Source: an uncultured Thermogutta sp.
GTDB lineage: Bacteria; Planctomycetota; Planctomycetia; Pirellulales; Thermoguttaceae
DNA length: 64,000 nt
Assembly: GCA_937128505.1 (NCBI GenBank)
Contig: CAKZMM010000113.1
Coordinates: 1-64,000, forward strand
Reading direction: 5' to 3'
The position numbers and the translations under genes are program-made. Below the pieces are notes generated by a model. The model had not been told where the DNA came from. It ran no database searches and worked only from the letters and a program-made list of their open reading frames with translations. This document shows positions 1 through 64,000 of the stretch, piece by piece (the stretch's first letter is position 1; each line of letters begins with the position of its first letter).

Positions 1-117
1 AAGCTCTTAACTAGTAATCATTTACGCGCAAATTCCGTTATCCATATGCTGTCTTTTTTATAGGCACGCAATTTGCAGGGCATGTTTGGAAGACGGTACC
101 GAATGTAGGGCTCGTTT

Positions 118-543
118 ATGCGGCTTTCCAACCCTGCGCTACTAATCGGCGATGACGATCTCAACCTCCGAGAAGCGCTTGGCGAGGTCTTCCGGCCGCG
201 CGGATTTCGTACTTTTCTCGCGGCCAATGGCGAGGAGGCCTTGGAGATTCTTCGGCACGAAGTCATCCACCTCGCTCTTTTAGATGTTCACATGCCGAAA
301 CTGGGGGGGCTGGAAACCCTACAGCAGGTACACGAACTTCGGATTCTCGTGCCGTGTATTTTGGTCTCAGCCCAATTGGATGACTTCGTTCTTCAAAAAG
401 CACGCGAATTCCAGGCATATTCGGTCTTGTTCAAACCGTTCTCCCTCGCCGAAATCGTGAGGACGGTTTCGAAGGCTTTGGAACAGATTTACCACTGGCA
501 GTCTCATCAGTTCCGATCATTCGACACTTCGGCGGAATTTTGA
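118..543 (+). CDS. Single-domain response regulator
   Basis: This 141-residue protein is essentially one CheY-like receiver domain. Near the N-terminus is an acidic cluster (GDDD) that would bind Mg2+. The phosphoacceptor is Asp56 in LLDVHMP, the switch Ser is Ser84 (LVSAQ) and the conserved Lys is Lys106 in LFKPFS. About 20 residues follow the fold and carry no output domain. It therefore probably acts by protein-protein contact, as a phosphorelay intermediate or CheY-like signal. No histidine kinase lies next to it; the only kinase in the window is 49 kb away. The left neighbour is outside the window, so operon membership is unknown. The ATG is the first in the frame. Confidence 0.9.
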   Translation: MRLSNPALLIGDDDLNLREALGEVFRPRGFRTFLAANGEEALEILRHEVIHLALLDVHMPKLGGLETLQQVHELRILVPCILVSAQLDDFVLQKAREFQAYSVLFKPFSLAEIVRTVSKALEQIYHWQSHQFRSFDTSAEF

Positions 544-1249
544 TACATGTAGCAGCGTAGTATACATTGCAGCTTGCTTTCGGACGCGATTTCAATCGTT
601 CGGAAGTAGCCCGGTGCCCGACTTGCACCGCAATCGAGCCCGGCGCAGGCCGCCTTGCGTGTCGTGCGGCAAACCAGCCTCTAGCGGAGCCACTCTTGCC
701 AAAAGTTTTTTCCTTCCCTGATTAATCCTGCTTCCTGTAATGCTGCTTCCTGCGATTTTCTTACGGCGCGTACGACGCAAAAGCCCTCAGTTCCATCCGA
801 AAGCCACGCCCCACCCCGCAGCTTCTATTCGAAGACTAGGTCCTACCCCAGGGACTGCCGGCGAATCATCTCGTGTCACCTACGGCCTCGTTGACACCCC
901 TTCCCGGGTCGCCTAGAATCTTCTTCTTACACGATTTCTATTTCTGTCGGCTTCTCGCCGGTCAGAACATCGGTGGTCCCGTGGAAGAATGGCCCTTTTA
1001 GCGAAGGGTATTCGGAACGCCGTATAATCCCTGGGTTGCCTGGCGGCTTCCTAAAGTAATGCGCTGCGGGAACTAAATAAGAAAGCGGGATTGAAAAACG
1101 CGTCAAAAAAAACGTAACTCGCGGTGGGGTAGGTTGCTAAGGGGTTAAAAAAAAGTAACGCAGTTCGCGGCATCCTACGCCAATAAAAGAAGTTACTGAG
1201 AACTTCGGCACTATGCACGACTAAGCTAAACCTAGGAGGCCAACGCTCG
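544..1249. other. Intergenic spacer before acs
   Basis: No convincing gene on either strand. A 6-bp hairpin (GAAGTT/AACTTC, 1189-1206) lies about 45 nt before the acs start, in an A-rich stretch that may be its leader. I could not assign a clear -35/-10 pair. Confidence 0.4.
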
Positions 1250-3211
<1,962 letters not shown>

Positions 3212-3351
3212 GCGGCTATAGCCCGGTCCAGGGCGCCGGGGACAAAACTTTTTTTGGAACCGGGCGTTTGCGGGGCCGAAAACTCACCATTGAATGAATG
3301 GCCCACTAAGCTAGCACAAAAGCGACCCAAAAGCTGGTTATGAAGTCGAGG

Positions 3352-3389
3352 GCCGGGGCGATCTTCCGAAGATTTGCCCCGGCTTTTTT
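3352..3389 (+). terminator. Rho-independent terminator after acs
   Basis: Perfect GCCGGGGC/GCCCCGGC stem (3352-3359 with 3376-3383), an inner ATCTT/AAGAT hairpin, and then six T residues (3384-3389). It lies 140 nt after the acs stop codon and points the same way. Confidence 0.85.
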
Positions 3390-3737
3390 GGTCGATCCTT
3401 CCAGAAATCGTTCTCCCTTTTTTCTTAAGTCGTTCTAGAGAATACTCTGTATCCGATTCGGTGACTCTCCGAGAATCAACTCCGGCATATGGCGGACGCA
3501 CATTCCCTTTTGGGCGGCCTTGGCGGCCCCAGCGAAGCCTGGCCACCCGCCTGAGACCGCTCTTTTTGAAGCGGTTAAGGTTCTTTCAAAGCTAAAATGA
3601 ACCGAGCCACGCGCACCGGATAAATTTTCCCCGCAAAGGTGCCTTCGCATCTTAAAGGTGGGTGCGCATCAAAAATTCGTGACGGGTTGCTTCCATTGGG
3701 TGCCCCGCGTACAGGTGCACCGTAGTGCCCTGCCCAG

Positions 3738-3822
3738 AGTACCCCCCCACCCGGGATGATCTTGACAATCGATCAAGATGTTACTGTGTTATCTAGAAGT
3801 ACCCCCCCAACCGGGATGATCT
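3738..3822. repeat. 25-bp direct repeat, 60 nt apart, with internal inverted repeat
   Basis: The near-identical words 3738-3762 and 3798-3822 (agtaccccccca.ccgggatgatct, one mismatch) are exactly 60 nt apart. Between them lies a perfect 7-bp inverted repeat, ATCTTGA/TCAAGAT (3759-3765 and 3773-3779). Repeated motifs of this kind occur at ends of some insertion sequences (for example multiple terminal repeats of IS21-type elements). No transposase is present, so this could be a solo remnant or a protein-binding site. The rest of the spacer 3390-4145 holds nothing else I can support. Confidence 0.55.
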
Positions 3823-4145
3823 ACGGTGTTGTATCCGCCCGCCGTCTCATGTCCGAGGCGCCCCGAAGCCCGGGCGTTACCCGACAATCGCCGCCTCGCT
3901 TCGCATCATGATCCAAGCTGCCGTTAAGCTATCGTTTAGTGATGGAAGCTCGCATGGAATTCGGTGGCTTCGGCCTAACAAGTCGGCATGAAAAGGTGGT
4001 ATTAATGGGCATAAAATGCAGTATGAAGATGCAATATTTGTGAAAGACTCAGCGTAGAATTTACTCAAGTAGCTCGTGAATGAAGAGATCCCTAGGAACT
4101 TGTGGATGAGCGGAAAGACCGCCGCGAAGCCCTTGCTTAGAAGCC

Positions 4146-5531
4146 ATGTCTTCAGATTCTTTGAAATCACATGCGGATAGCTTTTCGCCGCCGGCCGAGG
4201 CTCAACCGGCGGATTCGGGGGATATTCCGCCCCTGGAGCACAGGGTCAAGCAGTTCCCCCATCGGCCCGGGGTTTATTTGATGAAGGACCGGGCGGGCCG
4301 GGTCATCTATGTGGGCAAAGCCAAGGATTTGCGTCACCGGGTTTCCAGCTATTTTCTCAAGGCCGCGGCGGAAGATCCCCGCATCGCCCCTTTGCTTCGC
4401 GAATTGCACGACATCGAGTATCTGGAAACGGATAGTGAGGTCGATGCCCTGCTCGTGGAATCGCGGCTGATCAAAGATATTCAGCCCAAGTTCAATCGGG
4501 AACTGAAGGACGATAAGACCTTTCCCTATTTGGAAATTCACGTTCGCGAGGATTTTCCGCGGGTAGAGTTTACCCGAGAACCCAGATCGCGGGGCACGAA
4601 ACTATATGGGCCTTTCGCCAGTGCCGGGTCATTGCGCGGCGCCCTTCAGGTGCTCCAAAAAATCTTCAAGTTTCGCACGTGCTCGCTGGATATTCGGGCG
4701 GATGATCCCCGCTGGCGGTGGTTCCGGCCTTGTCTGCTGGCTTCGATCGATCAGTGCTCCGCGCCCTGCAATTTGCGGATTACCCGAGAAGAGTATCGGA
4801 AGGACATCCAGCGGCTTCTGCGTTTCTTGGAGGGCGGAAAGCGGGAACTGTTGCGGCAGTTGCGCGCGGAGATGATCGAAGCGGCTCAGCAGCGCCGCTA
4901 TGAAGAAGCGGCTCGGCTCCGCGACGAGATTCAGTTGTTGGAAACCCTCGATCAACGCGGCGAGCTGGAAACGCATCTCCAGCCGGAGGTTTTCCACGTG
5001 GATCCGCGTAAGGGGCTTGCCGGGCTAAAAAAAGTGCTCAAGCTCCCCAAGCAGCCGCGAACGATCGAGGGGTTGGATATTGCCCATCTCAGCGGAAGCG
5101 AAATGGTGGCAAGCCTGGTGCAATTCATCGATGGGCTTCCTTTCAAGCCGGGCTATAAACGGTATCGTATTCGCAGCGTGCAAGGGGTCGACGATTACGC
5201 GGCCATTCGCGAGGTGATTTGCCGGCGATTTCGTCGTCGCGGGATAGACGAGGAAGGGGAAGTTCTGCCCGATCTGCTTTTGATCGACGGAGGCAAAGGC
5301 CAGCTCCATGCCGCCCAGGAGGCCTTCGCGCAAGTGCAACTCGCCCCTCCGCAGCTTGTGGCGCTGGCTAAACGCGAAGAAGAGCTTTTCGTTCCCAGTC
5401 AGGACCAACCGTTGCGGTTAGGCCGCCATTCCTTCGCCTTGAGGCTTCTTCAGTATGTCCGCGACGAAGCCCACCGCTTTGCTCAGCATTATCATCATCT
5501 GCTTCGGCGCAAAAGCACTCTGGGCGAGTAA
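4146..5531 (+). CDS. uvrC: Short UvrC-type excinuclease subunit lacking the HhH domain
   Basis: UvrC makes both incisions in UvrABC nucleotide excision repair. The GIY-YIG nuclease is at residues 38-125 (GVYLMKD, IYVGKAKDLRHRV, Glu105 in VESRLIK, Asn117). A four-cysteine cluster (Cys179, 196, 204, 208) matches the Fe-S motif of the family. The UVR motif for UvrB contact is at about 240-270, and the RNase H-like nuclease follows with Asp311 (GLDIAHLSG), Asp381 (LLIDGGKGQ) and His443 (RDEAHRFA). The protein ends 18 residues later, at 461, where UvrC normally continues with tandem helix-hairpin-helix motifs (about 600 residues in all). I see no continuation in another frame downstream. No Shine-Dalgarno site is evident before this ATG. 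Identity is firm; full incision activity is uncertain. Confidence 0.92.
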   Translation: MSSDSLKSHADSFSPPAEAQPADSGDIPPLEHRVKQFPHRPGVYLMKDRAGRVIYVGKAKDLRHRVSSYFLKAAAEDPRIAPLLRELHDIEYLETDSEVDALLVESRLIKDIQPKFNRELKDDKTFPYLEIHVREDFPRVEFTREPRSRGTKLYGPFASAGSLRGALQVLQKIFKFRTCSLDIRADDPRWRWFRPCLLASIDQCSAPCNLRITREEYRKDIQRLLRFLEGGKRELLRQLRAEMIEAAQQRRYEEAARLRDEIQLLETLDQRGELETHLQPEVFHVDPRKGLAGLKKVLKLPKQPRTIEGLDIAHLSGSEMVASLVQFIDGLPFKPGYKRYRIRSVQGVDDYAAIREVICRRFRRRGIDEEGEVLPDLLLIDGGKGQLHAAQEAFAQVQLAPPQLVALAKREEELFVPSQDQPLRLGRHSFALRLLQYVRDEAHRFAQHYHHLLRRKSTLGE

Positions 5532-5645
5532 GTTGGCAGGAACACTGCAAGTTTACCAGTAGCTCCGGCTCAAGCCATCGAATGATTCTACCCACAACTT
5601 CTTGAAGCCAGTTCCCTTTGCCGATTTCCTTTTTTCCTTTGCCCT

Positions 5646-5682
5646 AAAAACGCCGCGGCCGCAGGACCGAAGTCCTGCGGCC
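5646..5682 (-). terminator. Terminator of the downstream DUF1559 gene
   Basis: Perfect 11-bp stem (5657-5667 with 5672-5682). Read on the minus strand the loop is the very stable C(UUCG)G tetraloop, and after GCGGCG comes TTTTT (5650-5646). It sits about 120 nt beyond the stop codon of the minus-strand gene at 5801. It may also slow transcription leaving uvrC from the other side. Confidence 0.8.
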
Positions 5683-5800
5683 TTGGCGCGTCGGGTAACA
5701 CAGCCTTGGCACCGAGAGGTGCTCAAGTGGGGAAGGTCACATGCTGCAACACGCTAACCGAACGCCTTAGATTGTTTGGAATTTGCTGCCGCGTCGACGA

Positions 5801-7168
5801 TTAGCCCTCATAGTTGAGCGGCTTGCCGGCATTGTTATTCCGGATGAACACACCATTAAACATCCGGAAAGGCTCCAGCTCGGTCGGCCCAGGGCGATAG
5901 CCGGTGGCGAAGTAGTCCTCATCTTCACCAAGGATGCCATCACCGTCCTCATCCCATACGGGGATCACGAACCCCGGGTTGAGGTAACCATCACCGTTGG
6001 CATCCTTGAATTCCTGAACGGAGCCGTCGGCCATCAGGATATTGCACACGCCACGGTGAACCGCATACCAGTCGCGGGTATCTTGCCGGTAGAAGTATTG
6101 ATCCTGGGGCGCGGTTTGCCCACCTTTTTGATAGTTATTAACCGGATTACCGTCGGCCTGGCCCATTGGAATCAGACCCGCCTCCGCATCCATCTGCATT
6201 TGAAGACCCTGATTATGGAGAAGCAAAGTCAATCGCGTATTCGGGCTATCAACATAGCCAGGGCCATCATTGAACGATTCGACCAAGCGGTCGCCACGGC
6301 GTCCCCAGACTTTGCCATTGGAATCGACCACATTCTGCGTGAGAATCGCTTCACGAACATCGCCCGGCCCTGCACAACCCAAAAGCGGGATCACGGAGCT
6401 GGCCAGGAGGGAGTTATCTAGATCGCGACGCGAAAGCGGACCTGTGGAATCTTCCATACCTTTGTACCTCCCTGTACCGAAGTTATGAAGAGTACCACTA
6501 GGCAATCGCGTTGAAACATCGCCGGCTCGTACAAACGGCATCGCGGTTGCGCCGGTACCTACCGTTTGGACCGCCAGCACCGGTTCCCCCCGAACCAGGA
6601 AATAGCTTGTCACATAGTTTGTGCTGTAACCGGTTTTCATGAGTTCATCCGCGATAAGCGCTGCCCGCGCCTCGGGTGTACCAGTATAGGTAAACGCACC
6701 CGTTTCATATGAATTCGAGCCCGGCGTGCCGCTTCCATTCCCTAGAAGAACGCACCGGCCCGCCGCCATCCGGCTCACTATGCATCCTTCAGCGGGATTG
6801 ACCGTCGCGGTTTGGCCGATTAGGTCGTTGAGCTTTTCGGAGGCCGTCATCGAGCTGCCCGGATCCAGCAGCATCGCCGGCTGGCAGATGTCGCCATTTA
6901 CCAGATCGGCCACCCAACCGTAAGTATCCACGCAACCATCGCGACGGAAGTCGTAAGCACCGCTACAGAACCGGCCTTCGGGGTCACGATCGGCATGGAT
7001 CTGGAACCCCAAGCCGAACTGCCGCAGGTTGCTCTGGCACGTGACGGCGCGGGCACGCTCCCGGGCGGCCTGAAGTGCCGGTAGCAGCAGGGCAATCAGG
7101 ATCGCGATGATCCCAATCACCACCAAAAGTTCGATCAACGTGAAACCTTTTTTCGCCTTGCGACTCAT
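5801..7168 (-). CDS. DUF1559 pilin-like protein
   Basis: A 455-residue member of the planctomycete DUF1559 family. The N-terminus is a type IV prepilin/pseudopilin leader: [27 protein letters not shown], cleaved after Gly8 with Glu at +5 (quoted here in pieces: KKG, then FTLIELLVV). The conserved [10 protein letters not shown] motif follows. Near the C-terminus is the H-X9-DG signature [12 protein letters not shown]. After it comes an aspartate/glycine-rich segment ([14 protein letters not shown]) that could bind calcium. It is probably exported and assembled by a type II secretion or pilus-like machine; the true role of the family is not established. Ribosome site aaaggag precedes the ATG. 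A paralogue lies upstream on the same strand. Confidence 0.88.
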
Positions 7169-7285
7169 GCGCTACAATCTCCTTTCGTGCCGAGTCTTAA
7201 ATTGCTCAAGGGCTGACTTTGCGATTTTACGCCCCCAAGCGGTCACCAAACCTTTCCGTTAACCGAAAACCGAAGCGACGTTTGC

Positions 7286-7370
7286 GGTGCCTTCTTTGAC
7301 AGGGGCCCGGCACCATGGGCCCACCAGTTTTCCGCCCCACTTGGGCGGAATCTCCAAGCCAAAGGGCTTG
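7286..7370 (-). other. Hairpin-rich spacer between the DUF1559 genes
   Basis: Four perfect pairings crowd 85 nt: GGTGCC/GGCACC (7286-7291, 7309-7314), GGGCCC/GGGCCC (7303-7308, 7317-7322), TTCCGCCC/GGGCGGAA (7330-7337, 7343-7350) and CAAGCC/GGCTTG (7355-7360, 7365-7370). The first two are mutually exclusive, so the RNA could switch shape. None has a T tract suited to a simple terminator on the minus strand. It would lie in the leader of the gene at 7168 and could set the ratio of the two gene products. No known riboswitch was recognised. Confidence 0.45.
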
Positions 7371-7435
7371 TCTTTTCGTGTGCAGCCTGTTACACTTCCT
7401 TTTGGCTGACCCGACGATTGCCGCTTGCTAGAAGG

Positions 7436-7451
7436 GGATCACCTCCTTTCT
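7436..7451 (-). promoter_or_regulatory. 16-nt extended Shine-Dalgarno-like element without an ORF
   Basis: The minus strand reads AGAAAGGAGGTGATCC, the full complement of the usual bacterial 16S rRNA 3' end. It is 88 nt past the stop of the upstream DUF1559 gene and about 270 nt before the next start. No ATG, GTG or TTG lies at a usable distance behind it. It could act as a ribosome standby site or protect an RNA end. This is not an rRNA gene fragment, because the match ends abruptly at this 16-mer. Confidence 0.5.
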
Positions 7452-7539
7452 CTCAGGTGGCAGCTGAGGGTTAAGTCCAAACCTTTCCGAACCGAGGCCT
7501 TTGCACCTTGGACGGGTGCAAGGGCCGTTTTATTGCCTC

Positions 7540-8736
7540 TTAGAACCGGCTCAAGCTAGGAACGCTAACGAAATCTTCCGGGGGAAGCTCCACCGTGCTG
7601 TCGGCAAATCCGTTGGCGGGATCCGCTTGAAAGCCGTTATTCAGATAGGCGTCGTTATTCTCATCCTTCCAACTCCGGACGCTGCCGTCGGCCATGAGGA
7701 TATTGGCAAAGCCGCGATGCAGCGGTGCAAAACCGCGGTAATCCTGAAGTGTGCGATTCCACAGGGCCCACCAGCCATTCGGGCCTTCTCGCGCTGTGTT
7801 GGGCGGCACCGTCAAGTAATCCATGGAGGGATTAACAACCGGTCCGCGAGTATACGCGAGGACGAGCGGAATCGATTGCTTGAAATCGCCGAAAGCCCGC
7901 TCGAGATATTGGCTCACGCGTCCATCACCCAAAAGGGGGATGAAACTACTGCTCACGTCGACCGAGGACAAACGATCGAGATGCAAGGGGCCGAAGGTGC
8001 ACGCGCGGGCGAGCGGCGAGGTCTCGCACCCGCCACCGAGACCTTGGAGGTTTCCGTCGCTTCCCAACTTGACGCCCGTTCGCACCAGGTACCAACTGGC
8101 CGTGTAATTAGTGTTGAAATGCTGGCGAAAGATTGCCTGAAAAACTAGTTCATCGCGGGCCGCACCAGGAGTTTGGAGGCTTTCCGTAGAGATGATTTGC
8201 TCGCACGGGTCGCGCCTTTGCGTGCCATCGGGCAAAGTTTCCGGAACGCGACCTTTATGATTAATTCCACAGGTCCAAGTGCTCGGATTGCCGGGCTGTT
8301 CGCTGGCCCAAGACGACACATCCAGGTTAAGAAGGTCGTTGTAGGTCTCGCTCAACAGCGCCTCATTGGAAGGGCAAAGCATCTGCCCCACCGGGGTACC
8401 ACTGCGGACAAGATCTGCCACCCAACCGATTGAGGTGACGCTGCCATCTCGCTGCCAATCGAAAGCCCCGGTGCACAGAAGTCCTTTGTGGGCCTGAGCA
8501 TGAGCGAGTAATGCGACCCCGATCTGCCGCAAGTTGGAGCTGCAATTTGTTTGCCGGCTTGCTTCCCGGGCGGAATTCAAGGCCGGCATCAGAAGCGCCA
8601 GCAAGATCGAGATCACCACGATGACCGTGAGCATTTCCACCAATGTAATTGCCCTTCTGGAAAGGCTCTTTGTGACGGCTTCTCGAATGTCTCGCGAAAG
8701 CGGTTTTTGGCGTGTTACCCGAGCACTGATTTTCAT
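7540..8736 (-). CDS. DUF1559 pilin-like protein with Ala at the cleavage site
   Basis: A 398-residue paralogue of the gene at 5801-7168. A longer, basic N-terminal region precedes the prepilin-like motif RRAITLVEMLTV, with Ala where Gly normally stands at -1 and Glu at +5. The hydrophobic helix, the motif TNCSSNLRQIG and the C-terminal H-X9-DG signature HRGFANILMADG follow. A strong ribosome site (gggggaggg) lies just before the ATG. It is the first gene behind two Pho-type promoters. Both DUF1559 genes are likely exported surface or pseudopilin components. Whether the Ala variant is processed by the standard prepilin peptidase is uncertain. Confidence 0.86.
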   Translation of the reverse strand: MKISARVTRQKPLSRDIREAVTKSLSRRAITLVEMLTVIVVISILLALLMPALNSAREASRQTNCSSNLRQIGVALLAHAQAHKGLLCTGAFDWQRDGSVTSIGWVADLVRSGTPVGQMLCPSNEALLSETYNDLLNLDVSSWASEQPGNPSTWTCGINHKGRVPETLPDGTQRRDPCEQIISTESLQTPGAARDELVFQAIFRQHFNTNYTASWYLVRTGVKLGSDGNLQGLGGGCETSPLARACTFGPLHLDRLSSVDVSSSFIPLLGDGRVSQYLERAFGDFKQSIPLVLAYTRGPVVNPSMDYLTVPPNTAREGPNGWWALWNRTLQDYRGFAPLHRGFANILMADGSVRSWKDENNDAYLNNGFQADPANGFADSTVELPPEDFVSVPSLSRF

Positions 8737-8913
8737 TTTCCCTCCCCCAAAAGTTCGGCTGCTCGCCCTCGATCTTTTACCCCCTGTTTGGTCCTGCCCT
8801 ATCTATGCTGGTTTACCTGCGACGTTTGAAAGCCACTCAGAGTTGATTTGGATTGGGTGGTTAACCAGCCGTGCCCTTTTTAGTTGCTTCAAAATGTTTT
8901 TGATTTGGTCAAC

Positions 8914-8936
8914 AAGGTTGCCTTTTCTGCAACCTT
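8914..8936 (-). other. Leader hairpin upstream of DUF1559 gene
   Basis: Perfect 8-bp stem AAGGTTGC/GCAACCTT with a 7-nt loop, inside the long (about 275 nt) untranslated leader expected from the promoter at 9018. No T tract follows on the minus strand. Confidence 0.4.
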
Positions 8937-9017
8937 ATGGATTTTGGATTTAGTATTTGGTTCGCTATCGCCTTTTTGCTGACCGATTTCTGATTTGTTC
9001 CTTTTTTACTCGCCCGG

Positions 9018-9071
9018 ATTGTAGCAGCCGCATGTTAAGGAATCGTTAGCGTTGTGTTAAAGTTTTGTTAG
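9018..9071 (-). promoter_or_regulatory. Pho-box-like promoter, proximal
   Basis: On the plus strand the hexamers TGTTAA, CGTTAG, TGTTAA and TGTTAG start at 9033, 9044, 9055 and 9066, exactly 11 bp apart. On the minus strand they read as CTAACA/TTAACA repeats. Nine nucleotides after the last one is TACAAT (9018-9023), a good -10 hexamer. Tandem TTAACA hexamers at 11-bp spacing are the known PhoP/PhoB-type operator, and the array taking the place of a -35 box is typical of activated Pho promoters. The first gene downstream is the DUF1559 protein at 8736. Confidence 0.75.
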
Positions 9072-9157
9072 AGTTTTCGATTTCCTTTTGACCTCTTACC
9101 GAGTATAGTGGAAGCGTGTTTGGCCGCGGAAATGGTGTCGTTGATTTCTATTGGGGT

Positions 9158-9183
9158 CTCGATTGTGTTTCTCGATTGTGTTT
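9158..9183. repeat. 13-nt tandem repeat between the two Pho-type promoters
   Basis: ctcgattgtgttt occurs twice in a row (9158-9170, 9171-9183), and a third related word (tgtcgattgcgtt) follows. Function unknown. The rest of 9072-9285 shows no ORF that I can support. Confidence 0.5.
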
Positions 9184-9285
9184 GTGGTGTCGATTGCGTT
9201 GCCGATTAACCCACGTGTTGTTAATTGACCTAACCGCCGATGCGATAGTCTTTTGACGCCCAGCTATCTCTTTCATTCGAGCGGC

Positions 9286-9339
9286 ATTTTAAAGGCCCTA
9301 TGTTAAGCGTTGATTAGGAAATTGTTAGAAATCTGTTAG
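9286..9339 (-). promoter_or_regulatory. Pho-box-like promoter, distal
   Basis: A second array: TGTTAA at 9301, a degenerate GATTAG at 9312, TGTTAG at 9323 and TGTTAG at 9334, again with exact 11-bp spacing. Again nine nucleotides separate the last repeat from a -10 hexamer, TAAAAT (9286-9291). The geometry is identical to the array at 9018-9071, 268 bp closer to the gene. The same strand and the same target gene are implied. Confidence 0.72.
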
Positions 9340-9620
9340 CTTCGCGAAATTGAGGCAAATTGAGGCTCGGAATTGTCGGCCGGTTAGTATTTGAACTTTA
9401 CGAGCATCGAGGCCTTGAGCTCAGTGAGAAGAACTGGGCAAAGAAAAGCAGAGCCACCTATAGTGCGCGATTAGTGTTCATCTATTCATATTCTGTACTT
9501 TTGTACATAGATTGTGCTGACCGATGGCGTTACCCGAAGACAGGAGTCCTCCTGTTATCCGGGAGAGTCATGTGGCCAGTTCCTGGCACCGAAGGAAAAA
9601 CGCCCTCAGAAAGAGCCGGT

Positions 9621-9653
9621 AAAAAGAAATGGGACGCCTTTTTCAGGCGTCCC
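9621..9653 (-). terminator. Terminator after the DUF4159 gene
   Basis: Nine-bp perfect stem GGGACGCCT/AGGCGTCCC (9631-9639, 9645-9653). Read on the minus strand it is followed by ATTTCTTTTT. It lies 110 nt past the stop codon at 9764 and separates this gene from the Pho-type promoters. Confidence 0.8.
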
Positions 9654-9763
9654 CGTGGTTTTCGGACTCGGATCAGTCTCGTTATTGGGACTTATCGGTG
9701 ATCGAGAGGTCGAGGCCACAAGGGCCGATTCGTGCTCGCCATTTGAGGGTGTGCAAACTTCTG

Positions 9764-11332
9764 TTAGTGCGTGACGGCATACACCAGGATGTTCGTCCCG
9801 ATTTTCAGGGCATCTTCATCCTGGATTCCGTAGCTATACGGATGGGGGAATTGCTCCCAACCGTTGCCGAGATCGAATCGGCTGTAGACCACCGCCAACC
9901 GCCCATCGAGCGAGATGCCCTCCAACTCGGGCGTCTCCAAAGGGCCAAAATCCTCGCGCACCCGAGGCGTGTATTCGACCCGATCGATGTCGAAGTGCAC
10001 ATGATAAATGGGATGATCCGGCGGCAACCGCTCCAGTTTGACATCGGGCAAAACCTTCGCGATTTCGCGTCGGAAAGCCATATCAAAAGCCACTCGGCCG
10101 CAGCAGGCATCCGCCACGAGCATGCCCCCGGCCTTTAAATACCGTTGGAGCCTGCCGCGGGATTCGTCATCCCAAACGAACTCGTGGTGCCCGGTCATGT
10201 AAAGCAGCGGATAGGTGGCCGCTTGCGGATCTTTGAGGGAGACATTCTGACGCTTGAATTTGACGCCCAGGGTCGAATTATCCCGAGCAAATTTCAGCAG
10301 GTTATGGACCGCGGACGGATCGGGATCCCAGTCTCCCAGGTGAATGAGCTGGGCAAAGACGAAATCATCGCGGCTTGGGGCTTCAGCCTCGAAATACACC
10401 TTTGTGGTGCTGAGGAACCGCCCAAGCTGATAGCTGCCCAGAATGTATGTGATTAAATTCGCCCCGATTTGCCGCGCTTGATCGATTACCACCCGCAGTC
10501 CGCGGGGATGTTCATGCCCATCCCAACCGCACGTCAAATCGGCCGGGGAGAAAATCACGCCGGTCCGGCAACCAAAATCAATTCCCTCCAAAACCGGCTC
10601 GCCTGTGTACGTGGAGCCGTCGCCCTTTTTATATTCGATCATTCCCAACTTGTAGTAAGTCGCATAGATGGGGTCTTCCGGCGCCAGTTTCCGAAGGGGC
10701 CGACCCGGGAAAATCAGCTCCATTTCCCGCCGGAAACTCTCCGCAAAGTCGTTCCAGCCGCAACAGGCATCGCCGATGATCGTACCGCCATCCATCACAT
10801 ACCGGGCCAACTGCTGACGAACCGGAGCGGTAAGCTCGAAATGGTTGTGACCCGCGAAAAGAAGTGCCGGCAATTCCCGCGGATCAAACGAGAAGTGGGC
10901 AAAATCCGCATCGACCGAGCGGTAATGAATTCCCAGTTTCTCATTCGTCCAGGCTAAAAGCGTATTGATATCCGCCGGATCGGTCATCCAGTCGCGATAC
11001 ATGGTCCGTTTACCATCGCGGGTGATCCAGCGGACCGGCCCCATGGCCATTTTCCCCACCAAAGCCGGCGGACTGGGCGGACGTTTTCTTTCCGACCGCC
11101 GCAGTGGCGTAACCGGCAGCGGCAGCGGCGGAAAAGCCTCGCCCCCGGTGCGATGCTGTTTCTCAGCCTGAGGCGGCGGGCCGCAGTCGATCGGTCCCGA
11201 ATTATCCTGACCGAAAACCAAGGCCGGAATATTCCAGCCGGTCGTTCCGGCCGCACATCCTAATCCGAGTTTTTCGATAAATTTTCTACGAGATAAGCCC
11301 ATAAGAGATGCCTTCGCTTCTGCTGCCGTCAT
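9764..11332 (-). CDS. Exported protein with two DUF4159 domains
   Basis: A 522-residue protein starting at the ATG with ribosome site ggaaggaga upstream; the frame opens further up but this start gives a proper signal. The N-terminus is a Tat-type signal (GLSRRKFIEKLGLGCAAG) and export to the periplasm is likely. Two related halves follow, each with the DUF4159 pattern: a 'RTMYRDWMTDP'-like or 'FVFAQLIHLGDWDP' opening, an LLFAGHNHFELT/LLYMTGHHEFVW strand, and a glycine-rich DGGTIIGDACCGW or AGGMLVADACCGR motif. Each half ends in a GANLITYILG/GTNILVYAVTH strand. DUF4159 resembles ThuA/class I glutamine amidotransferase folds; its function is unknown. The DACCG cysteine pair is kept in both copies. 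Confidence 0.85.
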   Translation of the reverse strand: MTAAEAKASLMGLSRRKFIEKLGLGCAAGTTGWNIPALVFGQDNSGPIDCGPPPQAEKQHRTGGEAFPPLPLPVTPLRRSERKRPPSPPALVGKMAMGPVRWITRDGKRTMYRDWMTDPADINTLLAWTNEKLGIHYRSVDADFAHFSFDPRELPALLFAGHNHFELTAPVRQQLARYVMDGGTIIGDACCGWNDFAESFRREMELIFPGRPLRKLAPEDPIYATYYKLGMIEYKKGDGSTYTGEPVLEGIDFGCRTGVIFSPADLTCGWDGHEHPRGLRVVIDQARQIGANLITYILGSYQLGRFLSTTKVYFEAEAPSRDDFVFAQLIHLGDWDPDPSAVHNLLKFARDNSTLGVKFKRQNVSLKDPQAATYPLLYMTGHHEFVWDDESRGRLQRYLKAGGMLVADACCGRVAFDMAFRREIAKVLPDVKLERLPPDHPIYHVHFDIDRVEYTPRVREDFGPLETPELEGISLDGRLAVVYSRFDLGNGWEQFPHPYSYGIQDEDALKIGTNILVYAVTH

Positions 11333-11700
11333 ATGGAGATCTCCTTCCAAAGATTTTCGTCTCTGCCTGAATGATGACCCCGGAACCCCCTGAAAACTCC
11401 TTTTTTGACGAAAAACCCATCTCACAACGGGTACGAACAAAACAGACCGCAGGACCGATGCGCTACCGTTTCACCAAGATCCCCAACCGTTTTTTTCAAA
11501 AAAACACTCGTTAGTTCGCTCCCCCCTTCCCAAAAAGACCACCGCCCCTTATTAACCAGATTACCTTGGCTAGACATCTGCCGCTTGATCTTGACTGTGA
11601 TTTATTACCAGCCAGTTGTCACGATTTTATTACGAGGAAGTTGCCACCTTAACTTATTAAAAGGGAAGGAACCGGATCGTTACCGGCCGCTATTACCATT
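11333..11700. other. Spacer between DUF4159 and FecR/LamG genes
   Basis: Contains a striking A/T palindrome (GTTTTTTT C AAAAAAAC, 11489-11505) and otherwise no gene. The palindrome could form a weak bidirectional terminator or a bent segment. Confidence 0.4.
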
Positions 11701-13668
11701 CTACCAATATCGCTCTAACAACAATCGGTAGTGCGCTTGCAGAGTTTCTTCCTCTAAAACACCTTCGTAAATGGCCAGTTCGTCGATAGCTCCCGGCCAG
11801 GGATACGCATGGGCGAGATTCGCTTGAAAGCCCTTACCGACCCCTAACGGCCCTTTTGCCAAGCTGCCGGGGACCAGCGTCTCCGCAACAAGCCTTTGCA
11901 AGCGAGCTTCCGACCCATCGAGGGGACCGCAATAAACATTCACTTTGACTCCCTCGGGTACCGTAGCCACAGTTACCGCCACGTAATACCACTGACCGAA
12001 AAGTAGGCGAATGCCGCTTTCTAACCACTGGCTATTGGCGTCGAAAAGGTGAAGCAAACGTCCCTCTCCATCGGCGACCACCCAAAACGAGCACTGATCG
12101 GCGCTTGCTCGAGTTCCCACCGCAACACATGTCGCCTGGGGGTCGCGTTCAGCGGGGGGATCCATTCGCAGGAGGAGCTCTACGGTCAGCGCCCTGGGCG
12201 GCTCAAAATCGCCCAAGGTTTGGAGGGCCACCCCCTGAGTGTTGCCCGATCGCACTCCCCGATAGAAGCGCACCGCACGAGTGCTACTATCCAAACCTCG
12301 CTCTTGATAATCAACGGCTCCCCCGCCGCTGCCTCCAAACATCACGACCTCTGCAAGGTGTAGCCCACCCCGCCGATCTAACCTTCGCTCCGACGAACTC
12401 CACCCCTCAAAAGGAAAGTGGTGACGTAATCGCGGATCATTCCGCACCGCCTGCCTAAAGCGTGCCACGCACACCGGCCCATCCAAGCTAGGCCATGGAT
12501 CGAGACGAAATTTCGCGGCCAAGACGTTCAACTTACCGTCGCGGTGCTCGATTCGGAGGGCCTGACCGGCCGATAAGATCAGATTCTTTACCGCCTCATC
12601 ATCCGCCAGCAAGCTCGTTTTCCGCTTTTCAGGTTGGTTCCAGTTCACGATGGCAACCGATTCGCAAGTGCTCGGAATATTCCGCCCGCCATCGTCGGCA
12701 CAACCGGGAAGATCTTCCGCGGCAAGGCAACGACCGCTCATCAGTACGCTTTTCGCCAAGAAAGCGGAGGGCAAGGCCCCTTCCCCTGAAGCGGAGGGAT
12801 CGGGGACCGATATCGCGATTTCCACCTTACCTTCCAGACAGTGAATTTCTGTCCACTCGTCTGCCACATGAACCCCAAATGAGGTGCCGCGATCGATGAT
12901 TCGGGCAAACGGTGTTTCAACGACAAAATGCGGCTTCCCGACCGGCACCTGCACGAAGGCTGTTCCCTTATTCAACGCGACGCATGAACCGGCAAGCGGC
13001 ACCAACTCCGCAGGACCTTCCACCGCCATTCGGACCCCGCTGGCAAAACGCATGCGGATGGAACCGGTCTCCAACCGACACGCCCGCCTGCCGGGTAGGG
13101 GTATCGCCCTCAGTTGGGCGAAAGCACTTTCACCTGGATGATCACTATTCCCAGAGTCGTCGGGCGAGCATTCCACCAGATTCACCAGCTCCCATTCCGC
13201 ACCCGCCACCTCCTCAACCCAAGCCACCGAGGTTGATCCACCGGTCTCGGCTAGGCGAAGAGGCGAATTGTTTGTCGACTGTCCCTGCGGGATCGTGGTT
13301 CCCCCGGATCGCCACCCCAACAAGTGCGCAAAACCGCCCCGCCAAAGCCCCCACCCAACCAGGAGAACTGCGGTGGCCAAACCGAGCCATACCGCCGACT
13401 TGCGAAGGTAATATCCGGTAGTTAAAGACTCCCGACGTACGGAGGGTTGCGGCAAGTGCCACAAATTCGCCTTCAAAAGCTCCTCGGAGGACTGCCAATA
13501 AAGCTCGCCATGAATCGCCAAATATTCCAGAAAAAGTCGTCGTGCCCCCGGGGAGTTTCGCAGAGCAAACTCCAACCGAGCCACACCCGCTGCATCCAAG
13601 ACTCCTTCGCAAAGCTGCGAGGCCAGGTGTGCAACTTCTTCCGAGTTAAAAGAATCTTGCGTTTTCAT
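11701..13668 (-). CDS. FecR-domain membrane protein with C-terminal LamG domain
   Basis: A 655-residue protein whose ATG overlaps the sigma-factor stop codon (ATGA), so the two are translationally coupled; earlier starts in the frame are unlikely. The N-terminal 85 residues are a cytoplasmic anti-sigma-like segment (LEFALRNSPGARRLFLEYLAIHGELYW). One membrane helix follows at about residues 92-109. Outside it lie a FecR-like domain (GPAELVPLAGSCVALNKG, then FARIIDRGTSFGVHV) and a C-terminal concanavalin-A/LamG-like domain (ALTVELLLRMD, QWYYVAVTVATVPEG, GAIDELAIYEGVL). The layout fits a planctomycete ECF-linked anti-sigma sensor that recognises an external ligand, perhaps a glycan. Function is inferred. 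Confidence 0.87.
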   Translation of the reverse strand: MKTQDSFNSEEVAHLASQLCEGVLDAAGVARLEFALRNSPGARRLFLEYLAIHGELYWQSSEELLKANLWHLPQPSVRRESLTTGYYLRKSAVWLGLATAVLLVGWGLWRGGFAHLLGWRSGGTTIPQGQSTNNSPLRLAETGGSTSVAWVEEVAGAEWELVNLVECSPDDSGNSDHPGESAFAQLRAIPLPGRRACRLETGSIRMRFASGVRMAVEGPAELVPLAGSCVALNKGTAFVQVPVGKPHFVVETPFARIIDRGTSFGVHVADEWTEIHCLEGKVEIAISVPDPSASGEGALPSAFLAKSVLMSGRCLAAEDLPGCADDGGRNIPSTCESVAIVNWNQPEKRKTSLLADDEAVKNLILSAGQALRIEHRDGKLNVLAAKFRLDPWPSLDGPVCVARFRQAVRNDPRLRHHFPFEGWSSSERRLDRRGGLHLAEVVMFGGSGGGAVDYQERGLDSSTRAVRFYRGVRSGNTQGVALQTLGDFEPPRALTVELLLRMDPPAERDPQATCVAVGTRASADQCSFWVVADGEGRLLHLFDANSQWLESGIRLLFGQWYYVAVTVATVPEGVKVNVYCGPLDGSEARLQRLVAETLVPGSLAKGPLGVGKGFQANLAHAYPWPGAIDELAIYEGVLEEETLQAHYRLLLERYW

Positions 13669-14243
13669 CCCAGCGAATCTGCCGCTAACCGGCGGCGAAT
13701 GCACTCCAACAAGAACATTCTGGCCCGATGCAAAGCCCTTCGTGCTGCCTCAACGGTTTTGCCGACGGCATGCGCCGCCGATTGAATGGTTGCGTCCGGT
13801 GCGTAGCGTGCCAGGACCAACCGCCGCAGGGGTTCGCGCAGCTTTTGGAGACAATACGCCAGTGCCTCCCGCCGCCTCTCCGCTTGCCCGAGCAACTCAC
13901 CGGCGTCGTGTGCCAGCACTTCCAACACTTCCTCGCTGAGTAATCCTTCTGATTTCGACCGGCGGCTTCGGAACTTTAGAACTTCGTAATACGCGACTTT
14001 ACACGCCCAGCGGAGAAAATCCGTCTGCGGGTCAAACTCATCAAATTTCCGCCATAACACCAAATTGGTTTCCTGGAGGATATCTTCCGCGTCCACCGGC
14101 TGGTGAATCAGGCTCAAAATGTAAAGAAACAACTTGCGCTGAACACTTGCCAAAAGTTTTGCGAAACGTTCGACTTTATTCCCCAGGTCCCGGGACTCGG
14201 GAGATCCGTTCGGCGTTTCGTTCCCAATAGGCGGCTCTTGCAT
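13665..14243 (-). CDS. ECF-type RNA polymerase sigma factor
   Basis: A 192-residue sigma-70 family protein of the Rhodopirellula/Verrucomicrobium type. Region 2 is at FLYILSLIHQPVDAEDILQE and FDPQTDFLRWACKVAYYEV, including the DAEDILQET core-binding motif. Region 4 is the helix-turn-helix LRRLVLARYAPDATIQSAAH to VEAARRALHRARMFLLECIR. The ATG at 14243 is chosen over a TTG two codons earlier. It is co-translated with the FecR/LamG protein through an ATGA overlap, which makes that protein its likely regulator. The target promoters are not recognisable by eye. Confidence 0.92.
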   Translation of the reverse strand: MQEPPIGNETPNGSPESRDLGNKVERFAKLLASVQRKLFLYILSLIHQPVDAEDILQETNLVLWRKFDEFDPQTDFLRWACKVAYYEVLKFRSRRSKSEGLLSEEVLEVLAHDAGELLGQAERRREALAYCLQKLREPLRRLVLARYAPDATIQSAAHAVGKTVEAARRALHRARMFLLECIRRRLAADSLG

Positions 14244-14249
14244 GAACAA

Positions 14250-14564
14250 ACGGCAGTTGAAATTCGATCCGCGACCAATTCGTTTTGCGTCCTAATTGCC
14301 CTCTCTGTTCTTTCCACCTGTTTTTATTCACCTCGAATTGTCGAAAGTCTTCTTCGCAGCTTGGATTCCTTGCTTGACCTGCTTCCTTCTACTTAATAAC
14401 CCCTTTTTGGGGCCGAAAACCGGACAAAAAACCAGGAACAAACCGTTGATCCGACTTCTTCGCGAATCATCAGTCCTTCCCCCAACCACATGATCACTAT
14501 GGCTGTGAGATATGTAATGTATCAGATTGACTCACCACGGCCTGGAACCTGTATTTTTGATTCC
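14250..14564. other. Spacer upstream of the ECF operon
   Basis: AT-rich and gene-free. Being upstream of the sigma gene it should hold that operon's promoter, but no sequence pair stands out. Confidence 0.4.
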
Positions 14565-14668
14565 AATTTCCAAGATTGGACCGATGATCCATTTCCGAGA
14601 TGGGACCGATGTTTGATTCCCGAGATTCGACGGATGATGAGTTTTCCCGATTTTCAACGGTTAATGAG
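14565..14668. repeat. Four imperfect 26-nt tandem repeats
   Basis: Four head-to-tail 26-nt units (14565, 14591, 14617, 14643) share a core like ttcccgagattngaccgatgatga. They end 15 nt before the 3' end of the UbiB-type gene on the other strand. The units diverge, so this is an old tandem array or a set of binding sites. Confidence 0.6.
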
Positions 14669-14682
14669 TTTTCTCAATCTTC

Positions 14683-16359
14683 TCACTCTTCCTCCCTCTC
14701 AATTTCAGGCTTTTTTCCCACATCTCGGCGCACTTTTGCGGCAAGAAAACCGCCCAACCCCAGCCCGATGAGGCCCGGAATCGATAGCTCATGACCTCCG
14801 AGGTGGATCACCGGCGGAAACTTGAAGCCAACTAGCAGGCACGAACCGATGATTAACCCCGACGCCAGAATTCCAAGCGAAAGGCGATTCAAAGCCGCCG
14901 ATAGCTGAGGTTGCTCTAATCGAACACGAAAACGCCCTTCCTGAAGCTGCCCGAGTACTTCTTCGGTGGCTCCCGGTATTGCCTCCAAAAGCCTCTCCCA
15001 CCGGCCCAAAATCCTTTGGATATGCCGCCACTGGTAACCGACCGTCCATCTTCTCCAGAGCATTTGCCGGCGATAAGGCCGCATGACTTCCAAAAGATTA
15101 AATTGGGGTGCCAAAAGTCGTGCGGTTCCTTCCATGGTTACCAGCACCTTGATGAGCAGGGCCAATTGCGGAGGAAGCAAGATGCGGTAGCGCCGCACCA
15201 TCTCAGTTAGTTCGCGTAGCGCGCCAGCCAAATCAAATGCCGCTAACGGTTGGTACCCGTAATGAGCCACGTAGTCAGCCAGATCACCCACAAGAGCGGT
15301 ACGATCGAGTTTCTTCGGGGCGGAACCAATTCGCATGATCACTGTAGCCAGATACTCGGCATCTAATCCCGTGACGGCCAAAAGCAGTTGTTCCATGTCC
15401 GCGCGTAGCTGCTCATCGAGGCGTCCCACCAACCCGTAGTCCAAAAGTCCAATGACTCCGCCGGGCAAAATGACCAAATTTCCCGGATGGGGATCCGCAT
15501 GATACAGACCATGGATGAATATCATCTCCAGATAAAGCTCGGCACCACGCCGAGCCAGATCCGTAAGATCGTACCCCTGGGCAAGCAGTTGTTCCCGACT
15601 CGAGAGCGGAACCCCCTCGACGAGCTCCATAGTAAGTACCCGCGTCGTGCATAACTCCGGATAAACCCGTGGGATGCGCACGGACGGGTTTTCGGCGAAA
15701 TTGCGCGCGAATTGGACCATGTGCCGCTGCTCCCAAGTGAAGTCCAATTCGCGACGCATCAGCCGCTCGAACTCCGCCAATAAGGCCCGCGGACGAAAAT
15801 AGCGGATCTCGGGTAGCCCTTCGACCAGATGAACGAGCCCGCCCAAGATTTCCAAATCAACCTCGACTTTTCGGTGGATGTCAGGGTGCTGAATTTTGAC
15901 AGCCACGGTGGCACCGTCGAGGGTTTCCGCCCGATGAACCTGCGCTATCGAAGCGGAAGCATAGGGTTGCCAATCGAAGTGACGGAAGAATTGATCAACA
16001 GATCGCCCTAGCTCTTCCTCCAACGTTTTACGAACCACCTCGGGGGGATCCGAGACCACATCGGTTTGCAGGTGCTCGAACTCTTTCGCAAGTCGGAAAC
16101 CTACAACATCCGGCCGAATACTCAGTGCCTGCCCCAACTTGATGAATGTGGGCCCAAGCTCACACAAAGCCAATCGCACACGAGTTTCCCACGGTTGGCG
16201 GGCAATCGCCCCACCTTGACGGGAGCGAATAAGATCTTTGGCGAATTCAGGACCCAGCCGACCAATCCAGTCTGCCAAACCATATTTGGTCAGAATACCA
16301 AGAATCTCACCCCAACGGCCAAGGTGACGATAAAGTTGGGGAATTGATCGGAATGTCAT
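14683..16359 (-). CDS. UbiB/ABC1-family atypical kinase
   Basis: A 558-residue member of the ABC1/ADCK/UbiB family, needed elsewhere for ubiquinone or other prenyl-lipid metabolism. It shows the family KxGQ motif (TFIKLGQALSIRPD), the Ala-rich nucleotide loop (YASASIAQVHRAETLDG), the Lys of VAVKIQHP, the catalytic HADPHPGNL and the metal-binding LLDYGLVG. Two hydrophobic C-terminal helices (SLGILASGLIIGSCLLVGF and IPGLIGLGLGGFLAAKV) anchor it to the membrane, as in UbiB. No quinone biosynthesis genes are adjacent, so the lipid it serves is unknown. The symbol ubiB is withheld because paralogues are common. Confidence 0.92.
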   Translation of the reverse strand: MTFRSIPQLYRHLGRWGEILGILTKYGLADWIGRLGPEFAKDLIRSRQGGAIARQPWETRVRLALCELGPTFIKLGQALSIRPDVVGFRLAKEFEHLQTDVVSDPPEVVRKTLEEELGRSVDQFFRHFDWQPYASASIAQVHRAETLDGATVAVKIQHPDIHRKVEVDLEILGGLVHLVEGLPEIRYFRPRALLAEFERLMRRELDFTWEQRHMVQFARNFAENPSVRIPRVYPELCTTRVLTMELVEGVPLSSREQLLAQGYDLTDLARRGAELYLEMIFIHGLYHADPHPGNLVILPGGVIGLLDYGLVGRLDEQLRADMEQLLLAVTGLDAEYLATVIMRIGSAPKKLDRTALVGDLADYVAHYGYQPLAAFDLAGALRELTEMVRRYRILLPPQLALLIKVLVTMEGTARLLAPQFNLLEVMRPYRRQMLWRRWTVGYQWRHIQRILGRWERLLEAIPGATEEVLGQLQEGRFRVRLEQPQLSAALNRLSLGILASGLIIGSCLLVGFKFPPVIHLGGHELSIPGLIGLGLGGFLAAKVRRDVGKKPEIEREEE

Positions 16360-16438
16360 GGGATGCAGCGGAATAGACTACAAATTGACCGATGCGTCGT
16401 AGCAAACACAAACACCGGATGAAAACTCCTTTTACCAT

Positions 16439-16496
16439 TAAAATCCTGTGGTGCGAAGATTTCCCGCTAAAATCCTGTGGTGCGAAGATTTCCCGC
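16439..16496. repeat. Exact 29-bp tandem duplication
   Basis: The 29-mer starting taaaatcctgtggtgcga occurs at 16439-16467 and again at 16468-16496 without a mismatch, which implies a recent duplication. It lies about 80 nt upstream of the minus-strand UbiB-type gene. The rest of the spacer to 17083 shows no supported gene. Confidence 0.85.
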
Positions 16497-17083
16497 CTGC
16501 TACCAAGGTGCCCTCATAAGCGGTGGTTTCCTTTCTTCTAGCCCGCTGAAATTCCGTCACCACTTCCGAGGCGCATGCCCGCAAATACCCGCCAAAAACG
16601 CTTCCGTCGATGGAGCGATACGCTTACCACCGAAAATCCACCGATATGACCAATTCGGGGTAAACGGTGTATTTCATCGCAGGCGAAACGCCACTTCTTT
16701 TCCCTCGTCGCCACTCATTTGCGATAGAGAGCTTATTCTTTGGCCCATTCACCCCTGCACACACTTCAATGCGGAAGCTTGCCTACAGCACCCGGGGTAA
16801 TGCCCTCAGACACATTCCCAAACCGCTGTATTGCCCATTGAGGAAACGCTCTCAGGAATGCAAGGGGCCACTTCCCGTTCAAAGGCTTTGGGCTACCGTT
16901 TTTGGAACTCAGCGACCCTCAAAAATGCGGCATTTCATACAGTTATGGCCCCTGTCACCCCGTGGGGCAGTCTCCTTAGACAGAAAGACTTTGGAGCAGT
17001 CTCCCCGGATAGAAGGACCTACATGAAATGCTTCCTTGTCGGAGAGATCATTTTGAATTTGCAAGATCCCATCGCACGGATAG

Positions 17084-18319
17084 CTATGTCAATAAGGTTA
17101 AGGGATTCACACGCGTTTCCAAAGGAAAAGTCACCGGGCGTCCCAGACGCTGCGATTCAAAAACCGCCATGATCATCTCCGTGGCCAAGCGGGCCTCGTA
17201 CATGCTGGCGAGCGGTTGCCGGTCTTCTTCCACGGCAGAAATCAAATCTTTGATGGCCAGGATATTGCCCCCGTGCAGGCCCGGGTCATCGATCGGCTCC
17301 GGTTGATCGACACCCGCCGAGCTGATCGGTAGCCATTTCTTTTTGGATCGTCCGGGGGACCAGGAAGAATCGGGCAGGAAAAAAGCATCGGGAATTTGCC
17401 CCGTGTCAAACGACTGAACAATCCCCTTTGACCCAAAGATCTGGATGCCGAAGCGCGGCGGACGCCCCGAGACATTTCGACGGGAGTCGAAATACCCCAT
17501 CGGGCCTTTTGTCAACCGGAAAATAGCGTGCACGGCATCGCCTGCCAGCGGTCCCAGCCCCTCGTTACCTGGCTGAACATCTTGTGCCTGAATGGGCCGA
17601 CCGTTTTGTTCCACACTGGCGAAACACCAGAGCGGTTCGCCCCCAAAGAAGTGCATCAAGTTGAACATATGGATTCCCAAAACAAAGAGATCTTCGCCGC
17701 CACCGCGATGGTCTTCCTTGCCCCGCACACGAATCTCAATAATCTCCCCGAGTTGGCCTGAATCGATCAGCTCTGAAATCACACGCAATTTGGGACTATA
17801 GCGAGTTTGAAAAGCTATCGCTAACTTCACACCTTGCTTTTCGCAAGCGGCGATCATCCGATCGGCCTCCGCAAGATCGCGGCACATCGGTTTCTCTAAA
17901 TAGATCCCCTTAACCCCCGCCGCTACGGCAGCTAAAACCATGTCGCAATGTTGATCTACCCATCGGGGGCAAATACTTACGAAGTCGGGTTTTACCTTTT
18001 CCAACATCTGACGGTAGTCGGCAAAGCCTGGAGGATCTCCAAGCCGTTTTACCGCCTCAGCCAGACCGGCGGCATCCGGATCGGCAACCCCCACAATCTC
18101 CACCCCCGGTACATCACGCCACGCAACATCCAATCCGTGGCCGTAGTCTCCTCGTCCAGTGTGCCCAATAATGGCCGCACGATATTGAGGCCGACTGCGG
18201 ACGTTCGTGCCCCAGGCACACGCCGTTTCGAGTAGGGCACAGGCCGCCATGCCTTGAATCCACTTACGCCGGGAAACACCTAGATGATGTGAGCCCGAAG
18301 AAATGTGCGAATCGGACAC
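17084..18319 (-). CDS. Gfo/Idh/MocA-family oxidoreductase with Tat signal
   Basis: A 411-residue NAD(P)-dependent dehydrogenase-fold protein. The GTG at 18319 is chosen because ggagg lies 10 nt before it and because it opens a Tat-like signal (GVSRRKWIQGMAACALLETA). The Rossmann segment is RAAIIGHTGRGDYGHGLDVA, with ADPDAAGLAEAVKRLG after it. The family motif EKP is present (GIYLEKPMCRD), and the catalytic-domain histidine region is LGIHMFNLMHFFGG. Planctomycetes encode many such exported paralogues, generally guessed to act on sugars or cyclitols; the substrate here is unknown. A TIM-barrel isomerase of the same strand lies about 580 nt upstream and could work with it. Confidence 0.88.
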   Translation of the reverse strand: MSDSHISSGSHHLGVSRRKWIQGMAACALLETACAWGTNVRSRPQYRAAIIGHTGRGDYGHGLDVAWRDVPGVEIVGVADPDAAGLAEAVKRLGDPPGFADYRQMLEKVKPDFVSICPRWVDQHCDMVLAAVAAGVKGIYLEKPMCRDLAEADRMIAACEKQGVKLAIAFQTRYSPKLRVISELIDSGQLGEIIEIRVRGKEDHRGGGEDLFVLGIHMFNLMHFFGGEPLWCFASVEQNGRPIQAQDVQPGNEGLGPLAGDAVHAIFRLTKGPMGYFDSRRNVSGRPPRFGIQIFGSKGIVQSFDTGQIPDAFFLPDSSWSPGRSKKKWLPISSAGVDQPEPIDDPGLHGGNILAIKDLISAVEEDRQPLASMYEARLATEMIMAVFESQRLGRPVTFPLETRVNPLTLLT

Positions 18320-18902
18320 GTGCGTCACTCCTCCAATACATTCCGAAATTTCTTTCCTGCGATCGTAAAGCGAGATCCGGACAGTAACCCGCAGGTTCAA
18401 AGCTTCATGATTCTCACCCCACCGGTGTGAGCTTAGTCCGGTAGATCGCGGACTAAGCCACAAGTATTGCCCCGTTTCAATCGATTTTTGCTTAAACAAC
18501 TTTACCGGGGTTCAGACGCGTTTTGGGGTGAACTCAGGATTTCACTCGATCGAATTTGCCGCGATTATTCGTATCTTCTTTTCCTCTTTTTCTTCCTTTA
18601 AGACTTTTTCTTCCTGTAAAACGATCCTTCTCCTTTTGAGATGACTAAAGGAGCTTTCAGTTCCTCAGCCTTACCTACTTAACGAGGCAAGGCAAGTTGC
18701 CAGGCAACCTTCGGCGAATTGTCCAAAGTTTCAAACCGGAGATCAAACACTTGTGATAAAAAGCTGACGTGAAGCTTTTCGCATTTTTTCGATTCTTATC
18801 TCGGCATGGCGGCATTTTCCTGAGTGCGAACTTCACATCACATCGGTGCCTAAAGATTCGAACTTTTTCATGAGTACGCTGATTGCATTTTTCAGGGGGA
18901 CG
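18320..18902. other. Spacer with polypyrimidine tract
   Basis: Contains a long pyrimidine-rich run near 18565-18640 (cttctttttcctcttttt-type words), which reads as several purine-rich stretches on the minus strand. No start codons follow them usefully. No gene seen. Confidence 0.4.
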
Positions 18903-19766
18903 CTAATCGCAGCGATCCATCGTGCGGACAAGCCAATTTAAATGGTCCAGCGCCCGACGACCCGCGTCGTCAGGATCGTCTACGTACGGGTACAGTTCCA
19001 CCGTGATCCAACCCGTGTACCCCGTGCTCCGAATCGCTGCCAAAACCGCCCCCAAGTCGATTGATCCTTCTCCCGGAATCAGATGGTGATGCCTTCGGTC
19101 AGCCGCAATGTCTTCAAGGTGATAATGAACCGTATGGGCCGCCATCACCAGGATCCATTGAGCTGGGTCCTGTCCAACACAGAAAGCATGACCAATATCG
19201 AAATTGAGTCCTAAGAACGGACTTCCAACCCGCTCGGCCAGATCTATGTATTGCTCAAACCGCTCGATCAAAAGGCCGGGTTCCGGCTCGATCAAGAGCC
19301 GCACGCCGAGGTTTTCCGCCACCTCAACGCAGGGCATAAGCTCGTCATAAAAAATCTGCATCGCGTGACGGCGCGAAAGCCCCGGGTACAAGGGACCGCC
19401 CGGCTCGGTCTGTACGTTCAGCGCCCCCAATTCAGCAGCTAATTTTAGGGTTCGCTTCGTATGTTCGCGCCGAATAGCGCGATAATCGGGATTGAATTCA
19501 ATCCACGAGGGATGCCAATACGGTTGTCGCAAATCGCCAATCGCATTCATCATGAAGCCGTTGATGTTGGCGATTTCCAAACCCACACTCTGTAAAGTTC
19601 GCCGAATGAGATTTTTATGCTCCGGAAGGCACCCGAGCGGCCACGCGTGCGGAACATCCGCGAGTAGCTCCACGCCCCGATATCCCAGGGTGGCTATCCG
19701 GTGGAGAGTTTCCTCAACCGAATATCGCCCATAAGCGTTAGTACTATACGCAAAGCGAAAACTCAT
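18903..19766 (-). CDS. Sugar phosphate isomerase/epimerase-type TIM barrel
   Basis: A 287-residue protein of the xylose isomerase-like/AP endonuclease 2 TIM-barrel superfamily. Metal-ligand candidates occur at the expected strands: ALNVQTEPGG, LLIEPEPGLL (Glu), LGLNFDIGHA (Asp and His), VHYHLEDI (His, Glu) and WITVELYPY (Glu). There is no signal peptide, so it is cytoplasmic. The family isomerises or epimerises sugars and cyclitols. The downstream Gfo/Idh oxidoreductase is a frequent partner for such enzymes. The ATG is preceded by ggcggga. The exact substrate cannot be read from sequence. Confidence 0.85.
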   Translation of the reverse strand: MSFRFAYSTNAYGRYSVEETLHRIATLGYRGVELLADVPHAWPLGCLPEHKNLIRRTLQSVGLEIANINGFMMNAIGDLRQPYWHPSWIEFNPDYRAIRREHTKRTLKLAAELGALNVQTEPGGPLYPGLSRRHAMQIFYDELMPCVEVAENLGVRLLIEPEPGLLIERFEQYIDLAERVGSPFLGLNFDIGHAFCVGQDPAQWILVMAAHTVHYHLEDIAADRRHHHLIPGEGSIDLGAVLAAIRSTGYTGWITVELYPYVDDPDDAGRRALDHLNWLVRTMDRCD

Positions 19767-20177
19767 ATCCCGCCTATTCGTTGCAAAATCTCACTTGTAG
19801 TAATCATGAAAGATTTTGCCCACGAGCCTCGCATCTTGGACCTGGAAAAAACGAACCTTTATAAGCCCGTTAATCACTCCGTAGAGGAGCTCATGAGCTT
19901 CTCGAGTGCATCCAAATTGATTTGGCATTGACCAAACGCCGCTCTCCGGCCGGTCTCTACAGTATTGCCTCTCCATGTTACCAATTGAAATCCTCCATTA
20001 GATTGAACGCACGCAACTCCACCCACCATAACCCGACTCTCGGTCGCGCGAGATTGAGCCGCAAAGATCGCCCTTCGTGTTTCATGGCGGGTTTAATGCC
20101 AACCGTTCAGCGGCCCAAGCCAAACTCATGAAGCTCCGATCGCTTCACATCGGGAGTCCGCTCCAAACCCCCGGCAT
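19767..20177. other. Spacer with a possible 36-aa minus-strand ORF
   Basis: A TTG-initiated ORF at 19984-19874 (minus) follows GGAGG by 7 nt and would encode a hydrophilic 36-residue peptide. I do not recognise it and support is weak. Nothing else is seen. Confidence 0.25.
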
Positions 20178-20840
20178 TCAGACACTTTTCCGTGCCACTA
20201 GCGTCCAATGTCGGTCGCTTGTGGCTTCAACCAATTTTCTGGAAAGACCTAAGTTCTCTGCCAAATCCTTCATTTCTTCAAGGGTCAAAGACGCACGAAA
20301 AGATGCAGCAAACATCTGCTGCTGATGCTCGTTGGCCCCCGGTGCATATTGCTCAACCAATCGCTGAACGATTGCCTCCTCATTCGGCCGAATTAAGTCT
20401 CGGAAAAAAAGGAGGCCTCCGGGCTGGACAACCCGCCAAGCCTCCGACAAAACCGCAGCCGGCTCAGGAATGTGGTGAATCAGGCTATTGGAAATCACCG
20501 TGGGAAAGCTTTCATCGCGAAAGGGGAGCCTTTTCGCATCGGCTCGTACGATGAGAATTCGCTGGCTCAAATGAGCCGCATTTACGTTCTCTCGGGCCAC
20601 CTGAAGCATGGCAAATGCCGCGTCGATGGCCACCACCTCAACGCTGGGGCACTGGCGGCATAATTCGATGGGAATCTGCGCGGTTCCGCTGCCGAGGTCG
20701 AGCACCCAACCGGCCTTGAATCCTGCAGCTATTAAGTCCGCAACAAAAATCCGATTGACCTCACGATGATCCATTCTGTCGTAGTCGATCGCCTCCTGGA
20801 ACGAATCCATCGCTTCGGGTTCAAGTACTCGGGGAATCAT
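20178..20840 (-). CDS. Class I SAM-dependent methyltransferase
   Basis: A 220-residue Rossmann-fold methyltransferase. Motif I is VLDLGSGTAQIPIEL, motif II is VVAIDAAFAMLQVA, the adenine-binding region is RADAKRLPFRDESF, and post-I motifs are VISNSLIHHIPEP and AWRVVQPGGLLFFRD. This resembles small-molecule or UbiE-like methyltransferases rather than rRNA or DNA enzymes. The substrate is unknown. The gene stands alone on the minus strand with no clear ribosome site, so the start could be a few codons further in. Confidence 0.87.
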   Translation of the reverse strand: MIPRVLEPEAMDSFQEAIDYDRMDHREVNRIFVADLIAAGFKAGWVLDLGSGTAQIPIELCRQCPSVEVVAIDAAFAMLQVARENVNAAHLSQRILIVRADAKRLPFRDESFPTVISNSLIHHIPEPAAVLSEAWRVVQPGGLLFFRDLIRPNEEAIVQRLVEQYAPGANEHQQQMFAASFRASLTLEEMKDLAENLGLSRKLVEATSDRHWTLVARKSV

Positions 20841-21279
20841 GGCGGCAAAAGCATCGACTTAGATCACGTTGATTTTCCGAAACCACCAGTTGGCGAGCGT
20901 GTCAAATGGCCGCTATTATACCATTCGGAGTCTGTGCCGGCAGCTTTCTCGACATTGCTGCTTGCGGAACCGAAGCGATTTTAGGGCGATGTGAAAAAGA
21001 AGTGGCTGCTTCGTTTCGGGGTTTGCCCGCGCACTGAATTTAAGCCGTAATCTTTAGGCCGTAATGAACGGGCCTCTTGCGAACTCGATATGGTTCATCC
21101 GGTTAAAGGAGCGCCATGTTCCTCAGGAGAATTTAGTAATCTTCGGCAGAAGCTTTGCCAAAAACACGCCGTTTTATGGCTCATTGGAACCTACCCATAG
21201 CATTGTGAGAAACGAGTCGATCCCCGGTTTGATTTCTCACGCTTCCCCACCACCTTCGCGAGCCAACAGGAGCTAACTG
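20841..21279. other. Divergent spacer before sulfatase gene
   Basis: No gene of normal size. A seven-codon ORF (ATG at 21116, ending TAG) follows AAAGGAG by 4 nt and could be a leader peptide; it is too short to support. The sulfatase promoter should be here but is not obvious. Confidence 0.3.
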
Positions 21280-22749
21280 ATGAGAGCCTTACTTTTGCGA
21301 GCTTCCATAAAGCGGTCCCTGTCATCTGATTTTTCCCGTCGATCACTCACACCGGGGCAACTCATGTTCCTGTGCGCCTTGTGGGTTCTTCTCTTTCCTC
21401 CCGACGTCCGCGGGAGCGGAAGACAATCGGCTTCGCCGGCCTCCAATCGGTTGAATGTCCTCTTTCTTTTTGCCGATGACATGCGGTTCGACACCATCGC
21501 AGCGCTTGGGAATCGGGAAATTCGCAGCCCTCACTTGGATCGGCTGGTGGACCAAGGTTTCGTTTTCGAACAGTGCTGCATTATGGGTTCCACCATGCCG
21601 GCCGTTTGTATCCCTAGCCGGGCCATGCTGATGAGCGGCCGTAGTCTCTGGCGTACTCCCACCGACTTAAAGGGGGTACCCAGTTTGCCGGAAATTTTGC
21701 GGCAACAAGGAGTGGTAACCTTCGCCACCGGGAAGTGGCACAACGGTAAGCCTTCGTTTGCCCGTGCGTTTTCCGCAGGTCGTGCGATTTTCTTCGGCGG
21801 AATGACGGATCACTCAAAAGTCCCCATCTATGACTTCGACCCTACGGGCCAGTATCGTAAGAGTTCGGAAAAAGTGGGAGAGAAATTCTCCTCTGAACTT
21901 TTCGCCCATGCCGCCATCGAGTTTCTCCGCGGGCATTCGCCTGATCAACCGTTTTTCTGCTACGTAGGTTTTTGTGCTCCTCACGATCCGCGTACTCCCC
22001 CGGAAGCGTTTGCCCGACTTTATGACCCGGCAAAACTTACGTTGCCCGGCAACTTTCTGCCGGAACATCCCTTCGACAACGGCGAATTAAAAGTCCGCGA
22101 TGAATTGCTTGCACCTTTTCCCCGCACCCCTGAGGTGATCCGCGAACATTTGGCTGCCTATTACGGGATGATTAGTCATCTGGATGCTGAAGTCGGCCGG
22201 ATTCTCCAAACACTCGAAGAGCTGGGTCTAGCCGCCAAGACTATAATCGTCTTTTCAGCCGATAATGGCTTGGCCGTCGGCCAACACGGCCTTTTAGGGA
22301 AACAGAACCTTTATGAGCACAGTGTGCGTGTTCCATTGGTCCTCAAGGGGCCCAACGTTCCCCGAGGCCGGTCCAAAGCTCTGGTGTACCTGCACGATTT
22401 GATGCCGACCCTGTGCGACGTTTTCGGCGTTCCTGCTCCTGAAGGGGTGGAGGGGCGAACTCTTTGGCCGATTATTCGTGGTGAAACCGAAACGCTGCGA
22501 GATTGCGTCCTCCTTTCCTACCGGAACGAGCAGCGCGCCATCCGTCGCGGTAACTGGAAGCTGATTATGTACGAGGTTCAAGGCCGTAGTACCGTTCAGC
22601 TTTTCGATTTGGCGAACGACCCAGAAGAACGGGAGAATCTCACCTATGATCCAAAGCACGCGCAAACCCGAACCGAACTGGAGAAGCTACTCTTTGAAGC
22701 CCGGGCCGCGGCAGGCGACCCTCTCATAAGCAGTACCGAAATGCCATAG
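21280..22749 (+). CDS. Secreted sulfatase, Cys-type (formylglycine)
   Basis: A 489-residue type I sulfatase. A signal peptide with an extended basic start (to about residue 45) directs export. Metal ligands are in LFADDMRFDT, and the signature CIPSRAMLMSGR carries Cys110, to be oxidised to formylglycine by a maturase that is not in this window. A second metal site is FSADNGLAVGQHG. The domain order and length fit the choline-sulfatase/iduronate-sulfatase-like groups common in planctomycetes, which desulfate algal or animal glycans. The ATG has aggag 8 nt upstream. It stands alone, unlike the second Cys-type sulfatase at 55548 that sits with glycosidases. Confidence 0.93.
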   Translation: MRALLLRASIKRSLSSDFSRRSLTPGQLMFLCALWVLLFPPDVRGSGRQSASPASNRLNVLFLFADDMRFDTIAALGNREIRSPHLDRLVDQGFVFEQCCIMGSTMPAVCIPSRAMLMSGRSLWRTPTDLKGVPSLPEILRQQGVVTFATGKWHNGKPSFARAFSAGRAIFFGGMTDHSKVPIYDFDPTGQYRKSSEKVGEKFSSELFAHAAIEFLRGHSPDQPFFCYVGFCAPHDPRTPPEAFARLYDPAKLTLPGNFLPEHPFDNGELKVRDELLAPFPRTPEVIREHLAAYYGMISHLDAEVGRILQTLEELGLAAKTIIVFSADNGLAVGQHGLLGKQNLYEHSVRVPLVLKGPNVPRGRSKALVYLHDLMPTLCDVFGVPAPEGVEGRTLWPIIRGETETLRDCVLLSYRNEQRAIRRGNWKLIMYEVQGRSTVQLFDLANDPEERENLTYDPKHAQTRTELEKLLFEARAAAGDPLISSTEMP

Positions 22750-22874
22750 TAAAGTGCATTGAAAGACCGTCTTCGGGCAAAATGCGGCATGGAGCATGCT
22801 CCGGATTTCGATCGAAGAGTCGCCCCGGCGGATTAGCGCGACCAAAGCTGGAAACTCTTACACGAATTCGCCGC

Positions 22875-23258
22875 TTATTCGGCCTCTAAATCGTCGTACC
22901 CGTATCGGCCACGAATTCTTTCCGCTGGGTATTTGCTTTCATTTTTCTTCATTTTCGCACAAAACGCACTCGTTAGGTCGATCTGAAGTTGATTAGCTAA
23001 GGCGAGCACATAGTAAAGCACATCGGCCATCTCGTCCGCGATACTTTCCCGCCTCTCCGGATCCTTCATCAAGGTACCGATTTGCTCAGACTTAACCCAC
23101 TGAAAGTGTTCCATGAGCTCCGCTGCCTCGATGGCGACCGACATCGCCAGATTCTTAGGCGTGTGAAACTTCTCCCACTGACGAGCCGCCACGAAATCCG
23201 CGACCCACTGCCGGAGCGATTGGACGGACGTTGTGGAATCATCCATGGCAAATAGCAT
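22875..23258 (-). CDS. MazG-like nucleotide pyrophosphohydrolase
   Basis: A 127-residue all-alpha NTP pyrophosphohydrolase of the MazG/dCTPase type. The Mg2+-binding motifs are EAAELMEHFQW and ADEMADVLYYVLALA, with KYPAERIRGRYGYDDL near the end. Members remove pyrophosphate from (often non-standard) dNTPs and act in nucleotide-pool cleaning in the cytoplasm. The length is normal for the single-domain type. A second in-frame ATG four codons in is possible. Confidence 0.88.
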   Translation of the reverse strand: MLFAMDDSTTSVQSLRQWVADFVAARQWEKFHTPKNLAMSVAIEAAELMEHFQWVKSEQIGTLMKDPERRESIADEMADVLYYVLALANQLQIDLTSAFCAKMKKNESKYPAERIRGRYGYDDLEAE

Positions 23259-23532
23259 CCATTTTGGAATCGAGCTAGGTGTATGGCGGCAAAACCGGAA
23301 TCGTTCTTATCACAAATTTTTTCGGTTCATCGGTCTTCGTTTTCGATTGCCCGAGGTTCCTTAACCGAGGTTTTCAAACCAAGGACTTTTGCTTGAGGAT
23401 TTCGGATAGGGCGTGATAGATTCAATCTAAATCCTTTTATGGCACGGCCGGAATTTCGGGGACGGTTATGAGACGCCTTCAAGAGGTGTGATCGAGCCCG
23501 TTCGAGTCCTTTTAACTGGATAGTAAAGTTTG

Positions 23533-24678
23533 CTAATTCCTATCAAAGCTTGCTCCCATTTCAAGCAAAGGTTGCTCGGAGGCTTTGTCCAAACCGAAAT
23601 TATGCTCCAGGACGACTCTGGAATCGGAGAACTCTACCAATCGCCACAAATATTTCGATCGGCCGATGACGTCCTCCGGTCGAAGGAAATACCGCCGCAT
23701 TTCGATGAGATCCGCTTCCGCAATCGCCTCCCCAGTCGGGCGCTCCGCGTGACGCGATAGGAGGAGCACATAATACTTGCCCACGCGGGGCAACACTGCA
23801 AGGAAGCTTCCATCCTCCCCGGCAATTTCAAACACCCCATCCAGTCTCGCGATCGCCTTCGGCCCCTCCCCCCGCATCTCGGAGGCCTCGAATGGCCTCA
23901 ACCCTACAGTGGGAATTCTCTCGGGAATCTGCTCCATCCGGGGTAAGAAAATGGCCACCGCGCCAGTATCGCGTAATCCGCGAAGAGGATCTGGCCGATA
24001 GTAAACGCGTCCCTCCACCAAAACCGCTCCTTTTCGTCCGGATAAAGCGGAGCCTCCTTCGCCCGATGCTGTTCCTGAGTGTTTCGTCCCCACAAGGTAG
24101 CCCAGCCCAAACGCGGCAAGAGCTAAAAACCCCCAAAAAACTCCCAGCCACAGGAGGTTTGCCCGGGGGAACACGATGAACTCCTCTCCCCACCCGCGGC
24201 GGCCCCTTTCGAGATCGGAAACCAAGGAGAAATCAGAAGGCCCCGTCGCAGACGGTGCGCGAACTTCCTTCGCGCTCTCCGCAACATGATCCCGGTCTAC
24301 CACCCCGCCGGGGCGAAAAAGATCGCGAGATCCGTCGCACAATGGATCGCCTTGAGCACTTTGTTCTCCCCGAGGAGGCGATTTTTCCTCCCGCGAAAAG
24401 ACGTCCGTTTCCTCGGGCTTGACCTCCGCAGAAGCCGCCGGGACCGCGACCGGTCCTGTTGACGAAATGCCCTCGTGTACAAACGTAGCTTCCGAAGGAG
24501 CCGGCGAGTCGCCGGGATAATCCGCGGGTGAACTCGCGGTTCGCAAAACGCATACTTGAATGAAGCCGCAGAGGGGACATTGCACCGATTTGCCGTGGCT
24601 ATGCGGCGCGACGCGAAACCGCTGCAAACAGTATGTGCACTCGATTTCAATTCGCGGAGGTCGACTCATACGAACCAT
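23533..24678 (-). CDS. Zinc-ribbon membrane protein of unknown function
   Basis: A 381-residue protein I do not recognise beyond its layout. Residues 14-37 form a zinc ribbon (CTYC and CPLC, Cys14/17/34/37). A long Pro/Ser/Glu-rich linker to about 165 looks disordered. One membrane helix lies at about 175-196 (LLWLGVFWGFLALAAFGLG). A compact domain follows (AVLVEGRVYYRPDPLRG, AVAIFLPR, GVFEIAGEDGSFLAVLPRVGKYYVLL) that resembles a carboxypeptidase-regulatory or transthyretin-like beta sandwich. It may sense something on one side of the membrane. The cytoplasmic zinc ribbon plus extracytoplasmic beta domain is a typical planctomycete arrangement. Confidence 0.75.
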   Translation of the reverse strand: MVRMSRPPRIEIECTYCLQRFRVAPHSHGKSVQCPLCGFIQVCVLRTASSPADYPGDSPAPSEATFVHEGISSTGPVAVPAASAEVKPEETDVFSREEKSPPRGEQSAQGDPLCDGSRDLFRPGGVVDRDHVAESAKEVRAPSATGPSDFSLVSDLERGRRGWGEEFIVFPRANLLWLGVFWGFLALAAFGLGYLVGTKHSGTASGEGGSALSGRKGAVLVEGRVYYRPDPLRGLRDTGAVAIFLPRMEQIPERIPTVGLRPFEASEMRGEGPKAIARLDGVFEIAGEDGSFLAVLPRVGKYYVLLLSRHAERPTGEAIAEADLIEMRRYFLRPEDVIGRSKYLWRLVEFSDSRVVLEHNFGLDKASEQPLLEMGASFDRN

Positions 24679-25359
24679 CTGTCCAAAAACTTAACAAACC
24701 GCATCGCGCTGCCAAGAGTAAAAATCACAGGACCAAATTTCGCTCGACTTGCTGCATCCTCATATAGTCATTTGCGGACTATCCTGCGGATCGTTTTCTG
24801 GGAGCCTCTCACGTTAACAAGCGTCACTGTCTAGCCCGCGTAGATTTTGGAGGCCTAAGAGCGCAAGGGATAGTGAGAACTCTATCTTTGAGGATTGAGA
24901 GATGGCAAATCACTCAGCTGAATCCTTAAGCACAACGAATTCGTTCGCCGGGACCGGGGATTGGGTCGCCCGCACCAAAACGTGGGATTCATCCTATCTT
25001 GAGGCCCACACCTCGCTGCTGCGTCCACCCGTTAAAAGCTGTCTCCAAACTTGCCTTTTCCTCGCCGACTATTGCGAACGCAAGTAACGTTTGCCAAGAG
25101 ACTTATGCAAATGGCCAGACAATTAAGAACTCAACAACCGCCTCCTCAACATATTCCTTTAGTTCCTCCGCGATCCTAAATCTTCCCGGGTAGCTCATAC
25201 CAATGGTATGAAGCCTGCGGCGTTCAAATGCAGGGATCTTCGGTAAGTGGAAATTCTTCCGGCTTTGTTACGCAGTTGCACAAGGGGTCCGCGGAAACTG
25301 CCCATAGAAGATTTTAGCCGCAGGTTCCCATGAAGGAAAACCAAACGGGTAACTGTTTC
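24679..25359. other. Spacer, possible 31-aa minus-strand peptide
   Basis: No normal gene. A minus-strand frame at 25198-25103 encodes a 31-residue peptide of coding-like composition (MSYPGRFRIAEELKEYVEE at its start) and stays open about 70 nt further upstream without a start codon. It may be a remnant. Confidence 0.25.
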
Positions 25360-25539
25360 TCACCGACTTTGGCGCAGCGCTGCCATCGCGCCAACTGCCA
25401 AGAGGATTACGGAAGTGCTTGCTCCAAACACCAACGCCAAAACACTCTCATTTAGCATTGGGGTACGCTTCAAGGCCCGTCCAAAATAACGAATTCCCCT
25501 TGCGAGGCGACTATAGGCTTGTGGCTCAAATTGGGACAT
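25360..25539 (-). CDS. 59-residue single-helix membrane protein
   Basis: ATG at 25539, TGA at 25360. The first 30 residues are basic and aromatic (MSQFEPQAYSRLARGIRYF, then GRALKRTPM). One hydrophobic helix follows (SVLALVFGASTSVILLAVG) and the tail is basic (AALRQSR). Signal-like composition with an in-frame start and stop makes a real small protein likely, though the ribosome site is weak (agg 9 nt upstream). The overlapping plus-strand frame at 25419-25886 has no such features. Function unknown. The spacer from 25540 to 26160 holds nothing else supported. Confidence 0.6.
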   Translation of the reverse strand: MSQFEPQAYSRLARGIRYFGRALKRTPMLNESVLALVFGASTSVILLAVGAMAALRQSR

Positions 25540-26160
25540 GCTTGTGGGCCTGGAACATTCTTTTAATCTGGAAAGAAAGCCTACGGCCGGGCAGACCTGA
25601 GACGTTCTCAGCCCGTGAACCGCTATTCGAAGGGCTCGTTATACAGGAGGGGGATTTACTGTACCCCCTTTTCTCAAATTGGGCTCCCAATCAGGCTAAG
25701 ACGCAAGCGCTGCACTTCATGGCTGGGGAAGTGCTTGACCCCGGGCAGTCGTTCTCAGAGAAAACTCAAATCGTCGCTTGCGGTCAGATTGGGGCACTTG
25801 TCGTTAGCCGTGAGCTAGTTGTGGGGTTCCCCATAGGTACCGGCGCGCAGAGCTTCCATTCTCGTTTAACGCGAGTTAGCCGTTGAACGGTCCAGGTACC
25901 GCCGCGCGAATCGCGTCCATCGCTAAATGAGCAACGAATGAACCTGGCTTTTCCGAGGACCATGCGAGACATGATTCAGGTGAAAGCTTCGAGCCCAGTG
26001 AGAGCCTTCACAAACAAACGGGCAGTGAGTGGCTCGCAAGGGACGACCTCATCATGCCCCCGAAGATGCGAAAGGATTGAGTCTTGAGAAAACCGCCGTT
26101 CCCCCCAGATTACCGTCGGAGCCGCGTTGAAGAGGAGAGGTGCATTGATTCTCGTCCTAA

Positions 26161-26234
26161 TGGGCGCATGTGGATTCGAACCACAGACCTCGTCCTTATC
26201 AGGGACGCGCTCTAACCAGCTGAGCTATGCGCCC
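26161..26234 (-). tRNA. tRNA-Ile (GAT)
   Basis: The complete cloverleaf reads from 26234 down. The acceptor stem GGGCGCA pairs with TGCGCCC, the D-arm is GCTC/GAGC, the anticodon stem is CGTCC/GGACG with loop CTGATAA (anticodon GAT), and the T-arm is TGTGG TTCGAAT CCACA. The discriminator is A. CCA is not encoded. Such Ile genes often sit in rRNA operons; here it stands near tRNA-Phe without rRNA. Confidence 0.97.
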
Positions 26235-26405
26235 GATCAACCACCGTAATCCAAATGCGAATCTACTATTAACGCTTAAAATTCTGCTGAGTTCAAACTC
26301 AGCACTTTTTTCCGGTAAGCAGCGGCAGTCGGTCGCCGAGCGGCTGGCCACCTCACGGATCGCGGATGGATTGCCGACCGGTGACCGGTGGAGGTTTCCG
26401 GCAAG

Positions 26406-26478
26406 TGGACAGGGGCGGGATCGAACCGCCGACACCTGGATTTTCAGTCCAGTGCTCTACCAACTGAGCTACCTGTCC
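26406..26478 (-). tRNA. tRNA-Phe (GAA)
   Basis: The cloverleaf reads from 26478 down. The acceptor stem GGACAGG pairs with CCTGTCC, D-arm GCTC/GAGC, anticodon stem CTGGA/TCCAG with loop CTGAAAA (anticodon GAA), T-arm GGCGG TTCGATC CCGCC, discriminator A. CCA is not encoded. It is on the same strand as tRNA-Ile, 171 nt before it, so one transcript is possible. Confidence 0.97.
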
Positions 26479-26484
26479 ACCTTT

Positions 26485-26864
26485 TCAAATTGGTGCACCA
26501 TTCCTTACCCGTGCACCTCTTACCAGCCCACCGATTTTCACATCAACCGCGGTAAAGCGGTCATGAGCCAAGTTTACTTTTTCGCCTTTAATGTATTGCA
26601 GCAACTCTTTCGCCCCCTGGGGAGCTTCGCACCCATCGAGAGCGACGCGATGCAAAAAATCGTTCCGCGAAACGATGCCGAGGCCAACACCAACCAACCG
26701 ATTTCTCGGCTAAAGCTTTCTCCGCTAAGCTATCTAAAGATTCTAAAACCAGCAACCAGGAGCGCCTAGCCCCGCCCTGCAAACCCACGCGGTAAGCGAC
26801 CGCTCCTTTGTTGGACTCAAAAGTTGTTCAGTGAAACCCCTTTCAGGCTCGCCAGATTCCCCAT
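26485..26864 (-). pseudogene. Probable frameshifted gene next to tRNA-Phe
   Basis: Read from ATG 26864, three adjoining frames look coding but are joined by two +1 shifts. The first is at AACTTTTGAG (about 26820), the second in the GGTTGGTTGGTG repeat (about 26695). Removing one base at each gives a continuous 125-residue protein containing SLDSLAEKALAEKS, GIVSRNDFLHRVALDGCE and GAKELLQYIKGEKVNLAHD. I do not recognise the family. No ribosome site precedes the ATG, although aaggaga lies further upstream. The stop is 7 nt before tRNA-Phe. Decay, a sequencing error in short repeats, or programmed shifting (TTT TGA) are all possible. Confidence 0.4.
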
Positions 26865-27302
26865 TTTAGCCGTAATTTCAAGCTGAGAGATTTAAAGAAG
26901 TCTCTCCTTCCGCTGAAATGCCGAGTGATGCGATCTCGACAACCCAAACGAATTCCGGTTTTTACATCGGTTGAGTTATCAAACGTTTTAGATAAAAACT
27001 GAGTTACATCGGAAATTAGAAATCGTCGCCCAAACCAACTCTTTATAGTTAACAAAAGCTCAAGAGTTTCGCTTTTCAGTTAGAGCCCCACACACTTGAT
27101 TTAAACTTCAGTAGTCTTATGCACTAACTGATGTTCTGTTGCATTAGTTAGAGCCGAAGTGGCCTAGACAACAAGCTGGTGGTCGGCTTCCTAAGTTTCT
27201 GTATCTGTCTGAAATTAGCTTACAATATAGATTGGGCGTCAACAGCGAACTGAAGCGTCCGGGTCAACCTATGTTCGCCGCGTAAGATTCGGATCGGCCG
27301 AG
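26865..27302. other. AT-rich spacer upstream of FmdB-type gene
   Basis: No gene supported. A minus-strand frame at 27055-26843 has partly coding-like composition and may belong to the same decayed gene as the pseudogene beside tRNA-Phe. Confidence 0.3.
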
Positions 27303-27342
27303 CGATTGCCGGGATAGGATGTCGATTGCCGGGATAGGATAT
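27303..27342. repeat. 20-bp tandem repeat
   Basis: cgattgccgggataggatgt at 27303-27322 is repeated at 27323-27342 with one mismatch. It sits about 150 nt before the FmdB-type gene. Confidence 0.8.
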
Positions 27343-27495
27343 GCCGCGGGCATAACCCACCCTTGTGGCAAGCACGTCCCGCGAATTTAGCCCGCCCCAT
27401 TCAATTTTTCAATTTTTTTCAATTTTTTAATTTGCAACTGAGTGGAATGCAGTTAACAGCTCAAAATAGGTTAATAGCTCAAGGGAATCTGACTT

Positions 27496-27774
27496 ATGCC
27501 CCTCTATCGGTACGAAGCAGAAGCCGAAGGATGCGACTATTGCCGCAAAGGTTTCGAGCTCCTTCAGTCCATTCACGAGCCAAAAACTGCGTCGTGCCCT
27601 CAGTGTAGCGGGCCATGTCGCCGGGTATTCAGTCCCTTTGCACCCATTCAAAGCGTACGAGATCGGCTCAGCCCGGCAAACCTCGAACGTCACGGTTTCA
27701 CGCAGTATCGCCGCACCAGCAGCGGCGCTTATGAAAAGGTCTGCGGCAAAGGACCTGATCTTCTCAAGCGATGA
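27496..27774 (+). CDS. FmdB-type zinc ribbon protein
   Basis: A 92-residue protein of the FmdB/CxxC-CxxC regulatory family. It starts MPLYRYEAEAEGCDYCRKGFE and carries the second pair in ASCPQCSGPCRRVF. The first CxxC (Cys13/16) and second CxxC (about Cys35/38) form a small zinc ribbon; the C-terminal third is polar. Family members are short and their function is unclear, with a regulatory role suggested. A caagggaat ribosome site lies about 10 nt before the ATG. No partner gene is apparent. Confidence 0.85.
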   Translation: MPLYRYEAEAEGCDYCRKGFELLQSIHEPKTASCPQCSGPCRRVFSPFAPIQSVRDRLSPANLERHGFTQYRRTSSGAYEKVCGKGPDLLKR

Positions 27775-27978
27775 ATGTTAAACAGTGCGAAAGGAGGCTC
27801 GAGACTTCTCGGGACTTCCGTAACTGCTTTCGCCCGCGCCGACCTTGTCACGATACCTTACTGCAATGCAAGGAAAGTTTGTGCCGGTGCGAAATACAGG
27901 GCCGAAGTAAAGAATCGATCAGGTCAAGAGGGGGAAAGTTCTTCGCGGATAGTCAGCTGGGCTTCGAACTAAGCCATC

Positions 27979-29052
27979 TCAAGCCACGCCGGCCACGCTA
28001 CAGGGCGGCATGGTGCGTATAACCCCCTGCATGGCAGACAAAGCCCGATCGACGTCCCGCGGCCCCACGTCAAGGTGGGTAACCGCACGAATGCGTTGCC
28101 GTGCCGTCGCCATCATTAAAACCCCGTGTTGCTTCAACGCTTGACAGAATTGATCGGCGGAACCCCACGCCGGATCCACCTGGAAAAACACCATGTTGGT
28201 CTCTACGATCTCCGGATCCAGTCGGAGCTTTGGTATCGAGGCGATCCCTTCGGCTAAGCGCCGGGCATTTTCGTGATCTTCTCCGAGTCGATCGACGTGG
28301 TGCTCGAGTGCGTACAAAGCTGCGGCAGCCAGAATTCCTGCCTGACGCATCCCGCCGCCGAGGACCTTCCTGTGTCGATGAGCTGCGGCAATTAATTCCC
28401 TCGAAGCCACGATTGCAGACCCGACGGGTGCTCCAAGCCCTTTGCTGAAACAAATATTTACGGTATCGAAAGGTTCTGCCCAGCGATGGGCCGCAATACC
28501 CGTGGCCACCACCGCGTTGAATAACCGTGCCCCATCGAGATGCAAAGCAAGATGATTCTCCCGCGCCCAATGACAGATCCTTCGCAGTTCGTCAAGAGGC
28601 TGAATTGAGCCGCCCCCCCGATTGTGAGTGTTTTCCAAACACAAGAGGCGCGTTCTCGGTTGGTGTGCATTGGAGGGTCGAATTAGTCCCGTCAAAAGCT
28701 CCAGCCGGAGAATCCCACGCGCGCCCTCGACCGGTCGGGCAGCCACCCCACAAAGTTGGGCGTAACCTGACTGCTCATAGTTATAAATATGACTGTTGAG
28801 CTCACATATTAGCTCATCTCCTGGCTGACACAGGGTTCGCACCGCCAGAACGTTTGACATCGTGCCGGAGGGGACGAAGAGCGCTGCCTCCTTGCCCAAG
28901 ATCTCAGCGATGCGCTCCTGGAGACGATTGACCATAGGGTCCTCGCCGAAGACATCGTCGCCGACGTCCGCCTCCGCCATAGCCCGGCGCATCGCCGGCG
29001 TAGGCCGCGTTACGGTGTCACTTCGGAAATCGCTGAGTTGGTCCTGTGACAT
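27979..29052 (-). CDS. ltaE: Low-specificity L-threonine aldolase
   Basis: A PLP-dependent fold-type I enzyme that splits L-threonine or allo-threonine to glycine and acetaldehyde. The start at 29052 has ggagg 8 nt upstream; an earlier in-frame ATG is less likely. It opens with the family motif [15 protein letters not shown]. Family landmarks follow: [30 protein letters not shown], cited in part as [12 protein letters not shown], the aspartate [10 protein letters not shown] and the PLP lysine in [13 protein letters not shown]. Length (357) is usual. The AONS/KBL-family enzyme 4 kb away would fit glycine/threonine metabolism, but the two are not linked by an operon. Confidence 0.93.
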
Positions 29053-30657
29053 TCGGATCGCCTCCGCCCCGGAAAAATGTGCGATCAAACTTGCTCATTA
29101 CCTCCCGCAAAACCGTTCGGATTATTGCGGTCAATTTACTCAATTTTCAGTGCAAAATTGAACCTGCATGAAAAAAAAGCATTTGGGAACTTATGATTCG
29201 GACCGTTGAAGCACGACTCATGACCCGATTTCATTTGCAAAATTCATGATATAAAAAAATTATTTTCAATATAAGGCAACGTTATTCTACTTGTTAACGT
29301 CGCTTCGGGACACTGACTAACACACAATCATCATACAAATAGAAACCGATTTTCATTATAAGCGATAATAATCATACTGGTTAACGTCCACCTAAGACGG
29401 CAAATAAAAACGGTAAATAAGAATTCAAATTCTAGGTCAAGCTGCTTTTTCGATCCGTGCCCGTGATATTTCGATCCGTTTCGATCCGCGCCTCTAAATC
29501 ACGTGTTAGAGATGACAATGCAAATGACAAATCATCGGCGAAACACACTAAGTATTGGCTTGAGACACTAATCTCTAACAAAACAAACAAAGTTTCGAGA
29601 CATGAGCTCACAAGCCGAGCCGCCCAATTTTTGTTCTGCCTAGCTCGATCGTCTTCGGCCCCCGATCGTTTTCATCTTAGCTAGCTGTTCATGAGAATTT
29701 TCTGATTACCGACATAGTTCACGCTCGTAATAAATTTTTGCCTCAATCAAAAGTGTAAACTCGGATCCACGACAGCGCAACAGTGCATTTAGGATGCATA
29801 TAGGAACAGAAGAGAACATCAAGATCCCTCAAGACTAGATGTTTCAGGTGCAGTGCGGAGACAGGGATACAGAAAAAAAAGCAAAATAATTCACTTATTT
29901 GTGACGCAGCCGATTCTTTACAACTGTCACGAAATTTGGCAGCATGGATGACGTTTTTGATGGTGGCCTCATCACCAAAATTCGCGGATTTATCGGCGTC
30001 ATTAAGATCGAAATGTTGCGTAGAAAAGCAACACCCTACCTTTTCGCTTCGGACATTAAATCAGGTTGATGAAAATCAGGTTGATGATCGAAGGCTCCGA
30101 GGTCGCTCCCGACGCCGTTCACTCCTTACGCGAAGTTTGTCGGCGGGGTAGAATCCGTGACAGGCAGAGTCTTTGCCACAAGCTCTTGTCATATTTCAAA
30201 AGCTTAGTGGCTGGACGACAAATGATGCAACGCTCTGAGTGCTAGGCCTCCGGTCGACCAATCAGTACGGGATGAGCTTTAAGCTGCGAATTGTGGAAAT
30301 TTTAGTCTCGGCGTGCGAAGGTTCTGAATTTGTGCTGGGGCATGCCGAGGGTACAACGGAACCGGAAACGAACAGAAATGTGGAATCTTAGCCATCGGGG
30401 GCGTGGACTCGATTTCAGTGCCGAGGTCCGGGTCTCCCGGAGTGCTTGGCCCGCAAAGCCCTTTGCCATATAGCCAATGCAAGTTGAACGTCGGGCTAGT
30501 AGGTAAGCGCCGGGTGATTACTGAGCAATCGCCGAATGATTAAAAATGATTAAATTGTTCAAGAAATGAAGTACTGGTTCATACACCGGGCCCCGTAAAT
30601 CATACCCTCCCTTGGACTTTTGCGCTGACGTAGTGGATCGGAACTAAGAGGTGACTT
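29053..30657. other. 1.6-kb gene-free region, AT-rich in its first part
   Basis: No supported gene. From about 29160 to 29960 the composition is visibly more AT-rich than the neighbours. It includes two copies of ctngttaacgtc (GTTAAC at 29293 and 29380) and a cluster of tttcgatccg words near 29450-29480. A 15-nt tandem repeat (aaatcaggttgatga) lies at 30058-30087. I see no DnaA box or integrase. It may be a foreign or replication-associated segment, or simply spacer. Confidence 0.4.
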
Positions 30658-33039
30658 ATGCCTGAAACCACTTTCGGAAATGGTTTGGATTCGCTACCGG
30701 AAAAGGCTGAAGGTAATTCGCTCCAGCGGTCCCCAATTGCACCGAACGCAGAATCACCTCTCGGGGAAGCTAAGGCCGAACCACACAGCACCCTCGAAGA
30801 GCCTTCTGAAGGTTCGTTAGGGAGTGTCGATGTGCAGCCAACGCGTTCTGGCTCGTCAGAGGCCGTTTCATCCGCCGACGCCGCCTCACGGGAAATTTCC
30901 TCGGGTTCAAGCGGGGCGAACCAGGTCGAGCGTTCCGCGTTGGATACGGCTGAACGGACCGGTGTCAAGCTCGAAAGCGCAGATGCCTTGATTGGCGCAG
31001 AAAACGAAGGTGTGGAGTCCGCTTCCCCCGCGTCGGCATCAAAGGCACGCTCGTCTGGTAGCGAGGAAAAAACGGTTGATTCCGGTAAGCGAAAAGTGCT
31101 GATTGGTTCGCAGCGGGATGCAGCGCAGTTCCGGCCAAAGCCTTTGGGGGAGGGAATCAAAATTGTTTTGCCGGAGCAAACGCTCGCGGGAAAACAGGCG
31201 AAAGATGAACCGGTGCAGCCGACCGATCGGGACCTGGAAATCCGAGGTCGTGGCGCACCTTCCCGGGAGCAGTCGCGTACCCCAGCAATCACCGAAGGAT
31301 CACCCACTGGCTTCCGCGATTCTCTAAAGACCGGTCAAGGAGCCCCGCCGGGATTTCGCAGTGGTGCGGGAGAATCTGAACCCTCTCGCGAGGATATAAG
31401 CCCGGCGTCATCGCGTCTCGGCCAGCCGGCGGCAGCCTCGGGAGCGCCTCCCTCCGTGCAGGATACTTCTCGCGACGAAGTCTTTGTCAAAAAAGAGCCG
31501 CCGAAAGAGCCGGAATGGGCCGATGTGGGCGTGGGCGAAAGGGCCGACTCGTTCGGGGATTATTCTTCCGACAACGAATTAACAGGAATTGGCGGGGAAA
31601 CTCCAGCGGAATTGATGGACCTACCTGCCGGCTTTTCGGCACCTGCACCGGGGCCGCCTGGGGTCTTTCCGCCCCCAAAACGGCAGCCGCGTCTGCCCGC
31701 GGAGTTAGAAACCGAACTTGAAGCGGCGATGTCGGGCATGGCCATGGAGGATCTGCTGACCACGGCGGAGCCGGTCACCAGGCAAGAGCTGATCCCTCCG
31801 GAAACTCTATGTGAAGGTCAAGTCGTGTTGATTCGCGGGGATACTGTTTTCCTTAATCTGGGAGCCCGCGAGGAGGGGATGCTAACTTTAAAGGAAACGG
31901 ATCCTCGCCCTGAGCTGGGGGCCAAATTAAAGGTACGAGTCGTTCGATTTGTGCCGGAAGACAGCTTGTATGAATTGGCGTTTCCGGCCGGAGCCGCCGA
32001 TGTGGCGGCGTGGGAGGATCTCGTTGTCGGAACGATTGTGGAGGCCCGTGTAACGGGAGTGAACCCCGGGGGGCTGGAGTGCGAGGTCAATCACATCCGC
32101 GGCTTTATCCCGGCAAGTCATGTCGGGATTTATCGGGTGACCAATTTGGAGGAATATGTTGGGCAGCGGCTACCATGCGTAGTTCTGGAAGCCGACCGGC
32201 CACGCCGTAAATTGGTGTTGAGCCGGCGTGCGGTCCTCCAGCGCGAGCTGGAGGCCCAGCGCGAAGCTCTTTGGGCCTCCTTAGAAGCCGGTCAAGTACG
32301 CGAAGGATTAGTGCGTCGACTTACCGATTATGGAGCCTTCGTCGACCTGGGGGGCGTAGACGGCTTGCTGCACATCACCCAGATTAGCTGGGGCCGGGTC
32401 AACCACCCGAGTGAGGTCCTCCAAGAGGGGCAGGCAATCAAGGTCAAAGTGCTCAGCGTTGATAAAGAAGCCCGGCGAGTTAGTCTGGCTTATCGAGACC
32501 TCTTCGGCAATCCCTGGGAACAGGTCGCGGTAAAGTATCCTCAAAACTCGCAGGTTCGCGGGAGGGTTACACGTCTGGAACCCTATGGTGCTTTTGTGGA
32601 GCTGGAGCCGGGTGTGGAAGGACTGGTTCACATCTCAGAGCTTTCGCACCGCAGGATCTCCCGGCCTAGCGAAGTGGTAAAGGAGGGGCAGGAGATCGAA
32701 GCCCTGGTGCTTTCGGTCGACCCTGCAACCCGGCGAATCAGCCTTTCCATAAAGCAATTGATCGCCCCGGTGATTATGCCGCCGATCGAGGAGCTTGAGG
32801 CTCAGCGCACGAGTTCGATGGAAGTGGTTGAGGAACAGACTCAAACCAGTGTCGAACCTGAAACGGTCCCCATGAACGAAACAGCTCCTCACGCGCAAAA
32901 GGCACCCGCTGCATCGGAGGCACCCGAAAAGGGGAAAAAGCCGGAACGTACCTCGCGGTCTGAGCTATCAAAAAGCAAAGAACAGCTCAAGGGCGGTTTG
33001 GGACGATCTCCCCGGGGAAAGAAATTCGGCCTTCGTTAA
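30658..33039 (+). CDS. Ribosomal protein S1-like protein with four S1 domains
   Basis: A 793-residue RNA-binding protein. Residues 1-380 are low-complexity, rich in Ser, Glu, Pro and Ala, with only short ordered patches, and are likely disordered. Four S1 (OB-fold) repeats follow at about 382-445, 454-525, 544-612 and 627-698; the last two are canonical (GLVRRLTDYGAFVDLGGVDG, GRVTRLEPYGAFVELEPGVEG, with LLHITQIS and LVHISELS). The tail is basic and polar. The C-terminal half resembles ribosomal protein S1, which helps mRNA bind the 30S subunit. The long N-terminal region is not found in ordinary RpsA, so I leave the symbol blank. Ribosome site agaggtg. Confidence 0.88.
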   Translation: MPETTFGNGLDSLPEKAEGNSLQRSPIAPNAESPLGEAKAEPHSTLEEPSEGSLGSVDVQPTRSGSSEAVSSADAASREISSGSSGANQVERSALDTAERTGVKLESADALIGAENEGVESASPASASKARSSGSEEKTVDSGKRKVLIGSQRDAAQFRPKPLGEGIKIVLPEQTLAGKQAKDEPVQPTDRDLEIRGRGAPSREQSRTPAITEGSPTGFRDSLKTGQGAPPGFRSGAGESEPSREDISPASSRLGQPAAASGAPPSVQDTSRDEVFVKKEPPKEPEWADVGVGERADSFGDYSSDNELTGIGGETPAELMDLPAGFSAPAPGPPGVFPPPKRQPRLPAELETELEAAMSGMAMEDLLTTAEPVTRQELIPPETLCEGQVVLIRGDTVFLNLGAREEGMLTLKETDPRPELGAKLKVRVVRFVPEDSLYELAFPAGAADVAAWEDLVVGTIVEARVTGVNPGGLECEVNHIRGFIPASHVGIYRVTNLEEYVGQRLPCVVLEADRPRRKLVLSRRAVLQRELEAQREALWASLEAGQVREGLVRRLTDYGAFVDLGGVDGLLHITQISWGRVNHPSEVLQEGQAIKVKVLSVDKEARRVSLAYRDLFGNPWEQVAVKYPQNSQVRGRVTRLEPYGAFVELEPGVEGLVHISELSHRRISRPSEVVKEGQEIEALVLSVDPATRRISLSIKQLIAPVIMPPIEELEAQRTSSMEVVEEQTQTSVEPETVPMNETAPHAQKAPAASEAPEKGKKPERTSRSELSKSKEQLKGGLGRSPRGKKFGLR

Positions 33040-33160
33040 TAAGGCAAAAGCGAATGGAAACTACTTAACCCAGGGCATGCTGCGACTTCACGGTGACTAT
33101 TCTTTCCCGACCTAAAGCCCTGATTGAGACAGACTTAAAGCCACGTGCCGAAAAACGCGA

Positions 33161-34414
33161 TTAGGGCCCCGGCATTGAACCGAGGACGATCGCTCCCCGA
33201 ACGGCCGTTAAACTATCCAAGAAATAATCGATGTCTTCGGAGGTGTGAGCCGCCGTGGGAGTCACGCGCAAAATAGAGCGACCTAAGCGGATAGCGGGGA
33301 AGACCACGGGGGTTACCCAAATGTTGTATTCGGTGCGCAGGATCTTCGCCACGTGCAGTGCTTCGCTCCCCTCAAATTCAATGGGAGTAATCGGCGATTG
33401 GGTGTGGCCGATCGAGAAGCCTCGCTCTTTGAGCCCCTCTTGGAGTCTCCGGGTATTCTCCCAGAGCTTTTCGCGCAAGACTTCGCCGTCTTGCAAAATA
33501 TTTAACGCGGCTTGAGTGGCTGCCACCACCGCTAGGGGCATCGATTTGGTAAAGACGACGGTCGGTGCCCGAAATCGGATGAAGTTGATGACATCTCGCC
33601 GGCCGGCAGCAAACCCCCCGATCGTTCCAACGGCCTTGCTGAACGTACCGAGGTGCAAGTCCACCTCTTGTGCCACCCCCATTTGGGCGGCAACCCCTCG
33701 ACCTTGTGGCCCAAAGACGCCCGTGCCGTGGGCATCGTCCACAATGAGCCGCACCCGATATTCGTGCTTTAGCTCAACCAATTCGGGAAGGGGACTGAGG
33801 TCGCCATCCATGCTGTAAACCCCGTCCACCACGATGGCCGCCGGCCTGCCTGAAGCCTCGGTGCGCAGGATGTTTTCCAAGTGTTCCATATCGTTATGCC
33901 GAAAAACGCGAATTTGCGCCCCGGCAATCTTTGCGCCACATACCAAGGTGGTATGAGCCAGCTCATCGAGGATGAGTAAGTCCTCTGGGCCGGCCAGACA
34001 TCCTAAACTCCCCATCATCGCCATGGCACCTGAGGGGAAGACCAACGCAGCTTCGCACCGCTTGAATTCGGCGAGTTTGAATTCAAGTTCGTCGTGCCAT
34101 CGTGTGTTTCCCGTCAGTAACCGCGAACCCATCGGCGCGCCGATACCAAATTGGGCCACTACTTCCGCGGCCCTAGCCCTTACCTCCGGATGAGTCGCAA
34201 GTCCTAAGTAATTGTTTGTGCTTAGTTGCAGGACACGACGCCCCTCCCATTCGCTCCATGGACCAGCGTTATCGGCGGGGCCCTGAGCGAGAAACATTTC
34301 GGCAGCAAGATCTAAGGCCTCGCGCGGCAGCGTCCGTGGGGCGTTAAAAAACTCTTGGCACTTCTCGAAGATATCAAACGAGCTATTGCGGGAATTGTGG
34401 TCCGAGATTGTCAT
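33161..34414 (-). CDS. AONS/KBL-family PLP-dependent acyltransferase
   Basis: A 417-residue alpha-oxoamine synthase, the family of 2-amino-3-ketobutyrate CoA ligase (Kbl), 8-amino-7-oxononanoate synthase (BioF) and serine palmitoyltransferase. Landmarks are LSTNNYLGLATHPEV, GSRLLTGNTRWHDELE, FPSGAMAMMGSL, IVVDGVYSMDGDLSPL, IVDDAHGTGVFGPQGRG (PLP-binding Asp and His) and the Schiff-base lysine in GTFSKAVGTIGG. The family condenses an amino acid with an acyl-CoA. No biotin, tdh or acyl-carrier genes are adjacent, so I do not choose among the members. It is cytoplasmic. Confidence 0.88.
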   Translation of the reverse strand: MTISDHNSRNSSFDIFEKCQEFFNAPRTLPREALDLAAEMFLAQGPADNAGPWSEWEGRRVLQLSTNNYLGLATHPEVRARAAEVVAQFGIGAPMGSRLLTGNTRWHDELEFKLAEFKRCEAALVFPSGAMAMMGSLGCLAGPEDLLILDELAHTTLVCGAKIAGAQIRVFRHNDMEHLENILRTEASGRPAAIVVDGVYSMDGDLSPLPELVELKHEYRVRLIVDDAHGTGVFGPQGRGVAAQMGVAQEVDLHLGTFSKAVGTIGGFAAGRRDVINFIRFRAPTVVFTKSMPLAVVAATQAALNILQDGEVLREKLWENTRRLQEGLKERGFSIGHTQSPITPIEFEGSEALHVAKILRTEYNIWVTPVVFPAIRLGRSILRVTPTAAHTSEDIDYFLDSLTAVRGAIVLGSMPGP

Positions 34415-35990
34415 TGCTGTTTCTCGATAGTGTTTCTTGACGCCTCAATTGTTCTTCAAGACCCTAGAAGGATTCCTTCATCGGTTGCCAGGCTGCTCTG
34501 CAAGTTTAACTAAGAATACGAGAATTCAAAAGGCGTAATTCAGCCAATTTGTCAATCTGGAAAAAATGGGAAAACTGAATGGCCGTAAATAAACTGAAAG
34601 GCCCTAAATAAAGCGCAAAACCCGTAAAAGCGGTCCAAAGAAAGTAATTGAAATGATCACAATCTTTATTCTGCTTCGTATGATGGCGGCGTTAGTTGCA
34701 CCTGCTGAGAGCTCCTCGTTAGTGATGTTTAGGTTTGAGGTCGAAAATTGACTGAATTGCAACGCGGGAATCGATCGAATGTACCAATCGGCCTTTCCTA
34801 TCAGCCCGGAAAAGCCTCCCTAGGCCGGATATTCTCTTCAGCGGTTATGCGAATCAATGAGGTCCAGAGATTCTTAATCTTTGCGTTTTGGGACGGGTTA
34901 AAAGCCTAATTTTTGAGTCGCAGCACTCCAAGTGGAATAGCTTCTCGCGAATCCCTCGTGATTCCTTCCACCCTATATTGAAATGGAGCATCCGAAATTC
35001 GATATGCGGGATTTTGGCGAAACAATCGAAAGATTGCAATGCATAATTGACCGGGTTCTTGATAAATTTTTCTGACACCTTTTCTGGACTTTATTTCCTG
35101 GCGATGCCACCGTTCTTCAAACTCAACACAGAGTTCCTCTCACGGAAACGGTCTGAGTGGCTAAAGCGATTAGGGGTTTCCAACCTCACACGGGGAAAGA
35201 TGCCGGTCGCCGTCATGGCCGATTGGAGTCTTTCGCTTCGAGCCGTAATCACGGTGGTGAGAGCGGGTCCCACCCCGACGAGTTTAGATTCTTTAAAGAC
35301 ATCTTTTCATTTGTTCTCCGCCGAATGTTTGAATCCTGCTACCCGATTTGAGCGGCGAACGACGTTCCGTTGGAACCGCAAATCATTATGGGAACAAGTT
35401 CGGAATCCTAACTATTTAGCTCACGATTTTCGGCAGCCTCTCCTAATCGATCCAACGCGCACAAATTAGCCCTCTTTTTTCTGGTTCACTCCGAAACCTT
35501 TGATCCCCAACGGGGTTTTAAAGGGTAAAGTGCCTTCATAACGTCTATCGTAACCGGTGAGGGGAATGACCCTAAATTGTTAGCTTACGATAAGGTTGGG
35601 ATGACGAGGCTGGAGTAGTCGTTATTAAATTTGGGTATCGGTTGCCTTAGCAATTATTTCGGTTTTGCTTCGCAACTACTCTTGTCCTCTGGGACGGTGT
35701 CGTGTTCGAACCGGTGGGGTCTTGCACCTACGGTTTCCGATTGGTAAAGGCTGCTGGTTTTTTTGTACCACCTGCGAGAAGTGGGTTTGTCGCCTGTTCG
35801 GGGTGGCGACGAGCTTGTCTACTTCTCCGAACGAAGACATCCTCGCGAATAGAAAGCCGCAGGAGGGGTGAGGTAGAGACATCATCCCTCGGTACGTGGC
35901 CTGAGTTCATCGGCCCAACAATCATTTCGCGCCGCACGATCCCCGTTAAGTCCGGGGCAAGTGCTTCGTTGTGAACGAGGAGCTTTTGTC
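34415..35990. other. 1.6-kb spacer
   Basis: No convincing gene. The part 35640-35980 can form several hairpins (for example GTCGCC/GGCGAC near 35788-35810 and CTTC/GAAG after it) and could be a structured RNA. I do not recognise tmRNA, RNase P, SRP or 6S signatures. Confidence 0.35.
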
Positions 35991-36200
35991 GTGGGTCAGA
36001 GCCACTTGGTGTTGGGTTATTTACAACCGGATGTTATTCTGCCGACTATTTCGTTTTTCCTCGGCATTGTGGGCACCGCCCTTGTGTTGGGAAAGCGACT
36101 CTTGCTGATTCCCTGGGTTTTATTCGACCGAATTTCTAGCCTTTGGCGCAGAAGTCCCAATTCGGTGGCTCCACCCAATACTCGCACTGAAATGAGCTAG
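35991..36200 (+). CDS. Small membrane protein (69 aa)
   Basis: A GTG start at 35991 is chosen because gaggag lies 8 nt before it; the frame opens slightly earlier. The product has one or two hydrophobic helices (ILPTISFFLGIVGTALVLG and RLLLIPWVLFDRI) and a polar basic tail (SSLWRRSPNSVAPPNTRT). I do not recognise it. It precedes the membrane sulfatase-fold gene by 277 nt and could be co-transcribed. A good ribosome site plus membrane-like composition supports it. Confidence 0.55.
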   Translation: MGQSHLVLGYLQPDVILPTISFFLGIVGTALVLGKRLLLIPWVLFDRISSLWRRSPNSVAPPNTRTEMS

Positions 36201-36477
36201 ACCCTTTCCTAACGAAGTTAGCCGGTTTGTAAAGAAAAAGAAGAAGCAGTCAGTCTGTGGAGGGGAACGGCGCCTACAGAGAGCACCGGCGTTAAATAGA
36301 CGGGAAAGGCTCGAGTTGAGAATCTCGTGATCTGTTTGATGCTGAGCACTCTGGTTATCTACGCCGCACCACACCTCCTAGTCCAAAGTGGGGGAATGAA
36401 CGCGCGCTTCGTTTTTTAGGGGGATTGGTATGCTTAGTACGGACTTCGGGCCGATAACGCGGGTTTAGAACGCGCTA

Positions 36478-38382
36478 ATGGTTACAGTGGCTACTCCCCC
36501 TCGAGGCGGCGTTTCAGGCCGCCCCCTCTGGCTTGCCGTCAGTTCGCGACGGGCCGCCCGAATCTTCCTGCTGATTGCCTGGTCGCTGTGGTTTGGACTT
36601 TTAACCGGTTTTTTGGAAATCCTAAATGTCGTACTGAAGCGCGCTTTAAGCAAGCATCCGATCCTTTTGGGTCGACACACTTTTTGGCTGACCCCCTTTG
36701 CCGACGCACTGGTCTTCCTCGCCCTTGGGGTCCTATTCATTCCTCTGGTCTTTTTCGTCAGGCGGCGCTACCTGCTCCCGTTTACAGTCTTTATCTTTGC
36801 TCTTTTATCCGCTTATAGTATCGTGCTTTTCCATTCCGAGATCTATAACAGCGCCGCCGCACTACTCTGCGTGGGGATTGGAGCGCAAGTGACCCGATGG
36901 GCTGCGCAGCGGATTTCGCGTTTCGATCGGTTTGTCGTGCTGACTTTGCCGGGCATGGTAACGGCAGCTCTGATCTTGGCTTTCTTGCTGCCGCGATGGT
37001 CGCGTTGGAAGGAGTCGCACGATATAGCGGGCCTGCCGGCATCGTCTGCCGAAGCCCCCAATATTTTGTTGATCGTGTGGGACACCGTCAGGGCGGATCG
37101 TTTGATTACCTATGGATACCGTCGGAATACCACACCCAATTTAAGCCGGCTAGCGGAAGAAGGAGTGCTTTTTGAATACGCCATCGCCCCATCGCCCTGG
37201 ACCTTGCCCAGCCACGCCTCATTTTTTACCGGGCATTGGGCGGAGGAGTTTGCGCCGGCTTTCTCGCAGCCACTCGAGCCGTACTATCCGACTTTGGCCG
37301 AGGCTCTCAAAGCTCGGGGCTACCGTACAGCGGGCTTTGTGGCTAACCAGGCTTACTGCAGTTCGGCCTACGGGCTTGAGCGAGGTTTCATTCGCTTTGA
37401 AGATTTCAGCGATTGGAAGACCGAGATCCTTCTCAGTTGTCAGATTGGGCGGCGCATGGCCACCAGTTCAAGGTTAAATGGCCTATTGAGCAGCCGAGGT
37501 TATTGGGGGCGCAAATCTGCACAGGAAATCAACCGCGACTTTCTTCGATGGTTAGATTCTAGCTCCTCCGACCGGCCTTTCTTCGCCTTCTTGAACTATT
37601 TCGATGCGCATCAACCATATTGGGCACCCGCAGCACTTCAAGAAAGGTTCGGGTACTGGCCCGAAGACAACAAGGTGGTTTTCGAACCAATCTTGCGTCT
37701 GGCAGCGGCGAAAAACTTGGCGGAGCTCGGACCAGAGGATCGACAGGTCATCCAGAATGCGTATGACGCCAGTATTGCCTATCTGGATCAATGCTTGGGC
37801 CATTTATTAGGAGAGCTAGAAAAACGCGGCGTTTCTGACAATACGCTTGTCGTCGTTACCGCCGATCATGGTGAGCAATTCGGCGAACATGGGCTGATGG
37901 AGCATCGCAATTCGCTTTATCGCTCCGTCCTTCGTGTTCCTTTAGTGCTGCGACTTCCAGGACGAATTTCGCGTGGCATGCGCGTAGGTAACGTCGTCTC
38001 GCTCCGAGATTTGGCAGCCACGCTGCTCGACCTATCGGGAAGGGAAGAACCGATAACATTGCCGGGGAAGTCGCTGCGACGATTTTGGGAAAATACGGGG
38101 GAAAATCCCCAACAGACTGAGCCGGTTTTCGCCGCCCTTCGTCCACCCTATTTTCGGCCGGACAAGGCCTCGCATATCGATGCTGTCATTGATGAGCACT
38201 TTTGGTATGTCCGGTACGCGGATGGTCGCGAGGAGCTTTTCTTCTGGCGATATGATCCGACAGAGTCCGTAAACTTGGCCACGAACATTACGATGGAGCC
38301 TGTATTGGCTTGGTATCGCGGGCTGCTTTGGAGGCACTTACAAGGCGAGACGGGTTTGATGCTTCTGGCAAGCCTTGACTGA
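36478..38382 (+). CDS. Membrane-anchored sulfatase-fold hydrolase with Thr nucleophile
   Basis: A 634-residue protein of the alkaline phosphatase/sulfatase superfamily. About five transmembrane helices fill residues 28-171. The catalytic domain starts at PNILLIVWDTVRADRL (Asp202, Asp207). The nucleophile region is SPWTLPSHASFFTG: Thr242 stands where Cys-type sulfatases have the residue that becomes formylglycine, and His replaces the Arg of C-x-P-S-R. The second metal site is VTADHGEQFGEHG. It therefore cannot be an FGly sulfatase; Thr is the nucleophile in phosphoethanolamine- and phosphoglycerol-transferases of the superfamily. The active domain probably faces the periplasm. A sulfotransferase gene begins 17 nt downstream, which suggests an operon. 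No ribosome site is clear. Confidence 0.87.
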   Translation: MVTVATPPRGGVSGRPLWLAVSSRRAARIFLLIAWSLWFGLLTGFLEILNVVLKRALSKHPILLGRHTFWLTPFADALVFLALGVLFIPLVFFVRRRYLLPFTVFIFALLSAYSIVLFHSEIYNSAAALLCVGIGAQVTRWAAQRISRFDRFVVLTLPGMVTAALILAFLLPRWSRWKESHDIAGLPASSAEAPNILLIVWDTVRADRLITYGYRRNTTPNLSRLAEEGVLFEYAIAPSPWTLPSHASFFTGHWAEEFAPAFSQPLEPYYPTLAEALKARGYRTAGFVANQAYCSSAYGLERGFIRFEDFSDWKTEILLSCQIGRRMATSSRLNGLLSSRGYWGRKSAQEINRDFLRWLDSSSSDRPFFAFLNYFDAHQPYWAPAALQERFGYWPEDNKVVFEPILRLAAAKNLAELGPEDRQVIQNAYDASIAYLDQCLGHLLGELEKRGVSDNTLVVVTADHGEQFGEHGLMEHRNSLYRSVLRVPLVLRLPGRISRGMRVGNVVSLRDLAATLLDLSGREEPITLPGKSLRRFWENTGENPQQTEPVFAALRPPYFRPDKASHIDAVIDEHFWYVRYADGREELFFWRYDPTESVNLATNITMEPVLAWYRGLLWRHLQGETGLMLLASLD

Positions 38383-38399
38383 GAGAAGAGCTGCTGCGA

Positions 38400-39578
38400 A
38401 TGTGGTTTCTTCCGATGATCTCTTCGCTTCCTCCACCCGCAATAAGAACTATTTGCGCGCTTTTAGTCTTCGTTCTCCTAATCCTGATGGGACAATGGAT
38501 TCATTTAGGTTTTGTCACCTTGTGGAATGAAAAACGAACGCGGGCCGGGGCTTATTACAAGTTATCCGCGGAGGCCCGGCGGCGATTTCGTCGCCAATTG
38601 CAGGCGCATCGCGCGATGTTGATGCCCATTTTGTGGCTTTTGGCTCGGAGCATGCGCATCGACCTAAAAAAGCTAGTTTTCCAGTTCCAAGGGATCCCCC
38701 TGCCGAAGGGGACCTGTACCCCGGCTAAAGTCCAGGAGGCCGTTGCTTACAAACCCTCTCACGAGGACATCTTTGTCGTCGCACCGATGCGTTGCGGAAC
38801 TACCTGGATGCAGCATCTTGTCTACCAAGTGGTAATGCGTGGGACGGGTGATTTGGCCGATCGCGGTATTTCCCTTTTCGCCATTTCCGCTTGGTTGGAA
38901 AGTACACGGGGTATTCCGGTCAATGAAGCACCGATTGTGGGGCTAGGGCGGCCATCGCGAATTATCAAGACCCATTTGCCGGCCGAGCTACTTCCGCTCG
39001 ATCCGTGCGCAAAATACGTCTATGTGGTCCGACATCCTGTTTCGTGTTTCGCCAGTTGTGTGGATTTTCTCCGCCAGAACCTGGGGCCTTTTCAGCTCGG
39101 TTTGCAGGAGCTGGAGCTATGGTTTTGCTCGGACGAGGCGATGTGGTGGGGCACGTGGCCACAGCATGTCGCAGGATGGTGGAAGCGGGCGCAAGAGGGA
39201 TCGAATATCCTCGTGATTTCGTTCGAAGAAATGAAACTTGATTTGCTCGGAGTTATCTACCGCCTTGCCGGTTTTCTTGAAGTCGAAAGCTTGAGCACCC
39301 GTGAAGTTGCAGAAATCGCACGGAAGTGCAGCTTCGAATACATGCGTCGGTATCAACAATCCTTTGAGATGGTACCACCCCATTTCCTCCAAAACGATCA
39401 TGCTTTTCTTCGCAGCGGTGCATTACACCGATATCAAGCATTACCTGAGGCGACCCGACGCCGCATCGCAGATTGGTGCCGGCAAGAAGTCGCTAGCCGC
39501 AGCTTTCCGTGGCAGCAGTGGTATCCAGATATGGGCGACAGGCCCCTGCCGGCGCAAACATCTCTTGAGGCCGGTTAG
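38400..39578 (+). CDS. Sulfotransferase, membrane-anchored
   Basis: A 392-residue PAPS-dependent sulfotransferase. One N-terminal membrane helix (about residues 16-35, ALLVFVLLILMG) is followed by a polar linker. The 5'-phosphosulfate loop is VVAPMRCGTTWMQHL (about 126-140) and the 3'-phosphate site is KYVYVVRHPVSCFAS. The catalytic-region motif IIKTHLP is present, and ILVISFEEMKLDLLGVI fits the family's FEEMK motif. It moves sulfate from PAPS to a hydroxyl on a lipid, steroid or glycan. It shares a transcript with the Thr-type sulfatase-fold protein just upstream, which points to one modification pathway at the membrane. The acceptor is unknown. Confidence 0.9.
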   Translation: MWFLPMISSLPPPAIRTICALLVFVLLILMGQWIHLGFVTLWNEKRTRAGAYYKLSAEARRRFRRQLQAHRAMLMPILWLLARSMRIDLKKLVFQFQGIPLPKGTCTPAKVQEAVAYKPSHEDIFVVAPMRCGTTWMQHLVYQVVMRGTGDLADRGISLFAISAWLESTRGIPVNEAPIVGLGRPSRIIKTHLPAELLPLDPCAKYVYVVRHPVSCFASCVDFLRQNLGPFQLGLQELELWFCSDEAMWWGTWPQHVAGWWKRAQEGSNILVISFEEMKLDLLGVIYRLAGFLEVESLSTREVAEIARKCSFEYMRRYQQSFEMVPPHFLQNDHAFLRSGALHRYQALPEATRRRIADWCRQEVASRSFPWQQWYPDMGDRPLPAQTSLEAG

Positions 39579-40641
39579 TGAGCCGGTCGTTGCCCGTCAG
39601 TTTCGATTTGGCTAACGAGCGGCGAGGAGTCATGAGTTAGTTATTTGAAGTCACAAGTTCGTTATTTGAAGTCGCGCGTTTTGAGTGTGATGCACAGTGG
39701 CAGGCGGGCGACCATGCCAACATTTGGCAGCTCAAGCCCTTTCTTACGTGGCTCGACTCCACTTCTTCTCATGACCACGCCAGTCGACGACTCCGATCGA
39801 TCGAGAGGGGCGTTCGTGCTTTTCGATATTTTGCTCGGTAGACTTTGGCTTGAAGTTTCGTCATTCCCGTCTACGTCGCTTAGGAAGATGCGGGTTTTCC
39901 TTCCGCGGTTTCCACCTCCGTTACTACCCCCGTACGACTTGTCGCTATCTTCTATCAAAAAAGCAATCAGAACGCTTCGAGGCAGCGGCTTGATGATTTT
40001 TTTCGATGGTTAAGAAGTTTTCGGTATTAGCTGGAGGGTTTGAACCGCTTTAATGGTTTGAATCGTTTCAGGGGGCTTCGAATGCCGCATAACCGCTATA
40101 AACGAACTAGGCAATCGGGGCAAATTGGCTCGATTTTTAGCCGTGTTAAATTTCCTGGAGTTTTTTCATCTTAGTTTTTCTTAAGAAACCCCTTAGTTCG
40201 AGGGGGATGAAACGAGAGAACATCGAAACACCGATTGACCGCAAGTAACGGAAAGTTACGGAAAGTAACGGATTGATCGCCAGTGAATGATGGTGGGAAG
40301 CGGCCGCCGTCCAAGCCCTGTTGGCTTCGCGTTATTCTGCAATCTGGTCTACCGGCTTTGATACGGTATGGAAGATGCAGGAGGCCAACGAGAATCCTAA
40401 CCGCACCGAACGGCCTTGGAATTCGTCGCTGACCAACATTCTTGCGAATTGACTCGATTGCGTTTGGCTGCGAACGAACTCGATTGCGTTAATCTGCATG
40501 CAAAGAACTTTGCTCAGATAAAGGGGCGCAGTTAGACCCGGCAGGTGAATCAGCACGGTCAGGCAGGTGCCAGGGGATTGTCAGTGGGGCTGTTATTCCG
40601 ACTACTGGAAAGCACCCAAACGGAAGTGAGGACCTTTGGTC
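39579..40641. other. 1.1-kb spacer with short tandem repeats
   Basis: Holds a 21-nt tandem repeat (agttNgttatttgaagtc type, 39635-39655 and 39656-39676), a run of three 10-nt words like gtaacggaaa (40243-40272), and a 26-nt direct repeat beginning actcgattgcgtt (40452-40477, 40478-40503). No supported gene. Confidence 0.55.
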
Positions 40642-41118
40642 ATGGCCAGCATGCGAGTGGAACATATCAATCCATTCATTTCGGCTCTGAAAAAAACGTT
40701 TAATACCATGCTCAGCTGGAATCCCATTCGCGGCAAACCTGTGCTAAAAGAAGCGCGAACGGCCGATCATCAAGTCAGCGGCGTGATTGGGCTTTCGGGA
40801 AAAGCGGTTGGAACGGTGGTGCTTAGTTTTTCCACCCCCGTGGCACTAAAAGCGGCATCCGCCATGTTAATGACCGAGGCCAAAACGATTGATGCCGATG
40901 TCCTCGACGCCGTAGGCGAGTTGACCAACATGGTGGCTGGGGCGGCCAAAGCTGAATTAGAACAATACGAACTGATGGTCAGTTTACCCAACGTGGTCAC
41001 CGGGGAAAACCACATGGTGCACTTCCCCTCTACCGTGACGCCGATTTCGATCCCATTCGAGACTGAGTACGGACCCTTCACCTTGGAAGTGGCTTTGGCT
41101 CCTGTCAGTCAGCCATAA
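40642..41118 (+). CDS. cheX: Chemotaxis phosphatase CheX
   Basis: A 158-residue CheC/CheX-family protein that dephosphorylates CheY-P. The ATG at 40642 fits the ribosome site gaggac; a TTG two codons earlier would be too close. The phosphatase motif E-x2-N is present as Glu93-Asn96 in DAVGELTNMVAGAAKAELE, and only one copy exists, as in CheX. The GVIGLSGKAVGTVVLSF strand and the C-terminal PISIPFETEYGPFTLEVAL complete the fold. It probably works with CheY and the flagellar switch; FliG is 700 nt downstream and FliM 5 kb. A CheX-like role in other phosphorelays is possible. Confidence 0.88.
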   Translation: MASMRVEHINPFISALKKTFNTMLSWNPIRGKPVLKEARTADHQVSGVIGLSGKAVGTVVLSFSTPVALKAASAMLMTEAKTIDADVLDAVGELTNMVAGAAKAELEQYELMVSLPNVVTGENHMVHFPSTVTPISIPFETEYGPFTLEVALAPVSQP

Positions 41119-41845
41119 AAATTCCCCAGACCCACCTTCCGATGCAAGCCGCTCATCGCTCTGCGAAATGCCCGAAGTAAAACGCTGTGCGATCGGCTGC
41201 CTTCTAATTTCGCTCACAACCGGCTAACTTCACGCACACCGGCTCAACGTGCTGCGATGGTGTTCATGTTGCTGCTTCCTGCGGGATTCGTCCGCGCAGG
41301 AGATCGACTGGCGCAGTGCGCAAGAACTTCAGTATCTGTTGGTTTACCTGGTTTACCAGGCCGAAATCGTGTTGGCAACGCTCTTTCAACGGTCTTACTA
41401 CTGCTTTTGAGGTTCTTTTTACGATATTCCAAGGCTGCGACGATTTCCGCCAAGTAATAGGGCGATGTAACTCGCACAAGAAAACTCGTGAGCTCGATCG
41501 GATGATTTGCGAATTCATCGGAGGTCACTACTAGGTGGGCACTTTATCGCGACCTCGCGATTCTTTAGGAGCTACCCACTTTCGGTGGGAACTTGGCATT
41601 TCGCTTTCGGCTAAAACCGTCCTTGATTTCATCTGGGATGAGTAGACAGAACACCTCTGGATTGGCCCACACGCGGTGCCGGAGGACAACTGTACTTGAT
41701 CCCCTGCAGGCTCAGATTTCGCCGTTAAAGCGGGATTATCTTCCCAATAGGAAGCCAAAAAACCAAAGAGCGCACCGAGAAAAGTCCGAACAAGGTAACA
41801 ACCCGACTTATCGTGACGCTGTGTCAACCTGGGAAGGTTAGCGAA
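41119..41845. other. Spacer between cheX and fliG
   Basis: No supported gene. A short frame near 41287-41427 reads QELQYLLVYLVYQAEIVLA-like sequence but has no start codon and ends quickly, so it may be a remnant. Confidence 0.3.
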
Positions 41846-42844
41846 ATGGCGACGTCAGAACTTCGCAAGGCAGCCATCGTTTTGACAAGCCTGCCCCAAG
41901 ATTTGGCGGCTCAATTGCTTGCAAAACTGGAGCCAAAGCAGGTCGAATTGGTTTCGATCGAGATCGCCAAACTGGGCGGTGTCCCTGCTGAGGAACAGCA
42001 GCAAGTAATTCGGGAATTTGCAGCCTCAAACCCCGGTGCTGGAGTGGCAAGTGTCGGCGGCTTAGACGTCGCCAAATCCTTGGTGGAGAAAGCCCTAGGG
42101 AGGGCGGCCGGGGCTACGCTCGAAACGGTACGGCAATCGATTGAAGCACTCCCTTTCGGTTTTCTGCAAAAAGTGGATAGTCAAAACTTGCTGACTTTCC
42201 TAATTGACGAGCATCCCCAAACGATCGCTTTGGTCCTCTCGCATTTGCCGCCGACACAGGCGGCCGCTATTATCGCGGCACTACCGCCGGACCGGCAGCT
42301 TTCGGTTATTCGGCGGATCGCAAACATGGGCCAAACGAGTCCAGAAATCATCCACGATGTGGAGGAAGGCCTGTCGAACCGAATGGCCAGTGTCATGAGC
42401 CAGCAGTTCGAAAAGGCAGGGGGGGTGGAAACAGTCGCGGAAATCCTAAACGTAATCGACCGGGCCACTGAACGAACCATCTTGGAGACCCTTGCTCAGG
42501 ATGATCCGGAGCTTGTGGACGAGATTCGGCGGCGGATGTTCGTTTTCGAGGATATTGTGAAGTTCTCCGATCGGGAAATTCAGACCATCCTCAAAAACGT
42601 GGAGAGCTCTCAGTGGGCTATGGCTCTGAAAGGTGCAAGCGAAGAGCTCAAGCAAAAGATTTTGGGGAATATGTCCAAGCGGGCCGCCACCTTGCTCCTC
42701 GAAGAGATGGAATATCTTGGTCCAGTACGAGCGTCTAATGTTCAGCAAGTTCAGCAACAAATTGTCGATATAATCCGTCGATTGGAGGAGGCTGGCGAAC
42801 TCACTATCCATGGCTCTCAAGAAGAAGAGCGCTACATCGAGTAG
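41846..42844 (+). CDS. fliG: Flagellar motor switch protein FliG
   Basis: A 332-residue protein of normal FliG length, starting at the ATG at 41846 with ggaagg upstream. FliG is the rotor protein that interacts with the stator and with FliM. The N-terminal domain (RKAAIVLTSLPQDLAAQLLAKL) contacts the MS ring. The middle domain has the EHPQTIALVLSHL motif, and the C-terminal torque domain contains MFVFEDIVKFSDREIQ and the charged helix around ALKGASEELKQKILGNMSKR. It shows that the organism has flagella, presumably on a motile stage. Other flagellar genes except FliM are not in the window. Confidence 0.96.
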   Translation: MATSELRKAAIVLTSLPQDLAAQLLAKLEPKQVELVSIEIAKLGGVPAEEQQQVIREFAASNPGAGVASVGGLDVAKSLVEKALGRAAGATLETVRQSIEALPFGFLQKVDSQNLLTFLIDEHPQTIALVLSHLPPTQAAAIIAALPPDRQLSVIRRIANMGQTSPEIIHDVEEGLSNRMASVMSQQFEKAGGVETVAEILNVIDRATERTILETLAQDDPELVDEIRRRMFVFEDIVKFSDREIQTILKNVESSQWAMALKGASEELKQKILGNMSKRAATLLLEEMEYLGPVRASNVQQVQQQIVDIIRRLEEAGELTIHGSQEEERYIE

Positions 42845-44101
42845 GTCCAGGCGGCTTCGTCCCAAGCGGCTTACATTTACCGAGAAAGTTACTCCCCAGA
42901 TTTGCGCGGATCGGTCTCGCTCTTCTCCCCTAATCTTTTTGTCAAGTTCTTCTAATCTTTTTCTTTTGTTTGCTAGCTTCTGCTTCTCATGACGGCAACG
43001 CTCGATCAGTAGCGCAAGCCAAGCTGTCCTACCCCATAGATAGTAATTTGCCCCTCGCTATACTGCCTCATAATTACCACCTTAATGACATATCAATCAT
43101 AAGATTTCTGGGGACCTTAGCATTGCGAGACGGAGGTCAGCATGAAGATGAATTGCCCCTCGGGGTACGCCAACTGTTACTTGAAAAGACGGGAATGAGC
43201 TTCAAAACAAGTCAATGAAGGGGGAAAGTTATTTCTGCCAAGCTCGAAACGACGATGCCGCAAAAAAGAGTTTGCCTCCTTTCGCCGTTGACGCTGCTAC
43301 TTAGCCGGGGAATAATCCCCGAATTGCCGAAAAACTTGGAGAGTTTTCCGGAATCGTTACGGCTCGGCAACGAGCCTAATCCTCGTGGCGTGCAAGCGTA
43401 ATTTCCCTTCTTTGGCTTAACAGTTCGAAGCCGGTCTCCATTGAAAATATTTTCTCCAAGTCATATCAGATATTCTCCATGTCATGTGACATTCTCGCTA
43501 ATTTGTGTCGATCTGCCTTATCATTGCGAGCTTCGCTTGACAAACGGCGAACTGAGTTTGCACCGTCTTTTCGTCATTAGCGGGATTCCGAAAATCGAGC
43601 TATGGCTCGCATAACATGATTCATTTTAAGTGCAAATAGCGATAAATTCGTCACTTGCTCTCCTTGACCGAAGCAACCAAAAATCTTGGTCAATAGGAGA
43701 AACCTAAGGAATCAAAAAGATAACTTTGGTGAACAAAAGGTTTTAACTTGCGATCCTTAAAAAACCAAGCGATTAGTGGTTTCTTGGAAGCAAAATGACC
43801 TTCATCGTGCCGAATTCGGCGAGAGATACTCGCAAATTTGGGAAGATTATGCTGGAACAAGAAACTTCCGGAAGTGCAGCAAGTTAGTGTTACAGGGTAG
43901 CGGTCATGCTACCAAGGGTTTATGCCGGTCGATAGGCCATGAACCATGAAAAAACCGGCTGTTTTCCACTCGATCCTCACCGGCAACAAAAGATACAAAG
44001 TACCTTGAAGACAAACTTCAAAAGTGCATTTGGAACGATTGATAGAGGCTTTTGACAAAAATCTTCTTTTTGTTGATCCTCTCACTGAGGGCCGGAACGA
44101 A
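42845..44101. other. 1.26-kb spacer between fliG and proA
   Basis: No supported gene. There is a T-rich region at 42910-42970. A ribosome-site-like cggagg before ATG at 43142 leads only to an 18-codon frame. Confidence 0.35.
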
Positions 44102-45376
44102 ATGAGCACTCCCGTGATTACAGATTTACAAGCATATTGTCTTGAGGTTGCTCATCGGGCAAAGCGCGCCGCTGCGGAGCTTGGTAGACTTCGAGGTGAA
44201 AAGAAAAACCGGTGGCTTCGATTAAGTGCAAAACTGCTCCGCGAAGGGGTGGACGAATTACTGGCGTCGAATCAGCGGGACCTGGAGCTTGCTCCTCAAT
44301 TCGGTCTGACCGATGCAGCGGTGGACCGCCTGCGGCTCACACCGGCTCGTATCGAGGCTATTGCTCAAGGGTTAGAACAAGTTGCAATGCTTCCTGACCC
44401 TGTGGGCCAGGTGATTTACAGCTCCGTTCGTCCGAACGGCTTGCATGTGCAGAAAGTGCGGGTACCCCTTGGAGTGATTTTTTTCATCTATGAGTCCCGC
44501 CCGAATGTGACAGCAGACGCCGCATCGCTGTGTGTCAAAAGCGGTAACGCCGTGATATTGCGGGGGGGTAAAGAGGCCGCTCATTCGAGTCAAGCCATCG
44601 TGGATTTGATGTGGCGTGCGGCCGACGAGGTCGGTATCCCGCGAGATGCGATCCAACTGATCGCAACCCCCGATCGTCAGGCAGTCGGTTACCTGCTCAA
44701 TATGCCGGAATTTATCGACGTCGTTATCCCCAGAGGCGGCGAGGGCCTGATCCGACGGGTGGCTGAGGAGGCGAAAATGCCCGTCATTAAACACTTTACC
44801 GGAAATTGCCACGTTTATGTGGATGCCTCCGCTGACCCGGATATGGCGGAAAGAATCGTGATCAATGCAAAATGCCAACGCATGGGTGTTTGCAACGCGG
44901 CAGAATCGTTGCTATTTCATCGTGCGGTGGCAAAAGACTTGTTACCACGGATTTGCCGAGCCTTGGCTTCGCGAGGGATTGAAATCCGCGGTGATGCAGA
45001 AACTTGCGCATTGTTCCCCGAGGCAAAGCCTGCCACAGAGCAAGACTATTATCAGGAGTATCTCGGTCCGATCATCTCGGTAAAGGTTGTGGAGGATTTG
45101 GAGGCAGCCATTGCCCATATCAACCATTATGGCTCGCACCATACAGATGCGATTGTGACTTGTAACTGGGACGCGGCTCAACGGTTTTTGGCCGAGGTCG
45201 ATAGCTCGGCGGTAATGGTCAACGCAAGCACGCGGTTCAATGACGGCGGGGAATTCGGATTAGGCGCGGAGATCGGCATCAGCACCGATAAATTCCATGC
45301 CCGTGGTCCGTGCGGTTTGGAGGAGCTGACGAGTTACAAGTACATCGTTGTTGGTTCAGGGCAAATTCGGGAGTAG
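44102..45376 (+). CDS. proA: Gamma-glutamyl phosphate reductase
   Basis: Second step of proline synthesis: reduces gamma-glutamyl phosphate to glutamate-5-semialdehyde with NADPH. The ATG at 44102 gives 424 residues, close to the usual length; the frame opens earlier but without homology-like sequence. Aldehyde-dehydrogenase-fold landmarks are VPLGVIFFIYESRPNVT, SGNAVILRGGKEAAHS, VDVVIPRGGEGLI and the catalytic cysteine in KCQRMGVCNAAESLL. The end has NASTRFNDGGEFGLGAEIGIS. No proB lies in the window, so the pathway genes are dispersed. It sits between fliG and fliM without functional logic. Confidence 0.96.
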   Translation: MSTPVITDLQAYCLEVAHRAKRAAAELGRLRGEKKNRWLRLSAKLLREGVDELLASNQRDLELAPQFGLTDAAVDRLRLTPARIEAIAQGLEQVAMLPDPVGQVIYSSVRPNGLHVQKVRVPLGVIFFIYESRPNVTADAASLCVKSGNAVILRGGKEAAHSSQAIVDLMWRAADEVGIPRDAIQLIATPDRQAVGYLLNMPEFIDVVIPRGGEGLIRRVAEEAKMPVIKHFTGNCHVYVDASADPDMAERIVINAKCQRMGVCNAAESLLFHRAVAKDLLPRICRALASRGIEIRGDAETCALFPEAKPATEQDYYQEYLGPIISVKVVEDLEAAIAHINHYGSHHTDAIVTCNWDAAQRFLAEVDSSAVMVNASTRFNDGGEFGLGAEIGISTDKFHARGPCGLEELTSYKYIVVGSGQIRE

Positions 45377-45887
45377 TCGCTTGGGTCTTCGAGCGTGCGT
45401 CGCCAGTGTCTTTTGTCTCCGCCTTATAACTTTGTTAGCTAACTAAGTTCGGCAGGTAGTGTTAGCTACGGGTTTCGCACGTAGTCACTGACTTTAGCAT
45501 CCAACTACTGACTTTGGCATAAAGTTCTCCGGTTTGGTTCGGTTTGTCAAAGGGATGTAGCATTGTGAGAAGAAGAGCCTTTTGAAAGTCGAAGATAGCC
45601 GCATACATTTTGGAAAATCAGCAAGCCCCCTCGGACTAAAGGCTTAACTCGTAGCACTGAGCTCATCAAAATTTTTTCGGGTAATCTGCCGATCTGCTCA
45701 ATTTAAATGAGGGATCTCTGCGCAAATCGTGTGGAATCACAGGTACATGTGTGGTTTCGTCGGCATCGGGCTATCCGATGCCACAGACGGAGCCTATTTC
45801 CAAGCTTCCCGGGAAACACTATAGGGTGATTACATCAGAAAGGTCGCCAACGGAGATCGTCTTATCTTTCGTTTTAAGGGCGGGACC
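45377..45887. other. Spacer between proA and fliM
   Basis: Contains two copies of actgactttrgcat about 21 nt apart (45487-45525) and two tgttagct words. No gene supported. Confidence 0.35.
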
Positions 45888-46922
45888 ATGAGCGAGGATA
45901 TCCTCTCGCAAGCTGAATTAGATCATCTTCTCAACTCGATGGCAGTTACATCGGCGCAGGTTGCGGGGGGGTCTGCCGCCGGGACATCGGTGGGGCAAAC
46001 ACAGCGGCGGCGTACCCGAGAAAAGGTGACTCCTTACGATTTCAAACGCCCGGAGCGGGTCGGCAAGGAACAGATGCGTGCCCTTCAGACCCTGCACGAG
46101 GGGTTTGCGCGGAATTTCGCGGCGGGCCTGTCGGCGATGCTTCGTGCGATGATCGAGGTCAAACTCACGAGCGTCGATCAACTGACTTATAGCGAGTTTG
46201 TCTTCAGCTTAGAGAACCCCACTTGTTTCAATCTTATTCGCGCCAAGCCGCTTGAGGGGAATATCATTCTCGATATTAGCCCCACCATTCTTTACCCAAT
46301 TATCGACCGCCTTTTAGGAGGTGGCCGGGAGCCCACTCTGCTGGCACGGCGCCCTCTGACGGAAATCGAGCAACTGCTGGTTCGGCGTGTCACCAATCTT
46401 TTCATGACGGAGTTGCGGAAAGCCTGGGCCAATGTAATGCCGTTGGAACTCGAGATCGAGCGGGTAGAAAGCAATCCGCAGCTTGTGCAGATCGTTCCCC
46501 CGAATGAGGTGGTTGTCGTAATCAGTTTCGAATTGACGCTCGGCGACCTTCGGGGAATGATGAACCTATGTATACCATACAACGCCCTGGAAAGAATCAG
46601 CAGCAAATTGGCCGCCAATAGCTGGGTTGCATATGGCCGACGCGAACCTACGCCCGAGACTATCCAGCAGATCGGTCGCAACTTGCGTGGGGCACCGGTG
46701 GAGATCCGCGTCCGGCTTGCGCAAACGCGGATTACAGCCCGGGAACTTCTTAATCTCCGCGTGGGAGATATTATCACCACCACCAAAGATATTCACACGC
46801 CGTTACTCGTGATGGTTGAGGGGGTGCCAAAGTACCGCGCGTTTGCCGGTACCTATAAGGGGCATCTTGCCATTCGGATCGATCATGCGATTAGCGACCC
46901 GGCAGAAGCCCTCGGGGAGTAA
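45888..46922 (+). CDS. fliM: Flagellar motor switch protein FliM
   Basis: A 344-residue rotor protein that receives CheY-P. The N-terminal CheY-binding peptide is present (SEDILSQAELDHLLNSM). The CheC-like middle domain includes YDFKRPERVGKEQMRALQTLHEGFARN (quoted in part as YDFKRPERVGKEQM), LEGNIILDISPTILYPIIDRLLGGG (GGxG in LLGGGREP) and VIPPNE-like VQIVPPNEVVVVISFE. The C-terminal SpoA domain (VEIRVRLAQTRITARELLNL, VGDII) binds FliG and the C-ring. A gggcggg sequence precedes the ATG. No fliN follows; the next gene is on the other strand. Confidence 0.95.
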   Translation: MSEDILSQAELDHLLNSMAVTSAQVAGGSAAGTSVGQTQRRRTREKVTPYDFKRPERVGKEQMRALQTLHEGFARNFAAGLSAMLRAMIEVKLTSVDQLTYSEFVFSLENPTCFNLIRAKPLEGNIILDISPTILYPIIDRLLGGGREPTLLARRPLTEIEQLLVRRVTNLFMTELRKAWANVMPLELEIERVESNPQLVQIVPPNEVVVVISFELTLGDLRGMMNLCIPYNALERISSKLAANSWVAYGRREPTPETIQQIGRNLRGAPVEIRVRLAQTRITARELLNLRVGDIITTTKDIHTPLLVMVEGVPKYRAFAGTYKGHLAIRIDHAISDPAEALGE

Positions 46923-47087
46923 TTGAGCTGGCTTTTGCGATCGGGAAGCGCCGGATTGAGTGGGCGATACACCGTCCCGCAATAATTGATTTGACTGTCT
47001 AAGGATCCTACAAAACGGCTTCAAGTTTCTCTCTCACAGCACGCGCTGGCCCGGGCAAACGACGGCTAAACTCGCCGTAAAACGCTG

Positions 47088-48755
47088 CTAAACCTCTGCT
47101 TGCAACGGCACCTCGATCAAATAAGGTTTGTCTGCACTGAGCGATAGGCGCACGATATCCGGCAGGCTGTCCGGCTCGTCAACCCTAACAGACCGCACGC
47201 CCAAAGACTCTGCAAGTTTCACATAATCGATTAAGGGGTCGGTAAGGTCGAGGGCTTGAAACTCTTGACGGCTTGCGTGTGGCAATCGGAGCACTTGAGC
47301 GCAGTTTTTCAAGATGCGGTACTGCCGATTGTTGGCGATCAAGAAAGTTACAGGAATGCGATAATGGGCTGCCGTCCATAAGCCCTGAATTCCGTATAAG
47401 GCCGAGCCGTCGCCGATAATCGCCAGCACGGGCCGATCTGGCCAAGCTAAACGAACGCCGATTGCACAGTTTAGGCCCCAGCCCAAAGCCCAGCCTCGCT
47501 GGGCGAAATACCCCTCGGGATTGGGTAGATATCCGGCCCTCTCGAAATAGGCCCCGGACGTTGTGGGGCCTTCTTCAATAATGGCGACATTTTCGGGGAG
47601 GCATCTCCCGAGCAATTCCAGCATTGCCAGGGTGGTGAGAGGACGCCGAGCCATTTGCGATGCCGCTTGCTGCCGCAAAGCTGCTCGGGCCGAACGATTT
47701 CGCTCGGCCCAAAACTCGAAACGTTCTTGAACCGGTGGAGGACACATTTGGGCCTGTTTTTCCACGGCTGCAATCAAATGTTCGAGAACGTCACGAAATT
47801 GTCCCCAAAGCCCTACCCGGACTGGGTAATTCTTGCCGATCTGCCAAGGATCGTCGTCGATTTGAATCAACAGCGTGCTTTCCGGGATTGCGCGGATAGG
47901 CCCATGGTAAATGTACTGCTCAAACAACTTGATCCCCACAGCAAGAACGGTGTCGAACTGAGCAAGCTGCGAGCGAATCTCCGGTGCCCAATAGGGCAAT
48001 AGTCCTGCCGCTAACGGATGCCCGGGCGGAAAACTGCATCGCCCATGAGTTGTGTACGGCTCATGAAAAACCGGTGCCCCCAAAAGTTCTGCCAGACGGA
48101 CCAGGCCCGCAATTGCCCCGGCCTCGCACACTTTGCTTCCGACGATGATGGCAGGATCTTTCGCATCGCAAAGAATTTGCGCTGCCTCTTGGATTACATA
48201 AGATGGGGGGACGCATGGCGGGGGTGGCACGACCGGGGCAGTTAGTTCGACCTTGCATTCGCCGAGCTGAATATCTAGCGGAAGTGAAAGGAACACCGGA
48301 CCTGTCGGCGGGGACAAAGCTATCTGGATGGCACGGCGGATTGCCGTCGGCAAGTCTTCGATTCGTCGAACCTCCGCAGCCCATTTCGTCCAGGGTCTAG
48401 CCACCGCAACCATGTCCCCCCAAAGGATTGGCTCCTCGTCGATAAACCGCTGGTCTTGCTGGCCGGCGGTCACCAAAAGAGGCGTACCAGAGCGATAAGC
48501 GTTGTAAAGCATCCCCATGGCATTCCCAAGCCCGCAACTGATGTGGAGGTTGATGACCCCCAGCCTTCGCGAGGCCTGGGCATAGCCATCGGCAATCGCC
48601 ATGACAGGAATTTCTTGAAGCCCCAAGATGTATCGAATAGTGGGGTGGTCGAAAAGCGCATCGATCAAGGGTAACTCGGTCGTCCCGGGATTGCCGAATA
48701 GGTACTCAACCCCCGCCTTTTCGAGCATCGTATAGAAGATGTCGGCACCGCTCAT
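47088..48755 (-). CDS. ThDP-dependent decarboxylase, benzoylformate decarboxylase type
   Basis: A 556-residue thiamine diphosphate enzyme of the acetolactate synthase/2-oxoacid decarboxylase superfamily. The start at 48755 (MSGADIFYTMLEKAGVEYLF) begins the conserved N-terminal PYR domain; an upstream ATG adds an unlikely 40 residues. The activating Glu is in ILGLQEIPVMAIADGYA, and a His in INLHISCGLGNAMG matches a catalytic His of benzoylformate decarboxylase. The ThDP/Mg site is IGDGSALYGIQGLW with ANNRQYRIL. Members decarboxylate aromatic or branched 2-oxoacids. Neighbours give no pathway. The substrate is unknown. Confidence 0.87.
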   Translation of the reverse strand: MSGADIFYTMLEKAGVEYLFGNPGTTELPLIDALFDHPTIRYILGLQEIPVMAIADGYAQASRRLGVINLHISCGLGNAMGMLYNAYRSGTPLLVTAGQQDQRFIDEEPILWGDMVAVARPWTKWAAEVRRIEDLPTAIRRAIQIALSPPTGPVFLSLPLDIQLGECKVELTAPVVPPPPCVPPSYVIQEAAQILCDAKDPAIIVGSKVCEAGAIAGLVRLAELLGAPVFHEPYTTHGRCSFPPGHPLAAGLLPYWAPEIRSQLAQFDTVLAVGIKLFEQYIYHGPIRAIPESTLLIQIDDDPWQIGKNYPVRVGLWGQFRDVLEHLIAAVEKQAQMCPPPVQERFEFWAERNRSARAALRQQAASQMARRPLTTLAMLELLGRCLPENVAIIEEGPTTSGAYFERAGYLPNPEGYFAQRGWALGWGLNCAIGVRLAWPDRPVLAIIGDGSALYGIQGLWTAAHYRIPVTFLIANNRQYRILKNCAQVLRLPHASRQEFQALDLTDPLIDYVKLAESLGVRSVRVDEPDSLPDIVRLSLSADKPYLIEVPLQAEV

Positions 48756-49189
48756 TTTCAATGTGTAAGTTCCTTTCGGCTGAAGGAGTCTTAAAGCTCT
48801 TAATGGCAAGAGCGCGTCGAGTGGCCTTTTCTTAACCGAAAACTCCTGCTGGGAAAGCCAATTTGAAAAAGTCAATATAAGGCGGCCTTGGATGACCGTC
48901 TAGCTACTGACGCGAATCTACGGATTTGTGCCGGCTTTGAACGACATCTGCTTGGCCCCGAAATGCATCTCCAGGATCATATTCGAGCACTCGGGCAAAA
49001 CAGCTGTTTCTTCCTGAGCCCGGTCATACGGCTTTTTTGAACATCCGATTAGTTTTAGCCCAATCGGGATCCGCCAGCGCGAACGAGGCCGAACCCGCGG
49101 ATTATCCGCCATAATTCACTTAGTCGGCAAACTCGTCAAAAGAAGACCGCTCGGTGGTAGGAAATCAACCTATATTGCGAAAAGACAAC

Positions 49190-49217
49190 TTGACTAGTAT
49201 TTGCAGGGCGGTACTGT
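49190..49217 (+). promoter_or_regulatory. Candidate sigma-70 promoter for the histidine kinase
   Basis: TTGACT (49190-49195), a 16-nt spacer, then TACTGT (49212-49217), about 130 nt before the kinase start. The -35 is good and the -10 is weak. The rest of the spacer 48756-49347 shows no gene. Confidence 0.3.
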
Positions 49218-49347
49218 TTCCTAGAAATACCCCACCCATATCACTCCCGCTGAACCCCATAGCTAATGCACTGCCTTGATGTTGCTTCTCTGACACAGAG
49301 CAGGAGGTTCGAGGGACCACGGGGCGATCTTAGGGAGGCGACAGACT

Positions 49348-50286
49348 ATGAGTGCCCTCGGAAACACGCCGCGAACGGAAATCCATGGCCCCCAGCAGCC
49401 GGAGCTTCATTGCTTGCCACCTGAACGGTGCCCGGCTCATCAGGCTCGCGAGGCAGTCGAGAAGGCTCGCTGGGATTTTGTGCCCGGAGCCGAAGAAAAC
49501 CTTGTACTCCTGGTGGCAGAGCAATTTCGCCATCCCGTTGATCTGGTGCAAAGCTATGTGGAATTGTTGGCAGAGCGATACCTCAGCCAGGTGGATCAAG
49601 AGGCTGCGCGCCATTTGCGGATTGTTTTACGAGCTTGCGATCGCCTCGCACGCTTGGTTCAGGCGTTGGTTCGCTACCATCGTGCAGGAGAGCTCGCAGA
49701 AATTCATGCGGATATCGAACCGGATGAAATTGTGATGTCGCTATTTGAGGGATATCGCTCCGAAAATGGCACTCTTTTGGAGTTGCGTAAAGTAAGCGCA
49801 CTTCCCAAGGTATCCGGGGACCCTGAGCTGATTCGCGAGCTTTTTGCCATCCTGATCAACAATGCGATCAAGTTTACTCGAGGACAAGTAAGAAGGGTGG
49901 ATGTCGGCTACCAGGATCACGGCGCCAAGGCGATCTTTGTCCGCGATTATGGGATTGGCATTGCTCCGGAACATCATCAGAGAATTTTCCGCCTTTTCGG
50001 TCGCCTGGAACACTCCGGTCCGGTCGATGGGCTGGGGGTCGGTTTGGCGATCGCTCGGCGGATTGTCTTGGCCCATCGGGGACGCATCTGGGTGGAATCC
50101 ATTCCCGGTCAAGGCAGTACGTTCTACTTTACTCTGCCGACGGAACCCGGGGAACTGGGGCACCCGGTCTACCTGAGCAGACCTCATTGGGCAGAGGCGG
50201 AAAAACATCTTCGGAATTCTCCCAAAAAATCGAGCGGTTCTTCCACTTCGGACCTTTCAACGACTCCTTCACGCGCCGGTTCATAA
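49348..50286 (+). CDS. Histidine kinase-like protein without phosphoacceptor His
   Basis: A 312-residue cytoplasmic HisKA/HATPase protein with ggagg 9 nt before the ATG. There is no sensor domain or membrane helix; the first 45 residues are polar. The dimerisation helices (VQSYVELLAERYLSQVDQEA and HLRIVLRACDRLARLV) resemble phytochrome-type kinases, whose H-box reads SHDL-x-EP. Here it is AEQFRHP: Glu58 replaces the phosphoacceptor His, and His62 stands where Glu is usual. The ATPase domain is intact (ILINNAIKFT, RDYGIGI, GLGVGLAIARRIV, GQGSTFYFTLP). It may be a pseudokinase, a partner in a heterodimer, or may use His62. The C-terminal tail is Ser-rich. Confidence 0.85.
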   Translation: MSALGNTPRTEIHGPQQPELHCLPPERCPAHQAREAVEKARWDFVPGAEENLVLLVAEQFRHPVDLVQSYVELLAERYLSQVDQEAARHLRIVLRACDRLARLVQALVRYHRAGELAEIHADIEPDEIVMSLFEGYRSENGTLLELRKVSALPKVSGDPELIRELFAILINNAIKFTRGQVRRVDVGYQDHGAKAIFVRDYGIGIAPEHHQRIFRLFGRLEHSGPVDGLGVGLAIARRIVLAHRGRIWVESIPGQGSTFYFTLPTEPGELGHPVYLSRPHWAEAEKHLRNSPKKSSGSSTSDLSTTPSRAGS

Positions 50287-51642
50287 CCTCACGACCCGCC
50301 CTGCCGGGCGAGCGTTCCCGGGACCAACCCGACGGCTGCCGGAGCCGTTCGGCGTTTGCCGGTAGCTCGCAGCCATTCGACCTTCTGCGTATATCGCGCG
50401 AACTTTTCAGGAATATCCGCGGAACTTTTGAAAAACTCTTAAGAGGTGCCTTTCGAGAGGCGAATACTCTTCGTGCAACGTGATGGCCGTGCGGCTTGTG
50501 TGACCAAACTAATACTCTGACTCCTAACGTGGCTCCGCCCACTCGGCATATTAAAGAGTAAGGAGCTTTCCGCTTGCCCCAAAAACTTCTGTCAAAAGCA
50601 TCTCAGTAAGAGCACACTGGAGGAAACATTCTCCTAAAAAGCCCGGTTCCTGTTTACCTCGCAGACTTCCCCTTTCATGCACTAAAGGACCGACACTTCG
50701 CCCGCGGGGGCCCCGCATTCCTCTTCGCGTTACGGCTGTCTCCTCGATCTGCAAAGCGAATCTCTTCTCATTCCCCGTAATCGAGGTGCGAAAAGCGCGA
50801 TCCCCTTGCCGATGGAAGTATCGCTCGAGTTGCATTCTTCCGAGGTCCTGCTGTACAGCGCTTTTTCCTGCGGGAGATATGAGGATTAAACCGCTGCCAA
50901 CCCAAAGCTTGTTCGCTCCGATTGCCCGCGGAAGCTCTGTCGGTGGGGGCAACGATACGCTGAGAGCCTATGAGTGATCTTTCCCCCCACGGCGGCAGAT
51001 TTACTCGTGGCCCGGAGAAATTAGCCGGTAAGTCTGGCTATGTTGCAATACGCGTAAACCGTGAACTTGACTGGTCGTTTCCGAGGTATCACTCCGCATC
51101 ATGCCGGCGGAGTTTGTCACAAAAGGCGATGCATTTTTTCACCCGACGAATTCGTGAAGCAGCTCATGTGGGATAAAGGCAGCGTTTACCTAACGCGACG
51201 ATGATTAAACTAAACGCAGACAGCAAATTCCCACGATGGATGAGGGTCAGCTGCCTTCGCCAAAACCTCAAAACTCCTCTGCTTGATACCGGCCGCGTCG
51301 GTGCTTTCGCGTCCACGAACATAGATCCACCTGAGGATATCTGTTGGGTCCGGTTTTCTTCGTATCTCTTTTCGTATCTCTTATTGAAGGTCCGCCAGCA
51401 CGTAACGACTTAGGTGCTACACTTCACTAGGGTCTTCAGTGCCGCCCAAGCAAAGGTGCTTCGCTTAGTCCAATCGGTGCCCCTAAGTGAGCGGGACTGG
51501 GAGTGGCACCAAAAGCGGTTGTTCGAATCATACGGTCTTCGGTCGGTTTTCTTTGAAAAGACGATTAGCCAATCTGGGAATTTATGTCGTCCAGGTAACC
51601 TAAGTTTGGATGGAGAGGCGGGCGTGGCAACGTGAAAGTTGC
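50287..51642. other. 1.35-kb spacer
   Basis: No supported gene. A 133-codon minus-strand frame at 50952-50551 has somewhat coding-like sequence (SGLILISPAGKSAVQQ) but starts at a TTG without a ribosome site. A small CG-rich hairpin (CGCCC/GGGCG) follows the kinase gene near 50298. Confidence 0.3.
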
Positions 51643-51735
51643 ATGAAGGGCGTAAGGAGGGAGGAAAATATCGTTCTTTCGAGTAACGTTGAGTTATCTA
51701 GGGGTCACGGGGTCAGAAAAACCAGACAAGCGGCC

Positions 51736-52425
51736 ATGGGCTTCCTGAAGAAATCCTTTCGCAAGATTGTTCAAGACGGGTCAATACCCATGGGAACCAG
51801 CAGCTTTGCACAGTTGAGCGAAGAAGAACTGGAAACGCACTTGGGCATTGCCCGATACGGGAGTTTCCTATTAACGAACGCCATTCGACCCTCCTACGAC
51901 CTTCAGGTTGTGCCTTGCGAGGGTTATCGGCACGATACTTTCAGGGATGAAAAGACTCGCGCGAAAGTGCCGGTTATTATGGCGTCTGTTTCGCGAGAGA
52001 AGTTGTTCGAAGCCTTCATGGAATTGCTCGACCCTCTTGGTCAAGTGGTTGACGTTGTTTTGGAGACCAGCCACCAACAAGCCGAGGGAAACCACGAAGA
52101 CCTATACCGCGAACATATCGACCTGCCCGTGCTGAAGAGTATCCTATGGGAGTTTGAAGATCTTTTGGTAAATGATGGATGTTCGGGTATCGCCGTACTG
52201 AATCCGCGAATTCCCGCCGAAATTCAGTTCGACGAGCACAAGCTGCTTGTCATTTACGGACACCGTCTTCAGCCTTTCGAAGAAATTCTTCTCCGGCACA
52301 AGATCCCCTGCGACGAATCGATGCGCTTCATCACCGAGGCTGAACACGTCCACTCGTCTAGTGATTTGTATATTCAGCAATTCTCTGAGCTTCGCACTCG
52401 GCTAGGAATCGATTCGGATTATTAA
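51736..52425 (+). CDS. Unrecognised cytoplasmic protein
   Basis: At least 229 residues from ATG 51736, with no signal peptide or membrane helix. It is mixed alpha/beta and acidic, with segments ARYGSFLLTNAIRP, VPVIMASVSREKLFEAFMEL, DVVLETSHQQAEG and VLNPRIPAEIQFDEHKLLVIY. I cannot place it in a family; it looks like a conserved cytoplasmic protein rather than a spurious frame. The start is doubtful. The frame is open from 51610. ATG 51643 is an alternative. An unusually strong ribosome site (aggagggagg, 51656-51665) lies 4 nt before an in-frame ATC at 51670, so an ATC start is possible. None of the ATGs has a good site. Confidence 0.7.
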   Translation: MGFLKKSFRKIVQDGSIPMGTSSFAQLSEEELETHLGIARYGSFLLTNAIRPSYDLQVVPCEGYRHDTFRDEKTRAKVPVIMASVSREKLFEAFMELLDPLGQVVDVVLETSHQQAEGNHEDLYREHIDLPVLKSILWEFEDLLVNDGCSGIAVLNPRIPAEIQFDEHKLLVIYGHRLQPFEEILLRHKIPCDESMRFITEAEHVHSSSDLYIQQFSELRTRLGIDSDY

Positions 52426-53241
52426 GCACCAATTTGGGCGAGTGATCAAGAAACGACGCGGATAAGTCCGATAGCGAGGGATCCGCGGCCACCGTTTCTA
52501 TCGATTGGAGCCTTCGAGGACGACGGCGATTCAATCCTCCTTCATCTCGCGAATGCCCTGCCGATAAAGGCTGTGTGCGAGTATTGCCCCACTGGAGCAA
52601 ACACTCCTCCTTACGGTCAAAGCCAAGCAGATTATCCGGAGGCGAATTGATTCGGTCAGGTCAATCTACTTTTCTACTTTCCACCTGCCTTTAACTCCCT
52701 TAGGTAATCAGTCCTAGCGCAATTCGGACTTCTCAGCCGCGAGCAAGTCGTGGGGCCTCAGTTTTAGATTTAGCAACTCTCTTGAACTTGCGTCTCTTGA
52801 TGCTTTCCAGCAGGGCATAGCCCTCAGCTTGGCTTCCACCTTTCGGCCCGATAGCGGCTGAGTGCTCGTCGGCAAGCATAGGTGCAACCCTAGTGGGCCC
52901 TTCGGCGAATGTGCTCCATCCCTTTATTGATCTATTTTTTTCACCATCTTACGATATGAAGATGCACCGTGGCCCGCGACCTCCGAATCGAGATTCGATT
53001 CGCCGCTATGACCGCATTTACCGGTAGTCTCGCCACTTCATCTTTGCAAAAATCACCGCTTTGTCTTTGCAATATCTACCGTTTTGTCTTCACAAAATCC
53101 TTCTAAAGTTGAAAACAGAAATAACGAAAATGGCACTTGGGGAAGGCGTGATAGGATTTTGACCGGAACCGCAAATATCGGATTTTGCCCTGATCCCGAA
53201 TCAATCCCAGTGGACAATAGCTTTACGAATGGGGTGTTGTG
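52426..53241. other. Spacer before the glycosidase locus
   Basis: No supported gene. A minus-strand frame at 52600-52358 has a ggagga site but overlaps the end of the upstream gene, and I do not accept it. Upstream of the hexosaminidase gene a tatttgccctgatcccgaat-type stretch has no clear promoter. Confidence 0.3.
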
Positions 53242-55341
53242 ATGATTACCCAACCGTGTTCGCGCATCGATTATATCGCAATAGTCCTCACCTTTTTAAT
53301 TTCGTCAATCGCAGGTAGCACCTTCGCGGAATCGCTTGAAGCGGCCGGCTCTCCGTCAGCCGGCTCTGCGGTCCATTCGGTCGAACAACTTCGTTTGGTC
53401 CCATTTCCAAAACGTGTAGCTTTATTAGGGGGCGGGTTCCTTTTGGGTCCCAGTATGCGATTGCAAATCGCCGGGGAAATGCCCGAAGCTAGTGTCGAGA
53501 ACCTTGCGGGCGATTTGCAACGAGCCGGCGTTACAACCCTGCATATCGAAAAGCTAGAAAATCGCGGCTGGGTAGCCCGGCTTATTCGAAGCGATTCTTC
53601 GATGCCAACGAAGGAATTGGCATTTCCGACTGTTGTATTCCGGTCCGAAGCCACGGCAGAAGACTACTCGCTACGCGTGGAGGCCGATCAAATCGTGGCT
53701 TCTGGGGCTGGGAAACCGGGGTTATTCTATGCCCTGCAAACCTTAAGCCAGCTTGTGCGGGCAAATATGCAGCAACGTCAAATCCCGTGCGTGGAGATTC
53801 AGGATTGGCCCAGCCTCCGTTGGCGCGCCTTTCAGGACGATTTGACCCGGGGACCCAGCACGCGATTGGAGATTCTTAAAGCTCAAGTGGCCTTGGGTGC
53901 CTATTTCAAATACAACCTGTTTACTTACTACATGGAGTACCAATTCGCTTTTCGCAAACACCCCAAGATCGGCCCCGAGAACGGTTCGCTCTTGCCCGAT
54001 GAACTTCGCGCATTGGTGGAGTACGCTCGCGACTACTTCGTGGAAATTTTGGGGAATCAGCAATCCTTTGCCCACTTTCACTGGATTCTTCGGCATCCGG
54101 AATACGCCCATTTGCGGGAAAGTCCCGTGGTGCTGTGCCCAATTTACGAGGAGACTTATCAGCTTCTCGACGATCTCTATAGCGAGGTGTGTCCCTTATT
54201 GCCCTTCGAAATGTTCAACGTCTGCTGCGATGAGACCTTTGACTTGGGCAAAGGCCCATCGAAAGAGTTGGCGGCCGAAATCGGAGTCGGTGGCGTGTAT
54301 CTGCGGCACATCCTGCGGATCCATCGCTTGATGAAAGAAAAATACGGCAAAAGGATGATGATGTGGGGTGATATCATCCTGAAGCATCCCGAACACATTC
54401 CCCAGGTACCCAAGGATGTTGTGATGCTGACGTGGGGTTACAGCCCTCGAGAGAGTTTCGAGGATCAGATTATTCCCTTTGTTCGGAGCGGCCACGAATT
54501 CTTTGTTTGCCCGGGCATCAGTAATTGGAGCCGGATTCTGCCCGATTTCGGCGTAGCCACGGTCAATATTCGGAACTTCGTCCGGGATGGTCTTCGCCAC
54601 GGTGCGATCGGCATGCTGAACACTGGTTGGGAGGACGACGGCGAAGCCCTCCACGGCTACAATTGGCACGGTTATGCCTGGGGCGCGGACTGTGCGTGGA
54701 CGGGATCTGAAACCTCGCCGGAAGATTTCAACCGGCGGATTGGTGCCGTCCTTTTCGGCGAAGAAGGAGACCGCTTTGGGCGAGCAATTGAGCTTCTGGC
54801 CCAGGCCCATCGCCTTCCCAATATGGAAGGGATGAATAACCGACGGTTCTGGCGGCCCGACTTCTCGCCCCAATCAAATCCGGAAACCCAGCGGCAAGCG
54901 GCGGAATCATTGCTCAAAATCGTGCACCCAGCCATCCAACACCTCGAAGTATGCCGGCAGGAAGCTCGGACCAATCGGGAATTTTTGGATGCATTTCTCC
55001 ACGGTGCTCGGCGGATGGAACTTATCGCCAACCGCATGTTGGATGGGATCCAAGTGGCGGAACTATACGAAAAAGCACGACAAAGTTCAGGTGAGAAAGC
55101 CGTGCCATTAATCGACGAAGCCCTGTCGCTGGTTGCGAAGAACCGGCGGGCACACAGGGAATTGGGCGAGGAATTCCGCCGGATCTGGCTATCGGAAAGT
55201 AAGCCGTACGCGCTGGATTGGACCATGGCGCGGTATCAAGCGATGGATACCCGTTTCCAAAAGCTGGAGCAGGAACTCCGCGAAGCTCGCCGCCTTGCAG
55301 AGACCGGTCAATCGCTTCCGTCGATGGAGCAGTGGGATTGA
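53242..55341 (+). CDS. Secreted GH20-like beta-N-acetylhexosaminidase
   Basis: A 699-residue exported protein (GTG one codon earlier is an alternative start). A signal peptide covers about residues 1-30. A GH20b-type alpha/beta domain follows (LRLVPFPKRVALLGGGFLL to EDYSLRVEADQIVASGAGKPG, quoted in parts) with the family ending ALQTLSQLVR. The catalytic TIM barrel starts at IQDWPSLRWRAFQDDLTRG. The Asp-Glu catalytic pair is in FNVCCDETFDLG, and an active-site Trp region is MLTWGYSP. GH20 enzymes release terminal GlcNAc or GalNAc by substrate-assisted catalysis. The C-terminal 180 residues are helical and unassigned. A Cys-type sulfatase lies 206 nt downstream, suggesting action on sulfated amino-sugar glycans. 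Confidence 0.85.
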   Translation: MITQPCSRIDYIAIVLTFLISSIAGSTFAESLEAAGSPSAGSAVHSVEQLRLVPFPKRVALLGGGFLLGPSMRLQIAGEMPEASVENLAGDLQRAGVTTLHIEKLENRGWVARLIRSDSSMPTKELAFPTVVFRSEATAEDYSLRVEADQIVASGAGKPGLFYALQTLSQLVRANMQQRQIPCVEIQDWPSLRWRAFQDDLTRGPSTRLEILKAQVALGAYFKYNLFTYYMEYQFAFRKHPKIGPENGSLLPDELRALVEYARDYFVEILGNQQSFAHFHWILRHPEYAHLRESPVVLCPIYEETYQLLDDLYSEVCPLLPFEMFNVCCDETFDLGKGPSKELAAEIGVGGVYLRHILRIHRLMKEKYGKRMMMWGDIILKHPEHIPQVPKDVVMLTWGYSPRESFEDQIIPFVRSGHEFFVCPGISNWSRILPDFGVATVNIRNFVRDGLRHGAIGMLNTGWEDDGEALHGYNWHGYAWGADCAWTGSETSPEDFNRRIGAVLFGEEGDRFGRAIELLAQAHRLPNMEGMNNRRFWRPDFSPQSNPETQRQAAESLLKIVHPAIQHLEVCRQEARTNREFLDAFLHGARRMELIANRMLDGIQVAELYEKARQSSGEKAVPLIDEALSLVAKNRRAHRELGEEFRRIWLSESKPYALDWTMARYQAMDTRFQKLEQELREARRLAETGQSLPSMEQWD

Positions 55342-55547
55342 AACTAGCAAGACGTGTGGATGCAACTCGAGCGTTTTTCTTAACGGTCTTTACGATGGCG
55401 AGCGAGGACATCCCAAAAGTGAGCTCCCTTGCGAGTGCGGTTCTCCGGTTTATCAGAGGCGGCCCCGGGGTACCGAACTAGTTTAGTGATGGCGGTGGCG
55501 GATAGCATTGAAGCACCCTAATCTTTGGGAATTGGAGTGAGCGGACC

Positions 55548-57041
55548 ATGTTTGCCCGATACGATAGAAAATCGAACTGCCGTTCGTTTATCCGGAGCGC
55601 GTTGATGATTCTTGCCGTAGGTTTGATCCTGGGGCTACCGGGGCAAGCCACAGCGGCAACTCCATCCCAGGAAAAACCTTATTTTGTGGTGGTCTTAGTG
55701 GATGACCTGGGATGGACCGATCTTGGCTTCATGGGGAGCAGTTACTATCAAACCCCAAATATCGATCGAATTGCCCACGAAGGGCTAGTGTTCACCAACG
55801 GCTACGCGGCTGCGGCGGTGTGCTCACCGACCCGTTTCGCCCTACAAACGGGGCGTTATCCCGCCCGATCAGGAATTACGGACTGGATCCGCGCCCGATT
55901 TCAACGCGGGACAATCGGGCAAAACGCGAAGAATCCGACAGGTTATGAGGTTCTCCCGGGAAGGAAACTGGCATGCCCCCAAAACGCTCTATTCATGGAG
56001 CATGAAGAGATTACCGTCGCGGAACTCTTGAAGCAGGCAGGATATGCCACAGGACATATCGGGAAATGGCATTTGGGTCATACCGCGCACTTCCCTGAAA
56101 CCCAAGGGTACGATGTGAATATCGGCGGTGGCAACCTCGGTCAACCACCGAGTTACTTCGACCCTTACCGCTCCGAGAGTCCGATTTACGAGATACCCAA
56201 CTTACCTCCGCGGCAAACGGGCGAATACCTGACAGACCGCGAGGCGGATGAAGCCGTAAATTTTATTCGAACCCATAAGGACCGCCCCTTCTATCTTCAA
56301 ATTTGCCATTACTGCGTTCATACGCCTCTGCAAGCTAAACCGGAGGTAGTGGAGCGTTACCGGCAGAGGCCCACAAGCCACCACAATAACCCGGTCTATG
56401 CGGCTATGATCGAAAGCGTCGACGATGCTGTCGGAAAGATCCGCAAAGCCCTTGAAGATTGTGGTCTCATGGGGCGAACACTGCTGATTTTTACTTCCGA
56501 TAACGGTGGTTTGATCGGTTCTACAGACAATCGGCCTCTTCGCTCGGGAAAAGGTTATCCGTACGAAGGGGGGATTCGCGTACCTTGGGTTGCCTGGTGG
56601 CCCGGAAGAATCGAGCCGGCTCGATGTGACATCCCGATCTCCACGATCGATTTATTGCCCACTTTAGCCGAGCTGGCGGGCGTTCCCCTGCCGGACAATC
56701 GCCCGGTTGACGGCGTGAGCCTCGTTCCCATTCTTCTAGAAAAACGTTCATTAGCCCCGCGGCCCCTTTTTTGGCATTTCCCTCATTACCGGGGGGATTT
56801 GGAGCCGTTCAGTATTGTCCGGATGGGTGATTGGAAACTGATTCATTTCTATGAGCAAGATCGCGATGAGTTGTATAATCTGGCGGAGGATCTCAGCGAA
56901 ACCCACGATTTGGCGGCGCAAATGCCGAAAAAAGTTGCGGAATTGCGGGCCCTTTTGACCCGGCACCTCAGCGAGGTGGACGCGAAATTGCCTAAGTTGG
57001 AGCTAAGCACTACGCCGGGTAGCGCGTCGAATCCGCAATGA
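55548..57041 (+). CDS. Secreted arylsulfatase-type sulfatase (formylglycine)
   Basis: A 497-residue type I sulfatase. The signal peptide spans about residues 1-37 (LMILAVGLILGLPGQATAA). The metal site is VVLVDDLGWTDLG (Asp52, Asp53) and the signature is VCSPTRFALQTGRYP, with Cys92 as the formylglycine precursor and Arg96. Other landmarks are IGKWHLG and FTSDNGGLIGS. The C-terminal subdomain (FSIVRMGDWKLIHFYEQD) is typical of arylsulfatase A and GalNAc-sulfatase-like groups. Ribosome site ggagtgag. With the GH20-like gene upstream and glycosidase plus transporter downstream it forms a carbohydrate locus. The required FGly maturase is not in the window. Confidence 0.93.
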   Translation: MFARYDRKSNCRSFIRSALMILAVGLILGLPGQATAATPSQEKPYFVVVLVDDLGWTDLGFMGSSYYQTPNIDRIAHEGLVFTNGYAAAAVCSPTRFALQTGRYPARSGITDWIRARFQRGTIGQNAKNPTGYEVLPGRKLACPQNALFMEHEEITVAELLKQAGYATGHIGKWHLGHTAHFPETQGYDVNIGGGNLGQPPSYFDPYRSESPIYEIPNLPPRQTGEYLTDREADEAVNFIRTHKDRPFYLQICHYCVHTPLQAKPEVVERYRQRPTSHHNNPVYAAMIESVDDAVGKIRKALEDCGLMGRTLLIFTSDNGGLIGSTDNRPLRSGKGYPYEGGIRVPWVAWWPGRIEPARCDIPISTIDLLPTLAELAGVPLPDNRPVDGVSLVPILLEKRSLAPRPLFWHFPHYRGDLEPFSIVRMGDWKLIHFYEQDRDELYNLAEDLSETHDLAAQMPKKVAELRALLTRHLSEVDAKLPKLELSTTPGSASNPQ

Positions 57042-57282
57042 TTTTCTGCCCGGGGTTTCCACGACCAAATGTAGTCGGCAAATCTAAGGGGAAGGCGGGG
57101 GAAAAATCCGGCAAACTATCCCGGCACAATCTTTCGAAACAAGCCGCCGAGCAGCTCCCACAAACTCCGTAAAGAATTCGTAAGGGCGCCCACCAGCGTT
57201 TCAGTACCAAATTCAAAGCAAGTTCCGGAGGAATTCTGCCGAAAATCCGCCCCTCCTTCTGCAACGAGTTTTGGTACGAGTG

Positions 57283-59349
57283 CTACGGAGAATTGGGCAC
57301 GAGCTCGAACACGAGCACCTCGCAAGGAGCCAACTGCAAACTAAGCGGTTGACCCCGCGTAACTGTCTCCGGCACGGATCGCCCTGACCGCCTCACGACG
57401 GGAATCATTCGCCAATTGTCGGCGGCATTCTCCGGCAATTCTAACGCCGAGCCTATCTCGAGCTGGAAACTTTGCTCCACATCCGCGGGGTTACGCAAAC
57501 TTACAATGGCCTTCTGAGGCGACCAAGCACCATAACCATAGACTTCCCCATTACCAGGATCACCTCCCATCCAGTGGATATCCACGAGTACCTCGCGATT
57601 TTCGCGGGCCCACTGGGCCATCTTCGCTAGGGCATCCCAGGCCGCCGGCTCCAAAAGATGACCTGTCACATAAAGCTCCAAATTCTGAGTTCCGCTCGCA
57701 AAGGCCATATGAATCTCATCGAGAAGGTCGGGAAGTTCCCGGCCCATCTCCAAACTCGTACCGAGTTGCCCGAAGCAGACGGTGACGGTCATGAGCGAAT
57801 TGAGCGGATAAAGCGGTGCCCTCTTCGCAATCCGGCGATGCACAATCATGTCGCGATAGGTGATCCACTGTTGCCGCTTTGACCCAACGCCATGAGTGGC
57901 CCAATCGTCACCGCTGCGCCAGATCGAATCGCCATAGAAAAGCCAGAATGGGGAAGGCCAGGTGCCGGTTGTAATGCTGAGGAAAATATCAGGCTTCGAC
58001 TCACGGAGCTGGTCGGTTAGCGCAAGGAGCGCCTCCACATCGGGAGCGAATTCGGCGGCCACTCCGCTTGCCATGTAACTTTCCCCAATACCGTCGAATT
58101 TGAAATAGCGATTATCGTATTCGCGGATTACCCGCAGGCAGATATCCCGAAAACGCTGAAAATACTTCGGTCCTGCGAGCGAAAAGCCGTTTCGGTTCGT
58201 TTCGAATCCCTCGATTTTTGCGTGGGCCAACCGTTCCTTTTTTGCCTGGCCATATCCTCCCCAGGGGGAAAGCCAAGTTCCGATCCCAGATCGGTAACGC
58301 CGTGCCTCGGCCACCACCGGGGCGAATCCGCGCGGAAAACCCTCGTGGAATTCCCAAAGCGTCCGATTGTCGTCCCAACCGTCGTCGAAGACAAAGGCGT
58401 CGATCGTCACCCCCCGTGCTTGCGTAAGCTCTTCACCGAAAATCCGGATCACTTCCAGGCATTGCCCCTCGTTCATCTTTCGGTCACCCCAGGCAATATC
58501 CCACCATGAGTTGTAGTTCAAGAAAAGCTGATAGGGCCGGGCCCTTTCTCGCTCCACATAGTAGAGGAAGGCCCTTCGCCATTGATGGGGTGGAGCCACT
58601 CCGATCACTGCTGATCGACGAAGTGCCGCGCTCCCTGGCGAGCGGTACCATGGTCCACAACACACCCAGTGTCCCTCTTCAACCCGATTCGTGGCCATGG
58701 GATGCTCACAAGCGGCAAAGGCGGTCCCAGCAATGAGCGGTGAGCCTTGCACCTCGCCTAAAAGTTGAGCGTTTTCCACAGGAAGGCGTATCAGCTCTAC
58801 TTCCGCCTTATCGACACCATCGGGCATTTGCTCGATGGTCAAAAACGCTCGAATGTAGTTCGATTGCTCTCGCAATTCCAATTCGAGGTGCCCCTCAAGA
58901 TTGGGTGCATCCTTGCCGGTTTCAATGGGGACGAACTTTATGGGAATCACTACTCGATAGCCTGCAAAGCGATCGGCAATCCGTTGAGCCTTCGGATTCG
59001 CGGCTAGCCGTTTGATGTCGGGCACGCCGTTGGGTGTTGCTCTTAGTTGCAAAGCTGCTTCTGAATCACTCGCCGGTAAGCTCAAAAGGATCGGTGCGGT
59101 TGTGGTAGAGAATTTTTGGCCGCCCAACCGATCTACAAACTCCACAAGCCCTAACTCTTCAGGCCGACATACCCAACAACTCTCAAGCACCTGATTCCTC
59201 AAAACGATTCGAGGCCCCACCAACTCGATCAACGGCAAGCCCGGTTCAATCCCGGGAAAAATCGGCGCAACCGGACTGGCAACGGCAAGCTGCGTCGGCA
59301 AACCCAGAATAAAAATTCCCAAGCATGAAAAGATGACTTTAAGTGACAT
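57283..59349 (-). CDS. Secreted alpha-galactosidase-like glycoside hydrolase
   Basis: A 688-residue exported protein with signal peptide (FSCLGIFILGLPTQLAVA), a beta-sandwich N-terminal domain, a TIM barrel and a small C-terminal beta domain (VYGYGAWSPQKAIVSLRNP). The barrel shows IDAFVFDDGWDDN, the likely nucleophile Asp in YFKFDGIGES and a likely acid/base Asp in WRSGDDWATHG, the arrangement of GH-D clan enzymes (GH27/GH36). GH27/GH36 enzymes cut alpha-galactosides or alpha-N-acetylgalactosaminides. It converges on the sulfatase gene; its own ribosome site ggggag is good. Exact specificity cannot be read. Confidence 0.8.
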   Translation of the reverse strand: MSLKVIFSCLGIFILGLPTQLAVASPVAPIFPGIEPGLPLIELVGPRIVLRNQVLESCWVCRPEELGLVEFVDRLGGQKFSTTTAPILLSLPASDSEAALQLRATPNGVPDIKRLAANPKAQRIADRFAGYRVVIPIKFVPIETGKDAPNLEGHLELELREQSNYIRAFLTIEQMPDGVDKAEVELIRLPVENAQLLGEVQGSPLIAGTAFAACEHPMATNRVEEGHWVCCGPWYRSPGSAALRRSAVIGVAPPHQWRRAFLYYVERERARPYQLFLNYNSWWDIAWGDRKMNEGQCLEVIRIFGEELTQARGVTIDAFVFDDGWDDNRTLWEFHEGFPRGFAPVVAEARRYRSGIGTWLSPWGGYGQAKKERLAHAKIEGFETNRNGFSLAGPKYFQRFRDICLRVIREYDNRYFKFDGIGESYMASGVAAEFAPDVEALLALTDQLRESKPDIFLSITTGTWPSPFWLFYGDSIWRSGDDWATHGVGSKRQQWITYRDMIVHRRIAKRAPLYPLNSLMTVTVCFGQLGTSLEMGRELPDLLDEIHMAFASGTQNLELYVTGHLLEPAAWDALAKMAQWARENREVLVDIHWMGGDPGNGEVYGYGAWSPQKAIVSLRNPADVEQSFQLEIGSALELPENAADNWRMIPVVRRSGRSVPETVTRGQPLSLQLAPCEVLVFELVPNSP

Positions 59350-60209
59350 AGGTCTCCCCTCTCCATTTTCCTGGATTATCTAATTGCTCTTCCCACAATT
59401 CCCTTAAGTTGTAAACGATCCCTCGCTATGACGAAGCGTGAAAAAACGGCTCCATGGCGGCTCCCCTCGAAGCAAAAGCGCGATCATCCCTCGGGGAGAA
59501 ACGCATTCCTTACTTGCCTCTTCCCAAAAAGGGCAACTTGTGAGTTTCGGCCCTACCCTGCCCCACCCGTAATTCAACCGCGATCGCCTCCGATCGTGCA
59601 TTGTTCCCGGATTTCATCCGAGTCTTACTTTCTGGAGATTATTTTATGGAGAAAAGCCGGATTCCAGCTTAGAACCACTCTCCAGGTGGCAAACCGGCGA
59701 TAACGGACGATCTCGGCAAGCGGCAGCCCCCGATGACATCGCAAAAGGGATATCGCATGCAGTTTGGTGAAAGTTGCCGAGAAATAGGCGGCTTACCCTG
59801 CCGCTAAATTTGGAGCTTACAAAGAAACCCAACTGACGTTTCCACGTATCCTGCGGAAACGCGAATCCTACGACAAATAAAGAACAAATAAAGAATCGGA
59901 AAAAAGTTTAGCATTAGGTGTGGCGACCGGCGGATTTTTCCGTCAGCTTTCTTTACCGGAAAGGCTACGCGCGAGGAAAATCCCGGTATTAAATGGAGAC
60001 ACCTATTCAATGCCGACACCACAATTGATTTGAGACAAATGCAAATAGTATCCCAAGGTCGGTAAATCGCGATCACTGCCTTGCCGATTTTCCCAGACAC
60101 AGCCAAAAACAGTTTATCCCAGCTTTTAGCTTATCAGTTCCCTTTTTGGTGCGAAACTTCTAGCTCATCGGGTCGGCTTCTATTAAGGTCTCAGCGTGAA
60201 ACTGAATGG
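59350..60209. other. Spacer between glycosidase and symporter genes
   Basis: No gene seen. Being upstream of the glycosidase on the minus strand it should contain that gene's promoter, but none is clear. Confidence 0.35.
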
Positions 60210-62660
60210 CTACGCGGAAGGGATTTCCAGCCGAACGGTGGTGGGTCGATCCCCTGCCTGAATCGTCAGTCCGGAAGTTTCCGGAAAGTAAAATCGTGAC
60301 GGAAAATCCGGCGGTTTAATTAATCGAAGGACACGATTGGAGCCTTTCTCCAAGGGTCGAGAATTTCCCCCGATTTCGTGTCCATGATCCCGCATTTTTT
60401 CCACCCCTTCCTTCCGTTCCAGGGAAGCGACCGATTCGCTCCCTTCAAGGGAGGCGACAGAGCCGGCTTGCCCCACCGTGCCTGCCGTATCATTGCCCGG
60501 CTTGGTTTCGCCTTCCAAACCGGGTTCCGCACTCGCGGCCATCCAGCCGATGATCTGCACGCGATCCTGGGTACCTTCCGAACCCGGAAGCTCCTCAACC
60601 CAATACTGTCGAGCCGGCTTGATCCCCACACGAAATACCATACCGGGTGGTGCTCCTCCGGCCTGGCGTTTCGAACCATACTCGAAGCGGCCTTCGAGGT
60701 CGGTAAGCAGGGCCGCGTCGAACCGATCATCGTCGCTATCCAGCAGGACCAAAACACCTGGTGCCGGCTTGCCGTCCACCAGGAGTTCTCCGCGGATTGG
60801 GTGGTAAGGGACCGGGCTGCTAAACCACCAATAAAGTCCCACCATGGTGATCACCAAGGCTGCGGCCACAAGCCGAAAATCCAGCCGGCCTCCGTGCTCA
60901 CCCCGCCGCAATGCTTCCCAAGGCGATCGCCATACAAGACGCTGACTTTCTTCTGTGTGTTGATGCGGAAAAGCCAAAGAAAGCAAAACGATTATGACCG
61001 ACTCTGCCACGAAAAGAATGAAAGCCATAAAAAGGCTGTTGATGGTCATCCACTCAAGTTTGGTCAATATGAACACGACGACCCCTACTAATGAGCCCCC
61101 GACTAGGATCAAAAATGCCGCGCGGGCCGAGGTGCGTCGCCAAAATACCCCCCATAGAAACGTCACCGCCGTCGGCGGAGCCACCACGGGGAAAACATCA
61201 ACCATCGCCTGAAAGATCACCGTTTTTTGGGAACTCAAACTCAGGCTCCAAACCACGGCGACGCACATGGCTACGAATGTCGCGATCCGGCCCACCCTGA
61301 CCAAGTGCCGCTCATCCTCCGTGGTGATCCAGCGCCGATAAATGTCGTAGCTAAACAACGTAGCAATCGAGTTTAATGCCCCGGAAACAGTACTCATCAA
61401 GGCTGCCAACATGGCAGCAACGACAACCCCCCGCATTCCGGGCCAAAGAACCGTCTTGATAAGATGCGGATAGGTTTCCTCCGTGTTCGGCGAACCATCC
61501 GGCAGGACCGGAAGCGGCGGGATTTTGCCGGCATGGACCAAACCGAGGCAGATAATCCCGGGCAAAACGAAAAGATAAACCGGGAGAATCTTAATGAAGC
61601 CAGCAAACAGGGGCCCCATCCGGGCGTGGTATTCGTCTTTTGCCCCTAAGACCCGTTGGACTATCGTCTGATCAGTACACCAGTACCACACACCCAATAC
61701 CGGATAACCCAAAAACACCGCATACCATGTTACACCCGTGGGATCCGTGCTGGGGCGGACAATGGTCAAATTCATCGGGTGAACATGTTGTGCCAAACCA
61801 TCCCAACCGCCTATCATCCAGAAACCGATCAAGGTGATACAAATGGACCCCAAAAGGAGAACAACGGTCTGAATAGCCTCGGTGACCACCACGGCCAGTA
61901 GTCCGCCGATGATGGTGTAAATCGCTGTGGCCCCACAGATCGCCAGAATCGACCAAAACCGATACTGCTCCGGGTGCTCCACGAAAATATGGAGGATGGT
62001 TCCCTCCAGAACGATCGCGCCTGTCAGCAACGAGAATCCGATGTGCACGACAATCGCCGAGAAAATCGACAGGATGGCCAAGTAATCGCGGCACGCCCTA
62101 CTGTAACGTTTCTCCATGAAGTCTGGCAAAGTGGCCACATTTGAGCGTAGATAGAATGGCGCGAAAAAGAGGGAAAGGATCACAAGCGTAAACGCGGCCA
62201 TCCACTCGTAGTTTCCGTAAGTTAGCCCGGACGTGTAGCCATTTTGGGCGAAACTCACTAGATGAATCGTGGAAATGTTGGTTGCAAAGAGGGCTGTCCC
62301 AATGAGCGGCCAGGTAAGGCTTCTGCTAGCCAGGAAGTAATCGGCAATGCCGGTCTTTTTACGCCGCATCCCGGCCCACGACCCTAAAAGAACGATCCCA
62401 ATGAGATAGCCGAAAATAACGAGAAGATCGAGCCGCGAAATTTTAACCTCTTGCAACGTGGAGGAGGGTTGCAGCAGTTGCGAGTCAGCCCCCGCGGCAA
62501 GAGTCGGCCCAGTGGTAAGCACGATGGCGACTACGGCGATTGCACTCAAAACAATCTTTGCAAATCGAAGGGAGGATTTTGATCTCCCGCACATCAGACC
62601 GGTCCCACACATAGGCAGCAAGCCATCCTCTCGAGCCTGAAAGTCCGAAGCATTCCCCAC
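60210..62660 (-). CDS. Sodium:solute symporter with C-terminal regulatory-like domain
   Basis: An 816-residue member of the SSS family (SGLT type), importing a sugar or related solute with Na+. A possible signal-like segment lies at 24-55, and the symporter core fills about residues 75-590 with 13 or so helices (LLVIFGYLIGIVLLGSWAG, FLASRSLTWPLIGTALFATN, GVVVAAMLAALMSTVSGALNS; the last contains the Na2-site Ser pair). Normal SSS proteins end near 550-600. Here an extra helix (AAALVITMVGLYWWF) is followed by about 190 residues with a carboxypeptidase-regulatory-type fold (PIRGELLVDGKPAPGVLVLLD, TDLEGRFEYG) interrupted by a charged, repetitive insert (VASLEGSESVASLERKEG). The GTG start is uncertain; ATGs 16 and 22 codons in are alternatives. 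Confidence 0.88.
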   Translation of the reverse strand: MGNASDFQAREDGLLPMCGTGLMCGRSKSSLRFAKIVLSAIAVVAIVLTTGPTLAAGADSQLLQPSSTLQEVKISRLDLLVIFGYLIGIVLLGSWAGMRRKKTGIADYFLASRSLTWPLIGTALFATNISTIHLVSFAQNGYTSGLTYGNYEWMAAFTLVILSLFFAPFYLRSNVATLPDFMEKRYSRACRDYLAILSIFSAIVVHIGFSLLTGAIVLEGTILHIFVEHPEQYRFWSILAICGATAIYTIIGGLLAVVVTEAIQTVVLLLGSICITLIGFWMIGGWDGLAQHVHPMNLTIVRPSTDPTGVTWYAVFLGYPVLGVWYWCTDQTIVQRVLGAKDEYHARMGPLFAGFIKILPVYLFVLPGIICLGLVHAGKIPPLPVLPDGSPNTEETYPHLIKTVLWPGMRGVVVAAMLAALMSTVSGALNSIATLFSYDIYRRWITTEDERHLVRVGRIATFVAMCVAVVWSLSLSSQKTVIFQAMVDVFPVVAPPTAVTFLWGVFWRRTSARAAFLILVGGSLVGVVVFILTKLEWMTINSLFMAFILFVAESVIIVLLSLAFPHQHTEESQRLVWRSPWEALRRGEHGGRLDFRLVAAALVITMVGLYWWFSSPVPYHPIRGELLVDGKPAPGVLVLLDSDDDRFDAALLTDLEGRFEYGSKRQAGGAPPGMVFRVGIKPARQYWVEELPGSEGTQDRVQIIGWMAASAEPGLEGETKPGNDTAGTVGQAGSVASLEGSESVASLERKEGVEKMRDHGHEIGGNSRPLEKGSNRVLRLIKPPDFPSRFYFPETSGLTIQAGDRPTTVRLEIPSA

Positions 62661-63383
62661 TATAGAGACAAAAGCAAGTTAACACCCCGAAGGAACCAGA
62701 GCAAGCTTTTTAGCGGGCCTTTGCCGTCGTGGGCAGCGTAGGCCTGCACTCGTTATCGCACCCCGGGTAGAGAGGCCTCAAAATGTGGCAGAATTATCAT
62801 CCGTCCCCTCTCATGAGCGAGAAGCCCCCGTCATGGACCTGCGGATTAAGGGAAATTGGGGGAGGTCACCAAGTGTGGTACCGGTGCACCACCTTCTCGT
62901 GACCGCCAACCAGGTCTCTAGCAAAGCTCGTGCCCTATTGAATCGCGTTTGGGCGACTCCTAAATGCCGTGACTTACGCGGCCCGCGGAAGAGTTCTATA
63001 ATGTAAAGCGAAAAATCGAAAGCATACCGGTTCAACGGTCGCGCAAGGCCGAAGTGTCAAAAAGGGCGAGTTGGTCTCGGCCACAGGGACACGGGAATCT
63101 TGGGCAAAAAAGGAAAGCACCGTTCGGCTCCAGAGATGACTCAATTCGATGCCTCTGTGTCCGATGAGAGACGCCGGGCAAGGTAATCAACTACGTATCC
63201 TAACGGAAGAGCTTGGTGTTACGCTCGTAAGCTGAAGCAGTCCCCGCGAGAAGCAACTGGCGAAAAAATAGGGTTGAGAAAAGCAGGGTAGCAATTTTCG
63301 CACGGCAAACATTTCACCGTGTGACGGCCAAGTTTTCATTGTGACGGCGAAATTCACATTGCGGCAACGGAGGTGCAGGACGA
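62661..63383. other. Spacer with a TATAAT box
   Basis: A perfect TATAAT lies at 62997-63002 (plus strand) but no good -35 element sits at 17 nt. No gene other than the small one starting at 63384. The symporter promoter should be at the left end. Confidence 0.35.
62864..62904. other. Nested 41-nt hairpin
   Basis: Outer stem GGTCAC/GTGACC (62864-62869, 62899-62904) encloses AAG-GTGGT/ACCAC-CTT (62871-62879 with one bulged base, 62888-62895) around the loop accggtgc. It could be an RNA structure or operator; no U tract follows on either strand. Confidence 0.4.
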
Positions 63384-63578
63384 ATGCCGGCTTACGCGAT
63401 TATTGAGACCGATGCAGGATTGACGATTGTGCCTGTTCCGCCGCGTTCAACGATTGAACAACAGGCGGCGCGATATGGGGGCGTGGTGGTCGACCCAGGA
63501 CCGTACAATTCGTACGAGGAGGCTTACGACGCTCTGCTAGCGCTCCTTGCAGAGGAGCCTGACGAGCCCGGCGAGTAA
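63384..63578 (+). CDS. Small hypothetical protein (64 aa)
   Basis: An acidic 64-residue protein with ggagg 10 nt before the ATG. It opens MPAYAIIETDAGLTIVPVP, a likely beta hairpin, then has a helix (TIEQQAARYGG) and a second helix (SYEEAYDALLALLAEE) with an acidic tail. There are no membrane segments. Function unknown. The good ribosome site and regular secondary-structure pattern support it. Confidence 0.7.
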   Translation: MPAYAIIETDAGLTIVPVPPRSTIEQQAARYGGVVVDPGPYNSYEEAYDALLALLAEEPDEPGE

Positions 63579-64000
63579 CCCCCGGGCTCCCACCCCATGC
63601 TCAATTCTCTGTCGGTCGACGAACGCATCATGCGGGGGGAACTTAACGAAGCAAAAACGAATGGGGGGCCGCGAGAATTCCTTTGCCGCAAGTTCTTTCT
63701 ATTCGGCTATCCCCTCCCGATTTTCTTAACACAGAATGGGTCCGCTGTTGTGTGAGGCGAGCTTCGCCGAAGGGAGAGTAGCGGGAAGCGGAGTCCTTCG
63801 AATTGCTTTAGTTCCGATCGTTGGAATCCGGTTGAATTCATTACGATCCACTTTGAAAATTTTCCGAAATCGACTTTGTAGATTTCCTGAAATCTATCGG
63901 GGCAAGCCCTTTCAGCCGGGCGGCAAGGCGCCTCAAGGCACCCAATCAACCGTTTCAAAGTACTTCTTACTTCGATTTACTTCATATTACTTCATATTCG
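63579..64000. other. Right-end spacer
   Basis: No gene supported. The last 40 nt contain short repeats of ttacttc/attacttcatatt. An 83-codon minus-strand frame at 63958-63707 has no ribosome site or family signature. Confidence 0.35.

Follow-up and report, generated by a model that had tools for sequence, protein, structure and literature searches.

Two promoters upstream of a pair of pilin-like genes in an uncultured Thermogutta sp. are likely (with a probability of roughly 0.86) to be tandem PhoB-activated promoters of a conserved pilin-like gene cluster. They are referred to here as A and B and lie within a stretch of 64,000 nucleotides, the window. Each promoter is composed of a Pho-box-type array of hexamers and a −10 element. 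A first-pass annotation of the window had proposed that phosphate starvation controls the two DUF1559 genes downstream; this is supported at the level of sequence, in the absence of binding or expression data. The scope is probably wider than was stated there, since the sequence data point to a PhoB-type regulon that includes a conserved pilin-like cluster and extends beyond the two promoters. The relevant features of the window are as follows.

9071-9033, minus strand: array A, CTAACA N5 TTAACA N5 CTAACG N5 TTAACA, Pho-box-type
9023-9018, minus strand: −10 element of promoter A, TACAAT, 9 nt downstream of array A
9339-9301, minus strand: array B, CTAACA N5 CTAACA N5 CTAATC N5 TTAACA, Pho-box-type
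9291-9286, minus strand: −10 element of promoter B, TAAAAT, 9 nt downstream of array B
8737..9011, minus strand: 5' leader of about 275 nt if transcribed from promoter A, or about 543 nt if from promoter B; extent inferred
7540..8736, minus strand: g1, DUF1559 protein with a prepilin-like N-terminus, 398 aa
5801..7168, minus strand: g2, DUF1559 protein with a prepilin N-terminal methylation motif, 455 aa

PhoB/PhoP-type promoters are expected to carry at least two direct repeats at 11-bp pitch; here, each site has four. They are also expected to have an array that ends at a fixed short distance before the −10 element, in place of a −35 element. This distance is 9 nt in A, in B and in three further promoters elsewhere in the genome. 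Pitch and gap are exact in both arrays, and this geometry, like the arrays themselves, is read directly from the DNA. Six of the eight hexamers are of the (C/T)TAACA type, the deviants being CTAACG in A and CTAATC in B. The initial description, two sets of four hexamers spaced by 11 bp and each nine nucleotides from a −10 element, holds at both sites; its statement that all eight read TGTTAA or TGTTAG on the plus strand is correct for six only, as 9044 is CGTTAG and 9312 is GATTAG. Site B is located 268 bp further upstream than site A. Transcription is predicted to start near 9011 from promoter A and near 9279 from promoter B.

A chance origin of the two arrays can be rejected. With up to three mismatches, the tetrad has three matches in the window, of which two are sites A and B and the third is a shifted register; 100 dinucleotide shuffles of the window yielded none. 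Across the whole genome (5.58 Mb) there are five matches, corresponding to four sites, and two for the reversed-pattern control. When the array is combined with the 9-nt gap and a TANNNT element, eight matches are found, which represent five promoters, against one for the control. Looser patterns are not enriched: the exact pentamer triple alone gives two matches against five for its control, and the tetrad without a −10 element gives 33 against 32 in 59 relatives (summed from tabulated counts). Such loose-motif counts cannot tell signal from chance, because the reversed controls are just as frequent, and they were discarded as evidence. It is the position of the −10 element and the identity of the downstream genes that discriminate. 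Among 25 unique tetrad sites, collected from this genome and from same-family loci without requiring a −10 element, 12 have TANNNT at offset 9, compared with seven occurrences at the other 23 offsets combined.

Besides A and B, the five promoters of this genome comprise three on other contigs.

Contig C19, 2701-2754: promoter ahead of a lipoprotein gene
Contig C156, 391-444: promoter ahead of a DUF1559 gene
Contig C164, 6638-6680: promoter ahead of the pstSCAB operon, 988 nt before the pstS ORF

The products of the C164 operon match models for PstS, PstC, PstA and PstB, each over the cut-off of its best model. This operon fulfils a further expectation for PhoB/PhoP-type promoters, namely that the motif is shared with phosphate genes of the same genome. 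Its site is a modest one, with just two perfect hexamers, a weak third and a matrix score of 19.8. Absence of the pattern before the genome's own phosphate genes had been named in advance as grounds for refutation. These grounds are not met, as the pattern is present before the pst operon. No such site is found upstream of the phoB (contig C119) and phoU (contig C59) genes. The DUF1559 protein encoded on C156 is 72-73% identical to proteins from genomes G026 and G115 whose genes also carry the promoter. About 35 other DUF1559 genes of the same genome are without a promoter of this kind.

The relationship with phosphate promoters was also examined with a stricter matrix, trained on 16 pst/phoB promoters from other genomes only. 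Site A scores 44.6, site B 41.1, and the sites on C19 and C156 score 43.8 and 37.7, respectively. The highest pst promoter reaches 46.7 with the same matrix, but belongs to the training set. In the regions upstream of g1 and its orthologues, the sense strand outscores all three controls (antisense, reversed and complemented) in 17 of 18 cases, this genome included; the g1 gene of G062 fails the strand control, and G063 was excluded because a contig end cuts off the upstream region. The exact geometry of 9 nt and TANNNT is found in six of the 17 other g1 upstream regions (G115, G064, G070, G032, G029 and G007). In the remaining 11, the best array has no TANNNT at 9 nt, and the arrays are looser. 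Shuffling returned p ≤ 0.012 in 14 of these 17 regions. Since local base composition was judged to inflate the p-values, they were set aside, and the strand and reversal controls were relied upon instead. A matrix made from the non-pst sites of this genome finds a significant site in just 12 of 23 scored pstS upstream regions; these derive from 30 loci, seven of which had no recognised ORF, and the genome's own pst site falls outside the stretch used. The sharing of the motif with pst/phoB promoters is an observation at the level of sequence.

The survey of sites was extended to 119 genomes of one family, inferred to be the Thermoguttaceae on the basis that three members match named contigs of Thermogutta and of a 'Blastopirellula marina' metagenome bin. 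Outside the genome under study, the array plus −10 pattern is matched 82 times and its control 33 times. The control often finds matches in g9, an AT-rich genus; without this genus, the counts are 34 and 6, respectively. A total of 66 distinct sites, own ones included, were annotated with their target genes; six were omitted (four satellite-like repeats in G131 and two sites in G130). The targets are pstS (13), pstC (10), phoB (6), metallophosphoesterases (7), a PHP protein (1), DUF1559 proteins (18, of which 15 are outside this genome), a lipoprotein (1), other genes (3) and none (7). Hence, pstS, pstC or phoB together account for 29 of 66 sites, and phosphoesterases for 8 of 66. Target calling was lenient, with up to three ORFs within 1050 nt permitted, and the DUF1559 ORFs at loci L114 and L127 are 496 and 634 nt away. 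A Pfam check of nine targets confirmed DUF1559 proteins in five relatives, two metallophosphoesterases and the one PHP protein. If a density of 0.85 genes per kb is assumed, DUF1559 genes make up approximately 0.5 to 1.6% of all genes in nine genomes of the family. Their 18 of 66 is far over this base rate, with binomial probabilities of 4e-21 at 1% and 7e-13 at 3%; the figures are uncorrected for genome relatedness, and independence is overstated. Two genomes of the same genus have no match to the pattern at up to two mismatches. In other planctomycete classes, all three exact matches are ahead of pstS-like genes.

Several additional arrays came to light in this survey. At L047:1-1740 (G036), the gene that a Pho-box-like array faces encodes 580 aa and matches glycosyltransferase family 4 in the C-terminal half of its product; a role in membrane lipid remodelling under phosphate starvation is conceivable. 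Genomes of genus g9 (e.g. L121-L124 and L137-L139) contain several copies each of a variant array, built around the near-constant core TTAATATGTACTTAA, which stands before DUF1559 and metallophosphoesterase genes and might constitute a second class of promoter or one that is mobile. Finally, G131 contigs C287, C316, C318, C363, C396 and C462 (L140, L141) harbour a satellite-like repeat of 11 bp, CTAACACCTGT, whose pitch mimics that of a Pho box. At the two loci examined it has neither the −10 geometry nor a gene on the same strand, and this many-register site was rejected as a promoter and classed as an 11-bp satellite.

Both g1 and g2 encode members of the DUF1559 family (PF07596; 56.3 and 62 bits, cut-off 23.3), with the match confined to approximately the first 55 of 268 profile positions. 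The H-X9-DG model TIGR04294 is matched at 19.0 bits by g1 (cut-off 19) and at 21.9 bits by g2. The two proteins share 30% identity. The g2 protein also matches PF07963 at 33.1 bits, and so has the prepilin cleavage/methylation motif followed by a hydrophobic helix. The g1 protein itself is not listed for this family; its 64% identical orthologue is, with 23.7 bits (cut-off 21.2). Predicted structures are unreliable, with mean pLDDT values of 33.5 for g1 and 32.1 for g2 (two sequences each). The sequence GGGGGAGGG is found 3 nt ahead of the g1 ATG, within the 5' leader. An Rfam scan of 5500-9800 detected no family in the promoter region or leader, and a single sub-threshold match at 7445-7517. 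The suggestion in the first-pass annotation that the promoters might also drive a leader RNA is unsupported, and phosphate control by such an RNA was rejected. No plasmid match was obtained for the promoter region. Elsewhere on the minus strand of the window, an ORF for an ECF-like sigma factor (13665-14249) is followed by one of 667 aa (11701-13704); judged by appearance only, this could be an anti-sigma/FecR-LamG type planctomycete pair.

Orthologues of g1 are present in 18 of the 118 other family genomes. In 14 of the 18, g2 is located within about 4 kb on the same contig, and in nine the two genes are adjacent on one strand. The closest orthologue (64% identity) is that of G115, where g1 and g2 are followed, in order, by genes for a 218-aa protein (opposite strand), a lipoprotein, a DUF1573 protein and a PilM-like protein with a zinc ribbon. 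In the genome under study, the lipoprotein gene lies at the beginning of C19, and the genes for the DUF1573 and PilM-like proteins lie at that of C155. The cluster is split here, and its lipoprotein half on C19 probably continues on C155, although this adjacency is an inference. Of the 119 genomes, 21 encode the PilM-like protein, and 17 have it together with g1 (3.4 expected); in 13 of these 17, both genes are on one contig within 8.2 kb. Two same-genus genomes have neither g1 nor the PilM-like gene. The PilM family PF11104 (cut-off 27) is matched by the C155 protein with 40 bits and by those of G064, G007 and G035 with 88.9, 101.9 and 78.8 bits; the G115 protein, at 15.8 bits, does not reach the cut-off. 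Further promoters of the same kind (score at least 16) stand before the lipoprotein gene or another member of the cluster in G060, G066, G069, G020, G032 and on C19. The g1-g2 cluster is found near pst or phoBR genes in G007, G017, G035 and G063, and in G065 the PilM-like gene is immediately upstream of phoB. Conservation of the cluster and the co-occurrence of its members are shown by these comparisons.

By inference, the combination of PilM with prepilins suggests a structure of pilus- or pseudopilus-like type. The scanned cluster proteins (G115, G060, G035, G007 and those on C19/C155) include no recognisable secretin, ATPase or platform protein, and a type II secretion locus proper was rejected on this criterion. 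The gene for the 218-222 aa protein (L040:2922-3590, L262:916-1572) adjoins the lipoprotein gene on the opposite strand both here and in G115; the protein has an N-terminal membrane helix and a coiled coil, and matches no family over cut-off. In G070 (contig C273, L286:770-1300), four Pho-box-like promoters are found in 530 bp, and all of them face the contig end below the lipoprotein gene.

The genome encodes a single protein with a Trans_reg_C domain, the DNA-binding domain of OmpR/PhoB-type regulators. Its best NCBIfam model is TIGR02154 (PhoB), at 249.9 bits and under the cut-off of 296.2, and its closest solved chains include BaeR, MtrA and RegX3. That there is one such regulator is shown by the sequence data; PhoB binding, induction by low phosphate and joint transcription of g1 and g2 are inferred. 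In the proposed mechanism, phosphate starvation would lead to phosphorylation of this sole PhoB/OmpR-type regulator. By analogy with E. coli PhoB, the phosphorylated protein would occupy the four repeats of 11-bp pitch, which replace the −35 box, in a head-to-tail arrangement and would recruit RNA polymerase to the −10 element located 9 nt downstream. Promoters A and B would then drive g1 and g2, a DUF1559 prepilin-like pair predicted to belong to a PhoB-controlled Thermoguttaceae cluster with lipoprotein, DUF1573 and zinc-ribbon PilM-like proteins. The products may form a pilus- or pseudopilus-like envelope structure that aids the gain of phosphate.

Of the alternative explanations, the one that survives best is that PhoB binds here but represses, or that one promoter is a relic and only the other is active. 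In its favour, the closest orthologue, in G115, has a single strong promoter before g1, and site B is 268 bp further up. This explanation is nevertheless unlikely, as both arrays retain the activator geometry to the −10 element that is found at pst promoters. Alternatively, a different regulator, either another response regulator or an unrelated DNA-binding protein, might read a similar repeat, and the link to phosphate would be incidental. OmpR-family regulators besides PhoB do read direct repeats (KdpE, PMC3264566), and the PhoB homologue falls short of the curated cut-off for PhoB. Against this, the genome has only one Trans_reg_C protein, the same motif is found ahead of pstS, pstC and phoB, and a matrix from pst/phoB promoters alone places the window sites at the top; we regard this explanation as very improbable. 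That the DUF1559 targets reflect chance, arising from abundant DUF1559 genes and a loose motif search, draws on the equal tetrad and control counts in relatives (33 vs 32) and the frequent control matches in g9, but is made highly improbable by the 18 of 66 DUF1559 targets against a base rate of about 1% (uncorrected for genome relatedness) and by orthologous promoters before orthologous genes across genera.

The preferred reading, tandem PhoB-activated promoters, can be taken further. Thermoguttaceae may possess a dedicated phosphate-starvation apparatus of pilus- or pseudopilus-like type, with DUF1559 prepilins, a surface lipoprotein, a DUF1573 anchor and a zinc-ribbon PilM, switched on by PhoB together with pst; and some planctomycete DUF1559 paralogues may be condition-specific pilin-like subunits, one set per stress. 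Taken jointly, these two propositions are slightly more doubtful than credible.

Few protein families of planctomycetes are as large as DUF1559, the function of which is unknown. Rhodopirellula baltica has 74 paralogues (PF07596; PMC2754498), and Planctopirus limnophila has a group of 68, two of which are essential (PMC10632474). In the sections of these papers that bear on DUF1559, the family is either linked to salt and cold shock or given no association, and phosphate control is not mentioned. No phosphate link was found in the sections bearing on DUF1559 of the open-access literature searched, nor any work that combines the Pho regulon, PhoB and pseudopilins; searches on planctomycetes, Pho box and PhoB returned only work on other organisms. 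Such control of DUF1559 proteins, of which the first-pass annotation knew no description, appears undescribed within this literature. To our knowledge, no earlier handle on DUF1559 function has been as concrete as a defined signal, a regulator and a small conserved cluster; the promoters would tie the family to phosphate starvation, an inference from sequence.

The promoters themselves resemble several known systems. The PhoB boxes of E. coli are head-to-tail repeats of 11-bp pitch, 10 bp before a −10 element of the form TAN3T/A (PMC1906773; reviewed in PMC4415409). Pitch, closeness to the −10 element and location before pst and pho genes are alike; in contrast, the repeats here are (C/T)TAACA rather than CTGTCAT, four in number, 9 nt from the −10 element, and have pilin-like targets. 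The hexamer is nearest to the cyanobacterial SphR (PhoB) box CTTAACCT, with at least three repeats of 11-bp pitch and a CTTAAC core (PMC1906773), although the last bases differ. The targets differ too; those given for SphR are genes for phosphate transport, phosphatases and nucleases. The PhoP box of Bacillus subtilis is TT(A/C)ACA at 11 bp. This organism is among those with similar Pho-box features (PMC4415409); hexamer and pitch are alike, while organism, regulator and targets differ. At the level of function, phosphate starvation in Caulobacter is connected, through T2SS/ElpS, with both a pseudopilus machine and a lipoprotein at the surface (PMC2996285). Together with Hxc of Pseudomonas, likewise a type II secretion system of phosphate starvation, it resembles what is proposed here. 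The cluster described here differs from both in having DUF1559 prepilins, DUF1573 and zinc-ribbon PilM-like proteins, and no secretin, ATPase or platform protein among the proteins scanned. In summary, the promoter is of a known kind and its pilin-like target set is new as far as the literature searched shows; it supplies a Pho box for Planctomycetota, with exact matches before pstS-like genes in other classes of the phylum.
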